Notes under the pieces: generated by a model
What the model was told of the DNA's origin: nothing
Databases searched by the model: none
The model's input: the letters and a program-made list of their open reading frames with translations, nothing else
Source: Ereboglobus sp.
GTDB taxonomy: Bacteria > Verrucomicrobiota > Verrucomicrobiia > Opitutales > Opitutaceae
Assembly: GCA_029974595.1 (NCBI GenBank)
Contig: JARKRC010000062.1
Span: 1-64,000, forward strand
Direction of reading: 5' to 3'
DNA length: 64,000 nt
Made by a program: the position numbers and the translations under genes
In this document: positions 1 to 64,000 of the stretch, piece after piece
Layout: every line of letters starts with the position of its first letter
Numbering within the stretch: the first letter of the stretch is position 1

Positions 1-7
1 GGGCGCG

Positions 8-81
8 CCGTAGCGCAGACGTCCCGTCTGCCGCCGGCGACGCCGCCAAAAAACCGTGCAGACTGGAAGTCGGCGCTACGG
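8..81. repeat. Dispersed inverted repeat (GTAGCGCAGAC type)
   Basis: The left arm GTAGCGCAGACGTCC and the right arm GACTGGAAGTCGGCGCTAC are imperfect inverted copies. The same arms recur at 52229-52351 beside rnc. Bases 130-205 carry a second stock sequence (ctctgtcttctg followed by cctttgcgaccttcg) that resembles those near 17640 and 24140. No gene is visible in 1-212. Confidence 0.6.
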
Positions 82-212
82 CGCTGGCGCGTTATTGATA
101 AAGGTCTGACAAGGTGAAGAGCAAACAGTGACAAAAACGGCCGAAGTTTTTCTGATCTCTGTCTTCTGTCCTCTGACCTTTGCGACCTTCGCTCCTTTGC
201 TGTGAAGCTGCA

Positions 213-3155
213 TCATACTTTTTTTCGCAGGGTGCGCATGGTGAACGGGGCGGCGATCAGGGCGAAGGCGGGCAATGATGTCGCGCCTCCTCCTCCGCTG
301 CCGTTGTTATTGTTGCCGTTTCCGCCGCCGGTGGATTGGTCTTTGTAAGTGGCGGTGACGGTCGTGGCATTCGCCGGCATGGTGAAGGTTGTGGTCGCGG
401 CGTTCGCATTGGCGAACGTGCCGCCTGCGCTGGTCAGCCATTTGTCGAAAACTTTTCCGGTGGGAGCGGTGTTTGCGGTGAGCGTCACCGTCGCGCCCGC
501 GGCGTAGCTGCCTGAGCCGGAGCCGTTGGCGACCGTCAGGAGGTAGGTGGCCGGGGCTGGCGGCGTGTGGGTGAAGGCGCCGTCGGTTTCGTAGGGACCG
601 GCGTCATCGAAGCCGTAGAGGCGGAAGGCGCCGTTTGCGAAGTTGAGCGACCAAACGCTGTCGAGGAAAATGAGCGTGCCGGTGTTTCCCGTGGCCTCGT
701 ATTCGTAGGGAATGGAAATCGTGCCGTTTTCGTCGGTGGTGGTAAGCCGTCCGCCTTCGATGACGGTGTAGGCATGGGTTTCGGGCGGAGCGCCGGGCGC
801 GGCGTCGTGATCGGTGAAGGTGAACGCGAGCGTCGCGCCGACGGCGAGAGTCAGGGGCGCGGCTCCGGCGGGGGCGGTGGCGCGCTGGGTGACGATGACG
901 GTGCGCACGAGGCCGCTGCCGCTCACGACGGCGCTGGCGCTGCGCGGGGTTCCGGTGGTGTTCGCGCTGGCGGCGGAGACCGTGACGGTGCCGGTGATGC
1001 TGGCGGCGCCGTTTGAGGGCGAAAGCGCCAGCCATGTGGCGGAAGACGGATTAACTTGGGCCGTCCAAGGCACATTGCCCGAGGCGGTGAACGAGGCGGA
1101 GGCACCGGTGTTTTGCGCGAGGCTGAGGATGATCTTGCTGACGGACAACTCCGGCGGGGCGGGCTGAACGAGCAGCATCGTGGCATTGCTGTAGATCGTG
1201 CCCGTGCTGTTGGTGAGCCGCGCGCGGTATTGGGTGCCATTGCTGGCTTCGGTGAGGCCGGAGAGTGCGAGCGAGGCGGAGGTGGCGTTGGCAACATCAG
1301 ACCATGACGAGCCATTGTTGGTGCTCATTTGCCATTGTATGGCTGGCGCGGGATAGCCCGTAGTGCTGATACTGAGCGTTGTGCTGCTGCCAATAACATT
1401 GGTTGCAGGAGGCAGATTACCGCCGCTGGCAAAGCCCGGCAGGGTGTGCGTTGGGGTCACGGCAAGGGCGGCATCGATAGATGCTGTGCCGTCTGGTCCG
1501 GTGGCCGTTACGGAAAAGATGGAACCATTATCGGCAGTGGCAAGGGCCGGGGTGGTGTAGGTGGCATCAATCGCACCGGAAATGAGATTTCCATTTTTGC
1601 GCCATGTATAGGTGAGCGGAAGGCTGTCAGCCGAAATATTTGCCTTAAATGTTGCGGTTTGGCCTGCTTGCTTGGTTTGCGAACCATAGCCGGATACCCA
1701 GGTGAGAGGGACTCCTGTCAATGTTGTCGGTGTGCTGTAAATGGTTCCAACCTCGTTGCTGGCAATAACCCGATATTGTTTTCCATTATCACTATAGGTT
1801 AGGTTGGTAAAAGACAGCGTGGACGATGTGGCGCTGGCAATATTTATCCATGCCGTTCCCGTGTCGGCGATTGTTTGCCATTGATAGGCTAGCAATGGAC
1901 GGCCTGTGGCACTTACGCTGAGTGTTACACTGCCGCTAGCAGCGGCAGTGTAGGCTTGAAGGTCGCCATTGGGGAGGAAACTTGGTTCAATCGCCATAGT
2001 CACCAATACAGGTGTGTTATGGTTGCTTGTAGTGCCATCGCCCAATTGACCGCGGCTGTTATCGCCCATAGCCCAAAGTTTACCGTCGCTGGTTAGAAAT
2101 AAACTATGGGAATATCCGGCGGCCACCGCAATTACCTGCCCCGCGACTGCTATCTGGACGGGTATCGTGCGACTGCTCGTAGTTGTTCCGTCACCCAACT
2201 GGCCCTTATCGTTGCGCCCAACAGCCCAAAGCTTTCCGTCGCTGGTCACATAGAGGCTGTGCCGCTGTCCTGTGGCTATGGCGACGACATTGATTGAACC
2301 ATGCGCGGTTATTTGAACGGGTGTGTAGCGGTTGTCTGTGGTCCCATCACCCAACTGTCCATAATCATTATAGCCCATTGCCCAAAGTTTACCGTCGTCG
2401 GTTATGCATATGCTATGGTAAAAGTTAGTGGCCACGGCAATGACGGTTCCCGGCACTTGAACCTTCACAGGCCGAGTGCGATTGATTGTAGTGCCGTCTC
2501 CGAACTGACCATAATAGTTATAGCCCATAGCCCAAAGTTTACCGTCGCTGGTTAGAAATAAACTATGGGAAGCCCCGGCGGCCACGGCAATTACATCGCC
2601 CTCGACAGCGATCTGGACGGGGGTCTTGCGATTGGTCGAGCTTCCGTCGCCCAACTGGCCAAGATTATTATAGCCCATTGCCCAGAGCTTTCCGTCGCTG
2701 GTCACGTAGAGACTATGATCATTTCCTGTCGCTATGGCGACAACATTGCTTGAGCCATGCGCCGTTATTTGAACGGGTGTATTGCGGTTGTCTGTGGTCC
2801 CATCACCCAACTGACCATAATTATTAGAGCCCATAGCCCAAAGTTTACCATTGGAATTGAAATACAAGCTGTGGTTGCTACTAGTAGCCACATTAATCGA
2901 GCTTTCCGCATCGAGGGCGGTCACTTGCATAGGTGAGCGATAATTACCCGTGCCACTCATTCCGATTTGGCCATAATTATTACTTCCCATGCTCCAGAGT
3001 TTTCCATCATCCGTTATAAATAGACTATGATATCCTGCGGAGGCCACATGTGTGGCGACGATTGTGGTTTGAGCCTGAGCACAGGCGAGGCAAGTAAAAA
3101 AGGCAATGAGTGATAATGTTCGGATGAGGTGTGTTTTCATGATAAATAATTTCAT
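213..3155 (-). CDS. Secreted RCC1-repeat / Ig-like surface protein with C-terminal sorting-like tail
   Basis: This is a 980-residue exported protein. A signal peptide (basic residues, then LSLIAFFTCLACAQA) is followed by about seven RCC1-type repeats with the recurring core GKLWAMGxNxxGQLGDGT (residues about 40-390). After these come Ig-like modules (about 395-690), a BACON-like module (about 700-785), and a divergent InlB-type repeat (about 890-955). The tail is Gly/Asn-rich, then LPAFALIAAPF, then RTLRKKV, which resembles a membrane-sorting C-terminus. The start at 3155 overlaps the stop of the upstream gene as ATGA, implying translational coupling; ATG at 3140 is an alternative start that gives a more typical signal peptide. 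The RCC1 half is visibly AT-richer than the C-terminal third. RCC1 and Ig modules suggest adhesion or binding at the cell surface; the ligand is unknown. Confidence 0.85.
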   Translation of the reverse strand: MKLFIMKTHLIRTLSLIAFFTCLACAQAQTTIVATHVASAGYHSLFITDDGKLWSMGSNNYGQIGMSGTGNYRSPMQVTALDAESSINVATSSNHSLYFNSNGKLWAMGSNNYGQLGDGTTDNRNTPVQITAHGSSNVVAIATGNDHSLYVTSDGKLWAMGYNNLGQLGDGSSTNRKTPVQIAVEGDVIAVAAGASHSLFLTSDGKLWAMGYNYYGQFGDGTTINRTRPVKVQVPGTVIAVATNFYHSICITDDGKLWAMGYNDYGQLGDGTTDNRYTPVQITAHGSINVVAIATGQRHSLYVTSDGKLWAVGRNDKGQLGDGTTTSSRTIPVQIAVAGQVIAVAAGYSHSLFLTSDGKLWAMGDNSRGQLGDGTTSNHNTPVLVTMAIEPSFLPNGDLQAYTAAASGSVTLSVSATGRPLLAYQWQTIADTGTAWINIASATSSTLSFTNLTYSDNGKQYRVIASNEVGTIYSTPTTLTGVPLTWVSGYGSQTKQAGQTATFKANISADSLPLTYTWRKNGNLISGAIDATYTTPALATADNGSIFSVTATGPDGTASIDAALAVTPTHTLPGFASGGNLPPATNVIGSSTTLSISTTGYPAPAIQWQMSTNNGSSWSDVANATSASLALSGLTEASNGTQYRARLTNSTGTIYSNATMLLVQPAPPELSVSKIILSLAQNTGASASFTASGNVPWTAQVNPSSATWLALSPSNGAASITGTVTVSAASANTTGTPRSASAVVSGSGLVRTVIVTQRATAPAGAAPLTLAVGATLAFTFTDHDAAPGAPPETHAYTVIEGGRLTTTDENGTISIPYEYEATGNTGTLIFLDSVWSLNFANGAFRLYGFDDAGPYETDGAFTHTPPAPATYLLTVANGSGSGSYAAGATVTLTANTAPTGKVFDKWLTSAGGTFANANAATTTFTMPANATTVTATYKDQSTGGGNGNNNNGSGGGGATSLPAFALIAAPFTMRTLRKKV

Positions 3156-3880
3156 TTTTTAATTTTAATGATTAATATTATAATTATTAAAAAAATAGCG
3201 CTTACAATGGCTACCGGTAATGCGCACGGGAAAGGTGTGTCCACCAATGATCCGCATAAGAAAGAAGCGCTGATGGTTATAAGCGCAGCGACAATAGGAC
3301 CGATCAACGTGAACCAGACCAAGCGTTTGGTTGCGACGGCTGTTTCTTTTGTTATAATTGAATCTTCTGATTGAAAGTCATTTCGGACGTAGTCGATTAG
3401 TGACTCAGATATGTAATCTATTGATTGATACAAGATTTCTATGAATTTTTGTTTCATGTCACTTTGAAGATGGTCGAGAATCTCCAAGGGTGGGCATCCT
3501 GTTGGCTTAAAAGAACCGACCCATGGCTCGATGTTTTTTCCAGCGTTGTCGATAGGACTTGAAACAATCAATCCTTCGCCTGTCAGATCCTTGATTAAAT
3601 TCGAAATGGAAATAATTATATAAGTGCTGAAGGACGTTATTGTTTTTATTTCGGAATTATTTTCCTTGGTGCAGCGCTCATTTGGGATGCATACGGCCAG
3701 TTTTTCGCTCAACTCATCCTTGATGACGATGGCCCATTTTCCTGTGTTGTTTAGCGATGGAAATCTGGAGGAAAATTCCATCGGATTAAAAAGGTCTCTT
3801 ATTGAAACCGTTCTCTTTTCATTATAAATGGAAATCAAGCCTCTTATGATTTCCTTCTCGAAGGCGGAGTATTTTCTCAT
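3152..3880 (-). CDS. Hypothetical protein with two C-terminal membrane helices
   Basis: The product has 242 residues and I do not recognise a family. The first 180 residues look soluble and contain three Cys. Two hydrophobic segments follow: WFTLIGPIVAALITISASFL (about 189-208) and ALPVAIVSAIFLIIIILII (about 220-238), then a short Lys-rich tail. The stop codon overlaps the start of the RCC1-repeat gene (ATGA), so the two are very likely one transcription and translation unit. A structured leader lies about 150 bases upstream, with a short reading frame between. The gene is AT-rich compared with the chromosome around it, which suggests acquisition by transfer. A role in handling or anchoring the RCC1 protein is only a guess from coupling. 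Confidence 0.7.
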   Translation of the reverse strand: MRKYSAFEKEIIRGLISIYNEKRTVSIRDLFNPMEFSSRFPSLNNTGKWAIVIKDELSEKLAVCIPNERCTKENNSEIKTITSFSTYIIISISNLIKDLTGEGLIVSSPIDNAGKNIEPWVGSFKPTGCPPLEILDHLQSDMKQKFIEILYQSIDYISESLIDYVRNDFQSEDSIITKETAVATKRLVWFTLIGPIVAALITISASFLCGSLVDTPFPCALPVAIVSAIFLIIIILIIKIKK

Positions 3881-3890
3881 AAGTGAAATC

Positions 3891-4028
3891 CTATTTCCAA
3901 GTTTTCATGTTGCTGGAAACGGAACGCTCACGCTTAGAGAAACGTCCGGCTATTTGTGGGGTTTTAGGGACGTCCAGAAAGACGCTCCCGGCGCAGCTTA
4001 CGCTGGCGCATGTTGCGATGATTTTCAT
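3891..4028 (-). CDS. Short 45-residue ORF directly after leader copy A
   Basis: The ATG at 4028 immediately follows the last stem of leader copy A, exactly where copy B has the start of a surface-protein gene. The frame encodes 45 residues beginning MKIIATCASVSCAGSVFLD and ends 10 bases before the next gene at 3880. It has no convincing signal peptide and no Shine-Dalgarno sequence. It may be a leader peptide or the remnant of a lost surface-protein gene. Its existence as a protein is uncertain. Confidence 0.3.
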   Translation of the reverse strand: MKIIATCASVSCAGSVFLDVPKTPQIAGRFSKRERSVSSNMKTWK

Positions 4029-4279
4029 AACGGCAAAGGTTATTGTAGGTTGGCTCGCATGTGCCTTTGCCGTTGTCAGCGGAAGTCCTTTGAAGACTCT
4101 TGATGCCCGAATACAAAAGAGGGACGTATTTACTTGCGTCCACAAACAGGCACCTGGAAGAGCCCTCAAAGAGACACGTTCAATACGCCCCAATCGGGGC
4201 GCACGTCAGCGAAGCTCTTTGAGTCACGAAATTTTCCAGGTTTCGTTTGTGACAGCAGCCGAAGCTATGCGAAATGAGT
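4029..4279 (-). ncRNA. Candidate structured 5' leader RNA, copy A
   Basis: This sequence aligns over its whole length with 48209-48467 on the other strand, with long conserved blocks such as GATTGGGGCGTATTGAA and AGGTGCCTGTTT. On the minus strand it can form these stems: GCGCCCC/GGGGCGT (4185-4202); GGTGCCTG with CGGGCATC (4147-4154 with 4102-4109), enclosing GGACGCA/TACGTCC with an AGTAAA loop (4122-4141); and an 11-bp stem AACGGCAAAGG/CCTTTGCCGTT (4064-4074 with 4029-4039) that ends exactly at the ATG. Several pairs differ from copy B but stay paired. There is no Shine-Dalgarno between the last stem and the ATG. It matches no riboswitch class I recognise. A regulatory role is inferred. Confidence 0.6.
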
Positions 4280-4283
4280 TGGT

Positions 4284-4309
4284 ATTATATGCTTAGAGGT
4301 CGGTGATGA
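4284..4309 (-). promoter_or_regulatory. Putative promoter of leader copy A
   Basis: On the minus strand a perfect TATAAT (4284-4289) lies 4-5 bases before the conserved part of the leader. The octamer TCATCACC (4302-4309) sits 12 bases further upstream. Copy B has the same octamer at the same distance from TAAATC, so the promoter layout is shared. The start of conservation fits a transcription start. Confidence 0.45.
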
Positions 4310-4406
4310 ACGGGTTGATGTGCGGGTGAGAAAACAGCGGGCAATTACTTGTATTTTGCGGGTTTTGGCAAGTCCGCTTTCAAGCAATCGCCGGGAATAC
4401 GGCGGT

Positions 4407-5474
4407 TTACCAGTGGGCGTAGTCGCCTTTTTCGAGGGAGAGGGCGAAGGCGGTCATGAGTTTTACGCAGCGTTCGACGTCCTCGATGTCCACGACTTCG
4501 CTGGGGGTGTGCATGTAGCGGAGGGGGACGGAGATGAGGCCGGTGGCGACGCCGCCGCGGCCCATTTGCACGGCGCGGGCGTCGGTGCCCGTCGGGCGCG
4601 GGTCGGCTTCGAACTGGCAGGGGATTTCGAGCTTTTTTGCGCATGTGACGAGGCGCTCATGGACTTTCGGGTTGATGTTCGCGCCGCGGCAGATGATGGG
4701 GCCGCTGCCGAGCTTGGTCTCGCCATATTTGCGGTTGTCGCAATCGGGGTGGTCGGTGGCGTGGCCGACGTCGATGGCGATGGCGATATGCGGGTTGACG
4801 GCGTAGGCGGCGGTGGTCGCGCCGCGCACGCCGATTTCCTCCTGCGAGGTGGCGACGGAGACGACCTTGGCGGCGAGTTTTTTCTTTTGTTTCGCGAGGC
4901 GGCGGATGACTTCGCCAACGGCGTAGGCGCCGACTTTGTTGTCGAAGGCGCGGGCGGCGCCGATGCTTCCGTTGAAGAGCTCGAACTCGTGGTCGTAGGT
5001 GGCGCAATCGCCGATGGCGACGCGTTCGAGGGCTTCCTTTTTCGAGCGCGCGCCGATGTCGATCCAGATTTCGTGAATCTCGGGGACTTTTTTGCGGTCG
5101 GCTTCGTCCATGAGGTGGATGGCGCGCTTGCCGGTGACGCCTTTCACGGGGCCGCTGGCGGTGTTGATGATGACGCGGCGGCCGGAGATGACGGTGCGGT
5201 CGTGGCCGCCGATGGTGTCGAAGTAGATAAAGCCGTCCTTGTTGATGTAGGTGATGATGAGGCCGAGTTCGTCCATGTGGCCGGCGAGCATGAGGACGGG
5301 GTCGCCGGAGGGGTTGAGGGTGGCGATTCGGTTGCCGAGGGCGTCTTTTTCGTAGAGGTCGGCGGCGGGTTTTACGTAGGTGTCGAAGACTTTCTGGGCT
5401 TCGAACTCGTAGCCGGACGGGGAGCGGGCGTGGAGCAGATCGGTGAGAAATTCGGGCGCGGTGTATTTTGGCAT
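4407..5474 (-). CDS. M42 family metallopeptidase (glutamyl aminopeptidase / FrvX type)
   Basis: The 355-residue cytoplasmic enzyme should remove N-terminal residues from peptides using two metal ions; M42 enzymes usually form large tetrahedral oligomers. Metal-site motifs of the family are present: AGHMDELGLII near the N-terminus, AFDNKVGAYA, the catalytic pair in SQEEIGVRGA, and IDVGHATDHPD. The end ARAVQMGRGGVATGLISVPLRYMHTP is also typical. The start at 5474 (MPKYTAPEF) was chosen because upstream in-frame sequence is made of intergenic repeats. The gene appears to stand alone, divergent from the helicase gene at 5706. The exact substrate cannot be read from sequence. Confidence 0.9.
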   Translation of the reverse strand: MPKYTAPEFLTDLLHARSPSGYEFEAQKVFDTYVKPAADLYEKDALGNRIATLNPSGDPVLMLAGHMDELGLIITYINKDGFIYFDTIGGHDRTVISGRRVIINTASGPVKGVTGKRAIHLMDEADRKKVPEIHEIWIDIGARSKKEALERVAIGDCATYDHEFELFNGSIGAARAFDNKVGAYAVGEVIRRLAKQKKKLAAKVVSVATSQEEIGVRGATTAAYAVNPHIAIAIDVGHATDHPDCDNRKYGETKLGSGPIICRGANINPKVHERLVTCAKKLEIPCQFEADPRPTGTDARAVQMGRGGVATGLISVPLRYMHTPSEVVDIEDVERCVKLMTAFALSLEKGDYAHW

Positions 5475-5504
5475 GATGGACGGGAGGATGCGGGATGGGC
5501 GGGG

Positions 5505-5655
5505 TTTCGGCAAATCCCAAATCCCAATGTCCAAATTCCAAAAGGAGACAGGCAAGGCAGGGTTTGGACAGGATGAACAGGATGGACAGGATGCAAACCG
5601 GCGCTGCGCGTCAAAGGCCGGAGTCTTTATCCTGTACATCCTGTTAATCCTGTCT
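5505..5655. repeat. Dispersed repeats: AAATCCCAA tract and CAGGATG inverted repeat
   Basis: Bases 5511-5542 hold repeats of the form CAAATCCCAAATCCCAATG, the same family found inside ispG at 11310-11401. Bases 5568-5592 carry GACAGGATGAACAGGATGGA and 5630-5655 the inverted counterpart CATCCTGTTAATCCTGTC, so the segment can form a long hairpin. It fills the divergent gap between the M42 peptidase and the helicase. Confidence 0.7.
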
Positions 5656-5705
5656 TCAAAATCTGTGGCTCGCCTTGGGGCGGGATAAATGCATTGTTTC
5701 GGTGA

Positions 5706-7433
5706 ATGAGTAATCTCCGTTTTTCCGAGCTCGGCTTGTCCGACGAAATATTGAAGGCCGTTGACAAGATGGGTTTCGAGGAGGCATCGCCCATCCAGAC
5801 GGCGGCGATTCCGCCGATCATGGCAGGGGAGGATATTGTCGGGTTGTCATCGACCGGGTCGGGAAAGACGGCGGCGTTTGCGATTCCGATGGTCGAAAAG
5901 ATCGATCCGAAACTGCGCAAGGTGCAGATCCTCGTGTTGTGCCCGACGCGGGAGCTGGCGGTGCAGGTGGCCGAGGAGGTGGCGAAAATTTCGCTCTACA
6001 AACGCGGGGTGCACGCGGTGCCGATTTTCGGCGGGCAATCGTACGACAGGCAGTTTCGCGCGCTGGAATCGGGGGTGCAGATCGTGATCGGCACGCCGGG
6101 GCGCGTGATCGACCACATGGAGCGCGGCACGCTGCGGCTCGACGAGCTCAAGATGCTCGTGCTCGACGAGGCGGACCGGATGCTCGACATGGGTTTCCGC
6201 GAGGATATCGAGCGCGTGTTGTCGCAAGTGCCGGCGGAGCACCAGACGCTGTTTTTCTCGGCGACGATGCCGCGGCAGATCGAGGAGCTGATTCGCAAAT
6301 ACAGCCGCAATCCGCGGCGCATCGTGATCGAGGCGGTGGCGCAAAACGCGCCGCAGGTGGAGCAGGTTTATTTCGAGGTGGAGCGCCGCTCGAAGATCGA
6401 GGTGCTCACGCGCATCATCGACATAAATGATTTCCGCTACGGCATTGTTTTTTGCAGCACGAAGGTGATGGTCGATGAGCTCGAGGAGCATTTGCACGCG
6501 CGCGGTTATTCGACGGAGCGGCTGCACGGCGACATCTCGCAGGCGCAGCGGACGAAGGTGATGGAGAAATTCCGGCGGCGCGGTTTTGAGTTTTTGATCG
6601 CGACGGACGTGGCGGCGCGCGGGCTCGACGTGGACGACCTGGAGGTCGTTTTCAATTTCGACCTGCCGAACGACGCCGAGGACTACACGCACCGGATCGG
6701 GCGCACGGGGCGCGCGGGCAAATCGGGCAAGGCGTTCACGTTTGTGTCGGGGCGCGAGCTTTACTCGCTGCAAAACATGATCCGCTACGGAAAGCTGAAA
6801 ATCCGCCGCGAAAAAATCCCGTCGCTCGATCTCGTGGAGGAGGCGCGCGAGAACCAGTTTTTCGAGAAGCTGCGCGCCACGCTCGACGCGGGCGAGTATC
6901 GCAAGCAGGAGCGGTTGATCGACCGCTTGCTGGAGCAGGGTTACGCGAGCACGGAGATCATCGCGGCGGTGATTCATTTGATGTTCGGGGGCGAGGCGGG
7001 AGGGGATGGGGATAGGACGGATAAGATGGAGAAGGCCGATAGGGTGGAGAAGGCGGGCAGGGCGGAGTCGTGGGAAGGGGCGGCGTGCGGCGGGAAGCCG
7101 GAGTATCGGGAGAAGGCGGCGAGGCCCGCCAAGGCGAAGCAGAAATACGAGCGTCCGGCGCGCGCGGGGCGCGAGGCGGGGTTTGTGCCGTTGTTTTTCA
7201 GCGTGGGGAGAAAGCAGCTCGTGACGCCGGCGGATATTGTCGGCAAGATCGCGGGTGTCACGCGATTGCCGGCGGATGTCGTGGGCGCGATCGACATTCA
7301 CCAGCGGCACACGTTTGCCGATGTGCGCGAGGAGCATGCGGCGCTGATCATCAAAAAGGTGAACGGCATCCGGATGCGCGGCGAGGCGGTGCGCGTGGCG
7401 CTGGCTGATCCGGAACAGGTGGCGGGGGAGTAG
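5706..7433 (+). CDS. DEAD-box ATP-dependent RNA helicase with DbpA-type RNA-binding domain
   Basis: The 575-residue helicase should unwind RNA duplexes, most likely in ribosome assembly or RNA decay. The motifs appear in order: Q motif (F at residue 6 to SPIQ), Walker A STGSGKTAAF, PTRELA, the DEAD box LDEADRMLD, SAT in FFSATMP, ATDVAARGLDV, and HRIGRTGRAG. A charged linker (about 435-490) leads to a C-terminal RRM-like DbpA domain, from VPLFFSVGRKQLV to the end. The linker contains a tandem KMEKADRVEKAGRAES stretch that looks repeat-derived. A strong hairpin terminator follows. The family is DeaD/CsdA/DbpA-like, but the exact orthologue is not settled. Confidence 0.93.
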   Translation: MSNLRFSELGLSDEILKAVDKMGFEEASPIQTAAIPPIMAGEDIVGLSSTGSGKTAAFAIPMVEKIDPKLRKVQILVLCPTRELAVQVAEEVAKISLYKRGVHAVPIFGGQSYDRQFRALESGVQIVIGTPGRVIDHMERGTLRLDELKMLVLDEADRMLDMGFREDIERVLSQVPAEHQTLFFSATMPRQIEELIRKYSRNPRRIVIEAVAQNAPQVEQVYFEVERRSKIEVLTRIIDINDFRYGIVFCSTKVMVDELEEHLHARGYSTERLHGDISQAQRTKVMEKFRRRGFEFLIATDVAARGLDVDDLEVVFNFDLPNDAEDYTHRIGRTGRAGKSGKAFTFVSGRELYSLQNMIRYGKLKIRREKIPSLDLVEEARENQFFEKLRATLDAGEYRKQERLIDRLLEQGYASTEIIAAVIHLMFGGEAGGDGDRTDKMEKADRVEKAGRAESWEGAACGGKPEYREKAARPAKAKQKYERPARAGREAGFVPLFFSVGRKQLVTPADIVGKIAGVTRLPADVVGAIDIHQRHTFADVREEHAALIIKKVNGIRMRGEAVRVALADPEQVAGE

Positions 7434-7456
7434 GGTGATGGCGCGTAGGGTGGCGT

Positions 7457-7491
7457 AAAAACAAGCGACGGGTTTCGTCGCTTGTTTTTTT
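7457..7491. terminator. Bidirectional rho-independent terminator
   Basis: The stem AACAAGCGACG / CGTCGCTTGTT with a short loop is followed by a run of T and preceded by a run of A. It lies between the convergent helicase gene and the gene ending at 7554, and could serve both strands. Confidence 0.85.
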
Positions 7492-7553
7492 GGGGCGAGG
7501 CTTTGCCTCGTCGGGCGGCGGGGACGCCGCGCCTCCTTGTCGCACGCGTGGTT

Positions 7554-8159
7554 TTAGAAACCGCGTTTTTGCAGGGCGGCGCTGAGTTCCTGCATGAAGG
7601 CCTGCGCGTCGGCTTGGCTCGGGCGGTAGCCGGGCTGGCTGATTTGCGTGAAACCGGGGCGTCCGTAATTGTCCACGAACCATTTTCCCGTCACGCCGTC
7701 GGTAAAGACCACGCTGCCGCTTGCGACCGCGTTGGGAATCACGGTGACGTTGTCGAGTTCGATGCGGACGTTGGCGCCGGTGGTTTCGGGCGGTTGCGGC
7801 GGGACGGCTTCGTCCTCGACAAAATCCTCCTCGTCGCCGGCGGCGTTGTCGTAAGGAGAGTCGCGGTGTTGCGCGATGTGGCCGGGAGGAAGGCTTTCGT
7901 TGTCGAGGTTGTCTTCGAGCGGGCCGCCGCGGGCTGCGTCCGCGGCGGACGGCGCGGCGGGCATTTTGGAGAGATCGGCTTGCGGGGCGGGGGCGGGGTC
8001 CTTGAGGGTGAGATCGAGGTCGTCCACGAGAAAGCGGACATCCATGTAGGTGAGGGTGAGGTCGAATTGCCCGGCGAGTTTTTTCTGGATCTCGGAGAGG
8101 TTGTCGCCAGCGGCGACCCAGGTGGCAACGGCGGTTTTTTGTTCGGGCGTGAGTGTCAT
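7554..8159 (-). CDS. Conserved-looking hypothetical protein beside dnaA
   Basis: The product has 201 residues and no family that I recognise. Residues 1-50 (EQKTAVATWVAAGDNLSEIQ) are predicted helical and resemble a small helix-turn-helix or coiled segment. The middle is acidic and Pro/Ala-rich, and the C-terminal half (about 120-195) has regular beta-like spacing ending in MQELSAALQKRGF. ATG 8159 (MTLTPEQ) was chosen because the longer frame runs into repeat sequence. It is downstream of dnaA on the same strand, separated by a repeat, so co-transcription is possible but not shown. Confidence 0.7.
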   Translation of the reverse strand: MTLTPEQKTAVATWVAAGDNLSEIQKKLAGQFDLTLTYMDVRFLVDDLDLTLKDPAPAPQADLSKMPAAPSAADAARGGPLEDNLDNESLPPGHIAQHRDSPYDNAAGDEEDFVEDEAVPPQPPETTGANVRIELDNVTVIPNAVASGSVVFTDGVTGKWFVDNYGRPGFTQISQPGYRPSQADAQAFMQELSAALQKRGF

Positions 8160-8179
8160 GTGTGCGTCCTTCGGACTAA

Positions 8180-8306
8180 TGTGGAATGCAGAATGAAGAA
8201 TGGTGATTGGCAAATGGCACGGTCAACAATCGTCGTGGAGGCGTTTTTGCGGAATGCCGGATTGTTCGTTTCTGCATTCTACATTCCGCATTCTTCATTA
8301 GCCGCG
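8180..8306. repeat. Dispersed GAATGC-type inverted repeat between dnaA and the downstream gene
   Basis: The segment starts with GTGGAATGCAGAATGAAGAA and ends with the inverted counterpart TTCTGCATTCTACATTCCGC. It is the intergenic form of the GAATGCGG repeat family found in-frame in glnS and ispG. Confidence 0.65.
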
Positions 8307-8314
8307 AAGCGGCG

Positions 8315-9706
8315 TCAGCGGGAGAGTTGCGCTTTGAGAAACTCGACGGAGCGGGTGATGGAGGAGTCTTGCTCCATCATGTTCTCGACGGTTTTGATGG
8401 CGTGGATGACGGTGCCGTGGTCGCGTCCGCCGAAGGCCGCGCCGATTTCCTGGAGCGAGTGCTTGGTGAGGAGGCGGCAGAGATACATGGCGATCTGGCG
8501 GGGAAAGGCGATGTTGGCGGGGCGGCGTTTGCTGGTCATGTCGCCGGGGCGCAATTCGTAGTGGTCGGAGACGCGTTTTTGGACGGCCTCGATGGTGAGC
8601 TGGCTTTGTGCCTGCTCGATGAGAATGGACTGGAGGAGCTGCTCGGCGAGGGCGACATCGACGGGGCCGGTTTTGAGCAGGAATGCGGTCGAGGCGACCT
8701 TGAGAAATGCGCCTTCGAGGGTGCGGATGTTCTTGGCGACGTTTTTGGCGATAAAATCGAGAACGTCGTCGGGGAGCTTGTGATCGAGGATCGAGGCCTT
8801 GCTGCGGAGGATGGCGAGGCGGGTTTCATAGTTGGGCGCCTGGACGTCGGTGGGCAGGCCCCATTCGAAGCGGGAGACGAGGCGGGCTTCGAGGTCCTTG
8901 ATTTCGGAGGCGCGGCGGTCGCTGGTGAGGACGATTTGTTTTCCCGCGGAGTGAAGTTCGTTGAAGGTATGGAAAAATTCCTCCTGGATGCCTTCCTTGC
9001 CGCCGAGGAACTGCACGTCGTCGAGGAGGAGGACGTCGGCATTACGGTAGCGGCGGCGGAATTGCACAAGGGCGTTTTCCTTGATGGCCTGCACGTATTC
9101 GTTGGTGAATGTTTCCGTGGTGCGGCAGACGATCTTGGCGTTGGGGTTGATTTTGAGGACGGCGTGGCCGATGGCGTGCATGAGGTGCGTTTTGCCGAGG
9201 CCGGTGGAGCCGGAGATGAAGAGGGGATTGAAGGCCAGCCCGGGGGATTGGGCGACGCGCGTGGCGGCGGCATGGGCCATCATGTTGTTTCCGCCGACGA
9301 TGTAGGCGTCGAAGGTGTAGTTGGCGATGAGAGCGGTGTTGAGCGGCGCGCGTTCGTTGGCGCCGGCGCGCATGTGACGGCGCGAGGCGGCGGCGGGCTC
9401 GCGGGCCGGTTCCGCGGCTGAGGGCTTGGCGGCCAGGGCGGCGGGCGCGGCGTCGGGGTTCCTTTTCACGCACACCGTGTAATTGCGGCCCGTCATGACC
9501 TGGAGGCGCTGCGTGATGAGGTCGAGGTAGTTGTCGTGAACGAAAATCGATGCAAAATCCGTGGGCGTGCCGAGGGTGATGGCGCCGTCGGTGTGCTCGA
9601 GGCACACGAGGTTTTCAAACCACAGGTGATAGACCTCTTCGGAAAAGAGGTTTTTGAAGTCGTTTTTGACGGCTTCCCAAAGGGCGGGAGAGGCGAGTGT
9701 GGACAT
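8315..9706 (-). CDS. dnaA: Chromosomal replication initiator protein DnaA
   Basis: The 463-residue protein binds DnaA boxes at the origin and opens the duplex. Domain I covers about residues 1-85. A variable Ala-rich linker (about 88-120) follows. The AAA+ domain has Walker A GSTGLGKTH (about 168-176) and Walker B LLLDDVQFL. The C-terminal DNA-binding domain carries the family signature around GAAFGGRDHGTVIHAIKTVE (about 425-445). Length is normal for the family. Two exact TTATNCACA boxes occur in the upstream gap, which suggests autoregulation and possibly the origin. The neighbours (ispG upstream, a hypothetical gene downstream) are not the classic dnaN/recF set. Confidence 0.98.
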   Translation of the reverse strand: MSTLASPALWEAVKNDFKNLFSEEVYHLWFENLVCLEHTDGAITLGTPTDFASIFVHDNYLDLITQRLQVMTGRNYTVCVKRNPDAAPAALAAKPSAAEPAREPAAASRRHMRAGANERAPLNTALIANYTFDAYIVGGNNMMAHAAATRVAQSPGLAFNPLFISGSTGLGKTHLMHAIGHAVLKINPNAKIVCRTTETFTNEYVQAIKENALVQFRRRYRNADVLLLDDVQFLGGKEGIQEEFFHTFNELHSAGKQIVLTSDRRASEIKDLEARLVSRFEWGLPTDVQAPNYETRLAILRSKASILDHKLPDDVLDFIAKNVAKNIRTLEGAFLKVASTAFLLKTGPVDVALAEQLLQSILIEQAQSQLTIEAVQKRVSDHYELRPGDMTSKRRPANIAFPRQIAMYLCRLLTKHSLQEIGAAFGGRDHGTVIHAIKTVENMMEQDSSITRSVEFLKAQLSR

Positions 9707-10191
9707 GTCCTTTCGGTGGTGGTTGAGCTGGTTTATTCACATAGGGGCTCAAACGGGCGGATCCGGACACATCACGGCGCGGTTTTGCGCGTGCATTGGA
9801 AGAGGAAAATGGGACAAGAGATACCCCGTTGTTAACAGGCGGTTATTGTCCTTTTTAACAAATTGGTATCTCGACGGATGCGGAGAGCCTCTCCAAGGGC
9901 GGCAAAAAAACAGAGACGGGATGTGATAAAGAACGGCACGCTGAGTTGCGGAAGAATGAGCGGAGGCCAAATAACGACGACAAAAAAAGCGCTGGCAAGA
10001 GCAACTTTCCAACAAGTTATTCACAGGCGGGCTGGTGATAACTTTTTCTCTTTTTTTGTTGCCATTTCCGAGGCCGGAGCGGGGAGCGTTTTTGAGAGGG
10101 AAAAATGATTTTCATGATGTCTCGATCGCTGAAAATTCGCGCCGGCTTTTGCACGGGCGTGTTTTTTTTGCGAAATTGGCACGCGGTTTTT
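9707..10191. other. AT-richer gap upstream of dnaA, candidate oriC / dnaA regulatory region
   Basis: This 485-base stretch has no convincing gene. It holds two DnaA boxes that match TTATNCACA exactly (TTATTCACA at 9733-9741 and 10017-10025). A related TTATCACCA lies on the minus strand about 10 bases after the second box, and an A/T-rich run follows (10040-10060). The setting, between dnaA and ispG, fits an origin or an autoregulatory region. Two boxes alone do not prove an origin. Confidence 0.45.
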
Positions 10192-12264
<2,073 letters not shown>

Positions 12265-12319
12265 GTTTGTGAGAAAACGGAGAATGGGTATAAATATGCC
12301 GCGGCGCGCAGGCGGCAAG

Positions 12320-12412
12320 CTTGCGAGTTTAAATCGACGTAAATCGATGCGAGCGGACGCGAATCGATTTAACTCGATTTAAGTCGAGTTATGTCGATTT
12401 AAGTCGGGCGTT
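12320..12412. repeat. Tandem-like TCGATTTAA / TTTAAGTCGA repeat tract
   Basis: At least six imperfect copies of a motif such as AAATCGACGT, AATCGATTTAACTCGATTTA and GTCGATTTAAGTCG lie between ispG and the SDR gene. Related tracts occur at 41048-41092 and 44843-44890. They vary too much in unit and spacing to be a CRISPR array. Confidence 0.6.
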
Positions 12413-12414
12413 TT

Positions 12415-13200
12415 TCAGATCGTCATCGCGTGGTAGCCGCCGTCCACGATGATTTCTGCGCCGGTGATGAATTTGCCCGCGTCACTGGCCATGAGGAGCG
12501 TTGCCCCGATGAGTTCATGCGCTTCGCCGAAGCGTTTCATGGGTGTGTGCCCCATGATGGAGGCGACGCGATCGGGTGTGAGAACCTTGCGGTTTTGCTC
12601 AGCGGGGAAAAAGCCGGGAACAAGGATGTTGACGCGGACGTTCTTTGGAGCCCATTCGCGGGCGAGATTTTTGGAGAGGTTATGCACGGCGGCCTTCGTG
12701 GCGGAGTAGGTGAAGACGCGTGAGAGCGGAATAAGGCCGGACATGGAGCCGAGGTTGATGATGGAGCCGCCCTGGCCGCGTTCGACGAGGTATTTGCCGA
12801 AAACCTGGCAGCCGAGAAACACGCCTTTGCAGTTGATGTTCACGATGCGGTCGAATTCGTCCTCGGCAATGTCGAGGTAGGGCGTGGCGGAGTTGACGCC
12901 GGCGCCGTTGACGACGATGTCGATCTTTCCCGAGCGCTTGAGAACGGTGTCGAGGAGGGTTTGGAGAGCTTCCTTGCTGCTGGCCTCGGCGGCCACGAAG
13001 TAGGCTTTGCCTCCGGCGGCGGCAATTTTGTCGAGGCGGGCTTTTGCTTTTTCCTCGTTGCGTCCGACGAGGACGACCTCGGCGCCCGCGCCTGCGAGAC
13101 CTTCGGCCATCGCGCCGCAGAGCTCGCCGGTGCCGCCGATGACGACGGCGACCTTGCCGTTAAGGTTGAAGAGTGAATCGAGATATTGGGATGAGGACAT
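12415..13200 (-). CDS. Short-chain dehydrogenase/reductase, possibly D-mannonate oxidoreductase type
   Basis: The 261-residue NAD(P)-dependent oxidoreductase is a classical SDR. The nucleotide-binding loop is GGTGELCG (residues 22-29), the NAG-like motif is NGAGVN (about 107), Ser lies in NLGSMSG and the catalytic pair in YSATK. The C-terminal end [17 protein letters not shown] is typical of the fold. Sequence style is close to SDRs annotated as mannonate or gluconate oxidoreductases in polysaccharide degraders, but the sugar substrate cannot be fixed here because no uronate genes are adjacent. It is divergent from nth. Confidence 0.85.
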
Positions 13201-13386
13201 TGCCGGAATGTGTGTTTGTGGTTATTGGGAGTGAGAGACTACAGAACGCCATGCGGAACGGAACAATGCAAGCTGCAAGCGTCTCGTGTCCGAATATTGC
13301 GAGGCGCGCGTAAAAATCGGAGCGGCGGGCGGTGGCGCGCCGTTTTTCACTCGCGCAACCGCGCGGGAGCGATTGTCGTGCGTGCC

Positions 13387-14064
13387 ATGCCCGACACAAC
13401 AGTGACATCCCCGTTCAAAACCAAGGCCGCGCGCGCGGCCTATGTTGATAAAAAGCTTGCGGCGTTGTATCCCGAGACGCCGATTCCGCTGAGGCATGGC
13501 GATGCGTTTACGTTGCTCGTCGCCGTGGTTCTGTCCGCGCAATGCACCGACAAGCGGGTGAACGAGGTGACTCCGGAATTGTTCGCGCTTGCCGGCACCG
13601 CCGAAAAAATGTCGCGGCAGCGCGTCGCGGACATCCAGCGCATCATCAGGCCGTGCGGCCTTTCCCCGCAGAAAGCGAAGGCCATCTCGGGACTTTCGAA
13701 AATCATCGTGCAGAAGCACGGCGGACAGGTGCCGCGCACATTTGAGGAGCTGGAGGATCTGCCGGGTGTGGGGCACAAGACGGCGTCGGTCGTGATGTCG
13801 CAGGCGTGGGGCGTGCCGGCGTTTCCGGTGGACACGCACATACACCGGCTCGCGTTTCGCTGGGGGCTGAGCGACGGGAGCAATGTCGTGCAAACCGAGC
13901 GCGATCTCAAAAAACTGTTTCCCGTCGATCACTGGAACGCGCTGCATTTGCGAATCATTTATTACGGACGCGAACACTGCACGGCGCGCGGCTGCGACGG
14001 CACCGTATGCGAGATATGCCGCGCGCTTTATCCCAACCGCAAGCGCGCGGTGCGGGTGAAGTGA
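13387..14064 (+). CDS. nth: Endonuclease III (base-excision repair DNA glycosylase/lyase)
   Basis: The 225-residue enzyme removes oxidised pyrimidines and nicks the abasic site. The substrate-pocket helix has LSAQCTDKRVNEVTP, and the helix-hairpin-helix is LEDLPGVGHKTASVV with the catalytic Lys; the catalytic Asp lies in FPVDTHIHR. The C-terminal Cys set is C-x4-C-x4-C-x2-C (HCTARGCDGTVCEIC), which differs from the common C-x6-C-x2-C-x5-C cluster spacing. ATG 13387 was chosen because upstream in-frame sequence is not conserved-looking. It runs convergently into nadK. Confidence 0.93.
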   Translation: MPDTTVTSPFKTKAARAAYVDKKLAALYPETPIPLRHGDAFTLLVAVVLSAQCTDKRVNEVTPELFALAGTAEKMSRQRVADIQRIIRPCGLSPQKAKAISGLSKIIVQKHGGQVPRTFEELEDLPGVGHKTASVVMSQAWGVPAFPVDTHIHRLAFRWGLSDGSNVVQTERDLKKLFPVDHWNALHLRIIYYGREHCTARGCDGTVCEICRALYPNRKRAVRVK

Positions 14065-14088
14065 ACGGTGGCGCGCGATGCGTTTTCG

Positions 14089-14958
14089 TCACTCGGTGAC
14101 CGGCCCGTGGCTGCCGCTCCAGTTGAGCTTCTTGCGCACCACGGAGAAATGGCTGTGCATGGCGTGTTGCACGAGCGGAAGGCGGAGCGGGGAAAGCGTG
14201 ATTTCGATGAGGCCGTCGCCGCAGAGCATCGGGTTTTGCTGCCCGTCGGCGGCGACGAGGAGCCTAGCCCGCGGGTCGCGGTTGCGAATGCGCAGACGGA
14301 CGCTGTCGGGGAAAATGATGGAGCGGTTGGAGAGCGTGTGCGGGCAGATGGGCGTCATCGCAAGAACGGCTGCGTCGGGATAAATGAGCGGGCCGCCGGC
14401 GGAAAGATTGTAGGCGGTCGATCCGGTGGGGGTGGAAACGATGAGGCCGTCGCTGAAATAGTCGGTGACGAACTGGTCGTCGGCGTGGACTTCGAGGCGG
14501 ACGAGGTGGGAGTTGCGCTCGTCCTTGATCACGATGTCATTGAGCGCGGAGAGCGTGGCGGATCGGGGCGGGCCGCCGTTATCACAGCCGTCGATGCGGC
14601 ACTGGAGCAGCGAGCGGCGCGAGACCTTGAAATCGCCCGCGAGCATGGACGGGAAATGCCGCGGAGCCTCGTCGGCGGAAAGCGTCGTGAGAAAGCCGAG
14701 GTGGCCGCGATTGACGCCGATGACCGGCACCTGTTCGCGGGCGGCGTCGGCGGCGATGCCGAGCAGGGTGCCGTCGCCGCCGATCACGCAGCAGGCGTCG
14801 CAGTTGTTGAGGAAGCCGGCGGGGATGGGAAACCTGTCCGTCGTGCGCACGGTGACGCCCGCCCCGGCGGCGATTGCGAGCAGGTTTTGCGCGAGCTCGG
14901 AGGCGCCGTTTTTCTGGACGTTTACAACGAGGGCAAGGGTGCGGATGGCGGCTGGCAT
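14089..14958 (-). CDS. nadK: NAD kinase
   Basis: The 289-residue cytoplasmic enzyme phosphorylates NAD to NADP. The diagnostic GGDGTLLGIA motif lies at about residues 61-70, then GVNRGHLGFLTT, the ALND metal-site motif, and SDGLIVSTPTGSTAYNLSAGGP, all in family order. ATG 14958 starts at MPAAIRTLALVVN, a normal NadK N-terminus; a longer in-frame extension reaches 15312 but overlaps the start of the divergent DUF481 gene and looks non-coding. Confidence 0.94.
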   Translation of the reverse strand: MPAAIRTLALVVNVQKNGASELAQNLLAIAAGAGVTVRTTDRFPIPAGFLNNCDACCVIGGDGTLLGIAADAAREQVPVIGVNRGHLGFLTTLSADEAPRHFPSMLAGDFKVSRRSLLQCRIDGCDNGGPPRSATLSALNDIVIKDERNSHLVRLEVHADDQFVTDYFSDGLIVSTPTGSTAYNLSAGGPLIYPDAAVLAMTPICPHTLSNRSIIFPDSVRLRIRNRDPRARLLVAADGQQNPMLCGDGLIEITLSPLRLPLVQHAMHSHFSVVRKKLNWSGSHGPVTE

Positions 14959-15130
14959 GGTATGCGCAGGCAAGCCGATTGGTCCGGGCGTTGCAAATGC
15001 CAAACGCATGGGCCCGATGAGGCGTCCCAATTTTTCTCCGGATTTCATGCCGACACTCTTGACGTGCTCATTTCGCAACAGGCATATTTTTTTCAAACAT
15101 TCATTCCAGAATCCTGTCGGAAAAAATCCC

Positions 15131-16210
15131 ATGTTATCGTTTACGCGTTCATTGATCACCATTACAGGCCTTTTCTTGATGGCTGGCGGTCTTTTGCGCG
15201 CGGACATCCTGACCCTGGCAAACGGCGACAAGATTAAGGGCACGCTCGTCAAGAACGTCGATGACATGATCACGTTCAAGTCGGACATCCTCGGCGAAAT
15301 CGTCGTCCCCACGACAAAGGCCAGCGTCGAAGTCGAGCTGACGGAGGAACAAAAGGTGGCTCAGGCAAAGGCTGCCGAGGAAAAACGTGTCGCCGAAGCC
15401 AAGGCCGCGGAGGAGAAAAAGAAGACGGCACAAACCGCCACTAAGGAGCCGGCCATTGACAAAACGAAGGCGAACTTCGCAGCCATTGATTTCAAAGACA
15501 TGCGCAATACGGCAAAAACGAGGCGCAGCACCAAGATTGACGATACCGGATGGGTTAACCGGATCGAGTTCGGCCTGACCAGCCAAACCGGTCGCGTGGA
15601 CAAGATGGACATTTATTTGCGCACGGAAAACAACCGCCGCACGCCCAAGACCGAAACACGGTTTCTGAATCGTTACACTTATGGCGAAACCGACAGCAAA
15701 CGCACGGCGGACTCGCTTTCCTCCAATCTTCGGTTCAGGCGCACGCTCACGGGCCGCCTCTTTTTGCAGAGCAACACCCGCTATGACCACAACCGGATAA
15801 CGCTCGTTGATGCCGATGCGGAACAGGGCGTTGGATTGGGCTACAATGTACTCACATACAAGCAGCTCATGATTGCCTCGGGCATGGACGCCGCCATGCG
15901 ATACAGGGCGTATATAAGGCCAGCCGACGGCTCTGCCAGACTTCCCAGTGACACGTCGTCCGTGATGAATATATTTCAGGACATAAGCTGGACCATCAAC
16001 AGGCGCTTTTCCATGACACAAGATTTTGTCGCCATGATAAACACCAGCGACGCCAACGACCAAAAATACAATTTCAACGCGGGTTTGACGGGCAAAATAA
16101 CGAACACATTCAACATCACCACGCGCTTCGAAATCGAGTATAGCAAGATCCTCGAGCACGATTTGCGCTACTATCAGCGGATCACCACGACGCTCGCCTA
16201 CGTCTTTTAA
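15131..16210 (+). CDS. DUF481-type outer-membrane beta-barrel protein
   Basis: The 359-residue protein has a signal peptide (SLITITGLFLMAGGLLRA) and an N-terminal module ILTLANGDKIKGTLVKNVDD that is common in DUF481 proteins. A Lys/Ala/Glu-rich coiled stretch (about 77-110) leads into a C-terminal domain of alternating beta strands from about residue 140. It ends in aromatic YVF, the usual recognition signal for outer-membrane barrel assembly. Function is unknown; the family is widespread in Gram-negative outer membranes. It is monocistronic with a short gap to the LOG gene. Confidence 0.85.
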   Translation: MLSFTRSLITITGLFLMAGGLLRADILTLANGDKIKGTLVKNVDDMITFKSDILGEIVVPTTKASVEVELTEEQKVAQAKAAEEKRVAEAKAAEEKKKTAQTATKEPAIDKTKANFAAIDFKDMRNTAKTRRSTKIDDTGWVNRIEFGLTSQTGRVDKMDIYLRTENNRRTPKTETRFLNRYTYGETDSKRTADSLSSNLRFRRTLTGRLFLQSNTRYDHNRITLVDADAEQGVGLGYNVLTYKQLMIASGMDAAMRYRAYIRPADGSARLPSDTSSVMNIFQDISWTINRRFSMTQDFVAMINTSDANDQKYNFNAGLTGKITNTFNITTRFEIEYSKILEHDLRYYQRITTTLAYVF

Positions 16211-16248
16211 TTTGCGGGTGGCTCCGACGGACGGTTTTCTTTCCGTGT

Positions 16249-16842
16249 ATGTCCAAATTTCTCTGCGTCTATTGCGCCTCCAGCACAAAACTTGACCCCA
16301 AATATTATGCCGCCGCCGGGGAGATTGGGCGCGGCATGGCGGCGGGCGGATGGGGGCTTGTCTATGGCGGCGGCAATGCCGGGCTGATGGGATCGTTGGC
16401 GCGCGCGGTGAAGGCCGGGGGCGGGCGCGTCGTCGGCGTGATACCGGATTTCATGATCGAGCGCGAACTCGCCTATCGCGAGGCCGACGAACTCGTGGTC
16501 GTGAAAACGATGCGCGAGCGCAAGGGCATCATGGCAGGACGGGCCAGCGCGTTCCTGGCGCTGCCGGGCGGAATCGGCACGCTGGAGGAACTGGCCGAAA
16601 TACTCACCGAGCGTTATTTGAATCTCTCCCAAAAACCCGTGGTGCTTTTCAACCAGGACGGCTTTTATGACGATCTGCTGCGGTTCTTTGAGCGCATGGT
16701 GCGCGAGAACTTCAAGACGGCGGGCGCGGGTTCGTTGTTCACGGTGGCAAACTCGGTCGGGGAAATCTGGCCGCAGATCGCACATGCGCCGGTGTTCGAT
16801 GTGGACGGGCTTTGGAAAAAACAACCGGGCCGGGAAGGCTGA
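16249..16842 (+). CDS. LOG family protein (Rossmann-fold nucleotide hydrolase)
   Basis: The 197-residue protein has the LOG/TIGR00730 signatures GGGNAGLMG and PGGIGTLEEL with the catalytic Arg/Glu region MRERKGIMAGRASAFLALPG. Characterised relatives release the base from nucleoside 5-phosphates (phosphoribohydrolase), including cytokinin nucleotides in plants and bacteria. It is followed 7 bases later by a NUDIX gene, so the two are likely co-transcribed nucleotide-handling genes. The true substrate is unknown. Confidence 0.9.
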   Translation: MSKFLCVYCASSTKLDPKYYAAAGEIGRGMAAGGWGLVYGGGNAGLMGSLARAVKAGGGRVVGVIPDFMIERELAYREADELVVVKTMRERKGIMAGRASAFLALPGGIGTLEELAEILTERYLNLSQKPVVLFNQDGFYDDLLRFFERMVRENFKTAGAGSLFTVANSVGEIWPQIAHAPVFDVDGLWKKQPGREG

Positions 16843-16849
16843 CCGAAAA

Positions 16850-17422
16850 ATGAAACGCGAACCGATCTTGAAACTGCTCAGGGCGCATGCCGCCAAAAAG
16901 CTCGATGCGCACGAGGCCGCGATGGCGGCGGACATGATTCGTTTTGTCGGGGAGCATGAAAATTGCGCGGAGCGTTCGCTGCTCATCGGGCATTTGACCG
17001 GGTCGGCCTGGATTGTGGATGCGGCACGACGGCGCACCTTGCTCACGCATCACCGGAAGCTGGACAAGTGGCTGCAACTCGGAGGGCATGCCGATGGCGA
17101 GATGGATCTGGCATCGGTCGCGATGCGCGAGGCGAGGGAGGAGTCGGGGCTGAAATCCCTGCGGCTCGTGCGCGACGAAAGCGGCGCGGTTGGGATTTTC
17201 GACGTGGACAGGCACCGGATTCCCGCGCGCGGGGCAGAGCCGGAACACTGGCACTACGATGTGCGGTTTGTCGTGGAGGCGGATCCGGACGAGCCGCTTG
17301 TTGTGACAGCCGAATCGAAGGATCTCGCTTGGGTTGATGTCGCCGATGTGGCGCAACTCAACCCCGAGGAATCAATGTTGCGGATGGTGCGAAAAACGCT
17401 GCGCGCGGGATGGAGTTTTTGA
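16850..17422 (+). CDS. NUDIX hydrolase
   Basis: The 190-residue protein hydrolyses a nucleoside diphosphate linked to another moiety. The NUDIX box is GGHADGEMDL followed by REAREESG, with the core RExxEE catalytic Glu residues intact (about residues 78-100); the box's first Glu position is displaced, as in a known GGHADG subgroup. ATG 16850 starts MKREPIL, eight bases after the LOG stop, with purine-rich sequence before it. Substrate is unknown; pairing with LOG suggests nucleotide clean-up. Confidence 0.88.
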   Translation: MKREPILKLLRAHAAKKLDAHEAAMAADMIRFVGEHENCAERSLLIGHLTGSAWIVDAARRRTLLTHHRKLDKWLQLGGHADGEMDLASVAMREAREESGLKSLRLVRDESGAVGIFDVDRHRIPARGAEPEHWHYDVRFVVEADPDEPLVVTAESKDLAWVDVADVAQLNPEESMLRMVRKTLRAGWSF

Positions 17423-17424
17423 GA

Positions 17425-17712
17425 TCACGGAGGCACGGAAACACGGTAGGATTCTCAGCCAAGGCGCGAAGGGCGCAAAGAGGACGGAAGTTTTCAACCG
17501 CGACTGGACGCCAATGATCGCGAATGCTCCGGCAGGGATATTTTTATTTGCAGGGTTTGGCATTCATTCGTGGTTGAAAATTGCTTCAAGCACACGGGCT
17601 GGCAGCCCGTGCCACCCGATCGGCTGGCCGCTTCTCCTTTTCCGATCTTTGCGGCCTTTGTTTCTTTGCTGTGAATCCTTCCGTGTTTCCGTGATTTATA
17701 AAACCCCGGCGG
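17425..17712. repeat. Dispersed inverted repeats (CACGGAGGCACGG and CACGGGC families)
   Basis: GATCACGGAGGCACGGAAAC near 17425 is the inverse of TCCGTGTTTCCGTGATTTAT near 17685. Inside lie CACGGGCTGGCAGCCCGTG (17597-17615) and stock sequence such as GGCGCGAAGGGCGCAAAG. No gene is visible in this 290-base gap. Confidence 0.65.
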
Positions 17713-17717
17713 CGTTT

Positions 17718-18335
17718 TTATCCGCGCAGGCTCACGGGCTTGTCCAATATCTCGCGAAGGATGATGGCGCGGCGGAGTTCGGAGGTGTTGCGCAGCGAGT
17801 CGAAGAGGTCGCCGGAGGCGGGGGACACTTCTGTGGAATCGGCGGCTTGAAGGGCAAAGGCTTTGTCGATGTTTGCGCCGGACGCGGCAGCGCGGGCCTG
17901 CATTTCGGCAAGTTGCTGCATTGCGGAGCGGTAGGCGGTGGTCGATTCGTCGTCGTCGGGCAATGGCGCGGGCTGCGGCTTTTTCGCGGGCGGCAGCGGC
18001 GGCGGCATTGTGTCCGCCTGCTGGCTGGTGCGCGAGACGGGAGACGCGACGGGACGCGGCATGGACGCAGGAGCTTGCGGACGCTCCATGCGGGCGAGGA
18101 TCTTTCGGCGCACTTCCTCCTGTATGCGGCGTGTGCGCTCGGCTTCATCGGCATCCGTCGCGGAGGAGCCGCGCATGGAGGGCTGGGCGGCGGGCTGCTG
18201 TTTGCCGGAGCGCATTTCCTGTTTGCGCTTGGCCTGCAGCTCCTTGTGCGCCTGCGCGATCCTCCCAATCAGGGCGATCACGATGAAGACGATGAAGATG
18301 ATGACCTGCGGATTTTTTAGGAGCCAGTCGAGCAT
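17718..18335 (-). CDS. Hypothetical membrane-anchored protein downstream of floA
   Basis: The 205-residue protein starts with one membrane helix (VIIFIVFIVIALIGRIA, about residues 11-27), then a Lys/Arg-rich juxtamembrane stretch, an Ala/Pro/Gln-rich disordered middle, and a C-terminal segment ending in RRAIILREILDKPVSLRG. That last motif (hydrophobic, ILREIL, Pro) is a feature often seen in small verrucomicrobial membrane proteins. It follows floA on the same strand after 94 bases, so a link to membrane microdomains is possible but not proven. Confidence 0.7.
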   Translation of the reverse strand: MLDWLLKNPQVIIFIVFIVIALIGRIAQAHKELQAKRKQEMRSGKQQPAAQPSMRGSSATDADEAERTRRIQEEVRRKILARMERPQAPASMPRPVASPVSRTSQQADTMPPPLPPAKKPQPAPLPDDDESTTAYRSAMQQLAEMQARAAASGANIDKAFALQAADSTEVSPASGDLFDSLRNTSELRRAIILREILDKPVSLRG

Positions 18336-18429
18336 GACGATTGAGTGGTGAGGAACGGCGGTGAGTGGAAGAGGAGCGGCGGCATTTTAATCATGCGCGC
18401 CGCCGTCGGTCAGCATCCGCGGCTTTCCC

Positions 18430-19434
18430 TTATTTTTTCTGCTCAGGCTTGGCGATGCTGGAGCGCATATCGCTGTCGGCCTGAACATTTTGCATACGGT
18501 AATAATCCATGACGCCGAGGTTTCCTTTGCGGAAGGCGTCGGCCATGGCGAGCGGGACTTCGGCTTGGGCCTCGACGACCTTGGCCTGCATTTCCTGCAC
18601 CTTCGCCTTCATTTCCTGTTCGAGGGCGACGGCGGCGGCGCGACGGATTTCGGCCTGTGCTTGCGCGATGGATTTGTTGGCCATGGCCTGGGCTTCCTGA
18701 AGCTTGGCGCCGATGTTGTCGCCGACGTCCACGTCGGCGATGTCGATGGAGAGGATTTCAAAGGCGGTGCCGACGTCGAGGCCGCGGGCGAGCACGTTTT
18801 TGGAAATGGAGTCGGGGGATTCGAGCACGGCCTTGTAGGATTCGGCGGAGCCGATGGTGTTGACGATGCCTTCGCCGACGCGGGCGATGATGGTGTCCTC
18901 CTTCGCGCCGCCGACGAAGCGGTCGAGGTTGGTGCGCACGGTCACGCGGGCGCGGACTTTTACCTGGATGCCGTCCTTGGCGACGCCGTCGATGGTGACG
19001 CGGCCTTGTTCGGGGTTGGGGCAGTCGATGACTTTGGGATCGACGGAGGTGCGCACGGCTTCGACGACGGATTTGCCGGAGCCTTTGGTGGCGAGGTCGA
19101 TGGCGCAGGCACGGTCCCAATCGAGGGCGATGCCGGCTTTTTTTGCCGCGATGATGGCCTGCACCGTGGGAACGACGTTGCCGCCGGCCTGATAGTGCGA
19201 GGCAATCTGGTCGGCTGTAATGGGAATGCCGGCGCGGACTGCGGTGATGCGCGCGTCAACGATCAAGCCGTAAGGGATGCTTGCGAACTTGAGGCCGATC
19301 AGTTTCGACATGGGCACGGTGGCGCCGTTGAAGAAGGCTCTTATGTATGCGCCGATGAGGCTCAGCATGATGCCTATCAGGACGAGGAGGACGATGCCGA
19401 CGATGGCGAGGAGGACGAGGATGGGAATACTCAT
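18430..19434 (-). CDS. floA: Flotillin-like protein FloA
   Basis: The 334-residue membrane scaffold organises lipid microdomains. Residues 4-33 form a hydrophobic hairpin. The SPFH-like region includes [20 protein letters not shown], and a long Ala/Gln/Glu-rich coiled coil with repeated AQAE and [15 protein letters not shown] (about 240-300) is characteristic. It lies 9 bases downstream of the short nfeD gene in an nfeD-nfeD-floA operon, the usual partnership of flotillin with NfeD. Confidence 0.95.
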
Positions 19435-19443
19435 GGGTTTCGA

Positions 19444-19920
19444 TCAGGTGTTTGTTGTTTTGGTTACTATTACGCGAAAATTATCCAGGCCGACGACGCG
19501 CAATTTTTCGCCGGCGCTTACAAAGCCGCTCTCAGAAAATGCCTCGAACCGCTGCGGGCCGACGCGCACATAGCCGCTTGGGGCGAGCGTGGTTTCGGCG
19601 ACCGCGTCGCGGCCGATTATGTCGGAAGACTCGGCGAGGGGCGGCTGGCTCACTCCTTCGACGGTTGCATTCATCGTGACGCGTTTTGCGATTTTCGATT
19701 TCGGGAGCCAGACCAGCTCGATGCAGATGGTGAGCGTCACGAGGACGATGGCGGAGATGATGGCAATGGCACCGCCGCCCGCGCCGTAGGAGACAAACGC
19801 GGCGGCGCATCCTATGGCCATGAGGATGCCGCCGATTACCCCGAGGATCGCGCCGGGCATGACGACCTCGAACGCGAGCAATACGATGCCGACCGCAAAA
19901 AGGATTATGATGAGGCTCAT
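19444..19920 (-). CDS. NfeD-like membrane protein (short form)
   Basis: The 158-residue protein has three to four N-terminal membrane helices (LIIILFAVGIVLLAFEVV, then LGVIGGILMAIGCAAAF, IAIISAIVLVTLTI) and a C-terminal OB-fold of NfeD type from about residue 85 (GVSQPPLAES to VVGLDNFRVIV). Its start overlaps the stop of the upstream protease-type nfeD by 4 bases (ATGA), so they are coupled. Family members assist flotillins. Confidence 0.88.
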   Translation of the reverse strand: MSLIIILFAVGIVLLAFEVVMPGAILGVIGGILMAIGCAAAFVSYGAGGGAIAIISAIVLVTLTICIELVWLPKSKIAKRVTMNATVEGVSQPPLAESSDIIGRDAVAETTLAPSGYVRVGPQRFEAFSESGFVSAGEKLRVVGLDNFRVIVTKTTNT

Positions 19921-21431
19921 GCGGATTTATCCTCCTCGACGATCAGGCAAAAGTCGGCCATGCGAATGACTCTGAGCGTGGCGCCGGCGGGAGCGTAGCC
20001 CATGTCGAGCCTCGCGTTGTAACGGCGGCCCTGGATTTCAACCTGTCCGCTGGGCATGAGCGCGGTCGTGGCGATTGCCTTCGCTCCGATGAGGCTGGCG
20101 GCTTGCGATGCGGCCTCCGGGGCTAGCCCGGCGATTTGCGCCGCGCCCTCGACGGCCTGGGTGACGGAGATGCGCTGGAATATCCAGCCCTTGGGCAAAA
20201 ACCGGACGACGACCGCGCCGAGGCCGAAGGAGACAAGCAGGCCGAGTATGAGATTGATGAAGGGCGTGAGCAGCGTGTCGGTTGACCATGCCACCGAGAT
20301 GGGTTCGCTCGGCCAGATGTCGGCCATGGCCCACAGGAGCGAGCCGAGCATGAACGCCACGCCCGACATGGCCAGGATCATCGTTCCGGGGAAAAAGAGC
20401 AGTTCGACAACGACCAGAATGAGCCCGACCGCAAAAACGATCATCGGTTCGTGTCCGGAAAGGCCGGCGACATAACTGCTGAGAAACACGATCGCAAGGA
20501 GCACGAGGCCGGCCACGCCGAAGAAACCGAAACCGGGCGTCTTGAACTCGATGAAAAGCGCGAGCATCCCCAAGCCGAGCAGAAGGGGCTTGATCATGCT
20601 GAGCCACTGCGCGAGCCGTTCCGACCAGGTGACTTCAAGGCGCGTGAACTCGAAATTGGACGAACCGTATTTTTGCTGGAGAAGATCCTCGATGTTTTTT
20701 GCGATTCCGGCTCCGAGGAGCGGCTGCGCGGGCGAGCCGTATTTTTTCATCGCCTCGGTGGCGGTGAGCGAAAGGAGCTCGCCCTTTGATTTGAGCGTTT
20801 CGCCGTCGATGATGAGTTCGTAATCCTTGTCGATCATCGCGGAAACGACTTCGCCGCGATAGGTGTGACCCTCGGTGGTGGCGCGGATTTTTGCGCGCAA
20901 AAAGCTGTTTATCTTGAGCCGCATCGTTTCGGGGATGTCCTGGCCTTCGGATGTGACCGCCGCCGCCGCGCCGATGACGCCGCCGGGCGCGAACCAGATT
21001 TCGTCCGTGGCCGCTGAGATGAACGCGCCCGCGGACATCGCCTCGTCGTTTATGTAGGTGACGGTGCGTCCCGAAAATTTCGAGAGCGCCTCCATCATGT
21101 CCATCGCGACCCCCGCCGAGCCGCCCGGGGTTTTCATGTCGAGGATGACGACATGGATGTTTTTTTCCTCCGCCTCCTTGAGGCCGCGGCGAAGGATATA
21201 CAAGACCGGGGCGTCAATGGCCTCACGCACGTCTATGACCATGACGCGCGCCTTTTCTCCGTCGGCGGGCAATTTGGGCGCGCGCGTTGTGCCTCCGCCG
21301 TTTTCAGGGGCGTTTTTTTCCGCGCTTTCAGTTCCTGTCGGTCCGGGCGACGGCGATGTGTTCGTGAGGGCCGGGCAGGCGAGGGCCAGCGCCAGGGTTG
21401 CAAACAAAATTGTGGTCAGGGATCGAAGCAT
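19917..21431 (-). CDS. NfeD long form: ClpP-like membrane serine protease
   Basis: The 504-residue protein has a signal peptide, an exported ClpP/crotonase-type protease domain (about 60-260) with ILDMKTPGGSAGVAMDMMEA and the nucleophile region DEAMSAGAFISAA, then four to five membrane helices (about 280-430) and a C-terminal OB-fold. Such 1510-N type proteins are Ser/Lys proteases that act on membrane proteins next to flotillins. ATG 21431 (MLRSLTTIL) was chosen because it gives a clean signal peptide. Operon order is nfeD-long, nfeD-short, floA. Confidence 0.92.
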   Translation of the reverse strand: MLRSLTTILFATLALALACPALTNTSPSPGPTGTESAEKNAPENGGGTTRAPKLPADGEKARVMVIDVREAIDAPVLYILRRGLKEAEEKNIHVVILDMKTPGGSAGVAMDMMEALSKFSGRTVTYINDEAMSAGAFISAATDEIWFAPGGVIGAAAAVTSEGQDIPETMRLKINSFLRAKIRATTEGHTYRGEVVSAMIDKDYELIIDGETLKSKGELLSLTATEAMKKYGSPAQPLLGAGIAKNIEDLLQQKYGSSNFEFTRLEVTWSERLAQWLSMIKPLLLGLGMLALFIEFKTPGFGFFGVAGLVLLAIVFLSSYVAGLSGHEPMIVFAVGLILVVVELLFFPGTMILAMSGVAFMLGSLLWAMADIWPSEPISVAWSTDTLLTPFINLILGLLVSFGLGAVVVRFLPKGWIFQRISVTQAVEGAAQIAGLAPEAASQAASLIGAKAIATTALMPSGQVEIQGRRYNARLDMGYAPAGATLRVIRMADFCLIVEEDKSA

Positions 21432-21564
21432 GAAAGTGCGTGAATGTTGAGTTGCCGTTCGGGGTAACGCAAGCTCCGCGCCACCCATTCGCATTCGAAA
21501 TGCGAAGATTTTTCCTAAAAATACTTTGCCTATCATCACCTTGGAGGCCTAACAAGGAAGCACC
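21432..21564. promoter_or_regulatory. Divergent promoter region nfeD / aldose epimerase
   Basis: The gap holds the inverted repeat TTCGCATTCGAAATGCGAA (about 21487-21505) between two divergent genes, a possible operator. AAGGAAG before 21565 is a good ribosome-binding site. Confidence 0.35.
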
Positions 21565-22497
21565 ATGGAAAAAGTCCCTTATCTCGGCAAAGAACTTACG
21601 CGCTGGCAGGTCGGCAACTCGACTTTTCTTGGAATTCCCGAAATGGGCGCGCGCCTCATGCACTGGCATGTGACACTTGGCGACGGCACGGTGCGCGATG
21701 TGCTTTACTGGCCGGATTTGAAAGACATCAACGACTTTGCGATGCTGAAGGGCGGCAATCCCGTGCTGTTTCCCTTCTGCGGGCGCAGTTTTGACGGCGG
21801 GGACATTCATTTCTGGCGCTCCGCCGACGGCGTGCGCCGTCCGATGCCCATCCACGGCATCGCCCGTCAGGGAAAATTCGAAGTGCTCCGCTGCGACGAG
21901 CGCGGCTTTTCGGCGCAACTGATCCCCGACGACGCGGCCCGTGAGAGCTATCCGTTCGATTACGAATTCGTCGTCACCTATCGTTTCGAGGCGCTCAAGC
22001 TCTTCTGCGAATACTCGCTGCGCAACCTCGGCGGCCAGCCGATTCCGTGGAGCGCCGGGCATCATTTTTATTTCGCTCTGCCCTGGAACGACGGACTGAA
22101 ACGCGAGGACTACGTGATCCGCATTCCCGCGGCCAGGACGATGAAGCAGGACTTCGCCACCGGCAAACTCATCGCTCCGGGGCCCAAGTTCAAGGCCGTG
22201 GAATCCATGGGCAATCCGCTCCTGCTCGACACGTTTCACACCGCGCTTGAAAACAACACCGTCACCTTCGGCCCGAAAAACAAGGAGAACCCCGGCGAGA
22301 TTTCCGTGAAAATCGGCACCGCCAGGGTGCCGGATCCAAACGCGGTCTTTGTGACATGGACGCTTGATGACAAGGCGCCTTACTACTGCGTCGAGCCTTG
22401 GATGGGGCCGGCGAATGCGCCGGGCAACGGCACCGGCCTCCACTGGGTCATGCCCGGACAGACGCAGAGTTTCGTTGTCGAGGTCGAGGTAAAATAA
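21565..22497 (+). CDS. Aldose 1-epimerase family protein
   Basis: The 310-residue protein has a galactose-mutarotase-like beta fold: HGIARQGKFEVLRCDE carries one conserved His, WSAGHHFYFALPW the second, and EPWMGPANAPGNGTGLHWVMPGQ the C-terminal catalytic region. It probably interconverts anomers of a free sugar or a hexose 6-phosphate in the cytoplasm. No signal peptide is visible. It appears monocistronic; the specific sugar is not known. Confidence 0.85.
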   Translation: MEKVPYLGKELTRWQVGNSTFLGIPEMGARLMHWHVTLGDGTVRDVLYWPDLKDINDFAMLKGGNPVLFPFCGRSFDGGDIHFWRSADGVRRPMPIHGIARQGKFEVLRCDERGFSAQLIPDDAARESYPFDYEFVVTYRFEALKLFCEYSLRNLGGQPIPWSAGHHFYFALPWNDGLKREDYVIRIPAARTMKQDFATGKLIAPGPKFKAVESMGNPLLLDTFHTALENNTVTFGPKNKENPGEISVKIGTARVPDPNAVFVTWTLDDKAPYYCVEPWMGPANAPGNGTGLHWVMPGQTQSFVVEVEVK

Positions 22498-22582
22498 GTT
22501 TTCGCGGGTCGCCGCATTCCCGGCATTTATTTCACGTTACAAATGCCGCGGGAGCGCGCCATACTCCGCATCCAATCAAATC

Positions 22583-23161
22583 ATGTTTTGTCCAGCGCCA
22601 GTCCTTGCGTTCCTTGATGTCGGCGGCCCGGAGATGCTCCTCATCTTCGTGCTCATTCTGGTTTTGTTCGGAGGCAAACGCATGCCCGAGCTTGCGCGCA
22701 ACCTCGGCAAATCGCTCCGCGACTTCAAGCGCGCCCGCGAGGGCGTGGAAGAGCAGATCAAGCGCGCGCTCGACGAGGATCCCGCCCCGGCCAAACGTCC
22801 CAAAAAATTGCGCAAACCCAAGCCCGAGCCCGCCACGACGACACCGGAGGACACCGGTGTTTACGATGACGCCGCCAAGGCCGCCGGCGCCGCCGCGACG
22901 ACAGCCGCAAGCGCCACGGATCCGGCTGATCCCGCGCCGTCCGACGAGCCCGAATCCCAGCCGGACGAAAACGAGGACGATTACGATGTCGATCCCTACG
23001 AGGACGAATACATAGGAGGCACCGACGAGTCGGATACCGGCGCGCACGGTTCCGAGGAGTCGCAGACCGGCGAGGCGGAATCCGCCCCGGAAGAGCCGGC
23101 GGCGGATGAGCCGGAAAAGAAAAAAGACGATACAGACGCCTCCGACGGCGGCGGCATTTGA
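22583..23161 (+). CDS. tatA: Twin-arginine translocase subunit TatA/TatE family
   Basis: The 192-residue protein has one N-terminal membrane helix (MLLIFVLILVLFGGKRMPELARNLG, residues about 18-40) followed by an amphipathic helix, the hallmark of TatA/E pore subunits. The C-terminal tail, from about residue 65, is far longer than usual and strongly acidic, rich in Ala, Pro, Glu and Asp. No tatC is present in the window. A short Smr-domain gene overlaps its end. Confidence 0.88.
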   Translation: MFCPAPVLAFLDVGGPEMLLIFVLILVLFGGKRMPELARNLGKSLRDFKRAREGVEEQIKRALDEDPAPAKRPKKLRKPKPEPATTTPEDTGVYDDAAKAAGAAATTAASATDPADPAPSDEPESQPDENEDDYDVDPYEDEYIGGTDESDTGAHGSEESQTGEAESAPEEPAADEPEKKKDDTDASDGGGI

Positions 23162-23166
23162 GCAAA

Positions 23167-23520
23167 ATGGCCTCCATGTCCCGCGACGCCGAAGAGAGTC
23201 CTGAAAACAATCCCCGGGACGGCGGGCCGGTTCGCATTCCGATAAGCGGCGAGCTGGATTTGCACACATTTTTGCCGCGTGAAACCGCGCAGGTGATCGA
23301 CGCCTATATCGAGGCCTGTCTCGAACGCGGCATCGGCGCCGTACGCATCATCCACGGCAAAGGCACGGGAACGCTGCGCGAAACCGTCCACGCGCATTTG
23401 CGCCGGCACGCGTCGGTGGAAAGTTTCCGGCTCGGCGACGAAACCAGTGGCGGCTGGGGCGCGACGTTGGCACGCTTGAAAAAACAGCAGCCGCCTGCAG
23501 GCGCTGCTTGTGAAGATTGA
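23167..23520 (+). CDS. Small Smr-domain protein
   Basis: The protein of about 117 residues is almost entirely an Smr (MutS2 C-terminal) domain: LDLH near residue 28 and RIIHGKGTGTLRETVHAHL near 60 are the two family motifs. Smr domains bind or nick branched nucleic acid or act on RNA. A TTG at 23158 would overlap the tatA stop; ATG 23167 is equally possible. It sits between tatA and an unrelated hypothetical gene, so co-expression with tatA is likely but the functional link is unclear. Confidence 0.8.
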   Translation: MASMSRDAEESPENNPRDGGPVRIPISGELDLHTFLPRETAQVIDAYIEACLERGIGAVRIIHGKGTGTLRETVHAHLRRHASVESFRLGDETSGGWGATLARLKKQQPPAGAACED

Positions 23521-23552
23521 CGCGCGACCGGCTTTCAAGGAAAAGAGAGGGC

Positions 23553-24035
23553 ATGAACATCACGCTTTCTCGGAAGGAATTCACCCGGCTGGTCGAACTC
23601 GTTTACATGGGCACGGAGGTTGCCTGGGGAGCCGACCGCGATGACGGGCCCTACGTGAAACGCTATGACGAGCTTGCCAGAAAAATCTACAAGCTCGCCG
23701 CCGAGGACAAGGACGGCCGTCCCGAATACGTGGAGGATTCGGAGGCCGGCGACGAATACGAGCCGTCGCTGCGGCTCGAAACCGATTCGCCCGCCTGCCA
23801 TGCGCTGGAGCGCTACGAGAATCATACTTTTTGGGAAGCGCTCATCTCGCGGCTTGCCGAGCGCGATGCGGAGCGCGAGGAGACGCGCAATCCGCCGTCC
23901 GCGACGGACCCGGACGCGTTGCTTCAGGCGCAGATCGACCTGGAGAAAAAAATCGAGGATCGCTACCGCGCGGAGTTCGTGAAGAACGACCTTGAAAATG
24001 TTTTCGTGATGTTCGGTTCCGACCGGCTCTCGTAG
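23553..24035 (+). CDS. Hypothetical protein
   Basis: The 160-residue soluble, acidic protein has no recognised family. It begins MNITLSRKEFTRLVELVYMG and contains alternating charged helices; the C-terminus EFVKNDLENVFVMFGSD is hydrophobic at intervals. AAGGAAAAGAGAGGG before the ATG is a strong ribosome-binding site, and the codon pattern matches neighbouring genes, so it is probably real. Confidence 0.7.
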   Translation: MNITLSRKEFTRLVELVYMGTEVAWGADRDDGPYVKRYDELARKIYKLAAEDKDGRPEYVEDSEAGDEYEPSLRLETDSPACHALERYENHTFWEALISRLAERDAEREETRNPPSATDPDALLQAQIDLEKKIEDRYRAEFVKNDLENVFVMFGSDRLS

Positions 24036-24054
24036 AGGCGTTTGATAAATCACC

Positions 24055-24208
24055 GAAGGATTCACCACAAAGGCACAAAGGTCACGAAGGCCGGAAAAGG
24101 AGGAAGGACAAAAGTCGGAGGGGAACGCACGCGTCTCATTTTCCGATCTCTGTCTTCTGCCTTGTCTGTTCTTCGCGCCCTTTGTGCCTTTGTGGTGAAT
24201 CTTTCCGC
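24055..24208. repeat. Dispersed inverted repeat (TTCACCACAAAGGCACAAAGG family)
   Basis: GATTCACCACAAAGGCACAA (24060-24079) is the inverse of TTTGTGCCTTTGTGGTGAATC (24180-24200). The loop holds the stock sequence CGATCTCTGTCTTCTGCC that also occurs near 155. It separates two convergent genes and may act as a terminator. Confidence 0.75.
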
Positions 24209-24216
24209 ACACAAGG

Positions 24217-24978
24217 CTATCGCAGCAGCAGGTTCAACCCGGCGAGGGCACCGAGCGCGAGCGTGACATTTTCGAAAGCCTTCTGGTTGATCCGGCCAAG
24301 TATCCACCGACCCAATATGGCGCCGAGCAGCACGGCGGGGATCAGCAGCGCGTTGAACTTGAGGGAATCGAAATTGATCAGGCCGAGCGACACCATGAAC
24401 GGCACCTTGAACCAGTTGAGGATCATGAAAAACACGGCATTCGTGCCGACGAACTCCATTTTTGGCAGGCGCATCGCGAGGAAATAAATCACAGCGAGCG
24501 GGCCTGCGGCATTGGCGATGAGCGTGGTGAAACCCGCAAGCGCGCCGATCATCGGCGCAAACCAGAAGGGGAGGGCGGGATCCCCGGTGATGCCGGCAGC
24601 GGCGCGTCGTGATGCGCGCCAGCGACGCCAGATGTGCATGGCCGAAAGCGCGACGATGATCGCCCCGGTGAGCGTGCGCGCCTGGGTGTCGTCAATGCGC
24701 CCCATCGCAAACCAGCCGCCGAGCACGCCGAGCGCGGCCCAAGGGAAAAGTTTCCAAAAGTGCGACCAGCGCATGTGGCGCCTGTAGGCGATGACGGCGA
24801 TCACGTCGCCGGCAATAAGCAATGGCAGCACGATCCCCGACGCCTGCTTCGCGCTTGGCAGCACGCTCGCAAAAATCGCGACAAACAAAATGCCGAGCCC
24901 GGCGATGCCGGTCTTGGAAACGCCGACGAGGAGCGCCGCCAGAAAAACGACGGCCCATTGCCAGGTGTCGAGGGGCAT
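24217..24978 (-). CDS. TSUP family permease (TauE/SafE)
   Basis: The 253-residue inner-membrane protein has about eight hydrophobic helices, starting WAVVFLAALLVGVSKTGIAGLG, the typical N-terminal TauE/SafE motif, and a second half-repeat around PMIGALAGFTTLIANAAGPLAVIYFL. Family members export or import sulfite, sulfoacetate or other small organic acids. The sulfate-activation genes lie 2.2 kb away beyond glnS, so a sulfur role is plausible but not demonstrated. It ends convergently with the preceding gene. Confidence 0.87.
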   Translation of the reverse strand: MPLDTWQWAVVFLAALLVGVSKTGIAGLGILFVAIFASVLPSAKQASGIVLPLLIAGDVIAVIAYRRHMRWSHFWKLFPWAALGVLGGWFAMGRIDDTQARTLTGAIIVALSAMHIWRRWRASRRAAAGITGDPALPFWFAPMIGALAGFTTLIANAAGPLAVIYFLAMRLPKMEFVGTNAVFFMILNWFKVPFMVSLGLINFDSLKFNALLIPAVLLGAILGRWILGRINQKAFENVTLALGALAGLNLLLR

Positions 24979-24984
24979 GTCGTC

Positions 24985-26871
24985 TTATTTGGCCCAGGTG
25001 TCCTTGAGGGTGATGGTGCGGTTGAAGACGAGGCGGGCGGGGGTGCTATCGCGGGAATCCAAGGCGAAATAACCGAGGCGCTCGAATTGGTAGCGGTCGG
25101 CGTGGGTTGCTCCGGCGAGCGAGGGTTCGAGCTTGGCGGTGACGATTTCGACGGACTTGGGGTTGATGTGATCAAGATAATTGTCGTCGGCTCCGGGCTC
25201 GGCGACGGTGAAGAGGCGGTCGTAGAGGCGGACCTCGGCGTCGATGGCGTGCGCGGCGCTCACCCAGTGGATCGTGCCCTTGACCTTGCGATCGACATTG
25301 GGCTGGCCGGCCCGGGTGGTAAGATCGGCGGTGCAGCGGAGTTCGACGAGTTTGCCGGATGCGTCTTTTATGATTTCGTCGAGTTTGATGATGCACGCGT
25401 ATTTGAGGCGCACTTCGCCGCCGGGTTTGAGGCGGAAATATTTCGGCGGGGGAATCTCGGCAAAATCGTCCGCCTCGATGTAAACCTCGCGGGTGAGCGA
25501 AACCGGGCGGGAGCCGAGGGCGGGGTTGCCGGGGTGGTTGGTGGCGTGGCACTCGATGGTCTCGCCGGGAGCGATGTTGGTGAGGACGATTCTTATGGGA
25601 TTGAGCACGGCGAGGCGACGGTGGGCGGAGGCGTTGAGTTCGTCGCGGATGGCGTTTTCGTAAACGGCGAGCTCGGTGAGGGAGTCGTATTTCGTGACGC
25701 CGATGTTGTAGGCGAAATTGCGGATGGCGGCGGCGGGGATGCCGCGGCGGCGGATGCCGGCGATCGTGGGCATGCGGGGATCGTCCCAGCCGTTGACAAC
25801 GCCTTCCTTCACGAGGCGCATGAGGCGGCGTTTGCTGAAGAGGGTGTAGGCGAGGTTGAGTTTCGCAAATTCGTATTGGTGCGGAAGCGGGCGGGGGAGA
25901 TCGAGGGCTTCGAGAATCCAGTCGTAGAGGGGGCGGTGGACGACGAACTCAAGCGTGCAGATGGAATGCGTGATGCCCTCGATGTAGTCGGAGAGGCAGT
26001 GCGCGTAGTCGTAAAGTGGATACACGCACCATTTGTCGCCGGCGTGGTGGTGGGCGGTGTGGCGGATGCGGTAGAGCAGGGGGTCGCGGAGCCAGACATT
26101 GGGCGAGGCCATGTCGATGCGGGCGCGAAGGGTGCGCGCACCGTCGGAAAATTCGCCCGCGCGCATGCGGCGGAAAAGGTCGAGATTTTCCTCGATGCCG
26201 CGGTCGCGCCAGGGGCTGGGCTTGCCGGGTTTGTCGGGGGCGCCGCGGTATTCGTCGGTTTGCTCGGGGGTGAGGTCGCAGACGTAGGCTTTGCCCTTGA
26301 TGATGAGTTGCTCGGCGTAGGCGTAGAGGGCGTCGAAGTAGTCGGAGGCGAAGAAGGGGGAGAATGCGGAATGCGGATTTCGGAGTGCGGAATGATCGGA
26401 CGCAAGCGGCGCATTTTGCCCTGCCTCGGTTTGTGATTCCGCATTCCGCATTCCGCATTCCGCATTTTGATTTGCGGCGGGGAGATGGTAGTCGAGTTTG
26501 CCGTCGGGAGTGGTGCTTGCGCGCGGATGGGCGTGGGGCGTGACGAGGCCGAGGTTTTTGTCGGCCCAGCCGGAGATGAGCCAATTGACGTCCTCGGTGA
26601 TGGATTCGACGTATTCGACTTCTTCCTTGGCCGGGTTGGTGTCGTCCATGCGGAGGTTGCAGATGCCGCCGTTTTCGAGGGCGATGCCGAAGTTGAGGCA
26701 GATGGACTTGGCGTGTCCGAGGTGGAGATAGCCGTTGGGTTCGGGCGGAAAACGGGTGATGATTTTCGGGTAGCGTTTTTGCGCAACGTCTTCGGCGACG
26801 ATATCGCGGATGAAATCGGTAGGAGCGGCGGGCGTTGCGTTGGTGCTGGCGGCGGTGTTTTCTGCGGACAT
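24985..26871 (-). CDS. glnS: Glutaminyl-tRNA synthetase
   Basis: The 628-residue class I enzyme charges tRNA-Gln. The HIGH-like motif is in RFPPEPNGYLHLGHAKSI (about residue 40), the KMSKS-like motif is LFSKRRLMRLV, and ARIDMASPN plus DPLLYRIRH follow the normal GlnS plan. An anticodon-binding beta domain forms the last 200 residues. About 40 residues from PAANQNAECGMRNAESQ to NPHSAFSPF are encoded by an inserted inverted repeat just before the ASDYFD helix and are absent from normal GlnS. ATG 26871 (MSAENTA) was chosen over a longer frame that runs into low-complexity sequence. Confidence 0.95.
   Translation of the reverse strand: MSAENTAASTNATPAAPTDFIRDIVAEDVAQKRYPKIITRFPPEPNGYLHLGHAKSICLNFGIALENGGICNLRMDDTNPAKEEVEYVESITEDVNWLISGWADKNLGLVTPHAHPRASTTPDGKLDYHLPAANQNAECGMRNAESQTEAGQNAPLASDHSALRNPHSAFSPFFASDYFDALYAYAEQLIIKGKAYVCDLTPEQTDEYRGAPDKPGKPSPWRDRGIEENLDLFRRMRAGEFSDGARTLRARIDMASPNVWLRDPLLYRIRHTAHHHAGDKWCVYPLYDYAHCLSDYIEGITHSICTLEFVVHRPLYDWILEALDLPRPLPHQYEFAKLNLAYTLFSKRRLMRLVKEGVVNGWDDPRMPTIAGIRRRGIPAAAIRNFAYNIGVTKYDSLTELAVYENAIRDELNASAHRRLAVLNPIRIVLTNIAPGETIECHATNHPGNPALGSRPVSLTREVYIEADDFAEIPPPKYFRLKPGGEVRLKYACIIKLDEIIKDASGKLVELRCTADLTTRAGQPNVDRKVKGTIHWVSAAHAIDAEVRLYDRLFTVAEPGADDNYLDHINPKSVEIVTAKLEPSLAGATHADRYQFERLGYFALDSRDSTPARLVFNRTITLKDTWAK
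26361..26476. repeat. In-frame GAATGCGG inverted repeat inside glnS
   Basis: The left arm GAATGCGGAATGCGGATTTC and the right arm of stacked ATTCCGC units form an inverted repeat of about 115 bases. The left arm nearly matches the repeat inside ispG (10652-10697). It keeps the glnS frame open. Confidence 0.8.
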
Positions 26872-27049
26872 GGAAAAGGGGCTACTTAAAGCGGGTGTGC
26901 GCAGAAAAGGGAAGTGTGAAGAGAGAAGAGTGAAGAAGTAAAAGTGGCGCACGCCGGGAGGCGTGCGAGTCGGGAGCGCGGTCCGCCACAAAAACAGGCG
27001 ACGAAGGGCGTCAGCCGCGGCCCGAAAGATGCGGCTGTGGAACAGGCTG

Positions 27050-27072
27050 TTTGTAACGTATTACGTTACAAA
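27050..27072. promoter_or_regulatory. Perfect 11-bp-arm palindrome, operator-like
   Basis: TTTGTAACGTA is followed by a single T and then its exact inverse TACGTTACAAA. The site lies about 180 bases upstream of glnS and 68 bases beyond the cysN stop. The form suits a dimeric repressor (LacI or TetR type), but no regulator gene is nearby. Confidence 0.5.
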
Positions 27073-27139
27073 CGGTTTTTCGCAAATGACTCCTTGTCGG
27101 GGAACTGGAGCTTGGCGCTGCTGTTTTTTTGCTCCTTGC

Positions 27140-28384
27140 TTACAGGATCATGCCTGCGGCGAGGGTGGCGTTGGTGGCTTCGTCAATGAGGATGAAACTG
27201 CCCGTCTGGCGGTTGCGATGATAGGGATCGGCATGGAGCGGAGCAGTCGTGCGCAGACGTATGCGGGCGATGTCGTTCATCGCGATGTTGTCGAGGCCGG
27301 TTTCGATTTTGTGAAGGGTGTTGATGTCGATTTTGTAGCGGACTTGTTTCACGAGCGCCTTCATCTCGGCGGCGGTGTGGCGGAGAATGTAGCGGCCGGA
27401 GGGCTGGAGTTTTTTGTCCGAGAACCAGCAGATCATCGCCTCGATATCCTGCGTGCTGGCGGGCGGGTTGTTCGGTTTCACGAGCACGTCGCCCCGGGAA
27501 ATATCGATGTCGTTTTCGAGGGTGATGACGGCGCTCATCGGCGCGAAAGCTTCGGCAACGGGGCCGTCGGGGCCGTTGAGCGTCTTGATGCGCGAGGTGA
27601 AGCCGGAGGGGAGCGCGACAATCGGGTCGCCGGGTTTGAAGACGCCGCCGGCGATGCGTCCGGCGTAGCCGCGGAAATCGTGGTTCGCATCGTCGTTGGG
27701 GCGGATGACGAGTTGCACGGGAAACCGGGCGTCGATGAGATTGGCGTCGCTGGCGATGAAGGTGTTTTCGAGCGTGTAGAGAAGCGGCGAGCCCTGATAC
27801 CAGGGCATGCGCGCGGATTTCTCGACGACGTTATCGCCGTGGAGCGCGCTGATGGGGATGAACTTGATGTCGGGGATTTCGAGGCGCGAGGCGAATCCGG
27901 TGTATTTGGAGACGATGCCGTCGAAGGTTTCCTGCGAAAAATCGACGAGGTCCATTTTGTTTACGCAAACAACGACGTGGGGAATACGGAGGAGCGAGGC
28001 GATGAAGGAATGGCGGAGGGTTTGCTCGACGATGCCGTGCCGGGCGTCGATGAGGATGATGGCCAGGTTGGCGGTCGATGCGCCGGTGACCATGTTGCGC
28101 GTGTACTGGATGTGGCCGGGGGTGTCGGCGATGATGAACTTGCGACGGGGCGTGGCAAAGTAGCGGTAGGCGACGTCGATGGTGATGCCTTGTTCGCGTT
28201 CGGCGCGAAGGCCGTCGGTGAGGAGGGACAGGTTAAGGTGTTCCTCTCCGCGTTGCTCGGTGAGGGTCTCGATGTTTTCGAGCTGGTCTTCGAAGATGGA
28301 TTTTGAGTCGTAGAGAAGGCGTCCGATAAGCGTCGATTTGCCGTCGTCGACGGAGCCTGCGGTGGTAAAACGGAGAAGGTCCAT
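27140..28384 (-). CDS. cysN: Sulfate adenylyltransferase subunit 1 (GTPase)
   Basis: The 414-residue EF-Tu-like GTPase drives sulfate activation to APS with CysD. The GTP motifs are GSVDDGKSTLIGR (G1), DTPGHIQYTRNM (G3) and NKMD (G4), followed by two beta-barrel domains. The start ATG 28384 (MDLLRFTTAGS) fits the family; an upstream in-frame extension reads through a (CT)n tract and is not expected to be protein. Operon order on the minus strand is cysC, cysD, cysN. There is no CysH or sulfite reductase in the window. Confidence 0.95.
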   Translation of the reverse strand: MDLLRFTTAGSVDDGKSTLIGRLLYDSKSIFEDQLENIETLTEQRGEEHLNLSLLTDGLRAEREQGITIDVAYRYFATPRRKFIIADTPGHIQYTRNMVTGASTANLAIILIDARHGIVEQTLRHSFIASLLRIPHVVVCVNKMDLVDFSQETFDGIVSKYTGFASRLEIPDIKFIPISALHGDNVVEKSARMPWYQGSPLLYTLENTFIASDANLIDARFPVQLVIRPNDDANHDFRGYAGRIAGGVFKPGDPIVALPSGFTSRIKTLNGPDGPVAEAFAPMSAVITLENDIDISRGDVLVKPNNPPASTQDIEAMICWFSDKKLQPSGRYILRHTAAEMKALVKQVRYKIDINTLHKIETGLDNIAMNDIARIRLRTTAPLHADPYHRNRQTGSFILIDEATNATLAAGMIL

Positions 28385-28431
28385 GGATGTGATGTGATAT
28401 GTGTGTGTAGCGTGATTTGCGTGAAGGATGC

Positions 28432-28572
<141 letters not shown>

Positions 28573-28575
<3 letters not shown>

Positions 28576-29475
28576 GAAGTATCCGGCTTTCTTGCGGTCC
28601 TCCATCGCGGTTTCGCTGCGGCGGTCGTCGGCGCGGGCGCCGCGCTCGGTGATGCGTGCGACGGAGACTTCGTCGATGATGTCTTCGAGCGTCGTGGCCG
28701 TTGATTCGATGGCGCCGGTGCAGGTGGCGTCGCCCACGGTGCGGAAGCGGACACGGCGGCGCTCGTAGGCTTCGCCGGGAAGGAGCGTGATGTGCGGGGT
28801 GCGCGCGAGGAGGATCCCGGAACGGTCAACGACGTCGCGATCGTGGCTGAAGTAGATCGAGGGGATGGCGAGGGATTCGCGGGCGATGTAGTGCCAGACG
28901 TCGAGTTCCGTCCAGTTGCTCAGGGGGAAAACGCGGAAGTGTTCGCCGGGCTGGTGGCGGCCATTGTAGAGATTCCAGAGCTCGGGGCGCTGGTGCTTCG
29001 GGTCCCACTGGCCGAACTCGTCGCGGTGCGAAAAGATGCGCTCCTTGGCGCGGGCTTTTTCCTCGTCGCGGCGTGCGCCGCCGAGGCAGGCGTCGTAGCG
29101 GTTTTCGGCGATGGTGTCGAGGAGGGTGACGGTCTGGAGGGAGTTGCGGGTGGCGTTGGGGCCGGTGGTCTCGGTGACACGTCCGGCGCGAATGCTGTCC
29201 TCGACGCGGCCGACGACGAGGCGGGAACGGGTCTCGGCCACGAGCCAGTCGCGAAAGACGATGGTCTCTTCGAAATTATGCCCGGTGTCGATGTGAACGA
29301 GAGGGAAGGGGATGCGCGCGGGAGCGAAGGCTTTTTGCGCGAGGCGGACCATGACGATGGAATCCTTGCCGCCGGAAAAAAGGAGCGCGGGCCGCTCGAA
29401 TTGGGCGGCGACTTCGCGCATGATGTGAATGGCCTCGTGTTCAAGATGGTCGAGGTGTGACAGGCTGTAGTTCAT
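28573..29475 (-). CDS. cysD: Sulfate adenylyltransferase subunit 2
   Basis: The 300-residue PP-loop ATP pyrophosphatase makes APS from ATP and sulfate together with CysN. The PP-loop is SGGKDSIVMVRLA near residue 35, HIDTGHNFEET is the next conserved strand, and FPLSNWTELDVWHYI plus the C-terminal TERGARADDRRSETAMEDRK are family signatures. Length is normal. It sits between cysC and cysN. Confidence 0.96.
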
Positions 29476-29526
29476 TGTTGTGTGGAAAGTGGATTGTGAA
29501 GGTGCGCGGCGGCACCTGATTTCAAG

Positions 29527-30216
29527 TCAGGCGCGAATGTGCGGCAGAATGGCGGCGTGAAGGCTCGCGAGCGCCTCGTCGGGCGTTTTGGTTTCCGTGT
29601 TGATGATGAGCGCGGCTTCGCTGTCGGCGGGCGGCTCGAAGGGCGAGGCGGAGGTGCCGGTGAAACGGGCGATGCGTCCGCTGGATGCCTTGTTGTAAAG
29701 ATCCTTGGGATCGCGTCGAGCGCAGGTCTCGAAGCTGGCCTTGACGTAAATCGAAAGAAAATCCTTGGCGCCTATGATTGAGCGGGCGAGTTCGCGCTGC
29801 ACGTTCTGCGGGGTGATAAGCGACGCTATGACGATGATCCCGGATTGCACCAAAAGGCGCGCGGTCTCGGCGGTGCGGCGGATGTTTTCGGCGCGGTCGG
29901 CGTCGCTGAATCCAAGGTCGCGATTGAGGCCTGTGCGGAGATTGTCGCCGTCGAGGAGCACCGTTGTAAAATGATCCGCGTGGAGCCGGCGTTCGAGCGC
30001 AAGGGCCAAGGTGCTTTTGCCGGAGCCGGAGAGGCCAAAAAGCCAGATGACACGGGCGCGTTGGCGAAGGTGGCGTTCCTTGGTGGCCCGTGAAAGCGCG
30101 CGCGTTGCGATGGGGTGGATATTGCGTTGCGCGGCAGGGCTTTGAGCTTTTGTTTTGGAGTGTTTTTTTTGTGTTGCGAGCTTGGCGCGAATGAGAGGCG
30201 AACGAGTGTCAGGCAT
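29527..30216 (-). CDS. cysC: Adenylylsulfate kinase
   Basis: The 229-residue kinase phosphorylates APS to PAPS. The P-loop is FGLSGSGKSTLA (about residue 61), followed by DGDNLRTGLNRDLGFS and ENIRRTAE. The first 50 residues are a basic extension not seen in minimal CysC proteins. It is the first gene of the cysC-cysD-cysN set, 51 bases before cysD. Confidence 0.95.
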   Translation of the reverse strand: MPDTRSPLIRAKLATQKKHSKTKAQSPAAQRNIHPIATRALSRATKERHLRQRARVIWLFGLSGSGKSTLALALERRLHADHFTTVLLDGDNLRTGLNRDLGFSDADRAENIRRTAETARLLVQSGIIVIASLITPQNVQRELARSIIGAKDFLSIYVKASFETCARRDPKDLYNKASSGRIARFTGTSASPFEPPADSEAALIINTETKTPDEALASLHAAILPHIRA

Positions 30217-30557
30217 TTAATCTTTAGTTGGTTTATGTCCTAATGAAGATTAAAATTCTGAAGGCATGTAAATGGGTTAATTTTGAAAAAATGGTTAATG
30301 ATTTTCGCGAGCCGCTAAAAAAACCGCGCGTGCTCCTCACGCCTGCACTTTTTCCACACTTCACTTTTCGAACTTGACCCTTCCAGCCTCATTTCGGTTA
30401 TGGCTCACGCAACGACGCGACGACGCAACGGGAGCTGCCGCTCCAGTTAGATTTTTTTCGTTGCGTCGTGGCGGCGTTGCGTGAGGCCGGTTTGTCTCTC
30501 GGCGGGGCGTTTGCTCTTCGCTCTAAAAGAGTAATTTTAAAGCCTTCGGGAACGATT
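30217..30557. other. Intergenic region upstream of cysC with inverted repeat
   Basis: Bases 30217-30300 are AT-rich and probably contain the cys operon promoter. Bases 30407-30484 hold an inverted repeat with arms such as ACGCAACGACGC and GCGTTGCGT around GGAGCTGCCGCTCC (30431-30444). I see no convincing gene. Confidence 0.6.
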
Positions 30558-30628
30558 TTAGTTCTTATTAAGGCCATTCGGCACCCTTGTATGAAGGCGC
30601 TTTTTCCATGAGTTTTCAAGTGCCACAA
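30558..30628 (-). pseudogene. C-terminal fragment of GIY-YIG nuclease gene
   Basis: On the minus strand this reads VALENSWKKRLHTRVPNGLNKN and then stop. Joining it to base 38206 of the large fragment (one target-duplication copy kept) restores one open frame through DMDKKEIVALENSW. It is the piece cut off by the transposon at 30637-38205. Confidence 0.88.
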
Positions 30629-30636
30629 TTTCTTTT
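30629..30636. repeat. Target-site duplication, left copy
   Basis: TTTCTTTT directly precedes the left terminal inverted repeat and is identical to 38206-38213 beyond the right end. Eight bases is the usual duplication for IS1595-family elements. Confidence 0.88.
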
Positions 30637-30658
30637 GGCACCTACATACCTCATTACC
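30637..30658 (+). repeat. Left terminal inverted repeat of the transposon
   Basis: It starts GGCACCTACATACCT and matches the right end (38184-38205, inverted) at 20 of 22 positions. Confidence 0.88.
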
Positions 30659-30811
30659 CTTGAAAAGGGAAAGCGGCGCGAAAAGAAAATCAAAAAACAA
30701 GTGTAAATGAAAGCATGAATTCAATTTATAAAACTACAAGGTATCTAGCGTCATTGGTCGGACGATATTGGCATTCATGGGAATCCAATGTTCCTCAACC
30801 CATAACAACTC

Positions 30812-31345
30812 TCATTTCCCTTCTAGCCTTAGTATTCCTGTTTTTTCCTCTCTTCTTACGCATGATATACGCCAACTCCAAATAATGTCAAATTCAACGC
30901 CAGTATCAAAACTTATTATCATCGGATATTCGTAATTCTGGTTGGGATGTAAAATAGGAATTCTCAAAGAGTTTCGCGCTTCTCTATCTCCAGTCAAAGG
31001 ACAGCCCTGTCCGTCGCGTAATTGAATCTGTAATAGAAAATCTTTCACTTTCACTTCGCCGTCATTGTGAATCAACAAATAATATGAATTTGCCGACTTT
31101 CCTCCCCGGATGGTCTGCCGTTCAACAAGCCTTGGCACAATGTTCGTTTTTCTATTTTTAGATTCGTAAAAAGTGCCGAGCAATGCGGCAACGCAAAGAA
31201 TCGTAGAAACATAAGGCTGTGGCTCTTCTGGGTGAACGCGAATCCAGTAAAGAGAACCTAAAAACGCCGCGAAAAATAAGGCTCTTAATATAATTTTCAC
31301 TTTATAAATACTGGAACTTAGCCAGATAAATTTCACGCGCAACAT
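30812..31345 (-). CDS. Hypothetical membrane protein, transposon cargo
   Basis: The protein of about 177 residues has two adjacent membrane helices near its N-terminus (ILRALFFAAFLGSLYWI and YVSTILCVAALLGTFY) and a C-terminal domain of about 110 residues with beta-like pattern (NSYYLLIHNDGEVKVKDFLL). ATG 31345 was chosen; a start at 31369 is also possible. I do not recognise the family. It is downstream of the transposase on the same strand. Confidence 0.65.
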   Translation of the reverse strand: MLRVKFIWLSSSIYKVKIILRALFFAAFLGSLYWIRVHPEEPQPYVSTILCVAALLGTFYESKNRKTNIVPRLVERQTIRGGKSANSYYLLIHNDGEVKVKDFLLQIQLRDGQGCPLTGDREARNSLRIPILHPNQNYEYPMIISFDTGVEFDIIWSWRISCVRREEKTGILRLEGK

Positions 31346-31386
31346 CGAAAACCAGTCTCCACAAAACAATTAACCGTCAAGTTCGC

Positions 31387-31536
31387 TCATTTTTTATCCT
31401 GTCTTTGTGGGATGCTCCGCTTGGTTGTTTTTGAAACCTTAAGTTTCTTCTCCCTCACCTTCCCATCCCCGACCTTCTTCAAAACTTCCCCGAAATCCAT
31501 GCCGAGCGGCTCGTGTTTCTTTCTTGGTCTGCTCAT
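31387..31536 (-). CDS. 49-residue basic ORF coupled to the transposase
   Basis: The ATG at 31536 overlaps the transposase stop (ATGA). The peptide starts MSRPRKKHEPLGMDFGEVLK, is strongly basic at both ends and has a short hydrophobic-acidic centre. Tight coupling suggests an accessory factor of the transposon. Its function is unknown. Confidence 0.5.
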   Translation of the reverse strand: MSRPRKKHEPLGMDFGEVLKKVGDGKVREKKLKVSKTTKRSIPQRQDKK

Positions 31537-32429
31537 AGTGGTGATTGAATCAGCCTTTGGTAGCTTAACTGGCGGCTCACTGCAACCTTTTCCACGGCTT
31601 CGAGGAAAACTTCTCCAGTCTTTGTTTTGCGGTTGTTGAAACGGAAAACGAATTCGTCCACATATCTTTGCAGGTGCCTGCGGCTCATCAGGTGATAGAC
31701 CCCCACGTAGCCGCGCTTGAAGAGCGACCAAAAGCATTCGATGGTGTTGGTGTGCGCCTTGCCTTGCACGTATTCGCCGTCTTTGTGCCGCACTATTTTA
31801 TGCGGGAATAGTTTTCCAACAGGTATGTAGGCTCTAAATTCATCAGTGTAAATCTTGGTGCGTTTGCGAACGTTTTCCAAGATGTGCTTTTGTATCGTTT
31901 CAGCGCACACTTTTTCTTCGACGATGGCTTTTACCGCGCCGCCGCGTTGCACCATTCCCAGTATAGGCGTCTTGGTTTTGGTGCTGCGCCCTTGGGTGCC
32001 CTCTGTCCGCTTGGAAGCATGTTTATTTTTCTCCTTTCCCCCGACATAAGTTTCATCGACCTCAACCGAGCCTGAAAGCGGTTTGCCGCCCTCTTTGATG
32101 GCTTCACGAATACGATGGTCTATGAACCACGCCGTTTTTTGTGTCACGCCAACCAGCTTCGCCAGTTGAACCGAAGAGATTCCCTTGCTGCTTGTGGAAA
32201 GGAGGTAAATCGCGAGAAACCATTTCTTGAGCGGCAGCTTGCTCTCGCCGAAGACCGTCCCCGTTTTAATCGTGAAATCCTGCTTGCAACCCGCGCACCG
32301 ATACCGCCGACCGCCTTTGAACTCATAAATGGTCTCATGCCCGCAATGAGGGCAATAGGTGCCGTTGCGAAACCGAATCGCCGCAAAATGCCTCTGGCAT
32401 ACCTCCTCGTCCTTGAAATGGTCGATGAA
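31533..32429 (-). pseudogene. IS1595/ISXO2-type transposase, N-terminus separated by TnpB insertion
   Basis: The frame runs for 298 residues from FIDHFKDEEVCQRHFAAIRF. A zinc ribbon (YCPHCG and CAGC) is followed by the helix-turn-helix KGISSVQLAKLVGVTQKTAW and a DDE-type core with VEVDETYVGG, IYTDEFRAY and HTNTIECFWSLFKRG, which identify the family. It begins directly after the TnpB stop (TAG 32430-32432), with no start codon of its own before an internal ATG at 32147. The missing N-terminal codons can be seen upstream of the TnpB element (33724-33780), reading KKNEPPSGKKIPN. Joining both sides gives IPNFIDHF in one frame. Confidence 0.85.
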
Positions 32430-33695
32430 CTACCCCGCCGCAACCGGCGGGGCTTCCTGTTTCGTCGGAGCATAACTTACGTTTTCAAACTTGTAGTTTG
32501 AAAACATAGAGGTTTTCTCCTCCACAGGCAGACCTCTAAGTTCCTTAGAGGTGAGCTTTGGGTTGTATAACCCAAAGCATAGTATTGTTTTAGCTGATTT
32601 CACGTCCCTATTCTCAGAGAAAGTTCCGTCGCGGAACTCTCTCTGGTTGAGTGGCGTAGGGACGTTTCTGAACGACACGGGTGAAAACTGTGTCGTTGGA
32701 AGCCAGCGGTTTATGACTACGGAAGTCTCCAAGCGCGTCAGCTTGGACTTTATCCTTCCAAGGATGGACTGCTGGACTTGTTTTCCAAACAAGCCAGCGT
32801 GCCAGCCCTTAATGTTTTCGTCCTGAATGACAACCCTTTCATAGCTTTTCAAGCTATGAACAAACTTGTTGGCAGCGTCTTCCTTTCGATTGGTGAGACG
32901 CTCGTAAGAGCGTTGAACCCTGCGACGCTGCTTGCGGTAGTTGGAGCTTCCCTTTTTCATCCGAGCGAGCTTCGCCTGCTTGCGGCGAAGCTCTTTGGGG
33001 ATGGGAAAGTTCCAATTGTGACTGATTCCGTTGGAGTCAGTCACGCTATCTTTTATACCGAAGTCCAAGCCAATCGCGCCGGAGCGATTGGGTTTCTCTT
33101 TGGTGACGTAGCACGTCACCTTGATGTAGAAGCCTGACGGCTTGCGGAGCAAGACCGCATTGGCATACTCCATCCCGCGAATCTGCTCCAATCCCCTGAC
33201 GGGGAATTGGCCCAGCTTCTGGATGGAAACCGTTCTACGGTTTATCTTATAGGTCGTTCCATATTGCGCAAGCGGGATGGCGTTGACCTCCCGCTTGAAT
33301 TTCAAGCGTCCGACCCTGCATCCCGCTTTCTTGGCTTTGCCAAGACTGATTACGTCCTGAACCGTGCGGTCAAGCAGACCGCGACGGATTTGAGAACCGA
33401 GGTTCACTTCGCGAACCTCCTCAATATCACATTTCTTCGTATCTTCGTTAAAAACGAAGACGGGAACCTTGGATTCTTTTGAGATTTTCCAATCGAAAAG
33501 GTCGTTTTGTCCCAAAACGAAATTGGAAAACCATTTCGCTTGGATGAAAGCGAACTCCAAGCGACCACGCGTGGCTGCACTTAGCTTGGACTCATCTATT
33601 TTAAGCTCGAAAACCCGTATCTGCATGTCGGCCCGACGCTTGCGGTTCGCAAGCCTCGTGGCTTTCATCTTTCTGGACTTGGGAGAGTCTTTCAA
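32430..33695 (-). CDS. tnpB: RNA-guided endonuclease TnpB family protein
   Basis: The 421-residue protein has the RuvC-like core of TnpB: GLDFGIKDSVTD (first Asp), VVIQDENIKGWH (Glu) and ENRDVKSAKTIL (last Asp), with the family C-terminus ending KQEAPPVAAG. The usual zinc finger between the last two motifs has no Cys: the expected CPxC is SPVS and the second pair reads RDGTF. Family members cut DNA guided by an RNA from the element's right end. The start is TTG 33695; ATG 33668 or later is possible. Confidence 0.88.
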   Translation of the reverse strand: MKDSPKSRKMKATRLANRKRRADMQIRVFELKIDESKLSAATRGRLEFAFIQAKWFSNFVLGQNDLFDWKISKESKVPVFVFNEDTKKCDIEEVREVNLGSQIRRGLLDRTVQDVISLGKAKKAGCRVGRLKFKREVNAIPLAQYGTTYKINRRTVSIQKLGQFPVRGLEQIRGMEYANAVLLRKPSGFYIKVTCYVTKEKPNRSGAIGLDFGIKDSVTDSNGISHNWNFPIPKELRRKQAKLARMKKGSSNYRKQRRRVQRSYERLTNRKEDAANKFVHSLKSYERVVIQDENIKGWHAGLFGKQVQQSILGRIKSKLTRLETSVVINRWLPTTQFSPVSFRNVPTPLNQREFRDGTFSENRDVKSAKTILCFGLYNPKLTSKELRGLPVEEKTSMFSNYKFENVSYAPTKQEAPPVAAG

Positions 33696-33723
33696 CTTCT
33701 TCTTTTACATACGAAAGAAGAAG
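32430..33723 (-). mobile_element. TnpB-only IS200/IS605-type element
   Basis: The right end is the hairpin CCCCGCC/GGCGGGG at 32433-32451, overlapping the last codons of tnpB. The left end is the perfect hairpin AACTTCTTCTTT / AAAGAAGAAGTT at 33693-33724. No tnpA is present, so movement would need a transposase from elsewhere. The element splits the IS1595-type transposase with no duplicated target, as expected for this family. The right-end hairpin would also end a guide RNA, with flanking transposase sequence as guide. Confidence 0.75.
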
Positions 33724-33800
33724 TTGGGAATTTTTTTTCCTGATGGAGGTTCGTTTTTCTTAATTAACCTCCCTATGCCCGCAGCAAGCCAGCGATTTTC

Positions 33801-34040
33801 TCAAACTTTCCCTCGGAAAAGCACTTCGGCAATTGAAACGTCCAGAACCTTGCAGATTTTTGAAAGGGTAAGGACAGAAACATTGGCGCGTCCCCGCTCA
33901 AGTCGTCCCATGAAAGTCCTGTTTACCTCGGCTTCGAGCGCCAATTTCTCCTGAGAAATTTTCCGCTCATTGCGGATGTCGCGAATGGCTTCTCCCAAAG
34001 ACTTAAGGGTTTCTTTCGGTGTTTTATTTGCGCCACGCAT
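33801..34040 (-). CDS. XRE-family helix-turn-helix regulator
   Basis: The 79-residue protein is a single HTH domain: ALEAEVNRTFMGRLERGRANVSVLTLSKICKVLDVS covers recognition and packing helices. It lies upstream of the transposase on the same strand and could repress the transposon genes. Direct repeats upstream (34080-34126) are candidate operators. Confidence 0.88.
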   Translation of the reverse strand: MRGANKTPKETLKSLGEAIRDIRNERKISQEKLALEAEVNRTFMGRLERGRANVSVLTLSKICKVLDVSIAEVLFRGKV

Positions 34041-34421
34041 AATCCCCTCAGTCTAACAAAATCAAAGCATGGTTACGACAGCTTATGTGATGGGGTATCT
34101 TATGATGGGTGCTTATGTGCATCTTTTTTAGTTGACGTTCAAATTTTCGTGGGTGAAATGGGGGCGAAAATCTCAAAATCATGAAAACACCTCATCCTTC
34201 GGCTGCCGCCTGCGCAGCCCCCTTTTCGCCGGTTGCGTTTTCCCCGTCAGACCTCGGGCGAATCGACTCAAACCACCCACCATACACCGCCACCACCCAA
34301 GCCAGAGCGCGTCTCGTTTGACGAATCAGTTTATCTAGAGTTGTTCATTACCTGCTGATAAATGAATTAAAATTCAAAAAAATAAGATAAGTAACATATC
34401 CTCAAATTAGAGTTAATAATT
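34041..34421. promoter_or_regulatory. Divergent control region of the transposon with direct repeats
   Basis: CTTATGTGATGGGGTAT, CTTATGATGGGTG and CTTATGTGCATC (34082-34125) are three spaced direct repeats between the XRE gene and the divergent cargo operon. The rest (34140-34400) holds no convincing gene; it is AT-rich near 34360-34420, where a promoter for the plus-strand genes is likely. Confidence 0.45.
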
Positions 34422-35009
34422 ATGGCAACACCAATAATTGTAGAATACGCGACAGATGCGGCAAGCGCAACGAAAGCAGTTACAGCAGCCGTCGCACGCC
34501 TCGGCTATACGCTGAAGCACATTGATAAAGAAAACGGTATCATCACATTTGAAACCGGCATGTCCATGAAATCATGGGCAGGGCAGAGTATGTCTGTTCA
34601 CGTAATGGAAGTTGCCGAAAAAGTTGTTCAGGTTACCATAGGTGGAAAGAGAAATGCGCATGGAGCGCAAATGCAGGTTTTCGATTGGGGAGAAGCGTCA
34701 GGAATTGCGTCAAAAATTGTCGAAGCCTTGCAGCCAATTTTAGGCCAAGGGAAAACTATTTCTGGCAATACTGGCAGCGGTGGCGGATGTTTTGTCGCTA
34801 CGGCGGTCTATGGCAGTTATGAACATCCTTCTGTTTTGGTTTTGCGTCGTTTTCGCGACACTAAGCTGGCAACCAATGCTCTAGGTCGTCTATTCATAGC
34901 TGCCTACTATCGCTACAGCCCAATGCTTGTCCGCGCTGTTTCTCCTTATCCATTCGTGAAAAAGTGCATCAGAGCAGTGCTTGAGCGCTTTGTCCTGAGA
35001 GTAAGATAA
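34422..35009 (+). CDS. CFI-box-CTERM domain protein, transposon cargo
   Basis: The 195-residue protein has an N-terminal alpha/beta domain (about 1-110; MATPIIVEYATDAASATKAV, then GYTLKHIDKENGIITFETG), a Gly/Ser linker, and a C-terminal CFI-box: CFVATAVYGSYEHPSVLVLR, FRDTKLATNALGRLF, then hydrophobic helices. The CFI-box is a recurrent C-terminal module of unknown function, probably membrane-associated. It is the first gene of a four-gene plus-strand cargo set. Confidence 0.8.
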   Translation: MATPIIVEYATDAASATKAVTAAVARLGYTLKHIDKENGIITFETGMSMKSWAGQSMSVHVMEVAEKVVQVTIGGKRNAHGAQMQVFDWGEASGIASKIVEALQPILGQGKTISGNTGSGGGCFVATAVYGSYEHPSVLVLRRFRDTKLATNALGRLFIAAYYRYSPMLVRAVSPYPFVKKCIRAVLERFVLRVR

Positions 35010-35034
35010 CTATCTTAATATTATATTATTTTAT

Positions 35035-35661
35035 ATGAACTCCAAAAAGATTCTTGGAATTCTCCTTTTCTCAATCGTTTTTTTAAGTATTCTGAAAGCA
35101 GGTGAGAATAGAGGCATTTATCTTGAAGCGGCACAGGCAACCATCTGGTCTGAATATGACACCGATTACATAGACAAATACGGCTTTCCCGTCAACAAAG
35201 TGAGATGTAAGGCCGCATATGTTGGTATACTGGGTGTTATCGGTTACAGAATCAACCTCAACAACAGCGTTGAAGTGAGATTTGGACATGCGTCAGACAA
35301 CAAAGCCAAATGTGGCGACGTTAAGACGTATTATGACAGTGATTGGAATAAAAAGGAATACTTTGTGACGAGATACACCTATAAGGCAACTGTGCGTCCC
35401 GTTATGCTGACTTACAACTATGAGGGGAGTAGCGATGGAAAGACTTTTTTGGGTGTGAATGCTTCCGCTGGAATGTTTCTTACAGAAACCGAAGTAGGTG
35501 GTTCTAAAGAAAACCAAAATGATTTTGTGCTTGGTGCTGGTATTTTCTTGAGGAGAAATTTTGCGAGTTGGTTTTATGGCAAAGCCGCTTTCGACTTTTT
35601 GTTTCAACGCGGCTCTGGAACCCATATGGGGCTTTCGTTTGGCCTTGGTTGCAGCTATTAG
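35035..35661 (+). CDS. Putative outer-membrane beta-barrel protein, transposon cargo
   Basis: The 208-residue protein has a signal peptide (ILGILLFSIVFLSILKAG) followed by alternating strands with aromatic and Gly spacing, and ends MGLSFGLGCSY with a terminal aromatic residue. The pattern fits a small eight-stranded barrel. No family is recognised. It lies 25 bases after the CFI-box gene. Confidence 0.65.
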   Translation: MNSKKILGILLFSIVFLSILKAGENRGIYLEAAQATIWSEYDTDYIDKYGFPVNKVRCKAAYVGILGVIGYRINLNNSVEVRFGHASDNKAKCGDVKTYYDSDWNKKEYFVTRYTYKATVRPVMLTYNYEGSSDGKTFLGVNASAGMFLTETEVGGSKENQNDFVLGAGIFLRRNFASWFYGKAAFDFLFQRGSGTHMGLSFGLGCSY

Positions 35662-35692
35662 GTTCCAATATTTTAATTAAATCTTTCAATAT

Positions 35693-36343
35693 ATGGAAAC
35701 TCGTAAGGAAGATTTTAGTGGCGACAACAATGGTGGCAGCATAAAGGAGCTTCACGCTAAATCCTTGCAGGGAGATGCGCAGGTTCAAATCCGTATCGGA
35801 TTAATGTTTACCGCTGGTCGAGGTGGAAAAGAAAACAGGGCGGAGGCTGTCAGGTGGTTTCTCAGGGCCGCCGAACAAGGAAATGCAGAAGCGCAATACA
35901 AGCTTGGAGAGATATATGAAAAAGGGGATTGCGATGTCGCAAAGGACAAAAGCAAAGCATTTTTATGGTATAAAAAAGCAGCTCATTTGGGTCATGCGGA
36001 AGCTCAAGAGCGGAAACAACAGGTTTTGAATGACATCCGTCGGGAGAATCGTGCGGTAGGCTCATCTCAACGTGCAAAATCTAACTCGTCAGAAATACAG
36101 AAAAGCGAATTCGGAGTTGGCAAGATAATAGGCTTAACTTGCGTCTTGTTCTTTTTTGTTATTCTTCCTATGTGCAACACGGGAAACAGAGGCACCGATG
36201 GAATTTTTGAAAGCGCGACCGAAGAACTTAACAGAAACAAAATTAATGAGCTTACGAAAGCTGAGAAACAAAGGTTGGATGATGTTTATTTCAATTGGTG
36301 CAAAAAATGCAATAAACCATTAAGACATTGTCCACATGGATAA
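35693..36343 (+). CDS. Sel1-repeat protein with membrane helix, transposon cargo
   Basis: The 216-residue protein has two clear Sel1-like repeats (AQVQIRIGLMFTAGRGGKEN and AEAQYKLGEIYEKGDCDVAK) and part of a third (KAFLWYKKAAHLGHAEAQ). A single membrane helix (IIGLTCVLFFFVILPMC) follows, and the protein ends with a possible metal-binding CKKCNKPLRHCPHG. Sel1 repeats mediate protein contacts. It lies between the barrel and the lipoprotein genes. Confidence 0.78.
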   Translation: METRKEDFSGDNNGGSIKELHAKSLQGDAQVQIRIGLMFTAGRGGKENRAEAVRWFLRAAEQGNAEAQYKLGEIYEKGDCDVAKDKSKAFLWYKKAAHLGHAEAQERKQQVLNDIRRENRAVGSSQRAKSNSSEIQKSEFGVGKIIGLTCVLFFFVILPMCNTGNRGTDGIFESATEELNRNKINELTKAEKQRLDDVYFNWCKKCNKPLRHCPHG

Positions 36344-36355
36344 TAAAAAAATTAA

Positions 36356-36832
36356 ATGAAACTCAACACAACGATTATCATATTGCTCCTAGCTTGCTTA
36401 CTTCTAAACGGCTGTGACAACTCAATAAACAACTCAATAAACCAAGAAAAAAAAGAACGAGAGCGTATTGAAGCTTATGATTCTTTCAAAAGCGGTGTCG
36501 GATTTTTCACAGCAACGGTGAAACAAGTATTTGGCATTATACCGACCATAGTTAAAGTAACGTATGAAATATCAGAGAATGACGGAGTGCGCACCGGACG
36601 AATCAAGTTGGTGGGGCAAGGAAAATTTACGGGACGCGTAGCAACAGGCGTTTACATACGAAGGGATAAAAATTGGCATTATCAGTATACCGAGTTCAAT
36701 GGGATATTTGATAAGGACGACCGCCAACTATTTGAAAGTATGTTTTCTGTAATGCAGCCCGATGCTTTTCATAACGCGGCTGAGGTTGAAAGAGCTAGCC
36801 CCGGTTTTTTTGACAAGTTCTTAAGAGATTAA
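36356..36832 (+). CDS. Putative lipoprotein, transposon cargo
   Basis: The 158-residue protein starts with a lipoprotein signal (IIILLLACLLLNGC, Cys about residue 20). The mature part has no recognised family; VKVTYEISENDGVRTGRIKL to YTEFNGIFDKDD suggests a beta-rich domain. It is 12 bases after the Sel1 gene, likely in one operon. Confidence 0.75.
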   Translation: MKLNTTIIILLLACLLLNGCDNSINNSINQEKKERERIEAYDSFKSGVGFFTATVKQVFGIIPTIVKVTYEISENDGVRTGRIKLVGQGKFTGRVATGVYIRRDKNWHYQYTEFNGIFDKDDRQLFESMFSVMQPDAFHNAAEVERASPGFFDKFLRD

Positions 36833-37009
36833 GAGTAATATATAAAAATAAAAACATAAAGATTTTTGCCTTGCCGACTTCATAAGATTCATAACAATCA
36901 ACCTAAACGAAAAAAATCACTCTACAAGTAAAGATGTGGCTGAAACACCATTTATTTAGACCCGACCAGAAAAACACCACTACCATACAACATAAAAGAA
37001 AGAAAACCA
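36833..37009. other. AT-rich gap between cargo genes
   Basis: The stretch is strongly AT-rich (for example AATATATAAAAATAAAAACA) and contains no open frame. It may hold a promoter for the gene at 37010. Confidence 0.3.
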
Positions 37010-37285
37010 ATGAATATCGAAGACCTAAGGAGACGCACCAATAACTTATTTGATTTCGTTTTGTTGGCGAACGCGCGTATAGAAGCTACTCAAAGAATAT
37101 TCTTTGATGAGATGACGGAAGAGCAGAGGAAAAAGTGTGAAACGAAATTAAGGAAGATTCACGCAAAGATATATAAAGAAATGAAGGCCAGCATGAAGAA
37201 TGTTGACCCTAATCTTTACGCTGAGATTTATGGCAAAGGGTATTTCCCGTTAAAATTTATCGCATCTACGGAGAATCAAAAATAG
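37010..37285 (+). CDS. Hypothetical small helical protein, transposon cargo
   Basis: The 91-residue protein is mostly charged helix (MTEEQRKKCETKLRKIHAKI) with a short hydrophobic C-terminal part. No family is recognised. Purine-rich sequence precedes the ATG, and it is on the cargo strand. Confidence 0.55.
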   Translation: MNIEDLRRRTNNLFDFVLLANARIEATQRIFFDEMTEEQRKKCETKLRKIHAKIYKEMKASMKNVDPNLYAEIYGKGYFPLKFIASTENQK

Positions 37286-37412
37286 GAATCAGGCTTTTAG
37301 TTTTTCCTCCCTAGATTTGTCAGAATAAGCACACTTTCGCAGATGTCCGCCCGATGCGTTTCACCGGCCTTACAGCGGAAAAGAACCGTTTGGGCTTCCC
37401 AAGGGCACGAAC
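37286..37412. other. Gap between convergent cargo genes
   Basis: No gene is convincing here. The sequence lies between the plus-strand gene ending at 37285 and the minus-strand small ORF ending at 37413. Its GC content is higher than that of the neighbouring cargo. Confidence 0.3.
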
Positions 37413-37586
37413 TCACCCCTCAAGGCGTGGGTGGGATTGAGTGGCTACTGGTGTTTTATGGCCGCCAAACAAAAGCAGAATATCGTTCATATCCAGCTCG
37501 TGCACCACATAATCTTTGCCCTTGTGTTTCTCATCGTAATACTCTTTCATGGCTTGCGTCAAATCCTGCTTTTCAATTATTCTCAT
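37413..37586 (-). CDS. 57-residue small ORF, transposon cargo
   Basis: The frame begins MRIIEKQDLTQAMKEYYDEK and includes VVHELDMNDILLLFGGHK, a protein-like amphipathic composition. It starts 27 bases after the stop of the next minus-strand gene (37613-37879), so the two may be one operon. No Shine-Dalgarno is obvious. Function unknown. Confidence 0.45.
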   Translation of the reverse strand: MRIIEKQDLTQAMKEYYDEKHKGKDYVVHELDMNDILLLFGGHKTPVATQSHPRLEG

Positions 37587-37612
37587 AACAATTATATTTA
37601 CTGCTGCTGTGT

Positions 37613-37879
37613 CTAACGCGATTCAATGACGCTATTCGATAAAAGACCTTCCTCTCGCGCTAAATCACAAAAGGCTTTAGCTTGCCAGTGCTCGCGATTT
37701 AGATTCATCATTTGCATCCAAGCTCCCATCGGTCGATTTTCCTCATCGTCCGCCAAGGAGCGAAGAAAAAGCACACTTCCATCTTCAAATCCTATATTAA
37801 GCATAGTTTCGTGATTGCTGCGTATAAAAGTGATTTTCTTATTCACTAGATTATTCAAAGATTTCTCTCTATCATTCAT
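37613..37879 (-). CDS. Hypothetical 88-residue protein, transposon cargo
   Basis: The protein reads as a small alpha/beta domain: KITFIRSNHETMLNIGFEDG then SVLFLRSLADDEE, with a helical C-terminus NREHWQAKAFCDLAREEGLL. It is not recognised. It is divergent from the gene at 37894 with only 14 bases between starts. Confidence 0.6.
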   Translation of the reverse strand: MNDREKSLNNLVNKKITFIRSNHETMLNIGFEDGSVLFLRSLADDEENRPMGAWMQMMNLNREHWQAKAFCDLAREEGLLSNSVIESR

Positions 37880-37893
37880 CTCGCGTTTTTTAT

Positions 37894-38112
37894 ATGGCTA
37901 CTCCTATTGACATTAACCCTCATTATTTTCAGGACTCAACTACCCTTCTTTGGGGATATTCGTGGTATTGTCCGTTTTGCGTTGAATCTGGGCCATTTGT
38001 TGGCGGCAATTCGGAAACTAAAGCGGGAATGATTCTTTCATGCAACATGGCGATTAACATGCACAAGCAAAAGGCTCCATGTGCGGAATATTGGAAGCCG
38101 AACCAGAGATAA
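37894..38112 (+). CDS. Hypothetical 72-residue protein, transposon cargo
   Basis: The small protein contains CPFC and two more Cys and may bind metal. It begins MATPIDINPHYFQD. It is the last gene before the right end of the transposon. Function unknown. Confidence 0.5.
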   Translation: MATPIDINPHYFQDSTTLLWGYSWYCPFCVESGPFVGGNSETKAGMILSCNMAINMHKQKAPCAEYWKPNQR

Positions 38113-38183
38113 AACCGCCCTTTTTTGCCAAAAACCATGCTAATTTTTACACCAATTCGGAGGTTTGGGGGAAGTTTTCCGAG

Positions 38184-38205
38184 GGTGATTAGGTATGTAG
38201 GTGCC
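38184..38205 (-). repeat. Right terminal inverted repeat of the transposon
   Basis: On the plus strand it reads GGTGATTAGGTATGTAGG then TGCC; inverted, it matches 30637-30658 at 20 of 22 positions. Confidence 0.88.
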
Positions 38206-38213
38206 TTTCTTTT
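38206..38213. repeat. Target-site duplication, right copy
   Basis: TTTCTTTT directly after the right terminal repeat, identical to 30629-30636. Confidence 0.88.
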
Positions 38214-39022
38214 TTGTCCATGTCGGGCGAAACGCGCTCCAATATGCTAAAATGAAATTGGTTTGGATTCCGAGACTTGAGTAAAATATTATCACCGTGC
38301 CCGCTGTCCGCATAATTTAGCCATCTTCCTAAAATATTATCATTGCCACAAGCAGAACCAATATAACCACTCCCATCCGAATCGTCGTGAATATAATAAA
38401 TGCCCCGCCACTGGGCAAGAATCGCTTTCCAGTGCACCGGCAAAATGTGGAGCTCCTGCCATGACAATGTTATATCGTTCCAAGCCGGCATCAATGTATT
38501 TAATGCGCTGTCTTCCAGTATTGAAAGAAATGGCATATCGTTTTGATGCGCCCTCCGCCACCAAGACCTGTCGGGTGGCGGCCACCCTATAATTAATTTT
38601 CCTTTCCAGTGGCAATAATTATCCATCAAGTTCAAATTAAAATATAAAACTGTTGGGCGTGCGTCCTCTTTCGTAAAGCCAATCATATTAAAATCATTCG
38701 TTAACTTTATGAATTCCGGCATTTTCCAGTATTGTCTATATGAAATAGGTTTTGCTGATTCGATTTTGTAAAGTCCTGTAAATAATGCCTTTCCTGCGCC
38801 ATGTCGGATGAATGACGCAATATAGCCGATGCCGATAAGTTTCGCCATCGTTCGTTCCAGCAGACGAGGTTGTGTTTGCTGATATGCATTGAATAAATCA
38901 GGCTTCTCGCTTGCAAGCCATGGCAAAACTTTATTGAGTTTGGGTTCAGAAGGACGATGCCGCAACATTATTACATGTTTTGGGTTTATTCCGGCCTTTT
39001 GCAGCAAATCGTTGAAATTCAT
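38206..39022 (-). pseudogene. GIY-YIG nuclease gene, N-terminal part, cut by the transposon
   Basis: The fragment encodes about 272 native residues, then reads into the transposon end (RHLHT stop at 38189). The first 200 residues are not recognised. The C-terminal part is a GIY-YIG domain: GIYYIHDDSDGSGYIGSACG, then ILGRWLNYADSGHGDN and FHFSILERVSPDMDKKE. The rest of the gene lies at 30558-30628; together they give 295 residues with no frame break, which suggests recent insertion. The gene is itself AT-rich, so it was probably acquired before the transposon came in. Confidence 0.87.
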
Positions 39023-39128
39023 ATTATATATAAATTGGGATTAGAGGTGGATTTGGCAAAGGGGCGATGCGAGATATGTGGCTTTGTTGTTGTCGATTCG
39101 TATGGGAATTGAAACCCAAGCCCCGCGT

Positions 39129-39416
39129 TTACCGTATCGTGAATCCCCTGAACTCCGGGGCGCGGCGTGTTGGGTGGCGCTCGGTTTTGCGGATGTAACC
39201 GTGCATGCGTTCTTCGAGGGCGGTGATGAAGGCTTTGACTTCGGATTCGCGGCCTTCGGCTTCGAGTTGGACGCGTCCGTCGAGGAGATTGCTGACGTAT
39301 CCGGCGACCTCGTATTCGCGCGCGACCTGCATCGTCGTATAGCGGAAGCCCACGCCTTGGACGTGCCCGGCAAAATAGACGGTTTCGTGATACGTGATGT
39401 CGGGGGAAACGGACAT
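39129..39416 (-). CDS. acyP: Acylphosphatase
   Basis: The 95-residue enzyme hydrolyses acyl phosphates. The phosphate loop is GHVQGVGFRYTT with the catalytic Arg, and the catalytic Asn lies in GYVSNLLDGRVQLEAEG. Length is normal. ATG 39416 (MSVSPDITYHE) was chosen over a longer frame that overlaps the start of the next gene's 3' end. It lies 55 bases after comM on the same strand. Confidence 0.93.
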   Translation of the reverse strand: MSVSPDITYHETVYFAGHVQGVGFRYTTMQVAREYEVAGYVSNLLDGRVQLEAEGRESEVKAFITALEERMHGYIRKTERHPTRRAPEFRGFTIR

Positions 39417-39471
39417 GCGGGCGTTTATGATGAGGTTTTTTCGCGGGGCAAGACAGGGTTGCGCATGAAGC

Positions 39472-41016
<1,545 letters not shown>

Positions 41017-41047
41017 GGCGTTGTTGGAGGGGGCGAGGGGCGGGCGA

Positions 41048-41092
41048 CTTAAATCGGGTCAAGTCGAGCGGAGTCGGTTTGAGTCGAAAGTT
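41048..41092. repeat. TTTAAGTCGA-type repeat tract upstream of comM
   Basis: Copies of the form CGACTTAAATCGGGTCAAGT and AGTCGGTTTGAGTCG lie between comM and the HD gene; related to 12320-12412 and 44843-44890. Confidence 0.55.
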
Positions 41093-41093
41093 T

Positions 41094-41969
41094 TCAGCGA
41101 AGTGAGGGCGTTTCCTGGCGATTGGGCTTTTTCAGGCCTTTCTCGATGCGCGCGATGTTGGCCTCGACGGCGTCGATGTAGGCGTTGGGGCCGCCGGGGT
41201 AGGGGCGGGCAAGGAAATGATAGATGCCGAGCAGCTCGCGTTCGAGGCGCGGGAGGACGTAGTTGCGCCAGAAGACGGGTGTGTCGGCAATGAGTTCGTC
41301 GGCACTGTTGAAGCGGCGTTGCGCGCGGGCGACATTGGCGTAGTCGTCGGACTCCTTGAGTTCGTCGAAGAGGCGGGGAAGCGATTCGGGATAGCCGGGG
41401 GCGGCCATTTGCCCGAGGTAATCGGCCGTGGTGACGGCGCATCCGAGGATGCCTTCGATGGGTTCCTGAAAACAGAAATGATCCGAGCCTTGCGTGCAGG
41501 CGGTGCAGCGGATCATCGCGAGGATACTGTCGATTTCGGCAAGCGTCACCCCGTGTTGCGGGAGGTAGGATGACGCGTAGGAGCAACTGCGCAGGACATG
41601 CGTGAAAGTGTATTTGGCGCCGGTGCCCTGCGTGTCGCCCCGGAGTTTGAGGTAGCCGGTGTCATGGAAAAGGACGGCGGTTGCGCCGAGTTCGTATTGA
41701 CGCGGCGTGAGGCGCGGCTCAATGCCCGAGAGATGCCAGCCCTCCATGATTTTGTTGTAACAAAGCAGCACCTGGAAAGTGTGCTGGAGATTATGATAGG
41801 GAGTGTCGCTGGCCTGATAGTTGAGGTAGCGCCCCTCAAACATGGCTTGCACATCGTTGAAAACATCCGGGCCAACAGAAGGCGACGCATTGGGAAACAT
41901 GCGCTTGAAGCTCGCATGCATGATGGCGTCCACTTCGTGTGCTTTTGGCTGCTCGAAACCGCTGTTCAT
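41094..41969 (-). CDS. HD-domain phosphohydrolase-like protein
   Basis: The 291-residue protein shows HD/PDEase-type metal motifs: YHNLQHTFQVLLCYNKI supplies His residues and TAVLFHDTGYLKLRGDT the His-Asp pair. A Cys-rich loop (IRCTACTQGSDHFCFQEP) follows. Such proteins hydrolyse nucleotides or cyclic nucleotides, but no specific substrate can be named. It starts with MNSGFEQPKAHEVDA. It is divergent from coaE. Confidence 0.75.
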   Translation of the reverse strand: MNSGFEQPKAHEVDAIMHASFKRMFPNASPSVGPDVFNDVQAMFEGRYLNYQASDTPYHNLQHTFQVLLCYNKIMEGWHLSGIEPRLTPRQYELGATAVLFHDTGYLKLRGDTQGTGAKYTFTHVLRSCSYASSYLPQHGVTLAEIDSILAMIRCTACTQGSDHFCFQEPIEGILGCAVTTADYLGQMAAPGYPESLPRLFDELKESDDYANVARAQRRFNSADELIADTPVFWRNYVLPRLERELLGIYHFLARPYPGGPNAYIDAVEANIARIEKGLKKPNRQETPSLR

Positions 41970-42081
41970 GAGGGATGTGTCGGAGTGTTAAATGCAAACA
42001 ACAGACGCCTTGCAATAAAAGTATTTGCCGCAACCTGTGTTTTTCTGTCTGTATCCCATAAAATAACTCAGTGCATATCAC

Positions 42082-42678
42082 ATGGTTCTAGGCATCACAG
42101 GCGGAATGGGTTGCGGCAAGTCAACGGCGGCGCGCATGTTCGAGGAATTGGGATTTCGGCGGATCGATTCCGACGCGCTTGTGCGTGACCGCGTGCTGGT
42201 CATGCGGGAGGTTGTTGCGCAGGCGAAACGGCGCTTCGGAGCGGGCGTGCTGGCTGTGGATGCGGCGGGCTGCGAGCGCATCGACCGGGCCGCGCTTGCG
42301 AAAGTGATTTTTGCCGACGAGGCGAAGCGGCTGGAGTGGGAGGATGTCGTCCTGCCGCGCCTGTATGTACTTTGGCGCGAGTTGCTGGATGGCGATCCGC
42401 AGGCGCGCTGGGTCGTGGAAGCGCCGCTGCTTTATGAAAAAGGCCTTGAAAAAGGGTTTGATTTCGTCGTCTGCGTCGCCTCATCTAGCGCAACTCAGTT
42501 TGCCCGGTTGGCAGGGCGCGGTGTTTCCCACACGCTCGCCGGGCAGCGAATTTCCAAGCAATTGCCCTTGGCTCAAAAAATAGAAAAATCCGACTTCGTG
42601 TTGTCCAACGACGGCAGCACGGATTTCCTTCGCGAACAGATCATACATCTGGCGGCGCGCCTCGTCGCGCGCGGCTGA
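42082..42678 (+). CDS. coaE: Dephospho-CoA kinase
   Basis: The 198-residue enzyme catalyses the last step of coenzyme A synthesis. The P-loop is GITGGMGCGKSTAARMFEELG at the N-terminus, IDSDALVRD carries the conserved Asp, and EAPLLYEKGLEKGFDFVV is a family strand. The C-terminal ISKQLPLAQKIEKSDFVLSN is typical. Length is normal. It stands before rho without overlap. Confidence 0.94.
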   Translation: MVLGITGGMGCGKSTAARMFEELGFRRIDSDALVRDRVLVMREVVAQAKRRFGAGVLAVDAAGCERIDRAALAKVIFADEAKRLEWEDVVLPRLYVLWRELLDGDPQARWVVEAPLLYEKGLEKGFDFVVCVASSSATQFARLAGRGVSHTLAGQRISKQLPLAQKIEKSDFVLSNDGSTDFLREQIIHLAARLVARG

Positions 42679-42807
42679 GCAGCGACTCCTGTCCCGAGGA
42701 AACCCAACACGCGCGAAGCAAACCCACGGCGCTTTTTTTTTCATTCATCACGCCGGTGATCCCCCGGCAAACCTTATCATAATTTTTCATCCATCATTCT
42801 TACCATC

Positions 42808-44838
42808 ATGGCAAAAACCACCAAGCCAACCGGCAGCGAAACACCCGCGCCAAAACGCAAACCCGGACGCCCGCCGCGCGCCAAAAAAACAGCCGGGCCC
42901 GCCCCGGAGCTCGCGCCCGTTCTCGAAACACCCGCCGTCGCCGAACCCGCGCCCGAGCCCATTAAAAAACGCGCCACGCGCACACGCACGAAAAAAAGCG
43001 CCGCCGCCAGCGCCACTGCCGAGCTTCCCCTCATGAACGAAGAGCCCGCGTCCGCCGCCACGGCGATCGAGGATGCCCCCGGGGCAAAGGAACGCGAAAC
43101 CTTCACGCCTGCCGCGCAGACCGAACCCGCGTCCGAAGACGATTCCCGCGAAGTCGCGCATGAAGCCGACGAATCCGTCTCGTCCACCTCCGGCACCGAT
43201 CAGGCCTCGGCAAACGCCGCCGCTGACTCAAGCGTGGCGCCCGCCGAGCCGCAACAACAGCCACAGGAAGACGGCGCGAGTGAAACCGGCGGCGCGCCCT
43301 CCCAACAGCAAGGCCAGGGTCAGCAGCAGCCCTACGAATCTTACTGGAAGCGCATCAAGCGCGAGAAAAAGGAAAAGAAAGCCCGCAAGTGGGCCGAGCA
43401 ACAATCCCGCCAGCAACAGCATGGCGGCGGAGGCCAGCAACACGGCAAGCACCCGCAGCAGCCGCCTCCGCCAAGCCTAGCCCCAGTCTACGGCGACCTT
43501 CCCGCGCCCGACCGCTTCGCCGACCTCGCCGCGCTCGATGCGCTCGCCTCCGAAATCGCCGACAACATCGCCGGCCACGAGCCGATCCATCTCGAAAAAC
43601 TCTACGCGCTCACGCTCGCCGAGCTCACCGCCGAGGCGCGCCGCCGCAATGCCGTCTTCGAGGGCGCGCCGAACCGCAAGCAACTCATCGCCGCCATCTT
43701 CAAGGCCGCCGCCGCGCAGAAAATTCCGCTCCTCGACAACGGCTACATCGACCTCACCGACCGCGGCCACGGCTTCATCGTTCACGAATCGGTGAACTAC
43801 CGCCTGTATCCGGAAAACGCATACCTGCCCGAAAGCCTCGTCAAACGCTACGGTCTCAAACGCGGACACCAGGTGCAGGTGCTCGTGCAGGTTCCCCGTG
43901 AAAACGAACGCTGCCCCTCCGTCGTGAAAATAAACCACGTCATGGGCATGCCCCCCGATGAAATCTCGAAAACCGTGCCCTTCGAGGAACTCACGCCCTA
44001 CTATCCGCTCAAGCGCATCCTCCTCGAAGCGCCCGATGTTCACAAGGACGTCTCCATGCGCGCCGTGGACATCCTCACGCCCATCGGCTTCGGCCAGCGC
44101 GGCCTCATCGTCGCTCCGCCCCGCACCGGCAAGACGATCCTCCTCCAAAACATGGCCAACTCCATCTCGGCCAATTTCCCCGACGTGCACCTCATCATCC
44201 TGCTCGTCGATGAACGCCCCGAGGAAGTCACCGACTTCAAGCGCCACACCAAGGGCGAAATCGTCTCCTCCACCTTCGACGAATCGCCGGAAAGTCACGT
44301 GCACGCCGCCGAAATGGTCGGCGAAAAAGCCCGCCGCATGGTCGAGCAAGGCCGTCATGTCGTGATCCTCCTCGACTCCATCACTCGCCTCGCCCGCGCC
44401 TACAACGCCCTCGCCTCGAACTCCGGCAAAATCATGTCCGGCGGCATGGAGGCCACCGCGCTTCAAAAACCGAAACGCTTCTTCGGCGCCGCGCGCAACA
44501 TCGAAGGCGGCGGCTCGCTCACCATCATGGGCACCGCGCTCATCGACACCGGCAGCCGCATGGACGAAGTCATCTTCGAGGAATTCAAGGGCACCGGCAA
44601 CATGGAGCTGCACCTCGACCGCGGCCTCGTTGACAAACGCATCTTCCCCGCAATCAACATGGACCGTTCCGGCACGCGCAAGGAGGAGCTCATTTACCAC
44701 CCCGACGAAATGCTTCGCATCTACGGCCTCCGCCGCGCCATGCAGGGCATCCCGCCCATCGACGCGATGGAAATGTTCCTCCAGCGCCTCAAGAAAACAA
44801 AAACCAACGCCGAATTCCTCATGGGTCTCAATCGTTGA
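42808..44838 (+). CDS. rho: Transcription termination factor Rho with long N-terminal extension
   Basis: The 676-residue RNA helicase ends transcription. The core starts near residue 235 ([15 protein letters not shown], Rho N-domain), followed by the RNA-binding cold-shock-like region ([19 protein letters not shown]) and the ATPase with Walker [15 protein letters not shown] (about 436) and Walker [17 protein letters not shown]. Residues 1-230 are a low-complexity, Ala/Pro/Glu/Gln-rich extension with poly-Gln patches and a basic [11 protein letters not shown] stretch. Such insertions occur in several phyla and may drive phase separation or autoregulation. Confidence 0.97.
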
Positions 44839-44842
44839 AAAA

Positions 44843-44890
44843 TCTCGACTTAAATGGACTCACATCGACTTAAACCGATTTAAGTCGCCC
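44843..44890. repeat. TTTAAGTCGA-type repeat tract between rho and parA
   Basis: TCTCGACTTAAATGGACTCA and CATCGACTTAAACCGATTTA lie in tandem; same family as 12320-12412 and 41048-41092. Confidence 0.55.
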
Positions 44891-44907
44891 CGTCTTACAA
44901 CACACCA

Positions 44908-45735
44908 ATGCGAACCACAGTCTTCACCATCGCGAATCAAAAAGGCGGCGTGGGCAAAACCACCACGGCCGTCAACCTTGCCGCCGCGCTTGCCGACAAA
45001 AAAATCCCCACGCTCCTTGTCGATCTCGATCCGCAGGCCAACGCCACCAGCGCCATCGGCGTTGAAAAGCAGCAGGGCAAAAGCCTCTACGATCCGCTCT
45101 TCGGCGAAGGCTCCGCGCTGGACATGATCGTCGGCACCCCGGTGAAAAACCTCTGGCTTGTTCCGAGCGAGGAAGACATCGCCGCCGCCGAGGTGGAGCT
45201 CGCGCAAACCGAAAATTACCTCGCCCGCCTGCGCTCCACACTCGAACCGGTGAAAAACTCCGGACGCTTTCGCGCCATCATACTCGATTGTCCGCCCGCG
45301 CTCGGCATGCTCTCGATGAACGGACTCGCCGCCGCCGATCACCTCATCATCACGCTCCAATGCGAATACCTGGCGCTCGAAGGCCTCGGCCAGATTTTGC
45401 GCAACCTCGACCGCATCAAGAACGCCGGCATCAACCACGCCCTCGATCTCGGCGGAATCGTGATGACCATGTATGACATGCGCACCAATCTCTCGCGACA
45501 GGTCGTGGACGAGGTGCGAAAGCATTTTCCCGATAAAATTTTCAACACGGTCATTCCGCGCACCGTGCGTCTCAGCGAAGCGCCGAGCTTCGGCAAAACG
45601 ATCTTCGAATACGACCCGCTCTCGCCCGGCGCCACCGCCTACAAGAACCTCGCGAAGGAGCTCGCCGCCCGCTTCGAGCTCGCCGAGTCGAAGCAGCCGC
45701 AAGCCCCCGCTTCCACGCCGCCCGCCGCCGCCTGA
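44908..45735 (+). CDS. parA: ParA/Soj-family chromosome-partitioning ATPase
   Basis: The 275-residue ATPase has the deviant Walker A IANQKGGVGKTTTAVNLA (about residue 8-25), the Walker A-prime DLDPQANATSAIG, and ILDCPPALGMLSMNGLAAAD (Walker B). The end APSFGKTIFEYDPLSPGATAY is typical of chromosomal Soj. A Pro/Ala tail extends it by about 15 residues. No parB is adjacent, which is unusual for a chromosomal parA. Confidence 0.93.
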   Translation: MRTTVFTIANQKGGVGKTTTAVNLAAALADKKIPTLLVDLDPQANATSAIGVEKQQGKSLYDPLFGEGSALDMIVGTPVKNLWLVPSEEDIAAAEVELAQTENYLARLRSTLEPVKNSGRFRAIILDCPPALGMLSMNGLAAADHLIITLQCEYLALEGLGQILRNLDRIKNAGINHALDLGGIVMTMYDMRTNLSRQVVDEVRKHFPDKIFNTVIPRTVRLSEAPSFGKTIFEYDPLSPGATAYKNLAKELAARFELAESKQPQAPASTPPAAA

Positions 45736-45747
45736 GCCTGCGCGCTC

Positions 45748-47106
45748 TCACGCTAGATCGGAGGCCGGCTCGAAGCCGAGCCACCGGTCGAGCCACGCGA
45801 ACGCATGACGTCGCGCCACGGGCGGAAAACCGTGGCCGCCTGCAAACGTAAACCACCCGAAACAATCGCCCGCGCCGATTGCGGCAAGGTTGGCGGCGAG
45901 TTTGTCCGGTTTGATCCGGTGGTGAAAATCGTAATACGCCATCGTCCTGTCGTAGCCGGCTCTTTCCTGCCGCGCCCTGACCACGCCGGGTAGCCCCGGC
46001 GCATCGACCCAGTTCATGTAAACCTTCGCCGTTTCGAGGCATTTGGGCATGAGCCGGTGGCTGTAAAACTCCCACTCGCTGGAGATGACCAGCAGCGGGC
46101 GCGGCGCGACCATCATCATCAACTCATCGAAATCCACCGGAACCGGCAGCTTGGGATCATCGACATAACGGCGGTATTTTTTTATATAAATGACCGGGCC
46201 GCTGTTGGTCGGCGCGTCAAAGCCGAAACGCCGCTGCGCCTCGGCGCTGTTGTTTTGCGGATCGCCTTTTTTCCACGGCTCCCATGATCCGGGCTTGCGC
46301 GCCCAATGTTGCGAGGGCCGGTGCCAGTCGAGGACGCCGCCGTTGCTCACGGTGGCCGTGATGCGCTCCTCGAATGCGGCGGCGAACACCGCCGTGTGCC
46401 CGCCCAGCGACCAGCCCGTGCAGCCGATCTGTTTGTGGTCCACGAAATCGAGCGTCTGGAGAAAATCGACGCTGCGCATGATGTCCCACGTGTTTTTCCC
46501 GACATACGACCACTCGGGATGACGCTTGTAGAAAGCGCGCGTGTCCATGACCCGCCCTCCCGGCTCGACGCGCTCGCCGTCTCCCAGCAAGTCGATGCTC
46601 AGCGTGATGTAGCCGTGACGCGAGAGTTCGAGCGCGGCGGCGCGCCCCTGATATGGCTCAGTGGGAGGATCCTGCGGGCGGCGTCCCGCGAGCCCCACGA
46701 CGCTGTCCTTGCCCGAGCCAAACGTCGTGCTGTGAATGCAAATGATGGCCGGCGTCTTTTTGCCTTTCGCGCTGTCGGGCACGAGCAGCCATGCCGTGAC
46801 GCGGTCGCCCGGCTCGGTTTGAAAACTGACATGGTGGCGGGTGATGCCGTTTTCATGGGCGACCTTCCGCATGACGGGTTTCAACGGCGGAATTTCGGAT
46901 GGAAACTCCCCGAGCAAATCGAGCCATGCGCGCTCGATTTTTTTCCGGTGCGCCGGCCATGCGCTGCCGTCGCCGGAATGCGTTTTTCCCGGCGCGCCGG
47001 GTTTGCCCTGTGCGTCCGCGGGCGAGGGAAGGAGGGCTCCCGCGGCAGCAGCTCCGCTGAGCGCGATCATTTTTCGGCGGGATAGACGGGATTGGGAGCG
47101 GGACAT
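45748..47106 (-). CDS. Exported alpha/beta hydrolase (dienelactone hydrolase / acetyl xylan esterase-like)
   Basis: The 452-residue protein begins SRSQSRLSRRKMIALSGAAA, a Tat-like signal with RRKM and a short hydrophobic core, so it is probably exported. The nucleophile elbow is GCTGWSLGGHTAVFAAAFEE (GxSxG). The start was set at 47106, since upstream sequence is poor. Many planctomycete and verrucomicrobial relatives are secreted esterases or sulfatase-associated hydrolases. It converges with parA. Confidence 0.82.
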   Translation of the reverse strand: MSRSQSRLSRRKMIALSGAAAAGALLPSPADAQGKPGAPGKTHSGDGSAWPAHRKKIERAWLDLLGEFPSEIPPLKPVMRKVAHENGITRHHVSFQTEPGDRVTAWLLVPDSAKGKKTPAIICIHSTTFGSGKDSVVGLAGRRPQDPPTEPYQGRAAALELSRHGYITLSIDLLGDGERVEPGGRVMDTRAFYKRHPEWSYVGKNTWDIMRSVDFLQTLDFVDHKQIGCTGWSLGGHTAVFAAAFEERITATVSNGGVLDWHRPSQHWARKPGSWEPWKKGDPQNNSAEAQRRFGFDAPTNSGPVIYIKKYRRYVDDPKLPVPVDFDELMMMVAPRPLLVISSEWEFYSHRLMPKCLETAKVYMNWVDAPGLPGVVRARQERAGYDRTMAYYDFHHRIKPDKLAANLAAIGAGDCFGWFTFAGGHGFPPVARRHAFAWLDRWLGFEPASDLA

Positions 47107-47212
47107 GGCGAGGCGAAAAGGAGGATGGCAACCCAAACCGCCCGCGCGCCCGCAGGCAAACATTTCATGGCAAACCCAACCTCACGCTTGACCCCCGCGC
47201 GCCCGCCGCGCC

Positions 47213-47252
47213 CAATCGAAAATCCAGAATCAAAAATCGAAAAATTTCCATT
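47213..47252. repeat. AATCGAAAATCCAGAATC-type repeat before ABC-2 permease
   Basis: The tract CCAATCGAAAATCCAGAATC, continuing AAAAATCGAAAAA, matches an arm of the repeat at 28463-28575 and sits 12 bases before a permease start codon. Confidence 0.5.
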
Positions 47253-47263
47253 CTTTCCGCTCC

Positions 47264-48085
47264 TTGTTTCGCGCACTCAACAAATATCGCCACGTCTTCC
47301 TCGTCGGATTGCAAAGCAATCTGATCTACCGCTGGAACTTTCTCATCCGCGCGAGTTTTTCCGCGTTTCATCTCGTCGTTGTCTTCATTCTGTGGAGCGC
47401 GGCCTACGAGGGCAAGACCACCATCGGCGGCTTCGATGTCGCGCAGACGATGACCTATTTCGTCGCGCTGATGGTCATGCAGTTTTTCATCAGCGCGTTT
47501 AATGAGGACTACCAGATATCCGAGGAAATCCGCAACGGCCTCATCAACCAGTTCCTGCTGAAACCGATCAACTATTTCATCTACCGGCTCAGCATCTTTG
47601 GCTCCGCGCGCCTCGTCTCCGGCCTGCTCGCCATTGTCCCGCTCCTCGTGGCGATTCCCTTTCTTGGCGATTACATCGCGCTGCCTTCCGGCCCCGATGA
47701 AATGTGGCGGCTCTACCTCGGCATCCCCGCGATGGCGATGTCGGCGATGATCCAGTTCACAATCGCGTTTTGTTTCGGCCTGCTGGCTTTCTGGTTTTTG
47801 GAAATCCAGTCCTTCATCATTCTTTCCTACGCGATCGAAACGCTTCTCGCCGGACAAATTTTCCCCCTCGATCTCCTGCCGCAGCCCATCTACACGCTCT
47901 CACAATACCTGCCGTATTATTACCAGATGTATTTTCCCGTGGCCATTTTCACGGGCCGCCTGAACGCCCCCGCTGCCGTCGCGCAAGGCCTCTGCCTGCA
48001 ACTCGCTTGGCTCGTCATCCTGCTTCTCCTCTCGCGCTTCCTCTGGACGCGCGGCTTGCGCCGCCACACCGCGGTCGGGGGATGA
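47264..48085 (+). CDS. ABC-2 type transporter permease (DUF990 family), first of pair
   Basis: The 273-residue inner-membrane protein has six hydrophobic segments (for example LIRASFSAFHLVVVFILWSA and TIAFCFGLLAFWFLEIQSF). The cytoplasmic NDYxIxxxIRNGxxNxFLLKP-like stretch EEIRNGLINQFLLKPINYF is a DUF990 signature. It starts with TTG (47264). The second permease lies at 50684 after a surface-protein gene, and no ABC ATPase gene is in the window. Confidence 0.88.
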   Translation: MFRALNKYRHVFLVGLQSNLIYRWNFLIRASFSAFHLVVVFILWSAAYEGKTTIGGFDVAQTMTYFVALMVMQFFISAFNEDYQISEEIRNGLINQFLLKPINYFIYRLSIFGSARLVSGLLAIVPLLVAIPFLGDYIALPSGPDEMWRLYLGIPAMAMSAMIQFTIAFCFGLLAFWFLEIQSFIILSYAIETLLAGQIFPLDLLPQPIYTLSQYLPYYYQMYFPVAIFTGRLNAPAAVAQGLCLQLAWLVILLLLSRFLWTRGLRRHTAVGG

Positions 48086-48177
48086 GGTATTCGGCCATTA
48101 AAATTGACAGACAGAAACACTTTCGCACGTTGTCCCATGCTTCTTGTTAGGAGGAGCGTTCTAACCAACCCACCACG

Positions 48178-48203
48178 TCATCACCAAAAAACACCACTAA
48201 ATC
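48178..48203 (+). promoter_or_regulatory. Putative promoter of leader copy B
   Basis: TCATCACC (48178-48185) and the -10-like TAAATC (48198-48203) are 12 bases apart, as in copy A (there TATAAT). Conservation with copy A begins about six bases downstream, as expected at a transcription start. Confidence 0.4.
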
Positions 48204-48208
48204 CAAAA

Positions 48209-48467
48209 CTAATTTCGCGTAGCTTCGGCTGCTGTCCGCAAAACGAAACCTGAGAAATTTCGAGCAATAGGACGGCACTGAAATGCGCTCCTGATTGGGG
48301 CGTATTGAAAGTGTCTCTATTGTGGGCCATCTCAGGTGCCTGTTTTGCGGGGCGCAAGTAAATGCGCCCCTCTTTTGTCTTCAGGCACCAACGGGAAACC
48401 CCACAAGGGAACCTCCTGCAGGCAATGGCAAAGGCAAACGCGAGCCAAACCAACAACCATTGCCACC
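48209..48467 (+). ncRNA. Candidate structured 5' leader RNA, copy B
   Basis: The segment aligns along its whole length with 4029-4279 on the minus strand. It can fold into these helices: a UUCG hairpin (GTAGC/GCTGC, 48219-48232), a CGAAA/TTTCG hairpin (48244-48262), GCGCTCC/GGGGCGT (48285-48303), GGTGCCTG/CAGGCACC (48335-48342 with 48382-48389) around the 8-bp GGGGCGCA/TGCGCCCC hairpin (48349-48370, loop AGTAAA), and GGCAATGG/CCATTGCC (48421-48428 with 48457-48464). The last stem ends 3 bases before the ATG. The apical loop GCGAGCCAA of the last stem is conserved in both copies although the stem itself has changed. Regulation of the downstream gene is inferred. Confidence 0.65.
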
Positions 48468-50549
48468 ATGAACCTACATACATCCCTCCGTGCGGTCTTC
48501 CGCGCGATACGTCATCCCAACTGCGCGGCGTTCCTGACGACTGCTTTCCTTTTTATCGCATCGTTTTTCGCATTGCCGGCGCACGCCGCCGTCACCCAGT
48601 TGAAAATCGGCGGAGCCACCATCAGCGGCACGGCCGACACAAACGGCTCCGGCTGGACATGGACTGCGGCGAACGAAACCCTCGTCATCTCGAATAGCAC
48701 CAGCATCACCGGCGGTGTGAATTTTGTCACAGACGGAACCGAGACGCTGGTCACGATCATTTCCAACGGCACGGTCAGCATTGGCGGAGGCATCGGCACT
48801 GCCAGCGGCACGAACATCGCCATTGATGTCAACAGCAACGGCCCGCTCACGCTCACGGGCACTCTCAACGGCATGTTGACAGCCGTCTCTGGCTCAACCC
48901 GCGTCACTGGCGACGTCAGCCTCGGACTTAGTGCTGCGGACGGCGCAACCGCCACTGTCACCGGCAGTGTTGCAAACGCTGTCGCCGTGGCCGGCGGCAA
49001 CGTCTCTATCGAGGGCGGTGTTGCGGGTGACATTGCAATGCTCGCAGGCAGCGCCACGATTAAAGGCGGTGTTGTGGGCTCCGCCGAGATCACCAGCGGG
49101 ACCATCAATATTATCGATGGCCTGAGCGATACCGCCATTGTCATTGGTGGCAATGTCACCATTGATGGCGGCATCGGCTATGTTTTGGGCGTGCTTGCCG
49201 GAACGGTGAAGGTGACCGGCGATGTCGATCAGGGCTTGGTTGTCCTTTCCGGTTCCGTCACCGTCAGCGGCACGGTTGGTGGATCGACTCACGTCAGCAG
49301 CGGTGTGGTGAAGGTCAACGGTGCCACCGTCACTCCGGCGACATTCAGCGACGCCAGCATCGCGCTCAACACGCTCAGCCTCGGAACGTCCGGCTCGGGC
49401 GGCGGCTGGGAGTTCGACGGCGAGACGCTCCTTCTTGATACTCCGGGCTACAACTACACACTCACAGGCACTGCTGCCGCAGGTATCAATGTTTACGTCG
49501 GCGAGGAGGTCACTGGCACGCTCACGCTTCAAAATACCGCGATCAATACCAGCGCCACTGCTGGAAGCGCCATCCGCATCGACACCGGCGGACTCGTTGT
49601 TTCCGTCAAGGGCAATGTCACGCTTGCCGGCAGTGCCGAGGGCATCCGTTATGCTGGCGAGGTCGCTCCGCTCATTCTCGATACCGCTTCCGGCTCCAAG
49701 CTCACAGCCACCGGCGGCCCGGAGCACGACGGTATTTATTGCTCGGATGCGGGTCTCGTCATCAAGGGTTCCGGCACGCTTAACTTCCGTGGTGGCGATA
49801 CCGCCGATGCGACAGCATGGACCGGTATTTATACTGGATACGGCGTCATCATCCAAGGCTCGGTCCAAGTTACCGCCACCGGCGGCAACTATACCGGCGC
49901 TGATTCCGACGATAGCGGCGAAAACGATGGCATCTACTGCTTCGCTCTCTCGATCACAGGCTCCGCGAAAGTCACGGCCATCGGCGGCAATTCTCCGGGG
50001 GCAAACTGCTTCGCGGGTTCCGGCGTGATCGCACAAAGCGGCGTCTTTCACGTCACGTCCTCCGCCTCGCTCACGGCTACCGCAGGGAGCAGCGGCAAAC
50101 AGCAGTTTGGTTATGGGACCGGCATTGGCGCCCCATATTTTGACTGCGCCATCACCGGCTCCGGTCAGGTCAAGGCGACGGGCGACTATGGCATCGCCAC
50201 GCTTGGCAACATCTGGATTACCGGCGGAAATGTCACTGCCCAAGGCAAAGGCGCGGGCTATGCGCTTTACGCCGCGCGCATCCTCTACGATGCAACGCCA
50301 CGAGGCGGCTACGTCACCATCTCCGGCGGCACTGTGACCGCCAAAAATAACGACACCGCAGGTCACGAACACTGGAAGCACCTCAACCACACCGGCGGCA
50401 CCTATAACGGCGCGACCATCGGCGGAGGCGGTGGCGGCGGCAACAACAACAACAACAGCAACAGTGGCGGTGGTGGTGGTGGCGCTCCCATGCCCGCCGT
50501 GCTCGTGCTGCTCGCGGCGATGATCGCCCTCCGCGCGCGCAGAAAGTGA
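48468..50549 (+). CDS. Secreted repetitive surface protein with C-terminal sorting-like tail
   Basis: The 693-residue protein has an N-terminal extension and signal (FLTTAFLFIASFFALPAHA), then a long series of short beta repeats rich in Gly, Thr, Val and Asn, with VTGDV, TISGGTV and SGSVTVSGTVGG motifs (about 45-640), of the kind forming beta helices or solenoids. The tail is Gly/Asn-rich, then APMPAVLVLLAAMIALRARRK. ATG 48468 was chosen: it follows the structured leader directly, and the longer frame to 48336 overlaps the leader. The gene sits between two ABC-2 permeases. Adhesion or surface coating is a guess. Confidence 0.82.
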   Translation: MNLHTSLRAVFRAIRHPNCAAFLTTAFLFIASFFALPAHAAVTQLKIGGATISGTADTNGSGWTWTAANETLVISNSTSITGGVNFVTDGTETLVTIISNGTVSIGGGIGTASGTNIAIDVNSNGPLTLTGTLNGMLTAVSGSTRVTGDVSLGLSAADGATATVTGSVANAVAVAGGNVSIEGGVAGDIAMLAGSATIKGGVVGSAEITSGTINIIDGLSDTAIVIGGNVTIDGGIGYVLGVLAGTVKVTGDVDQGLVVLSGSVTVSGTVGGSTHVSSGVVKVNGATVTPATFSDASIALNTLSLGTSGSGGGWEFDGETLLLDTPGYNYTLTGTAAAGINVYVGEEVTGTLTLQNTAINTSATAGSAIRIDTGGLVVSVKGNVTLAGSAEGIRYAGEVAPLILDTASGSKLTATGGPEHDGIYCSDAGLVIKGSGTLNFRGGDTADATAWTGIYTGYGVIIQGSVQVTATGGNYTGADSDDSGENDGIYCFALSITGSAKVTAIGGNSPGANCFAGSGVIAQSGVFHVTSSASLTATAGSSGKQQFGYGTGIGAPYFDCAITGSGQVKATGDYGIATLGNIWITGGNVTAQGKGAGYALYAARILYDATPRGGYVTISGGTVTAKNNDTAGHEHWKHLNHTGGTYNGATIGGGGGGGNNNNNSNSGGGGGGAPMPAVLVLLAAMIALRARRK

Positions 50550-50627
50550 GATGGGCCGCGCACGGCGATTTGCGTTTCGAGCGAAGCGACCGGTTTGACA
50601 TTACGATTGAATGAAGGGCGTTGCCGC

Positions 50628-50683
50628 GCCAGATGTCTTCGCTCCTTCATTCACAAATCGTAATTCGTAAATCGTAAATCTCC
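50628..50683. repeat. AATCGTAATTCGTAAATCGT-type repeat before second permease
   Basis: CACAAATCGTAATTCGTAAA, continuing TCGTAAATC, ends immediately before the GTG start at 50684. It resembles the AATCGAAAATC family at 47213 and lies at the same position relative to the partner permease. Confidence 0.5.
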
Positions 50684-51481
50684 GTGCGTTTTTTCAACTA
50701 CATCCGGCTCTGGCTCGCGTGCGTGCGCTACTCGCTCGTGCGCTCGATGATGTTTCGCATGGATTTCATCATGTGGTCGCTTGTCGAGTTGCTTTGGATG
50801 GGCGTGAACGTCGCGCTCGTCGCCGTGATTTACGAGCATACCGATTCCGTCGCAGGCTGGAGCAAATACGAGATGATGCTCCTCATCGGCACCTCAATGA
50901 TCATCCAGCGCCTGATGATGGGTTTTTTCTGGAGCAATATCTTCGAGTTCGGGCGCAATGTCCGCAGCGGGAACTTCGACTTCTTCCTCGCGCAGCCCGG
51001 CAACGTGCTCTTCATGGTTTCCACGCGCAAGCTCGACCTCGACAGCCTTGCCAACGTCGCCATCGCCGTCGCGCTCGTGGTCTATTCGCTGCACCGGCTC
51101 GAAATCACGCCCGACGCGTGGCAGATCATCGCCTACGTCGGCCTGCTCGTATGCGGGCTCGCCATCAGCTACAGCATCATCCTGCTCGCCGTGTCGCTCA
51201 CGTTCTGGATCATCAAAACCGAGGGCATCGAGGGCAGTTATTTCTCGCTCACCGAATTTTCGCGCCTGCCGCGCCAGGCCGTGAAAAGCATCATCATCAA
51301 CGTGGCCTTCGTTTATGTGCTGCCGGTGGTCGTCATCTCAAACATTCCCGCAAGCACCCTGTTGCACGGCATCACGCTGCAAAACGTGCTCTGGCTCGCG
51401 GGCGCGGCGGCATTCTGGTTCTCGCTCGCGGTTTTTGTGTTCAACCGCGGATTGAGGCATTACGCCAGCGCGAGTTCGTGA
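50684..51481 (+). CDS. ABC-2 type transporter permease (DUF990 family), second of pair
   Basis: The 265-residue inner-membrane protein has six hydrophobic segments (MFRMDFIMWSLVELLWMGV, then ISYSIILLAVSLTFWIIK, and FVYVLPVVVISNIPAST). It is the usual partner of the DUF990-type permease at 47264, but a surface-protein gene of 2.1 kb separates them. The start codon is GTG. The ABC ATPase gene must be elsewhere. Confidence 0.86.
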   Translation: MRFFNYIRLWLACVRYSLVRSMMFRMDFIMWSLVELLWMGVNVALVAVIYEHTDSVAGWSKYEMMLLIGTSMIIQRLMMGFFWSNIFEFGRNVRSGNFDFFLAQPGNVLFMVSTRKLDLDSLANVAIAVALVVYSLHRLEITPDAWQIIAYVGLLVCGLAISYSIILLAVSLTFWIIKTEGIEGSYFSLTEFSRLPRQAVKSIIINVAFVYVLPVVVISNIPASTLLHGITLQNVLWLAGAAAFWFSLAVFVFNRGLRHYASASS

Positions 51482-51503
51482 TAAAAGGCCGCATCCACCA
51501 AAC

Positions 51504-52244
51504 ATGAGTTCGAAAAAACCTGACGCCATTGCACAACTTCAGCAGCGCATCGCCCACGCCTTTCGCGACCCGCTCCTGCTCGAATGCGCGCTCACGCATC
51601 CATCGTATCTGCACGACCACCCCGACGTCGCCGAGAGCAATCAGCGTCTCGAATTTTTGGGCGACGCCGTCCTCCAGCTCGCGCTCACCGAGGTTTTGTT
51701 CGACATGTTTCCCGGCGATCGCGAAGGCTCGCTCAGCAAATATCGCTCCATGCTTTCCAAGGGGAAATTTCTCAGCGACCTCGCGCGCGAGATCGGCCTG
51801 CCCGCCGCGATGCGCATGAGCGCCAGCGAAGAGGCCGCGGGCGGACGCAATCGCGATTCGGCGCTCGAGGACGCGTTCGAGGCGCTCATCGGCGCAATTT
51901 ATATCGACAGTGACCTGGCCGTCACGCGCCGCGTGGTGCTCGGACTGCTCGGCGCGCTGCCCGAGCGTCTCGCCTCGATGACGCCGGTGGAAAACCCGAA
52001 AGGCCGCCTGCAGGAGCTCGTTCAACCCGTTTACGGCAACAACGCCGTGCGCTACGTCGTCACACACGCCTCGGGCGGCGACCATGAGCGCGAATACGAA
52101 GCAACCGTCCACATCAACGACAAACCAATGGGCCGGGGCCGCGGCACCTCGAAAAAAACCGCCGAGGAAGCCGCCGCGCTGGAAGCATTGAAGGCTTTCG
52201 AAACGAGCGGGCCGGCGTCATCAAATAACGCGGTAGCGCCGTAG
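51504..52244 (+). CDS. rnc: Ribonuclease III
   Basis: The 246-residue endonuclease cuts double-stranded RNA for rRNA and mRNA processing. The signature RLEFLGDAVLQLALTEVLF carries the catalytic Glu/Asp, with the second acidic set in DSALEDAFEALIGAIY. The C-terminal double-stranded RNA-binding domain runs from NPKGRLQELVQPVYG to the end. The last five residues and the stop codon lie inside a dispersed inverted repeat (52229-52351), so the original C-terminus may have been altered. Confidence 0.96.
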   Translation: MSSKKPDAIAQLQQRIAHAFRDPLLLECALTHPSYLHDHPDVAESNQRLEFLGDAVLQLALTEVLFDMFPGDREGSLSKYRSMLSKGKFLSDLAREIGLPAAMRMSASEEAAGGRNRDSALEDAFEALIGAIYIDSDLAVTRRVVLGLLGALPERLASMTPVENPKGRLQELVQPVYGNNAVRYVVTHASGGDHEREYEATVHINDKPMGRGRGTSKKTAEEAAALEALKAFETSGPASSNNAVAP

Positions 52245-52351
52245 CGCAGGCTTCCAGCCTGCCAGAGCGAGCGGCACGGGTGCCCACCCGCCTCTCAATC
52301 CGCCCAATCCGGAATGCAGACTGGAAGTCTGCGCTACGACGCTACCGCGCA
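52229..52351. repeat. Dispersed inverted repeat overlapping the rnc stop
   Basis: The left arm GCGGTAGCGCCGTAGCGCAG and the right arm GTCTGCGCTACGACGCTACCGC form a long inverted repeat with inner arms GCTTCCAGCCTGC / GCAGACTGGAAG. The left arm contains the rnc stop codon. It resembles the repeat at 8-81. It may also act as a terminator between rnc and pfkA. Confidence 0.78.
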
Positions 52352-52392
52352 TCGCAACGCCACATCGTTTTCTTCAGCGCCACCTTTGATTT

Positions 52393-53547
52393 TCAATCGC
52401 CCAGATTCGTGCCCAAATGTCGGGCGGAGCGGATGAGCGGATGGTCGCGCGGGACGAGCTTCAAATTGCCCGCGACTTTCGCGATCGGTGTCGCGGTGAT
52501 GCGGTCGCCATCGCTGCCGACCATGATGCCGGACTTGCCCGCGTCGATCATCTCCACGCATGCCGTGCCAAGGCGCGTGCCGAGCAGGCGGTCGCGATAG
52601 GAGGGCGTGCCGCCGCGCTGCACGTATCCAAGAATGGATACGCGCGAGTCGAGTCCCGTCAGCGAGTGGAGCTGGCGGGCAAGGCGGAAAATATTGTCCT
52701 CGTGCTCGGCATCAAGTTTGTCGAGCACGGTCTTGGCGACGCGTTTCTGCGCGTCGCCGCGGGCGCTTTTGCCGGCGCGCTGCGCAGTCTCGTAGGCTTG
52801 CGTGTCCTCGATGGAGCGCGCGCCCTCGGCGACGGCCACGATGCTGAATTTCGTGCCGCGGGCGACGCGGCGCTTGATCGCGGCAGCGATGCGGTTCACG
52901 TCATAGGGGATTTCGGGGATGAGAATCACGTCCGCGCCGCCGGCGAGCCCGGCCCCGAGCGCGAGCCAGCCGGCGCGATGTCCCATGATTTCCGCGAGGA
53001 TGATGCGATGGTGGCTGTGCGCGGTGCTGTGAAGGCGGTCAATCGCCTCGGTCGCGATTTCAAGCGCGGTGGCGAAACCGATGGTCGAATCGGTGTGCGC
53101 GACGTCGTTGTCGATCGTCTTGGGCAGCTTGAGAATCCTGAGGCCTTTCTCGGCCAGCTTGAGCGCGTTTTTGTGCGTGCCGCCGCCGCCGATGCACACG
53201 AGCGCGTCAAGTTTGTGGCGTTTGTAAGTGGCGACGAGCTTGTCGCGCACGTCAACGCTGCCATTCGGGGTTTCCATTCGGTGGGGCTTGAGCCGGCTGG
53301 TGCCGAGCACGGTGCCGCCGACGGTGAGGATGCCGGCGAGGTCTTCCTTTTTCAACTCGACCCAGCGGTCTTCGAGCATGCCGAGAAAGCCGTCGCGAAA
53401 GCCGATCACCGTCCAGCCCTTGCTGATGGCCGTTTTGCCGATGCCGCGGATGGCGGCGTTGAGGCCGGGGCTGTCGCCGCCTGCGGTGAGGACTGCGATG
53501 CGTTTTGGCTTCCGGAACTTCTGCGGCTTCTGCTTGGAGGATTTCAT
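52393..53547 (-). CDS. pfkA: 6-phosphofructokinase (ATP or pyrophosphate donor uncertain)
   Basis: The 384-residue enzyme phosphorylates fructose 6-phosphate. The N-terminus [18 protein letters not shown] and the substrate motif [17 protein letters not shown] are clear, and [19 protein letters not shown] and [16 protein letters not shown] follow. The nucleotide-site motif reads [11 protein letters not shown] where most PFKs have GGDG; the Mg-binding Asp is Gly. Gly at the next position suggests ATP, but Lys in PKTIDND is the pyrophosphate-type residue. ATG 53547 was chosen; a longer frame to 53865 runs into thiD on the same strand. Confidence 0.9.
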
Positions 53548-53614
53548 CGTTGCTTCGTTAAAAGGAAAATACGCGGGGCACCCTCGCGCAAGGTGGTTTT
53601 TGGAGCGGTCTGCG

Positions 53615-54430
53615 TCACGAAACACACCGGCCTTTTGGAAAATTCCAAAAATGCTGCACGGGACCGTGGCCGCTGCCGACGGCGAGCGTGCCGGAGGCCT
53701 CGAGGGCGCGGGTGAGGTAGTCTTTCGCGTCGCGGATTGCCTCGAGCGGCGTGGCGCGCTGCGGCAGGAGCGCGGCGATCGCGGCGGAGAGCGTGCAGCC
53801 GGTGCCGTGGGTGTTTTTTGTGATGATGCGGAGGGATCGCAGCTCGGTTTGCACGGCGCCGTCATCGACGATGTCGGTGCTTTCGGGGCCGTCGAGATGG
53901 CCGCCTTTCACCATGACGATGCGCGGGCCCAGATCGCGGAGCGCGCGGGCGGCACGGCGCATGTCATCGAGCGTTTTTATGGGCGCGCAGCCGAGGAGAA
54001 CTTCGGCTTCGGGAATGTTGGGAGTGAGGACTTCGGCGAGCGGGAGGAGTTCGCGGCGGAGCGCTTCGACGGCTTCGCTTGCGAGCAAGTGGTGCCCGCT
54101 TTTGGCAACCATGACCGGATCGATGACGAGGCGTTTCACGCCGTGGCGGCGGAGGCCGGCGGCGATGGCGCGCGTAATTTCAGCGGTGCCGAGCATGCCG
54201 AGTTTCACGGCGTCAATGCGCACGTCGGAGAAGAGCGTGTCGATTTGCTGCCCGATGAAATCAACGGGCACGAGATGCACGCCGGTGACGCCTTGCGTGT
54301 TTTGCGCGGTGAGGGCCGCGATGACGCCCGTGCCGTATGCGCCGAGCGCGGAAAAAGCCTTGAGGTCGGCGAACACGCCTGCGCCGCCCGATGGATCAAC
54401 GCCTGCGATGGTGAGGACGTTTGGAATCAT
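53615..54430 (-). CDS. thiD: Hydroxymethylpyrimidine/phosphomethylpyrimidine kinase
   Basis: The 271-residue enzyme phosphorylates HMP and HMP-P in thiamine synthesis. [29 protein letters not shown] is the N-terminal substrate loop, and [16 protein letters not shown] is the ribokinase-type catalytic motif. It is the third gene of thiM-thiE-thiD. ATG 54430 begins the conserved sequence. Confidence 0.94.
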
Positions 54431-54480
54431 GGTGTGGGAAAAAAAGGGGAGGGTGTTTCCGGAAATACGCGTGGTGCGCG

Positions 54481-55110
54481 TCATTTCTTTTCTTTTGCCC
54501 CGATAAAGGCTTTTGCGGCGGCTTGCACGTCATCGGCATACGAAAGCGCGGAGACGACGGCGATGCCGCTCACCCCGGACGCGTAAACCGCGGGGGCGTG
54601 TTCCACCGTGATGCCGCCGATGGCGACGCAGGGCACGGGGGCGAGCGCGGCGAGGTCGCCCAGGCTGGCGATGCCGATGGCGGGCGGGGCGTTGCGCTTG
54701 GACTGCGTCGGAAAAACGGGACCGATGCCGATATAATCGACAATGGTTTTATCGACGGCGAGGACTTGGCCGCGGTTCGACGTCGAGAGTCCGAGGAGTT
54801 TTTCCTTTCCGATGAGGCGGCGCACGACGGCGGCGGGCAAATCGCCCTGGCCGACGTGCACGCCGTCGGCATCGATTGCAAGGGCGAGGTCAACGTGGTC
54901 GTTGATGATGAGCGGCACGCCGAGGCGTTTCAGGAGGTCGCGGAGGGCGATGGCGTTTTCGTAGAGTTCGCGCTTCGTGCCGCCGTCGGTGCGGTATTGC
55001 ACGACGCCGGCGCCGCCGGCCACGGCTGCCTCGACCGAGGCGAGGAATCCTTTTTTGTAAACCGACGGCATGTCGGTGACCATGTAGAGCGTGTAATCGG
55101 GATGTTTCAT
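54481..55110 (-). CDS. thiE: Thiamine-phosphate synthase
   Basis: The 209-residue TIM-barrel enzyme joins HMP-PP and thiazole-P. YRTDGGTKRELYENAIALRDL is the pyrophosphate-binding region, VDLALAIDADGVHVGQGDLP and YIGIGPVFPTQSKRNAPPAIG are the main family motifs. It lies 18 bases downstream of thiM, in one operon. Confidence 0.94.
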   Translation of the reverse strand: MKHPDYTLYMVTDMPSVYKKGFLASVEAAVAGGAGVVQYRTDGGTKRELYENAIALRDLLKRLGVPLIINDHVDLALAIDADGVHVGQGDLPAAVVRRLIGKEKLLGLSTSNRGQVLAVDKTIVDYIGIGPVFPTQSKRNAPPAIGIASLGDLAALAPVPCVAIGGITVEHAPAVYASGVSGIAVVSALSYADDVQAAAKAFIGAKEKK

Positions 55111-55128
55111 GTTTTGAGCGTTTAATGT

Positions 55129-55941
55129 TCAGGAGAGTTTCGCGCGCCCGCGGATCGCGGCGGCGTCGATGCGGTCGAGCTCGTCGAGAAGCGCGACGCG
55201 GAAGCTGCCGGGGTGCGGGGCGCGGGCGGCGGCGAGGTCTCCCGCGATGGCCATGATGGCGGCGGCTGCGGCGGCGCCATGGAAGCGGTCGGGCGCGACG
55301 GCCATGCAGGCGGCGGCAAGCGCGCCCTGGGCGCAGCCGACTCCGGTCACGCGGGTGAGGAGCGGATGGCCGTTGGCGCAGGAAAGGGCGCGGGCACCGT
55401 CGAGGACGTAATCAACCGCGCCGGTGACGAGCACGGCGGCACCTGTTTGCGAGACGAGCCGCGCGGCGGCGTCGAGGGCCTGCTCGGAGCTGTCGCCACT
55501 GTCGGCCCCGCGGCCTTTGGCGGCCTGCCCGGCGAGGGCGATGATTTCGGAGGCGTTGCCGCGAATGATGGCGGGGCGGTGATTGAGGATTTCCCGGGCA
55601 AAGCGTGTGCGCGCGCCGAGCGCGCCGACGGCGACGGGATCGAACACCCAGGGTTTGCCTGCGCGGTTGTATGCGAGGATGGCCTCGCGCTGGGCATGGA
55701 TTTGTTCGTCGTCGAGCGTGCCGAGGTTGATGAGGAGCGCGTCGGCAAACGCAGCGAACTCGGCAGCCTCGCCGGCATGCTCGACCATCGCGGGCGACGC
55801 GCCAATGGCGAGGAGGACGTTGGCGGTGATGTCCTTGACGACTTCGTTGGTCATGCAATGGACGAGCGGGCAGCGGGCACGCATGCGTTCGAGCACTTGC
55901 ACGATTTGTTCGATGGAGGAGTCTGCGTTTGTGGTCGGCAT
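55129..55941 (-). CDS. thiM: Hydroxyethylthiazole kinase
   Basis: The 270-residue enzyme salvages thiazole. CPLVHCMTNEVVKDITANVLLAIGASPAM is the N-terminal signature, NASEIIALAG and VTGVGCAQGALAAACMAV complete the ribokinase-type catalytic region. It is the first gene after a TPP riboswitch, so thiamine salvage is under product control. De novo thiazole and HMP genes (thiC, thiG) are not in the window. Confidence 0.95.
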   Translation of the reverse strand: MPTTNADSSIEQIVQVLERMRARCPLVHCMTNEVVKDITANVLLAIGASPAMVEHAGEAAEFAAFADALLINLGTLDDEQIHAQREAILAYNRAGKPWVFDPVAVGALGARTRFAREILNHRPAIIRGNASEIIALAGQAAKGRGADSGDSSEQALDAAARLVSQTGAAVLVTGAVDYVLDGARALSCANGHPLLTRVTGVGCAQGALAAACMAVAPDRFHGAAAAAAIMAIAGDLAAARAPHPGSFRVALLDELDRIDAAAIRGRAKLS

Positions 55942-56033
55942 TTTCTAGTGGAGGGCGTGGTTGATCGGCCCGGCAAATGCGCGGCGCGTGAATCCTCCCC
56001 GACCGCCTGTCGCGCCCGGCGCGCGTGCGGTTG

Positions 56034-56122
56034 TGACGATTCCTTCGCCGGTATTAGCCGGATCAGGTTCGACGGGTTTGTTCTCAGCTTCCCGCGGGCG
56101 GAAGCACCCCGTGTCACGAGAC
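56034..56122 (-). promoter_or_regulatory. TPP riboswitch (THI box) of the thiM operon
   Basis: On the minus strand the segment contains the diagnostic blocks GGGGTGC, GCTGAGAACAAACCC, GAACCTGATCCGGCTAATAC and CGGCGAAGGAA in the canonical order, with stems pairing ACACGGGGTGC and flanking arms. It lies about 95 bases upstream of thiM. By family knowledge it binds thiamine pyrophosphate and turns the operon down. Confidence 0.93.
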
Positions 56123-56172
56123 AGCGCGCAGTTTTGCAAGCGAGGCAGGCGTGTCAAGAGCGCAGGGACCAC

Positions 56173-57261
56173 TTATGCGTTCGCGGAAATTTGCGTCCAG
56201 AGCAGGGCGCTTTTTTCGCGCAGGATTTCGCGGGCGCGGGCGACTTCGCCTTCGCGGGCGGCGCGGTTTTTCTCGGCGATGCGCGCGAGGTCGTCGAGAT
56301 TGTAGATGAATACGTTTTCGATGCCGGCCACGGAAGGCTCGACATCGCGCGGCAGGGCGAGGTCGATGAAGAAGAGCGGCTGCGAGCGGCGCTTGCGCAT
56401 CGCGGCGTCCGCATCCGCGCGCGTAATCACGGCGCCGGGCGCGGCGGTGGAGCAGACGACGATGTCGTAGTCGGAGAGATGCGCGGCGACATGCTCGAAG
56501 GGCAGGGCGGTGGCGCCGAGATCGCGGGCGAGGGCCATGGCGCGTTCGAGCGTGCGACTGGAAACGGTGAGCGCGCCGGCGCCGCGGCTTTGGAACGCCT
56601 TCGCCGTTTTTTTGCTGATCTCGCCCGCGCCGACCAGAAGGATGCGCGAGCGGTCGAGTCCGCCGAAGATTTTCTGCGCGAGGTCAACGGCGACGCTGGC
56701 GATGCTGACCTGGCCCGCGGTGATGGCGGTGTTTGTGCGGACGTGCTTTGCGTATTGGAACGCCTTTTGAAAAATGCGGTTGAGCACGGGGCCGGTGGTG
56801 CGGCGCGCCTGCGCGTCGGCGTAGGCGTCCTTCACCTGGCCGAGGATTTCGGTTTCGCCGAGCATCTGCGAGTTGAGGCCGGAGGCGACTTCGAGGAGGT
56901 GCTGGATGGCGTTGCGCCCCGTGGCGTGCTGGCGGATGTCGCGGAAGACGTGTTCCGGAAAATCCTGGAACGCGCAAAAGTCCTCCTCGATGCGCGCGGC
57001 GGCGGCGGGCGTTTCGGCGAAACCGTAGATTTCGACGCGGTTGCAGGTGTTGAGAACGACGACTTCGCGCAGGCCGCTTATCGCGGCGAGGCGGGCTTGG
57101 AATGCGGGAATTTTTTTCTCGGTGAGGGCGAGTTTCTCGCGGAGCTCGAGCGGGGCGGTGTGGTGGTTGGCGCCGATGAAAAAGAAACCGGCGTCATGGC
57201 TGCCGTCCGCGTCCATTTCGCGAACCGGCGGGCGCTCCGTCGTTGTCGGGTCGTGACTCAT
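56173..57261 (-). CDS. hemA: Glutamyl-tRNA reductase
   Basis: The 362-residue NADPH enzyme makes glutamate-1-semialdehyde for tetrapyrroles. The catalytic Cys is in VVLNTCNRVEIYGFAET (about residue 73), SGLNSQMLGETEILGQVKDA is a conserved helix, and LLVGAGEISKKTAKAF is the nucleotide-binding fold. The usual C-terminal dimerisation domain seems short. Its start overlaps the stop of the upstream hemX-like gene by 4 bases (ATGA). Confidence 0.94.
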   Translation of the reverse strand: MSHDPTTTERPPVREMDADGSHDAGFFFIGANHHTAPLELREKLALTEKKIPAFQARLAAISGLREVVVLNTCNRVEIYGFAETPAAAARIEEDFCAFQDFPEHVFRDIRQHATGRNAIQHLLEVASGLNSQMLGETEILGQVKDAYADAQARRTTGPVLNRIFQKAFQYAKHVRTNTAITAGQVSIASVAVDLAQKIFGGLDRSRILLVGAGEISKKTAKAFQSRGAGALTVSSRTLERAMALARDLGATALPFEHVAAHLSDYDIVVCSTAAPGAVITRADADAAMRKRRSQPLFFIDLALPRDVEPSVAGIENVFIYNLDDLARIAEKNRAAREGEVARAREILREKSALLWTQISANA

Positions 57262-58103
57262 GGCTGTTGCGCGGCCGTGGCGACCGGACGGGGCGCGGGA
57301 TGGCTACTGACGGTGCCGAGCGAAAAAATCGCGACGGCAAAGAGAATGATGCTGGCCCACGCGAGCCGGCGAGCGAGCAGGATATTGGTGAGGCGCAGGA
57401 TGAGGAGCACGGTGTAAACGAGCCAGATCGCGGCGAGGAAAAACATGGATGAATTTGCATTGTAACCGGCGTTGCCCATCCAGTGGACGAGGCCGACCGG
57501 GATCGACGCGCCGAGCAGCGCCGAGCCGGTGGCAAGCAGGCGGATGTTGATCTGGTCGAGCGCGCGCATGGGCGGAAGAAACGAGAAGAGACCTCCCATC
57601 TGCTGCCGCTTGATGCTGAACCATTGCAGCAGATACATGACCGATGTGAGCGCGAGCAGGCCGAACACTCCATAGCTGAAAAGAGCGAGCGCGGCGTGAA
57701 ACTCGATCCATGCGCCGCCTCCAAACTGGCCGGCGCGCCGCACGGCATCCCATGAGGGCACAACGAGCGAGGTGATGCTGGTGGCCGCTGAAAATACGGC
57801 TGTGAAATAGCCCAGCAGGCTCAGCCGGAAAACAGGGCCGACGATGAAATAGAGCGCGGTCGCCGACCATGTTGTGAATTGCAAGATCTCAAATGTGTTG
57901 CCGATCGGGCAGCCGCCGGCGGCCCGCCCGCGCAGGTAGAGGCCGAAGGTTTGCACGAGAAAACCCGCCGCCATGATGAAAAACATGAAGCTGTTCGAAT
58001 GGCGTTTGCTGCGGATGAGCGAGACTGTCGCGAACAAAAAACCGCCCGAATAAAGAGCGGCTGCAATCCAGAGCCACGAACGGTCTGTGAGGATTTCTGT
58101 CAT
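57258..58103 (-). CDS. Cytochrome c assembly / HemX-family membrane protein
   Basis: The 281-residue protein has eight hydrophobic helices. Conserved parts include CPIGNTFEILQFTTWSA, EFHAALALFSYGVFGLLAL and the C-terminal HWMGNAGYNANSSMFFLAAI. The heme-handling tryptophan motif of true CcsA is not evident, so HemX/YpjD type fits better. In Bacillus HemX lowers HemA level; here too the gene is fused in an operon with hemA (4-base overlap). Confidence 0.85.
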   Translation of the reverse strand: MTEILTDRSWLWIAAALYSGGFLFATVSLIRSKRHSNSFMFFIMAAGFLVQTFGLYLRGRAAGGCPIGNTFEILQFTTWSATALYFIVGPVFRLSLLGYFTAVFSAATSITSLVVPSWDAVRRAGQFGGGAWIEFHAALALFSYGVFGLLALTSVMYLLQWFSIKRQQMGGLFSFLPPMRALDQINIRLLATGSALLGASIPVGLVHWMGNAGYNANSSMFFLAAIWLVYTVLLILRLTNILLARRLAWASIILFAVAIFSLGTVSSHPAPRPVATAAQQP

Positions 58104-58194
58104 TCGTGTCGATTAGATGAGAATGTCGGGGCAAAGCGCAAGACGTCGCGTGCAAGGAAAACATGAGGGGAGAACGCTCATTTCCAGTTGTGAT

Positions 58195-60153
58195 TCATTT
58201 GTTTTTGCCGAGCAAGAGCCGCAATGCGTTCAGGCACACGACCACGGAGCTGCCCTCGTGGGCGATCACGCCGAGCCAGAGCGGGACGATGCCGAGGATC
58301 GAGCCCGCCGCCATCACGACCACCACGCCGAGCGAAACGGCGAGGTTCTGGCGGATGATGTGCTTCGCGCGGCGGCTCAGGCGGAACGCGGCGAGCACGT
58401 TTTCGATGCGGTCGTGCATCAATATCACCTCGGCCTGTTCGAGGGCGGCGTCGCTGCCGCGCGCGCCCATCGCAATCGACACGTCGGCGGCGGCGAGGCA
58501 GGGCGCGTCGTTCACGCCGTCGCCGACCATGGCGATGCGCCTGCCCTGTTCGCGGAAATCCTGGATCGCGGCGACCTTGCCCTCCGGCGAAAGTCCGGAG
58601 CGGACTTCGTCGATGCCGATTTCGCGCGCCACGGTTTCGGCGGCATGGCGGCGGTCGCCGGTGAGCATGACGGTGCGCACGCCGCCGGCGCGCAGCTTGT
58701 CGAGCGTGGGGCGCGAGGTTTCGCGAATCTGGTCGCGGAGCAAAATGCGGCCGGCCACGCCGTCGCCGGCAATCCAGACTTCGGTCAGATCGGGCGCGGA
58801 AGGAGGGAGCCTGGCAATGTGTTCGCCGATCACGCTGCCGGCGGAAGCGAGCAATTCGCGGCGGCCCAGCAGCACGGGAATGCCGCCCACGATGCCTTTC
58901 AGCCCCATGCCGGTGAGCGATTCGAATTGCCCGACATCTTCAAGTTGCAGGCCTTTGCTCCTGGCGCGGCGCACAATGGCGCGGGCAAGCGGATGCTTGG
59001 AGTTCGCCTCCAGCGCGCCGGCGAGGCGGAGCACATCGCGTTCGCGTCCGGGCGGAAAACTTTCGACGCTGATCACGCTGGGTTCGCCCGTCGTCAGCGT
59101 GCCGGTCTTGTCGAGGGCGATGACAGTCACCTCCGCGAGTTTTTCAATCGCCGCGCCGCCGCGGAAAAGCACGCCGTGTTTCGCGCCCCATGCGATGGCG
59201 GCGAGGATGGCTGATGGGATTGAGAGCACCAGCGCGCACGGACTCATGACGACAAGCAGCGTCATCGCGCGATAAAAGGCCGAGGTCGTTTCGCCGCCGC
59301 GAAAGGGCGGGGCGCCGAAACCGAGCCACCAGACGAAAAACATCAGCGCCGTCCCTCCCAGTGCGAAAAGCGTGTAGCGTCCGCCAAATTTATCCGTGAA
59401 GCGTTCGCTCGGCGCGCGTAATTTTTGCGCGGTCTGGATGAGGCGAATGATTTTTTGCAGCGTGCTTTCCGAGGGCAGTTTTGTGACCTCGAAATCGAGC
59501 ACGCCCCACAGGTTGATGGTGCCGCTGAAAACCGCGGAGCCGCTTTGTTTGTCAACCGGCGCAGCCTCGCCGGTGAGCGTGGATTCGTCGCACGCGCTTT
59601 CGCCCTTGATGACGGTGCCGTCCGCCGGAAACGCCTCGCCCGGCTTTACGCGGACGCGATTGCCGACGGCGAGCGCTTCGACTTGCACGGTGGTTTCGCC
59701 GCCCGAGCCGTCGAGCAATGTCGCCGTTTTTGGCGCGCTGTCGAGAAGCGAGCTGACTTCGCGCTGCGTGCGATCCATCGCGTAGGCCTCCATCGCGCCC
59801 GCGCCGGAAAAGAGAAACAGCAGCAGCACCGCCTCGTGCCATGCGCCGATGCACACCGCGCCCACGGCGACCGCAAGCATGAGAAAGTGGATGTCCAGCG
59901 TGCGCGATTTGAGGTTTTCCCACGAATCCTTGGCTGCATCGAAACCACCCGCGATGAGCGCCGCGCCGTAAAGCGCTTTCGCCAGCCAGAGGGGGCCGAT
60001 GGCAAGGCGCTCCGCCGCGAAGCCCGCCACGCCGAGCACCGCGCAGGCCGCCGCGCACCAGGCGAGCGCGCGCCAGTCCCCGTCGTGGTGATGATGACCG
60101 TGCCCGTATCCGCCGTGGTCATGGTCGTGGGCGTGCTCGCAAGATATTGACAT
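58195..60153 (-). CDS. Heavy-metal P1B-type ATPase (Zn/Cd/Co type)
   Basis: The 652-residue pump exports metal ions using ATP. The N-terminus has no CxxC metal domain; instead it is His-rich (CEHAHDHDHGGYGHGHHHHDG, residues 5-25). The core shows CDESTLTGEAAPV, the membrane metal motif VVMSPCALVLSIP (SPC), the phosphorylation site ALDKTGTLTTGEP, KHPLARAIV, and MVGDGVNDAPCL. SPC is the Zn/Cd/Co signature. ATG 60153 was chosen over the upstream frame, which would overlap the divergent regulator. Confidence 0.94.
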   Translation of the reverse strand: MSISCEHAHDHDHGGYGHGHHHHDGDWRALAWCAAACAVLGVAGFAAERLAIGPLWLAKALYGAALIAGGFDAAKDSWENLKSRTLDIHFLMLAVAVGAVCIGAWHEAVLLLFLFSGAGAMEAYAMDRTQREVSSLLDSAPKTATLLDGSGGETTVQVEALAVGNRVRVKPGEAFPADGTVIKGESACDESTLTGEAAPVDKQSGSAVFSGTINLWGVLDFEVTKLPSESTLQKIIRLIQTAQKLRAPSERFTDKFGGRYTLFALGGTALMFFVWWLGFGAPPFRGGETTSAFYRAMTLLVVMSPCALVLSIPSAILAAIAWGAKHGVLFRGGAAIEKLAEVTVIALDKTGTLTTGEPSVISVESFPPGRERDVLRLAGALEANSKHPLARAIVRRARSKGLQLEDVGQFESLTGMGLKGIVGGIPVLLGRRELLASAGSVIGEHIARLPPSAPDLTEVWIAGDGVAGRILLRDQIRETSRPTLDKLRAGGVRTVMLTGDRRHAAETVAREIGIDEVRSGLSPEGKVAAIQDFREQGRRIAMVGDGVNDAPCLAAADVSIAMGARGSDAALEQAEVILMHDRIENVLAAFRLSRRAKHIIRQNLAVSLGVVVVMAAGSILGIVPLWLGVIAHEGSSVVVCLNALRLLLGKNK

Positions 60154-60259
60154 GCTGGAGGAGCATACCCCCACACCCCATATTGACAAGTTGAAAACAT
60201 TCTGAAAATCTCGCGCCAGGATACACGATCTCATTTTCACAAACGAAAGGTCTGCCGCC
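60154..60259. promoter_or_regulatory. Divergent promoter/operator of the metal pump and its repressor
   Basis: For the minus strand, TTGTCA and TATGCT are spaced 16 bases apart with the G-rich ATGGGGTGTGGGGGTAT between them. G-tract sites of this kind are typical for CsoR-family repressors. For the plus strand TTGACA (60182-60187) is a possible -35 for the repressor gene. Binding was not shown. Confidence 0.5.
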
Positions 60260-60544
60260 ATGAACGACATTCATCACCACCCCGAAAAGGAAACAAAGGC
60301 CTTGCAGGCGCGCGTGCGCAAAATCGCCGGCCAGATCAACGGCATCGAGCGCATGCTTCTGGCCGACCGCGATTGCGCGGAGATTTTGCTGCAACTGCTC
60401 TCCGTGCGAAAAGCGATCAAGTCGCTTTCGGAAAAAATAATCCACGCGCACATCCGCGATTGCATCGACGGCGCGAGCAGCGGCTCCGACGTCAAGCGAC
60501 GCATCAGGGAGCTGACGAGCGTGCTGGAGCGATACGTGGATTGA
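60260..60544 (+). CDS. CsoR/RcnR-family metal-sensing repressor
   Basis: The 94-residue protein is all helical. VRKIAGQINGIERMLLADRDCAEILLQL and the metal-ligand region IIHAHIRDCI (His-x3-Cys) are the family core; the N-terminus NDIHHHPEKE is His-rich as in RcnR-type nickel/cobalt sensors. CsoR-type Cys-His-Cys ligands are also present, so the sensed metal cannot be fixed. It is divergent from the metal ATPase, which it very likely controls. Confidence 0.9.
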   Translation: MNDIHHHPEKETKALQARVRKIAGQINGIERMLLADRDCAEILLQLLSVRKAIKSLSEKIIHAHIRDCIDGASSGSDVKRRIRELTSVLERYVD

Positions 60545-60786
60545 GGCGGAGGGGAGGGCGCAGCCTCAGCATGAGCGCGACGGTGTGCGGCCAGCCGTAT
60601 GAAACGCTGGAGGAAAAGGCGCGTTCGGATGCCCCAAGCACGCCAAAGGCGTACGTCTGAAAATCACGGGTTGAGTGGCACGGGCGACTCGCCCGTGTTC
60701 TGAAGACACGGGCAGGATGCCCGTGCCACCCGACCCGCTTACGTCTTTCCTCCAGCTTCTATATTCTACCTCCTATATTCTGTATT
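60545..60786. repeat. Intergenic dispersed repeats (CACGGGC and TATTCTAC families)
   Basis: GGCACGGGCGACTCGCCCGTG (60678-60698) and CACGGGCAGGATGCCCGTGCC (60707-60727) form overlapping hairpins; CTATATTCTACCTCCTATATTC and more TATTC units precede the murJ stop. I see no gene in this 240-base gap. Confidence 0.65.
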
Positions 60787-62400
60787 CTACTTCGCTTTCG
60801 CGTCAGCGACTCTTCCCAGTTTCCGCAGGAGCATCGCTCGCAATTCCTCGCGGCCATCGACGCGGAGCAGCCACGCCAGCGCGGCGTAAATGGCGATGCC
60901 CGCGGCAATCAGCAGCGACAGCCCGGCGACATCGTGCCATTTCGTATGCGGCATCCCGCCCGACCATGCGGCCCATCCGAGCCAGACCGCGCCGGCCATG
61001 AGCGCGCTTGCAACGAGGATTTTGGCGAGGTCGCGCCCGATGTGGTGAAATGCCATGCCGGGAGCTTTCCGGGTGAGTCGCGCTTGTAAAAACACGGCTT
61101 GCGCGACGATGGCCGCATTGCCTGCGATGGCGAGGCCGGCAGTCGAGAGCGGGCCCATCAGCGCGAGGCTGAGCACGATGTTCACGACAAAGCTCAGCAG
61201 CGCGGCCCACACGGGCGTCACGGTGTCGCGCCGCGCGTAGAAGGCGCGCAGCACCAGGTTCACGAAGGAGAAAAACGGAAGCCCCGCCGCGTAGATTGCG
61301 AGCACGGGGGCCATGGCGAGCGTATCTCCCGCGACAAACTCGCCGCGCTGGAACAGGAGCCGGACGAGCGGCACGGCGAGCACGCCAAGCCCCGCTGCGG
61401 CGGGGATGTTGATGAGGAGGATCAGACGTATGCCTTTCCGGTATGCGCCCGTCATGCCGGCCTCGTCGTTTTGCGCGGCGAAGCGGGAGATGAGCGGAAA
61501 CACGACCGTCGAGACCGCCACCGCGAACACGCCGACGGGCAGCTCCATCAGGCGCTGAGCAAAATTGAGGAGCGCGACCGCGCCTTCGTTGAGCGAAAGG
61601 CCGATGTAACGCGCCACCGTCATGTTGATCAGATACACGGCCGAACCGAGCACGGTCGGCGCCATCAGTCGGAAAATGGCGCGGACAGGCTCGCTGAGCT
61701 CCAGGGAAAAACGCGGACGCCAGCCCTCGCGCAGCAACGCCCAGCAGGGCACTGCCATTTGTCCGATGCCGCCCAAAAGCACGCCGGCGCAAAGCGCGTA
61801 AACCTGGCACATTTTTGCGTCGTGTCCGGAGCCCGGCCACAACTTTGCACCGAGCCAGAGCAGGCCGATCATCGCGATGTTGAGCCAGATGGGCGAAAGC
61901 GCCGGCTCGAGGAAGCGTCCGAGCGATTGCAGCGCCCCGCTGAACACGGCGGCGAGGCATACGAATAGCAGGTAGGGAAACAGGACGACCGTCATGTTTC
62001 CGCTCAAAAGCCAGAGGCGGATGGCGCTCTCGTCGCTGACAAAAAGGCGTGCCGCCGCCTCAAGCCACGCGGGCTGGCTGAAAAAAATCATCGCCGTCGC
62101 CACGAGCGCGCCGCACACGACGAGGAGCCAGCTCGCGACTTGGTTGACCAAAACAAACGCTCCCGCGCGCTGGCGTTGTTCGAGTTCGATATTGAGCGTC
62201 GGCACGAACGCCGCCGTCAGAGATCCTTCGCCGAGCAGGCGGCGGAAAAGATTCGGCAATTGATACGCCGTGAAAAATGCCGAGGAGATGCCGGTCAGCC
62301 CGAAAACCGCCGCCGTCTGCACGTCGCGAACAAGACCGAGCACGCGGGACACCAAGGTGGCGCCGGATACCAAGCCTATGTTTTTGAGATTTTTCGACAC
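60787..62400 (-). CDS. murJ: Lipid II flippase MurJ
   Basis: The protein of about 537 residues has 13-14 membrane helices and flips the peptidoglycan precursor across the inner membrane. The N-terminus KNLKNIGLVSGATLVSRVLGLVRDVQTAAVFG and the loop LPNLFRRLLGEGSLTAAFVPTL are MviN/MurJ signatures. A GTG start at 62400 gives the usual N-terminus MSKNLKNIG; a TTG at 62436 gives 12 more residues. No other cell-wall genes are beside it. Confidence 0.93.
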   Translation of the reverse strand: MSKNLKNIGLVSGATLVSRVLGLVRDVQTAAVFGLTGISSAFFTAYQLPNLFRRLLGEGSLTAAFVPTLNIELEQRQRAGAFVLVNQVASWLLVVCGALVATAMIFFSQPAWLEAAARLFVSDESAIRLWLLSGNMTVVLFPYLLFVCLAAVFSGALQSLGRFLEPALSPIWLNIAMIGLLWLGAKLWPGSGHDAKMCQVYALCAGVLLGGIGQMAVPCWALLREGWRPRFSLELSEPVRAIFRLMAPTVLGSAVYLINMTVARYIGLSLNEGAVALLNFAQRLMELPVGVFAVAVSTVVFPLISRFAAQNDEAGMTGAYRKGIRLILLINIPAAAGLGVLAVPLVRLLFQRGEFVAGDTLAMAPVLAIYAAGLPFFSFVNLVLRAFYARRDTVTPVWAALLSFVVNIVLSLALMGPLSTAGLAIAGNAAIVAQAVFLQARLTRKAPGMAFHHIGRDLAKILVASALMAGAVWLGWAAWSGGMPHTKWHDVAGLSLLIAAGIAIYAALAWLLRVDGREELRAMLLRKLGRVADAKAK

Positions 62401-62487
62401 GCCCGCATTTGTCGCGACGCGGGCGGCGGCTAGCAAGATATTTGGCTCAGGGCTCGCAGGCTGCGATTGCCCGGAGGGAATCGGGCA

Positions 62488-62955
62488 TTATTTTTTCTGC
62501 ACGAACTCGATCCGGAGCGATCCGGAGCCGGTGAAGATCAGGCGTTCCTTGTCGAGCTTGGCATGGCTCATTTTGGCGAAATCCTGCAAATAGAGGTGCT
62601 CGCGGCTCATCGCCTCGGCCGGGCCGGCCATCATGGTCGAGGCCAGTCTTGGCGCGGGGTCAATCTCGCCGGCCTCGGTGAAAGTGAATGAACCCATGTA
62701 ACGGTTGACGCCGGCGAAACCGGCAACGCGGTTTTCCTCCGCAAACGTGATGTCGATCGGGCCGGGATCCTGGACGCTGCCGTCGGGCGAAGTCCATTTG
62801 TCCAGTTTCCAAGCCTGGCCCGCGAGGCTGCCGATGACGGCCTTGGAAGTCACGGCGCCGGCTGCGTCCGATGAAGAAGAGCCGGATGACGGGCACCCGC
62901 AAAGAAGAAGCGCGGCGCCGAGGGACAGGAGGATGCAAGCAATTTTGATTCTCAT
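62488..62955 (-). CDS. META-domain lipoprotein
   Basis: The 155-residue lipoprotein has a signal with lipobox ALLLCGC (Cys about residue 20), a Ser-rich linker, and a META (DUF306) domain: SLAGQAWKLDKWTSPDGSV, ITFAEENRVAGFAGVNRYMG and the C-terminal LIFTGSGSLRIEFVQ. META proteins (HslJ-like) are outer-membrane lipoproteins of uncertain function, sometimes linked to stress or antibiotic tolerance. ATG 62955 begins MRIKIACILLS. Confidence 0.88.
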   Translation of the reverse strand: MRIKIACILLSLGAALLLCGCPSSGSSSSDAAGAVTSKAVIGSLAGQAWKLDKWTSPDGSVQDPGPIDITFAEENRVAGFAGVNRYMGSFTFTEAGEIDPAPRLASTMMAGPAEAMSREHLYLQDFAKMSHAKLDKERLIFTGSGSLRIEFVQKK

Positions 62956-63139
62956 CCTCCCTTTGAACAGGGAATTGGGCTGTGGTTTCATTTTTGCTGA
63001 TTCAAATTTTCAAAATGCCTTGGGAAAGTCGGAAAGCGATTGTTCGGACGCGAAGGAATGGCAGGGCAGGGCGCGACCGTGGATTTTTCCTTTTCAACGA
63101 ATCTTGTTCGGCCCTGACTGTTGGTTTTCATTTTTTCCC
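62956..63139. other. Divergent gap between META lipoprotein and trpS
   Basis: The stretch likely holds both promoters. No gene or strong repeat is visible. Confidence 0.3.
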
Positions 63140-64000
63140 ATGCGCATTCTCACAGGCATCCAACCATCGGGCACGCTTCACATCGGCAATTACTTCGGCG
63201 CCATCAAGCCGGCGGTCGAGCTGCAGGCGCGCGGCGATGCGTTCTACTTCGTCGCCGACTACCACTCGATGACCACGCTCACCGATCCGGCGCAGCGGCG
63301 CAAAAACGTCCTCAACGTCGCGCTCGATTTTCTTGCGTGCGGGCTCGATCCGGCGCGCAGCGTTTTCTGGGTGCAAAGCGCCGTGCCGGAAGTGTGCGAG
63401 CTCACCTGGCTGCTCGGCACTGTCGCGCCGATGGGGCTCATCGAGCGCGCTCACAGTTACAAGGACAAGCTGGCCCACGGTTTTTCGCCGAGTTTCGGAT
63501 TGTTTGCGTATCCGGTGCTCATGGCCGCGGATATTTTGCTGTTTAACTCGAATCTCGTCCCGGTCGGCAAGGACCAGAAGCAGCACTTGGAGATCACGCG
63601 CGACATCGCCATCAAATTCAATCTCACCTACGGCGAGGTGTTCACGATTCCCGAGTCGGAAATCCGCGAGGATGTCGCCACCGTGCCCGGACTCGACGGC
63701 CAGAAAATGAGCAAGAGCTACGGCAACACCATCGACATTTTCGGCGACGAAAAAGCCATGCGGAAAAAAATCATGGGCATCGTCATGGACAGCCGCACGC
63801 CACAGGAGCCGAAGCCGGACGCGGACAAAAACCTCGCGATCCAGCTCTTGAAATTATTCGCGCCTGCCGATGTCGCGAAGGAAACCGAGGAACGCTTGCG
63901 CGCGGGCGGGCTTGGTTATGGCGATTTGAAAAAGATGCTGTTCGAGCACTACTGGAGTTACTTTGCCGCCGCGCGCGCCAAGCGGACGGAGCTGGCTGCG
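63140..64000 (+). CDS. trpS: Tryptophanyl-tRNA synthetase (3' end outside the window)
   Basis: The first 287 codons are present. RILTGIQPSGTLHIGNYFGAI carries the HIGH motif, YFVADYHSMTTL and HSYKDKLAHGFSPSFGLFAYP follow, and GLDGQKMSKSYGNTID holds the KMSKS motif. The frame is open to the last base, so the gene runs past the window end. The start at 63140 gives the usual N-terminus. Confidence 0.96.
   Translation, partial: MRILTGIQPSGTLHIGNYFGAIKPAVELQARGDAFYFVADYHSMTTLTDPAQRRKNVLNVALDFLACGLDPARSVFWVQSAVPEVCELTWLLGTVAPMGLIERAHSYKDKLAHGFSPSFGLFAYPVLMAADILLFNSNLVPVGKDQKQHLEITRDIAIKFNLTYGEVFTIPESEIREDVATVPGLDGQKMSKSYGNTIDIFGDEKAMRKKIMGIVMDSRTPQEPKPDADKNLAIQLLKLFAPADVAKETEERLRAGGLGYGDLKKMLFEHYWSYFAAARAKRTELAA

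Follow-up and report, generated by a model that had tools for sequence, protein, structure and literature searches.

The window analysed here, the whole 64,000-nucleotide stretch of contig JARKRC010000062.1 from Ereboglobus sp. (Opitutaceae, Verrucomicrobiota), carries two related leader sequences that each run up to an AUG: copy B on the forward strand, before a gene for an exported-like protein, and copy A on the reverse strand, before a short open frame and two longer genes. Their parts are as follows.

48213-48467, forward strand: copy B leader, aligned with copy A along its length
48213-48389, forward strand: copy B core through the post-terminator strand; covariance model R1 match, 145.1 bits
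48213-48220, forward strand: copy B 5' end, UUUCGCGU, pairable with ACGCGA in the AUG-hairpin loop (within 48437-48444)
48219-48232, forward strand: copy B hairpin H1, GUAGC UUCG GCUGC
48238-48348, forward strand: copy B closed core of P1, P2 and P3, with AAA and UGCC conserved between P1 and P2
48238-48245 with 48341-48348, forward strand: copy B P1
48249-48255 with 48330-48336, forward strand: copy B P2
48265-48273 with 48313-48322, forward strand: copy B P3
48283-48305, forward strand: copy B apical arm P4
48349-48370, forward strand: copy B terminator-like hairpin, with GGGGCGCA/TGCGCCCC inside
48371-48381, forward strand: copy B T-run, directly after the terminator-like hairpin
48382-48410, forward strand: copy B strand c, with CAGGCACC at 48382-48389 and CCCCACAAGGGA at 48399-48410; alternative partner of the core 3' strand
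48335-48342 with 48382-48389, forward strand: copy B stem described in a first-pass annotation, GGTGCCTG with CAGGCACC
48421-48464, forward strand: copy B AUG-abutting hairpin, GGCAATGG/CCATTGCC; AUG at 48468
48468-50549, forward strand: gene behind copy B, 693-aa exported-like protein
4029-4274, reverse strand: copy A leader, aligned with copy B along its length
4102-4274, reverse strand: copy A core through the post-terminator strand; R1 match, 150.8 bits, and blastn match to copy B
4029-4074, reverse strand: copy A AUG-abutting hairpin, loop AUGCGAG; AUG at 4028
3894-4028, reverse strand: 45-aa open frame starting at the AUG that abuts copy A
213-3880, reverse strand: genes after copy A, for a 242-aa protein and then a 980-aa RCC1/Ig/InlB-repeat protein

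The first-pass annotation had proposed that copy B matches the reverse complement of copy A along its length, which is borne out by blastn (77% identity, query 30-287, E 3.2e-42) and by a MAFFT alignment. The stems that it named are present at their places in copy B, the fold of which (z -5.24) beats 200 of 200 dinucleotide shuffles; for copy A (z -3.30), 1 of 200 shuffles is equally good. However, these stems form the outer part of the element, and the main helices P1-P4, which make up the ~160-nt core at its heart, had been missed. The model scores listed above (and the 144.6 bits that a second model, R2, gives copy B at 48213-48370) follow by construction, because both copies are in the training sets of both models; model-independent support for copy B comes from its blastn matches to copy A and to other genomes. 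The abutting AUG, which had been assigned to a surface protein, does start one behind copy B, a 693-aa protein that has no Pfam match and a C-terminus that we take to resemble PEP-CTERM anchors. In copy A, however, the 45-codon frame comes first, and the 242-aa protein that follows has neither a Pfam nor a PADLOC match.

Rfam 15 (4227 families), run on the window at gathering thresholds, returned only a TPP riboswitch aptamer that lies off the element (56022-56121, reverse strand; 68.4 bits, gathering score 54.3). Rfam searches of 8 loci at E ≤ 1 and of 20 loci at E ≤ 0.1 gave no hit on the element above gathering score (a miRNA model reached 24.4 bits at L010, its cut-off being 100), and in these searches none of the 4227 models matches the element. 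The abiF RNA motif (RF03085) was rejected for its lack of an Rfam match here and because the commonest downstream families are others (among the best 25 of 303 PADLOC and 25 of 52 Pfam families). The octamer TCATCACC, read in the first pass as a shared promoter box, had to be dropped, being present exactly upstream of only 4 of 128 copies. Nor did the -10 that was thought to be placed alike hold up: TATAAT occurs exactly upstream of 6 of 127 copies (1.7 in shuffles), and with up to one mismatch in 25 (25.5 in shuffles), and a -10 hexamer is not established. Among the papers listed by searches of open full text, none looks, from its title and abstract opening, to concern the element; bioRxiv and most subscription journals lie outside that scope.

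A DNA search of the Ereboglobus genome revealed copies beyond A and B. Model R1 was built from 29 copies, including three further copies from this genome, and R2 with hand-set helices. R1 gives nine matches in the genome at E ≤ 0.01, and R2 finds the same nine places; because contigs C57 and C19 end in identical element sequence, these probably represent eight copies, one of them split by the assembly. Three (C26, C4:361979 and C57/C19) lie outside the training sets. Beyond this genome, a 23-base 5' motif was found in 89 stretches of named genome contigs, all titled Verrucomicrobia or its subgroups, or Lentisphaerae/Victivallales, bar four (three titled 'bacterium', L059, L060 and L084, and one Actinomycetota MAG, L068). 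Viral contigs contain no exact copy of the 23-mer, and copy B gave no blastn match in plasmid and phage records. The model searches of genomes covered the Verrucomicrobiota only; within them, R1 matched 26 of 120 Opitutaceae genomes at E ≤ 1e-3 and, at E ≤ 1e-4, 9 of 273 genomes in the order, 39 of 387 across the phylum and, in another class, 64 of 345 as well as 34 in a 193-genome sample; these samples overlap. Weak model matches mostly look real, as 24 of 31 in one set of matches have all 14 P1/P2 pairs in differing sequences; a few are unparsable (for example L165, L199 and L203) and may be false. These searches confirm copies A and B as members of a predicted RNA family that spans the Verrucomicrobiota.

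Several copies are incomplete. At L110 (~3850-4000, reverse strand), which sits before a ResIII/SWI2-SNF2-type gene at 1369-3678, most of the core is absent and the 5' end and AUG-proximal hairpin are kept, which could be either an artefact of the MAG or a deletion of the core that arose naturally. At L019/L082, L097 and L086, 5' parts of the element (24 to ~120 nt) are joined directly to other sequence that by eye is coding; these are either deletion variants or assembly artefacts.

Read 5' to 3', the element consists of H1, P1, AAA opposite UGCC, P2, UUU opposite GGGC, P3 and P4, with the terminator-like hairpin (GGGACGCAAGUAAAUGCGUCCC in many Opitutaceae) and the T-run directly 3' of the core. 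The MAFFT alignment A2 mis-set P2, so that R1 lacks this helix, and pair counts were taken from the homogeneous A8 and R2. Ahead of alignment, loci present twice had been removed, along with five copies that were truncated or chimeric. Alignment A8 comprises 39 copies with a hand-set structure. In A8, 98.1% of the cells are paired, compared with 33-48% when the 3' partners are slid by 1-3 columns and 87.5% after shuffling; 161 cells are changed on both sides (44.9 ± 5.6 shuffled) and the covariation score is 0.352 (0.140 shuffled), and a less marked excess is seen in the number of further pair types (46 versus 41.9, matched in 16 of 500 shuffles). A larger set of 128 copies was obtained from 132 model matches by dropping those shorter than 150 nt. 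Across this set, P1 is paired at 0.991 and P2 at 0.989, versus 0.522 and 0.624 when strands are swapped between copies. Requiring 7/7 pairs in both helices kept 119 copies, all with the full 14 P1/P2 pairs; the parser maximises pairing, and its controls are the A8 tests and shuffled sequences, which reach a maximum of 12/14 with the same parser. The compensatory changes first noted between the two window copies thus hold across the family, and the element has a conserved secondary structure with covariation, as in a cis-regulatory leader RNA. The first-pass reading was to fall if there were no homologues, no covariation or an Rfam identity; homologues and covariation were found, and an Rfam identity was not.

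Hairpin H1 is paired in 97.9% of A8 cells without covariation, and is near-invariant here, in part through the choice of most rows by a search pattern that fixes it; the diverged copies L153 and L154 differ in its loop or stem. Its conserved CGGCUGCUG (within 48213-48240) is the complement of CAGCAGCCG from the 530 loop of 16S rRNA, a likeness that is possibly due to chance.

The next gene lies on the same strand in 100 of 114 evaluable copies, 14 of the 128 having been left out as less than 700 nt from a contig end; an opposite-strand ORF follows in 13 cases, several of which are recognisable as ORF-calling artefacts, and none in 1. The gene upstream of the element is on the same strand in 58 copies and on the opposite strand in 61, with 9 copies at contig ends. 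The element is thus located upstream of, and co-directional with, a gene, as is a cis-regulatory leader RNA.

The identity of these genes was assessed from the protein that comes first downstream in 80 copies and from the nearest upstream protein of 94. The 80 leave out truncated loci and those represented before, but include two broken copies, L019 and L110. At least 47 of the 80 downstream genes are defence genes, encoding DNA methyltransferases, restriction enzymes or defence helicases, 25 by a methyltransferase/helicase motif and 22 by a restriction or defence match in Pfam or PADLOC; this is a lower bound, since the strict motif pattern undercounts such genes and part of the downstream proteins were scanned singly. 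The motif test alone detected 25 of 80 proteins downstream versus 2 of 94 upstream. PADLOC (E ≤ 1e-5) matched 303 families downstream; among the best 25 of these, models of type III methyltransferases match as many as 21 of the 80 proteins. Upstream it matched 16 families, each in 1 of 94 proteins and including AbiEi, DrmA and ThsA, so that at most 16 upstream proteins have a match. Among the Pfam matches listed downstream are N6_N4_Mtase (20), ResIII (12), C5 methylase (5), SNF2 (5), N6_Mtase (4), MmeI_Mtase (3), Mrr_cat_2 (3), Eco57I (3) and others; these families are absent upstream among the best 25 of 56 families, and no upstream family has more than 2 members.

Of the other 33 downstream genes, 17 either score as exported-like in a crude test or match a glycosyl- or acyl-transferase, and the family appears also to precede genes for exported and glycan-modifying proteins. 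The numbers do not, however, demonstrate that surface proteins are preferred, because the same crude test finds exported-like proteins downstream in 15 of 80 cases and upstream in 12 of 94. The first-pass annotation had inferred a cis-acting RNA controlling translation of exported proteins and had expected a covariance model to find many hits before their genes; the conserved, covarying leader and the many hits were found, whereas control of exported proteins as its general role is not supported.

Within the Ereboglobus genome, the genes that follow copies are an Hma operon (HmaB, HmaC, HmaA), a type III system comprising MTase and REase, another type III pair (mod/res), a LuxR-type (GerE) regulator, by similarity a second such regulator, and a protein with what we take to be Sel1-like repeats, and the remaining copies lead the two surface-protein loci of the window. 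The copy at G000:C28:151478-151644 and the contig-end copy G000:C19/C57 lead similar proteins, one of which is LuxR-type (GerE), so that the leader may sit atop a small regulatory cascade. Further targets across the family are glycosyltransferases, MBOAT, acyltransferase-3, PMT-like, AraC/PocR and RadC proteins, and those of diverged copies are, by eye, lipoprotein-like and other exported proteins and acyltransferases. The L071/L181 copy, in a MAG titled Lentisphaerae, leads a RadC-like JAB-domain gene.

A terminator-like hairpin (a stem of at least 5 bp, then at least 4 T in 7) is present in 110 of 119 parsed copies, a count that carries no shuffle control, and its stem is paired at 99.3% on A8; by eye, the T-run is often interrupted outside the Opitutaceae. 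The leader therefore appears, like an attenuator, to contain an intrinsic terminator. Beyond it, strand c matches the P3 3' strand within the same copy, with a summed stability of 1653 compared with 1328 ± 29 for swapped partners (maximum 1403 in 300 swaps). This comparison covers 88 of the 128 copies, being limited to those in which a GGC[AG]-like strand follows the terminator. The P3 3' strand thus has two conserved partners, since it pairs with the P3 5' strand and with strand c. Computed folding of 117 full leaders (those under 240 nt were dropped) gave at least 6 expected pairs between the core 3' strand, b, and strand c in 68 leaders, and a P2 probability above 0.5 in 50. The same folding gives a mixed picture for copy A, and in copy B the core persists: there the strand c match is shorter than 8 in a row, b:c pairing is not favoured and P2 has a probability of 0.99. 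Its core and terminator hairpin fold together, so that this copy gives no sign of the two excluding each other.

Two other contacts between core and terminator were scored in the same way. In 112 copies with a recognisable T-run, the P4 3' strand is more complementary to the terminator 3' arm with which it occurs than to swapped ones, most clearly in 20 diverged copies (24.95 versus 18.06 ± 0.85 swapped; 22.79 versus 20.21 ± 0.29 swapped in the 92 others). Extension of P1 over the terminator 5' arm gave a modest difference (3.44 versus 3.02 ± 0.07 swapped) that was not above swapped controls in a 54-copy subset (2.98 versus 2.84 ± 0.09), and hints only weakly at a P1-extension antiterminator.

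The start codons of 54 of the 80 downstream genes lie 215-275 nt from the element start. A stem ending within 6 nt of the start is found at 40 of the 80 genes, compared with 16 of 84 control genes (those usable of the 94 upstream genes), and at 35 of the 54 with starts in that range. Among 95 copies with the UUUCGCGU 5' end, 54 have [AG]CGCGA near the AUG, compared with 5.3 in mononucleotide shuffles. The loop AUGCGAG of copy A matches its own 5' end, UUUCGCAU (4267-4274), through a paired change (CGCAU at the 5' end, AUGCGA in the loop), and in L154 the changed 5' end UUUGCGUA matches the loop UACGCA. Five copies combine a changed 5' end with an AUG hairpin. Of these, copy A and L154 have matching loops, five pairs remain in L137, and L146 and L153 have no clear loop match. 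The variants that bear on a pairing between the 5' end and the loop of the AUG hairpin are few.

What follows the terminator differs with the gene class, as assigned by hand. The terminator is followed by a GGCA[CT] strand, which as RNA (GGCA[CU]) is pairable with the UGCC side of the core, in 42 of 46 defence, 1 of 25 exported-gene and 7 of 11 surface-glycan copies; an [AG]CGCGA or AUGCGA loop lies near the AUG in 32 of 46, 2 of 25 and 6 of 11, respectively. The AUG-proximal part is mostly absent from exported-gene copies, which together with the terminator-like hairpin makes control of translation alone, as first proposed, too narrow a description. The rule is not strict, because both window copies, which precede surface proteins, carry the full platform.

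A structured leader acting in cis is well supported by these comparisons, which establish the family, its covarying helices, its orientation to genes, the excess of defence genes, two predicted partners for strand b and two platforms. We consider it rather probable that the family consists of cis-acting 5' leader RNAs that operate as two-state switches, combining attenuation with translation control, mainly of defence genes. During transcription, strand a would pair with strand b to give the core P1-P2-P3 and P4, with its AAA/UGCC and UUU/GGGC loops, and the terminator-like hairpin with its T-run would come after the core. In defence-type copies, strand c would be made only on read-through; being complementary to b, it could displace a, and it runs into the AUG-abutting hairpin, whose loop could pair with the 5' end of the RNA. 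The core would thus form first and then either persist or yield to the terminator and, past read-through, to strand c. The scheme supposes that the element is transcribed as a leader and that the hairpin terminates transcription; stabilised a:b pairing would be the ON state and the terminator or b:c pairing the OFF state, and a ligand or protein, possibly linked to infection, would stabilise the core.

A possible, if somewhat unlikely, alternative is a leader controlled by protein alone, with the core bound by a phage protein, a host RNA-binding protein or the product of the gene and with no small ligand involved. The targets are often toxic or costly defence genes, and AbiD1 from Lactococcus could serve as a precedent. 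Its 5'UTR is said to be bound by a conserved phage protein that activates translation (PMC12373285). Control by the gene's own product is unlikely because the products belong to unrelated families, which leaves one shared protein possible. JUMPstart/ops-RfaH and LoaP leaders are 5' elements that control surface or accessory operons. Unlike them, the present element has no associated NusG paralogue: a dedicated RfaH/LoaP-like protein was rejected as a candidate, as it does not track the element across 35 genomes (17 with copies and 18 without are alike), and the Ereboglobus genome has one NusG match.

We regard as unlikely that the leader is a passive damper that senses nothing, its terminator and structure simply keeping down the output of genes that are toxic or newly acquired. 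The terminator-like hairpin in 110 of 119 copies, targets that are harmful if over-expressed and sporadic occurrence among genomes would all suit a damper, which however has no need for conserved AAA/UGCC and UUU/GGGC loops or for a third strand matched to its own copy. The terminated ~160-nt leader could instead itself be the product, a trans-acting small RNA family, as might be suggested by the closed core, the terminator-like end and the several copies in some genomes; this is improbable given the set distance to same-strand genes (54 of 80 at 215-275 nt; 100 of 114 co-directional) and a strand c that falls 3' of the terminator and matches the core of the same copy. Finally, a mobile DNA repeat or recombination cassette (MITE or attC-like) that forms hairpins by chance, to which several copies in some genomes and the four chimeric or truncated copies (L019/L082, L086, L097 and L110) might point, is unlikely from orientation and position and becomes very improbable with the element pointing into genes irrespective of the upstream gene's strand, defence-biased targets, covariation without sequence identity, and the blank results for blastn in plasmid and phage records and for the exact 23-mer in viral contigs.

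The proposed two-state leader resembles several known systems. Riboswitches and attenuators have a closed core, conserved internal loops, an adjacent terminator, alternative pairing of the core 3' strand and modular platforms. The element shares a closed core, conserved loops, a terminator-like hairpin, alternative pairing of that strand and modular platforms with them, but its targets do not form one metabolic pathway, and it has a third strand past the terminator and an AUG-abutting hairpin pairable with the 5' end. The nearest published analogue that we found is the leader of abiF, the abiF RNA (for example RCd22 of Clostridioides difficile; RF03085), described as having a predicted Rho-independent terminator before an anti-phage gene and proposed to be 'riboswitch-like', acting by premature termination (PMC12373285). 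Both are structured RNAs with a terminator-like hairpin ahead of an anti-phage gene; unlike the abiF RNA, which in that account is ~100-130 nt and precedes abiF genes only, the present RNA serves many unrelated gene families. One regulator type common to different restriction-modification systems is also described in RptR, a repressor of restriction-modification islands (PMC12255303), which is however a DNA-binding protein, where the regulator here would be an RNA. What appears unusual is that a single predicted RNA stands, throughout one phylum, ahead of numerous defence families that are unrelated to each other, as well as ahead of some surface genes.

The regulation of defence genes before and during infection is described as poorly known (PMC12255303), and one RNA element before unrelated defence systems offers a direct handle on it. 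The element can also be used to look for defence operons in Verrucomicrobiota with poor annotation. It represents a leader design without an Rfam match, with three competing strands, an AUG hairpin and a 5'-end contact. A rather doubtful but attractive extension is that the family is a phylum-wide RNA switch that senses an infection-related signal and frees the repertoire of restriction-modification and other defence together with surface proteins and glycan modifiers, the products that phages encounter first. If this were true, it would constitute a regulon of phage-facing genes that is united by a cis-acting RNA and not by a transcription factor.
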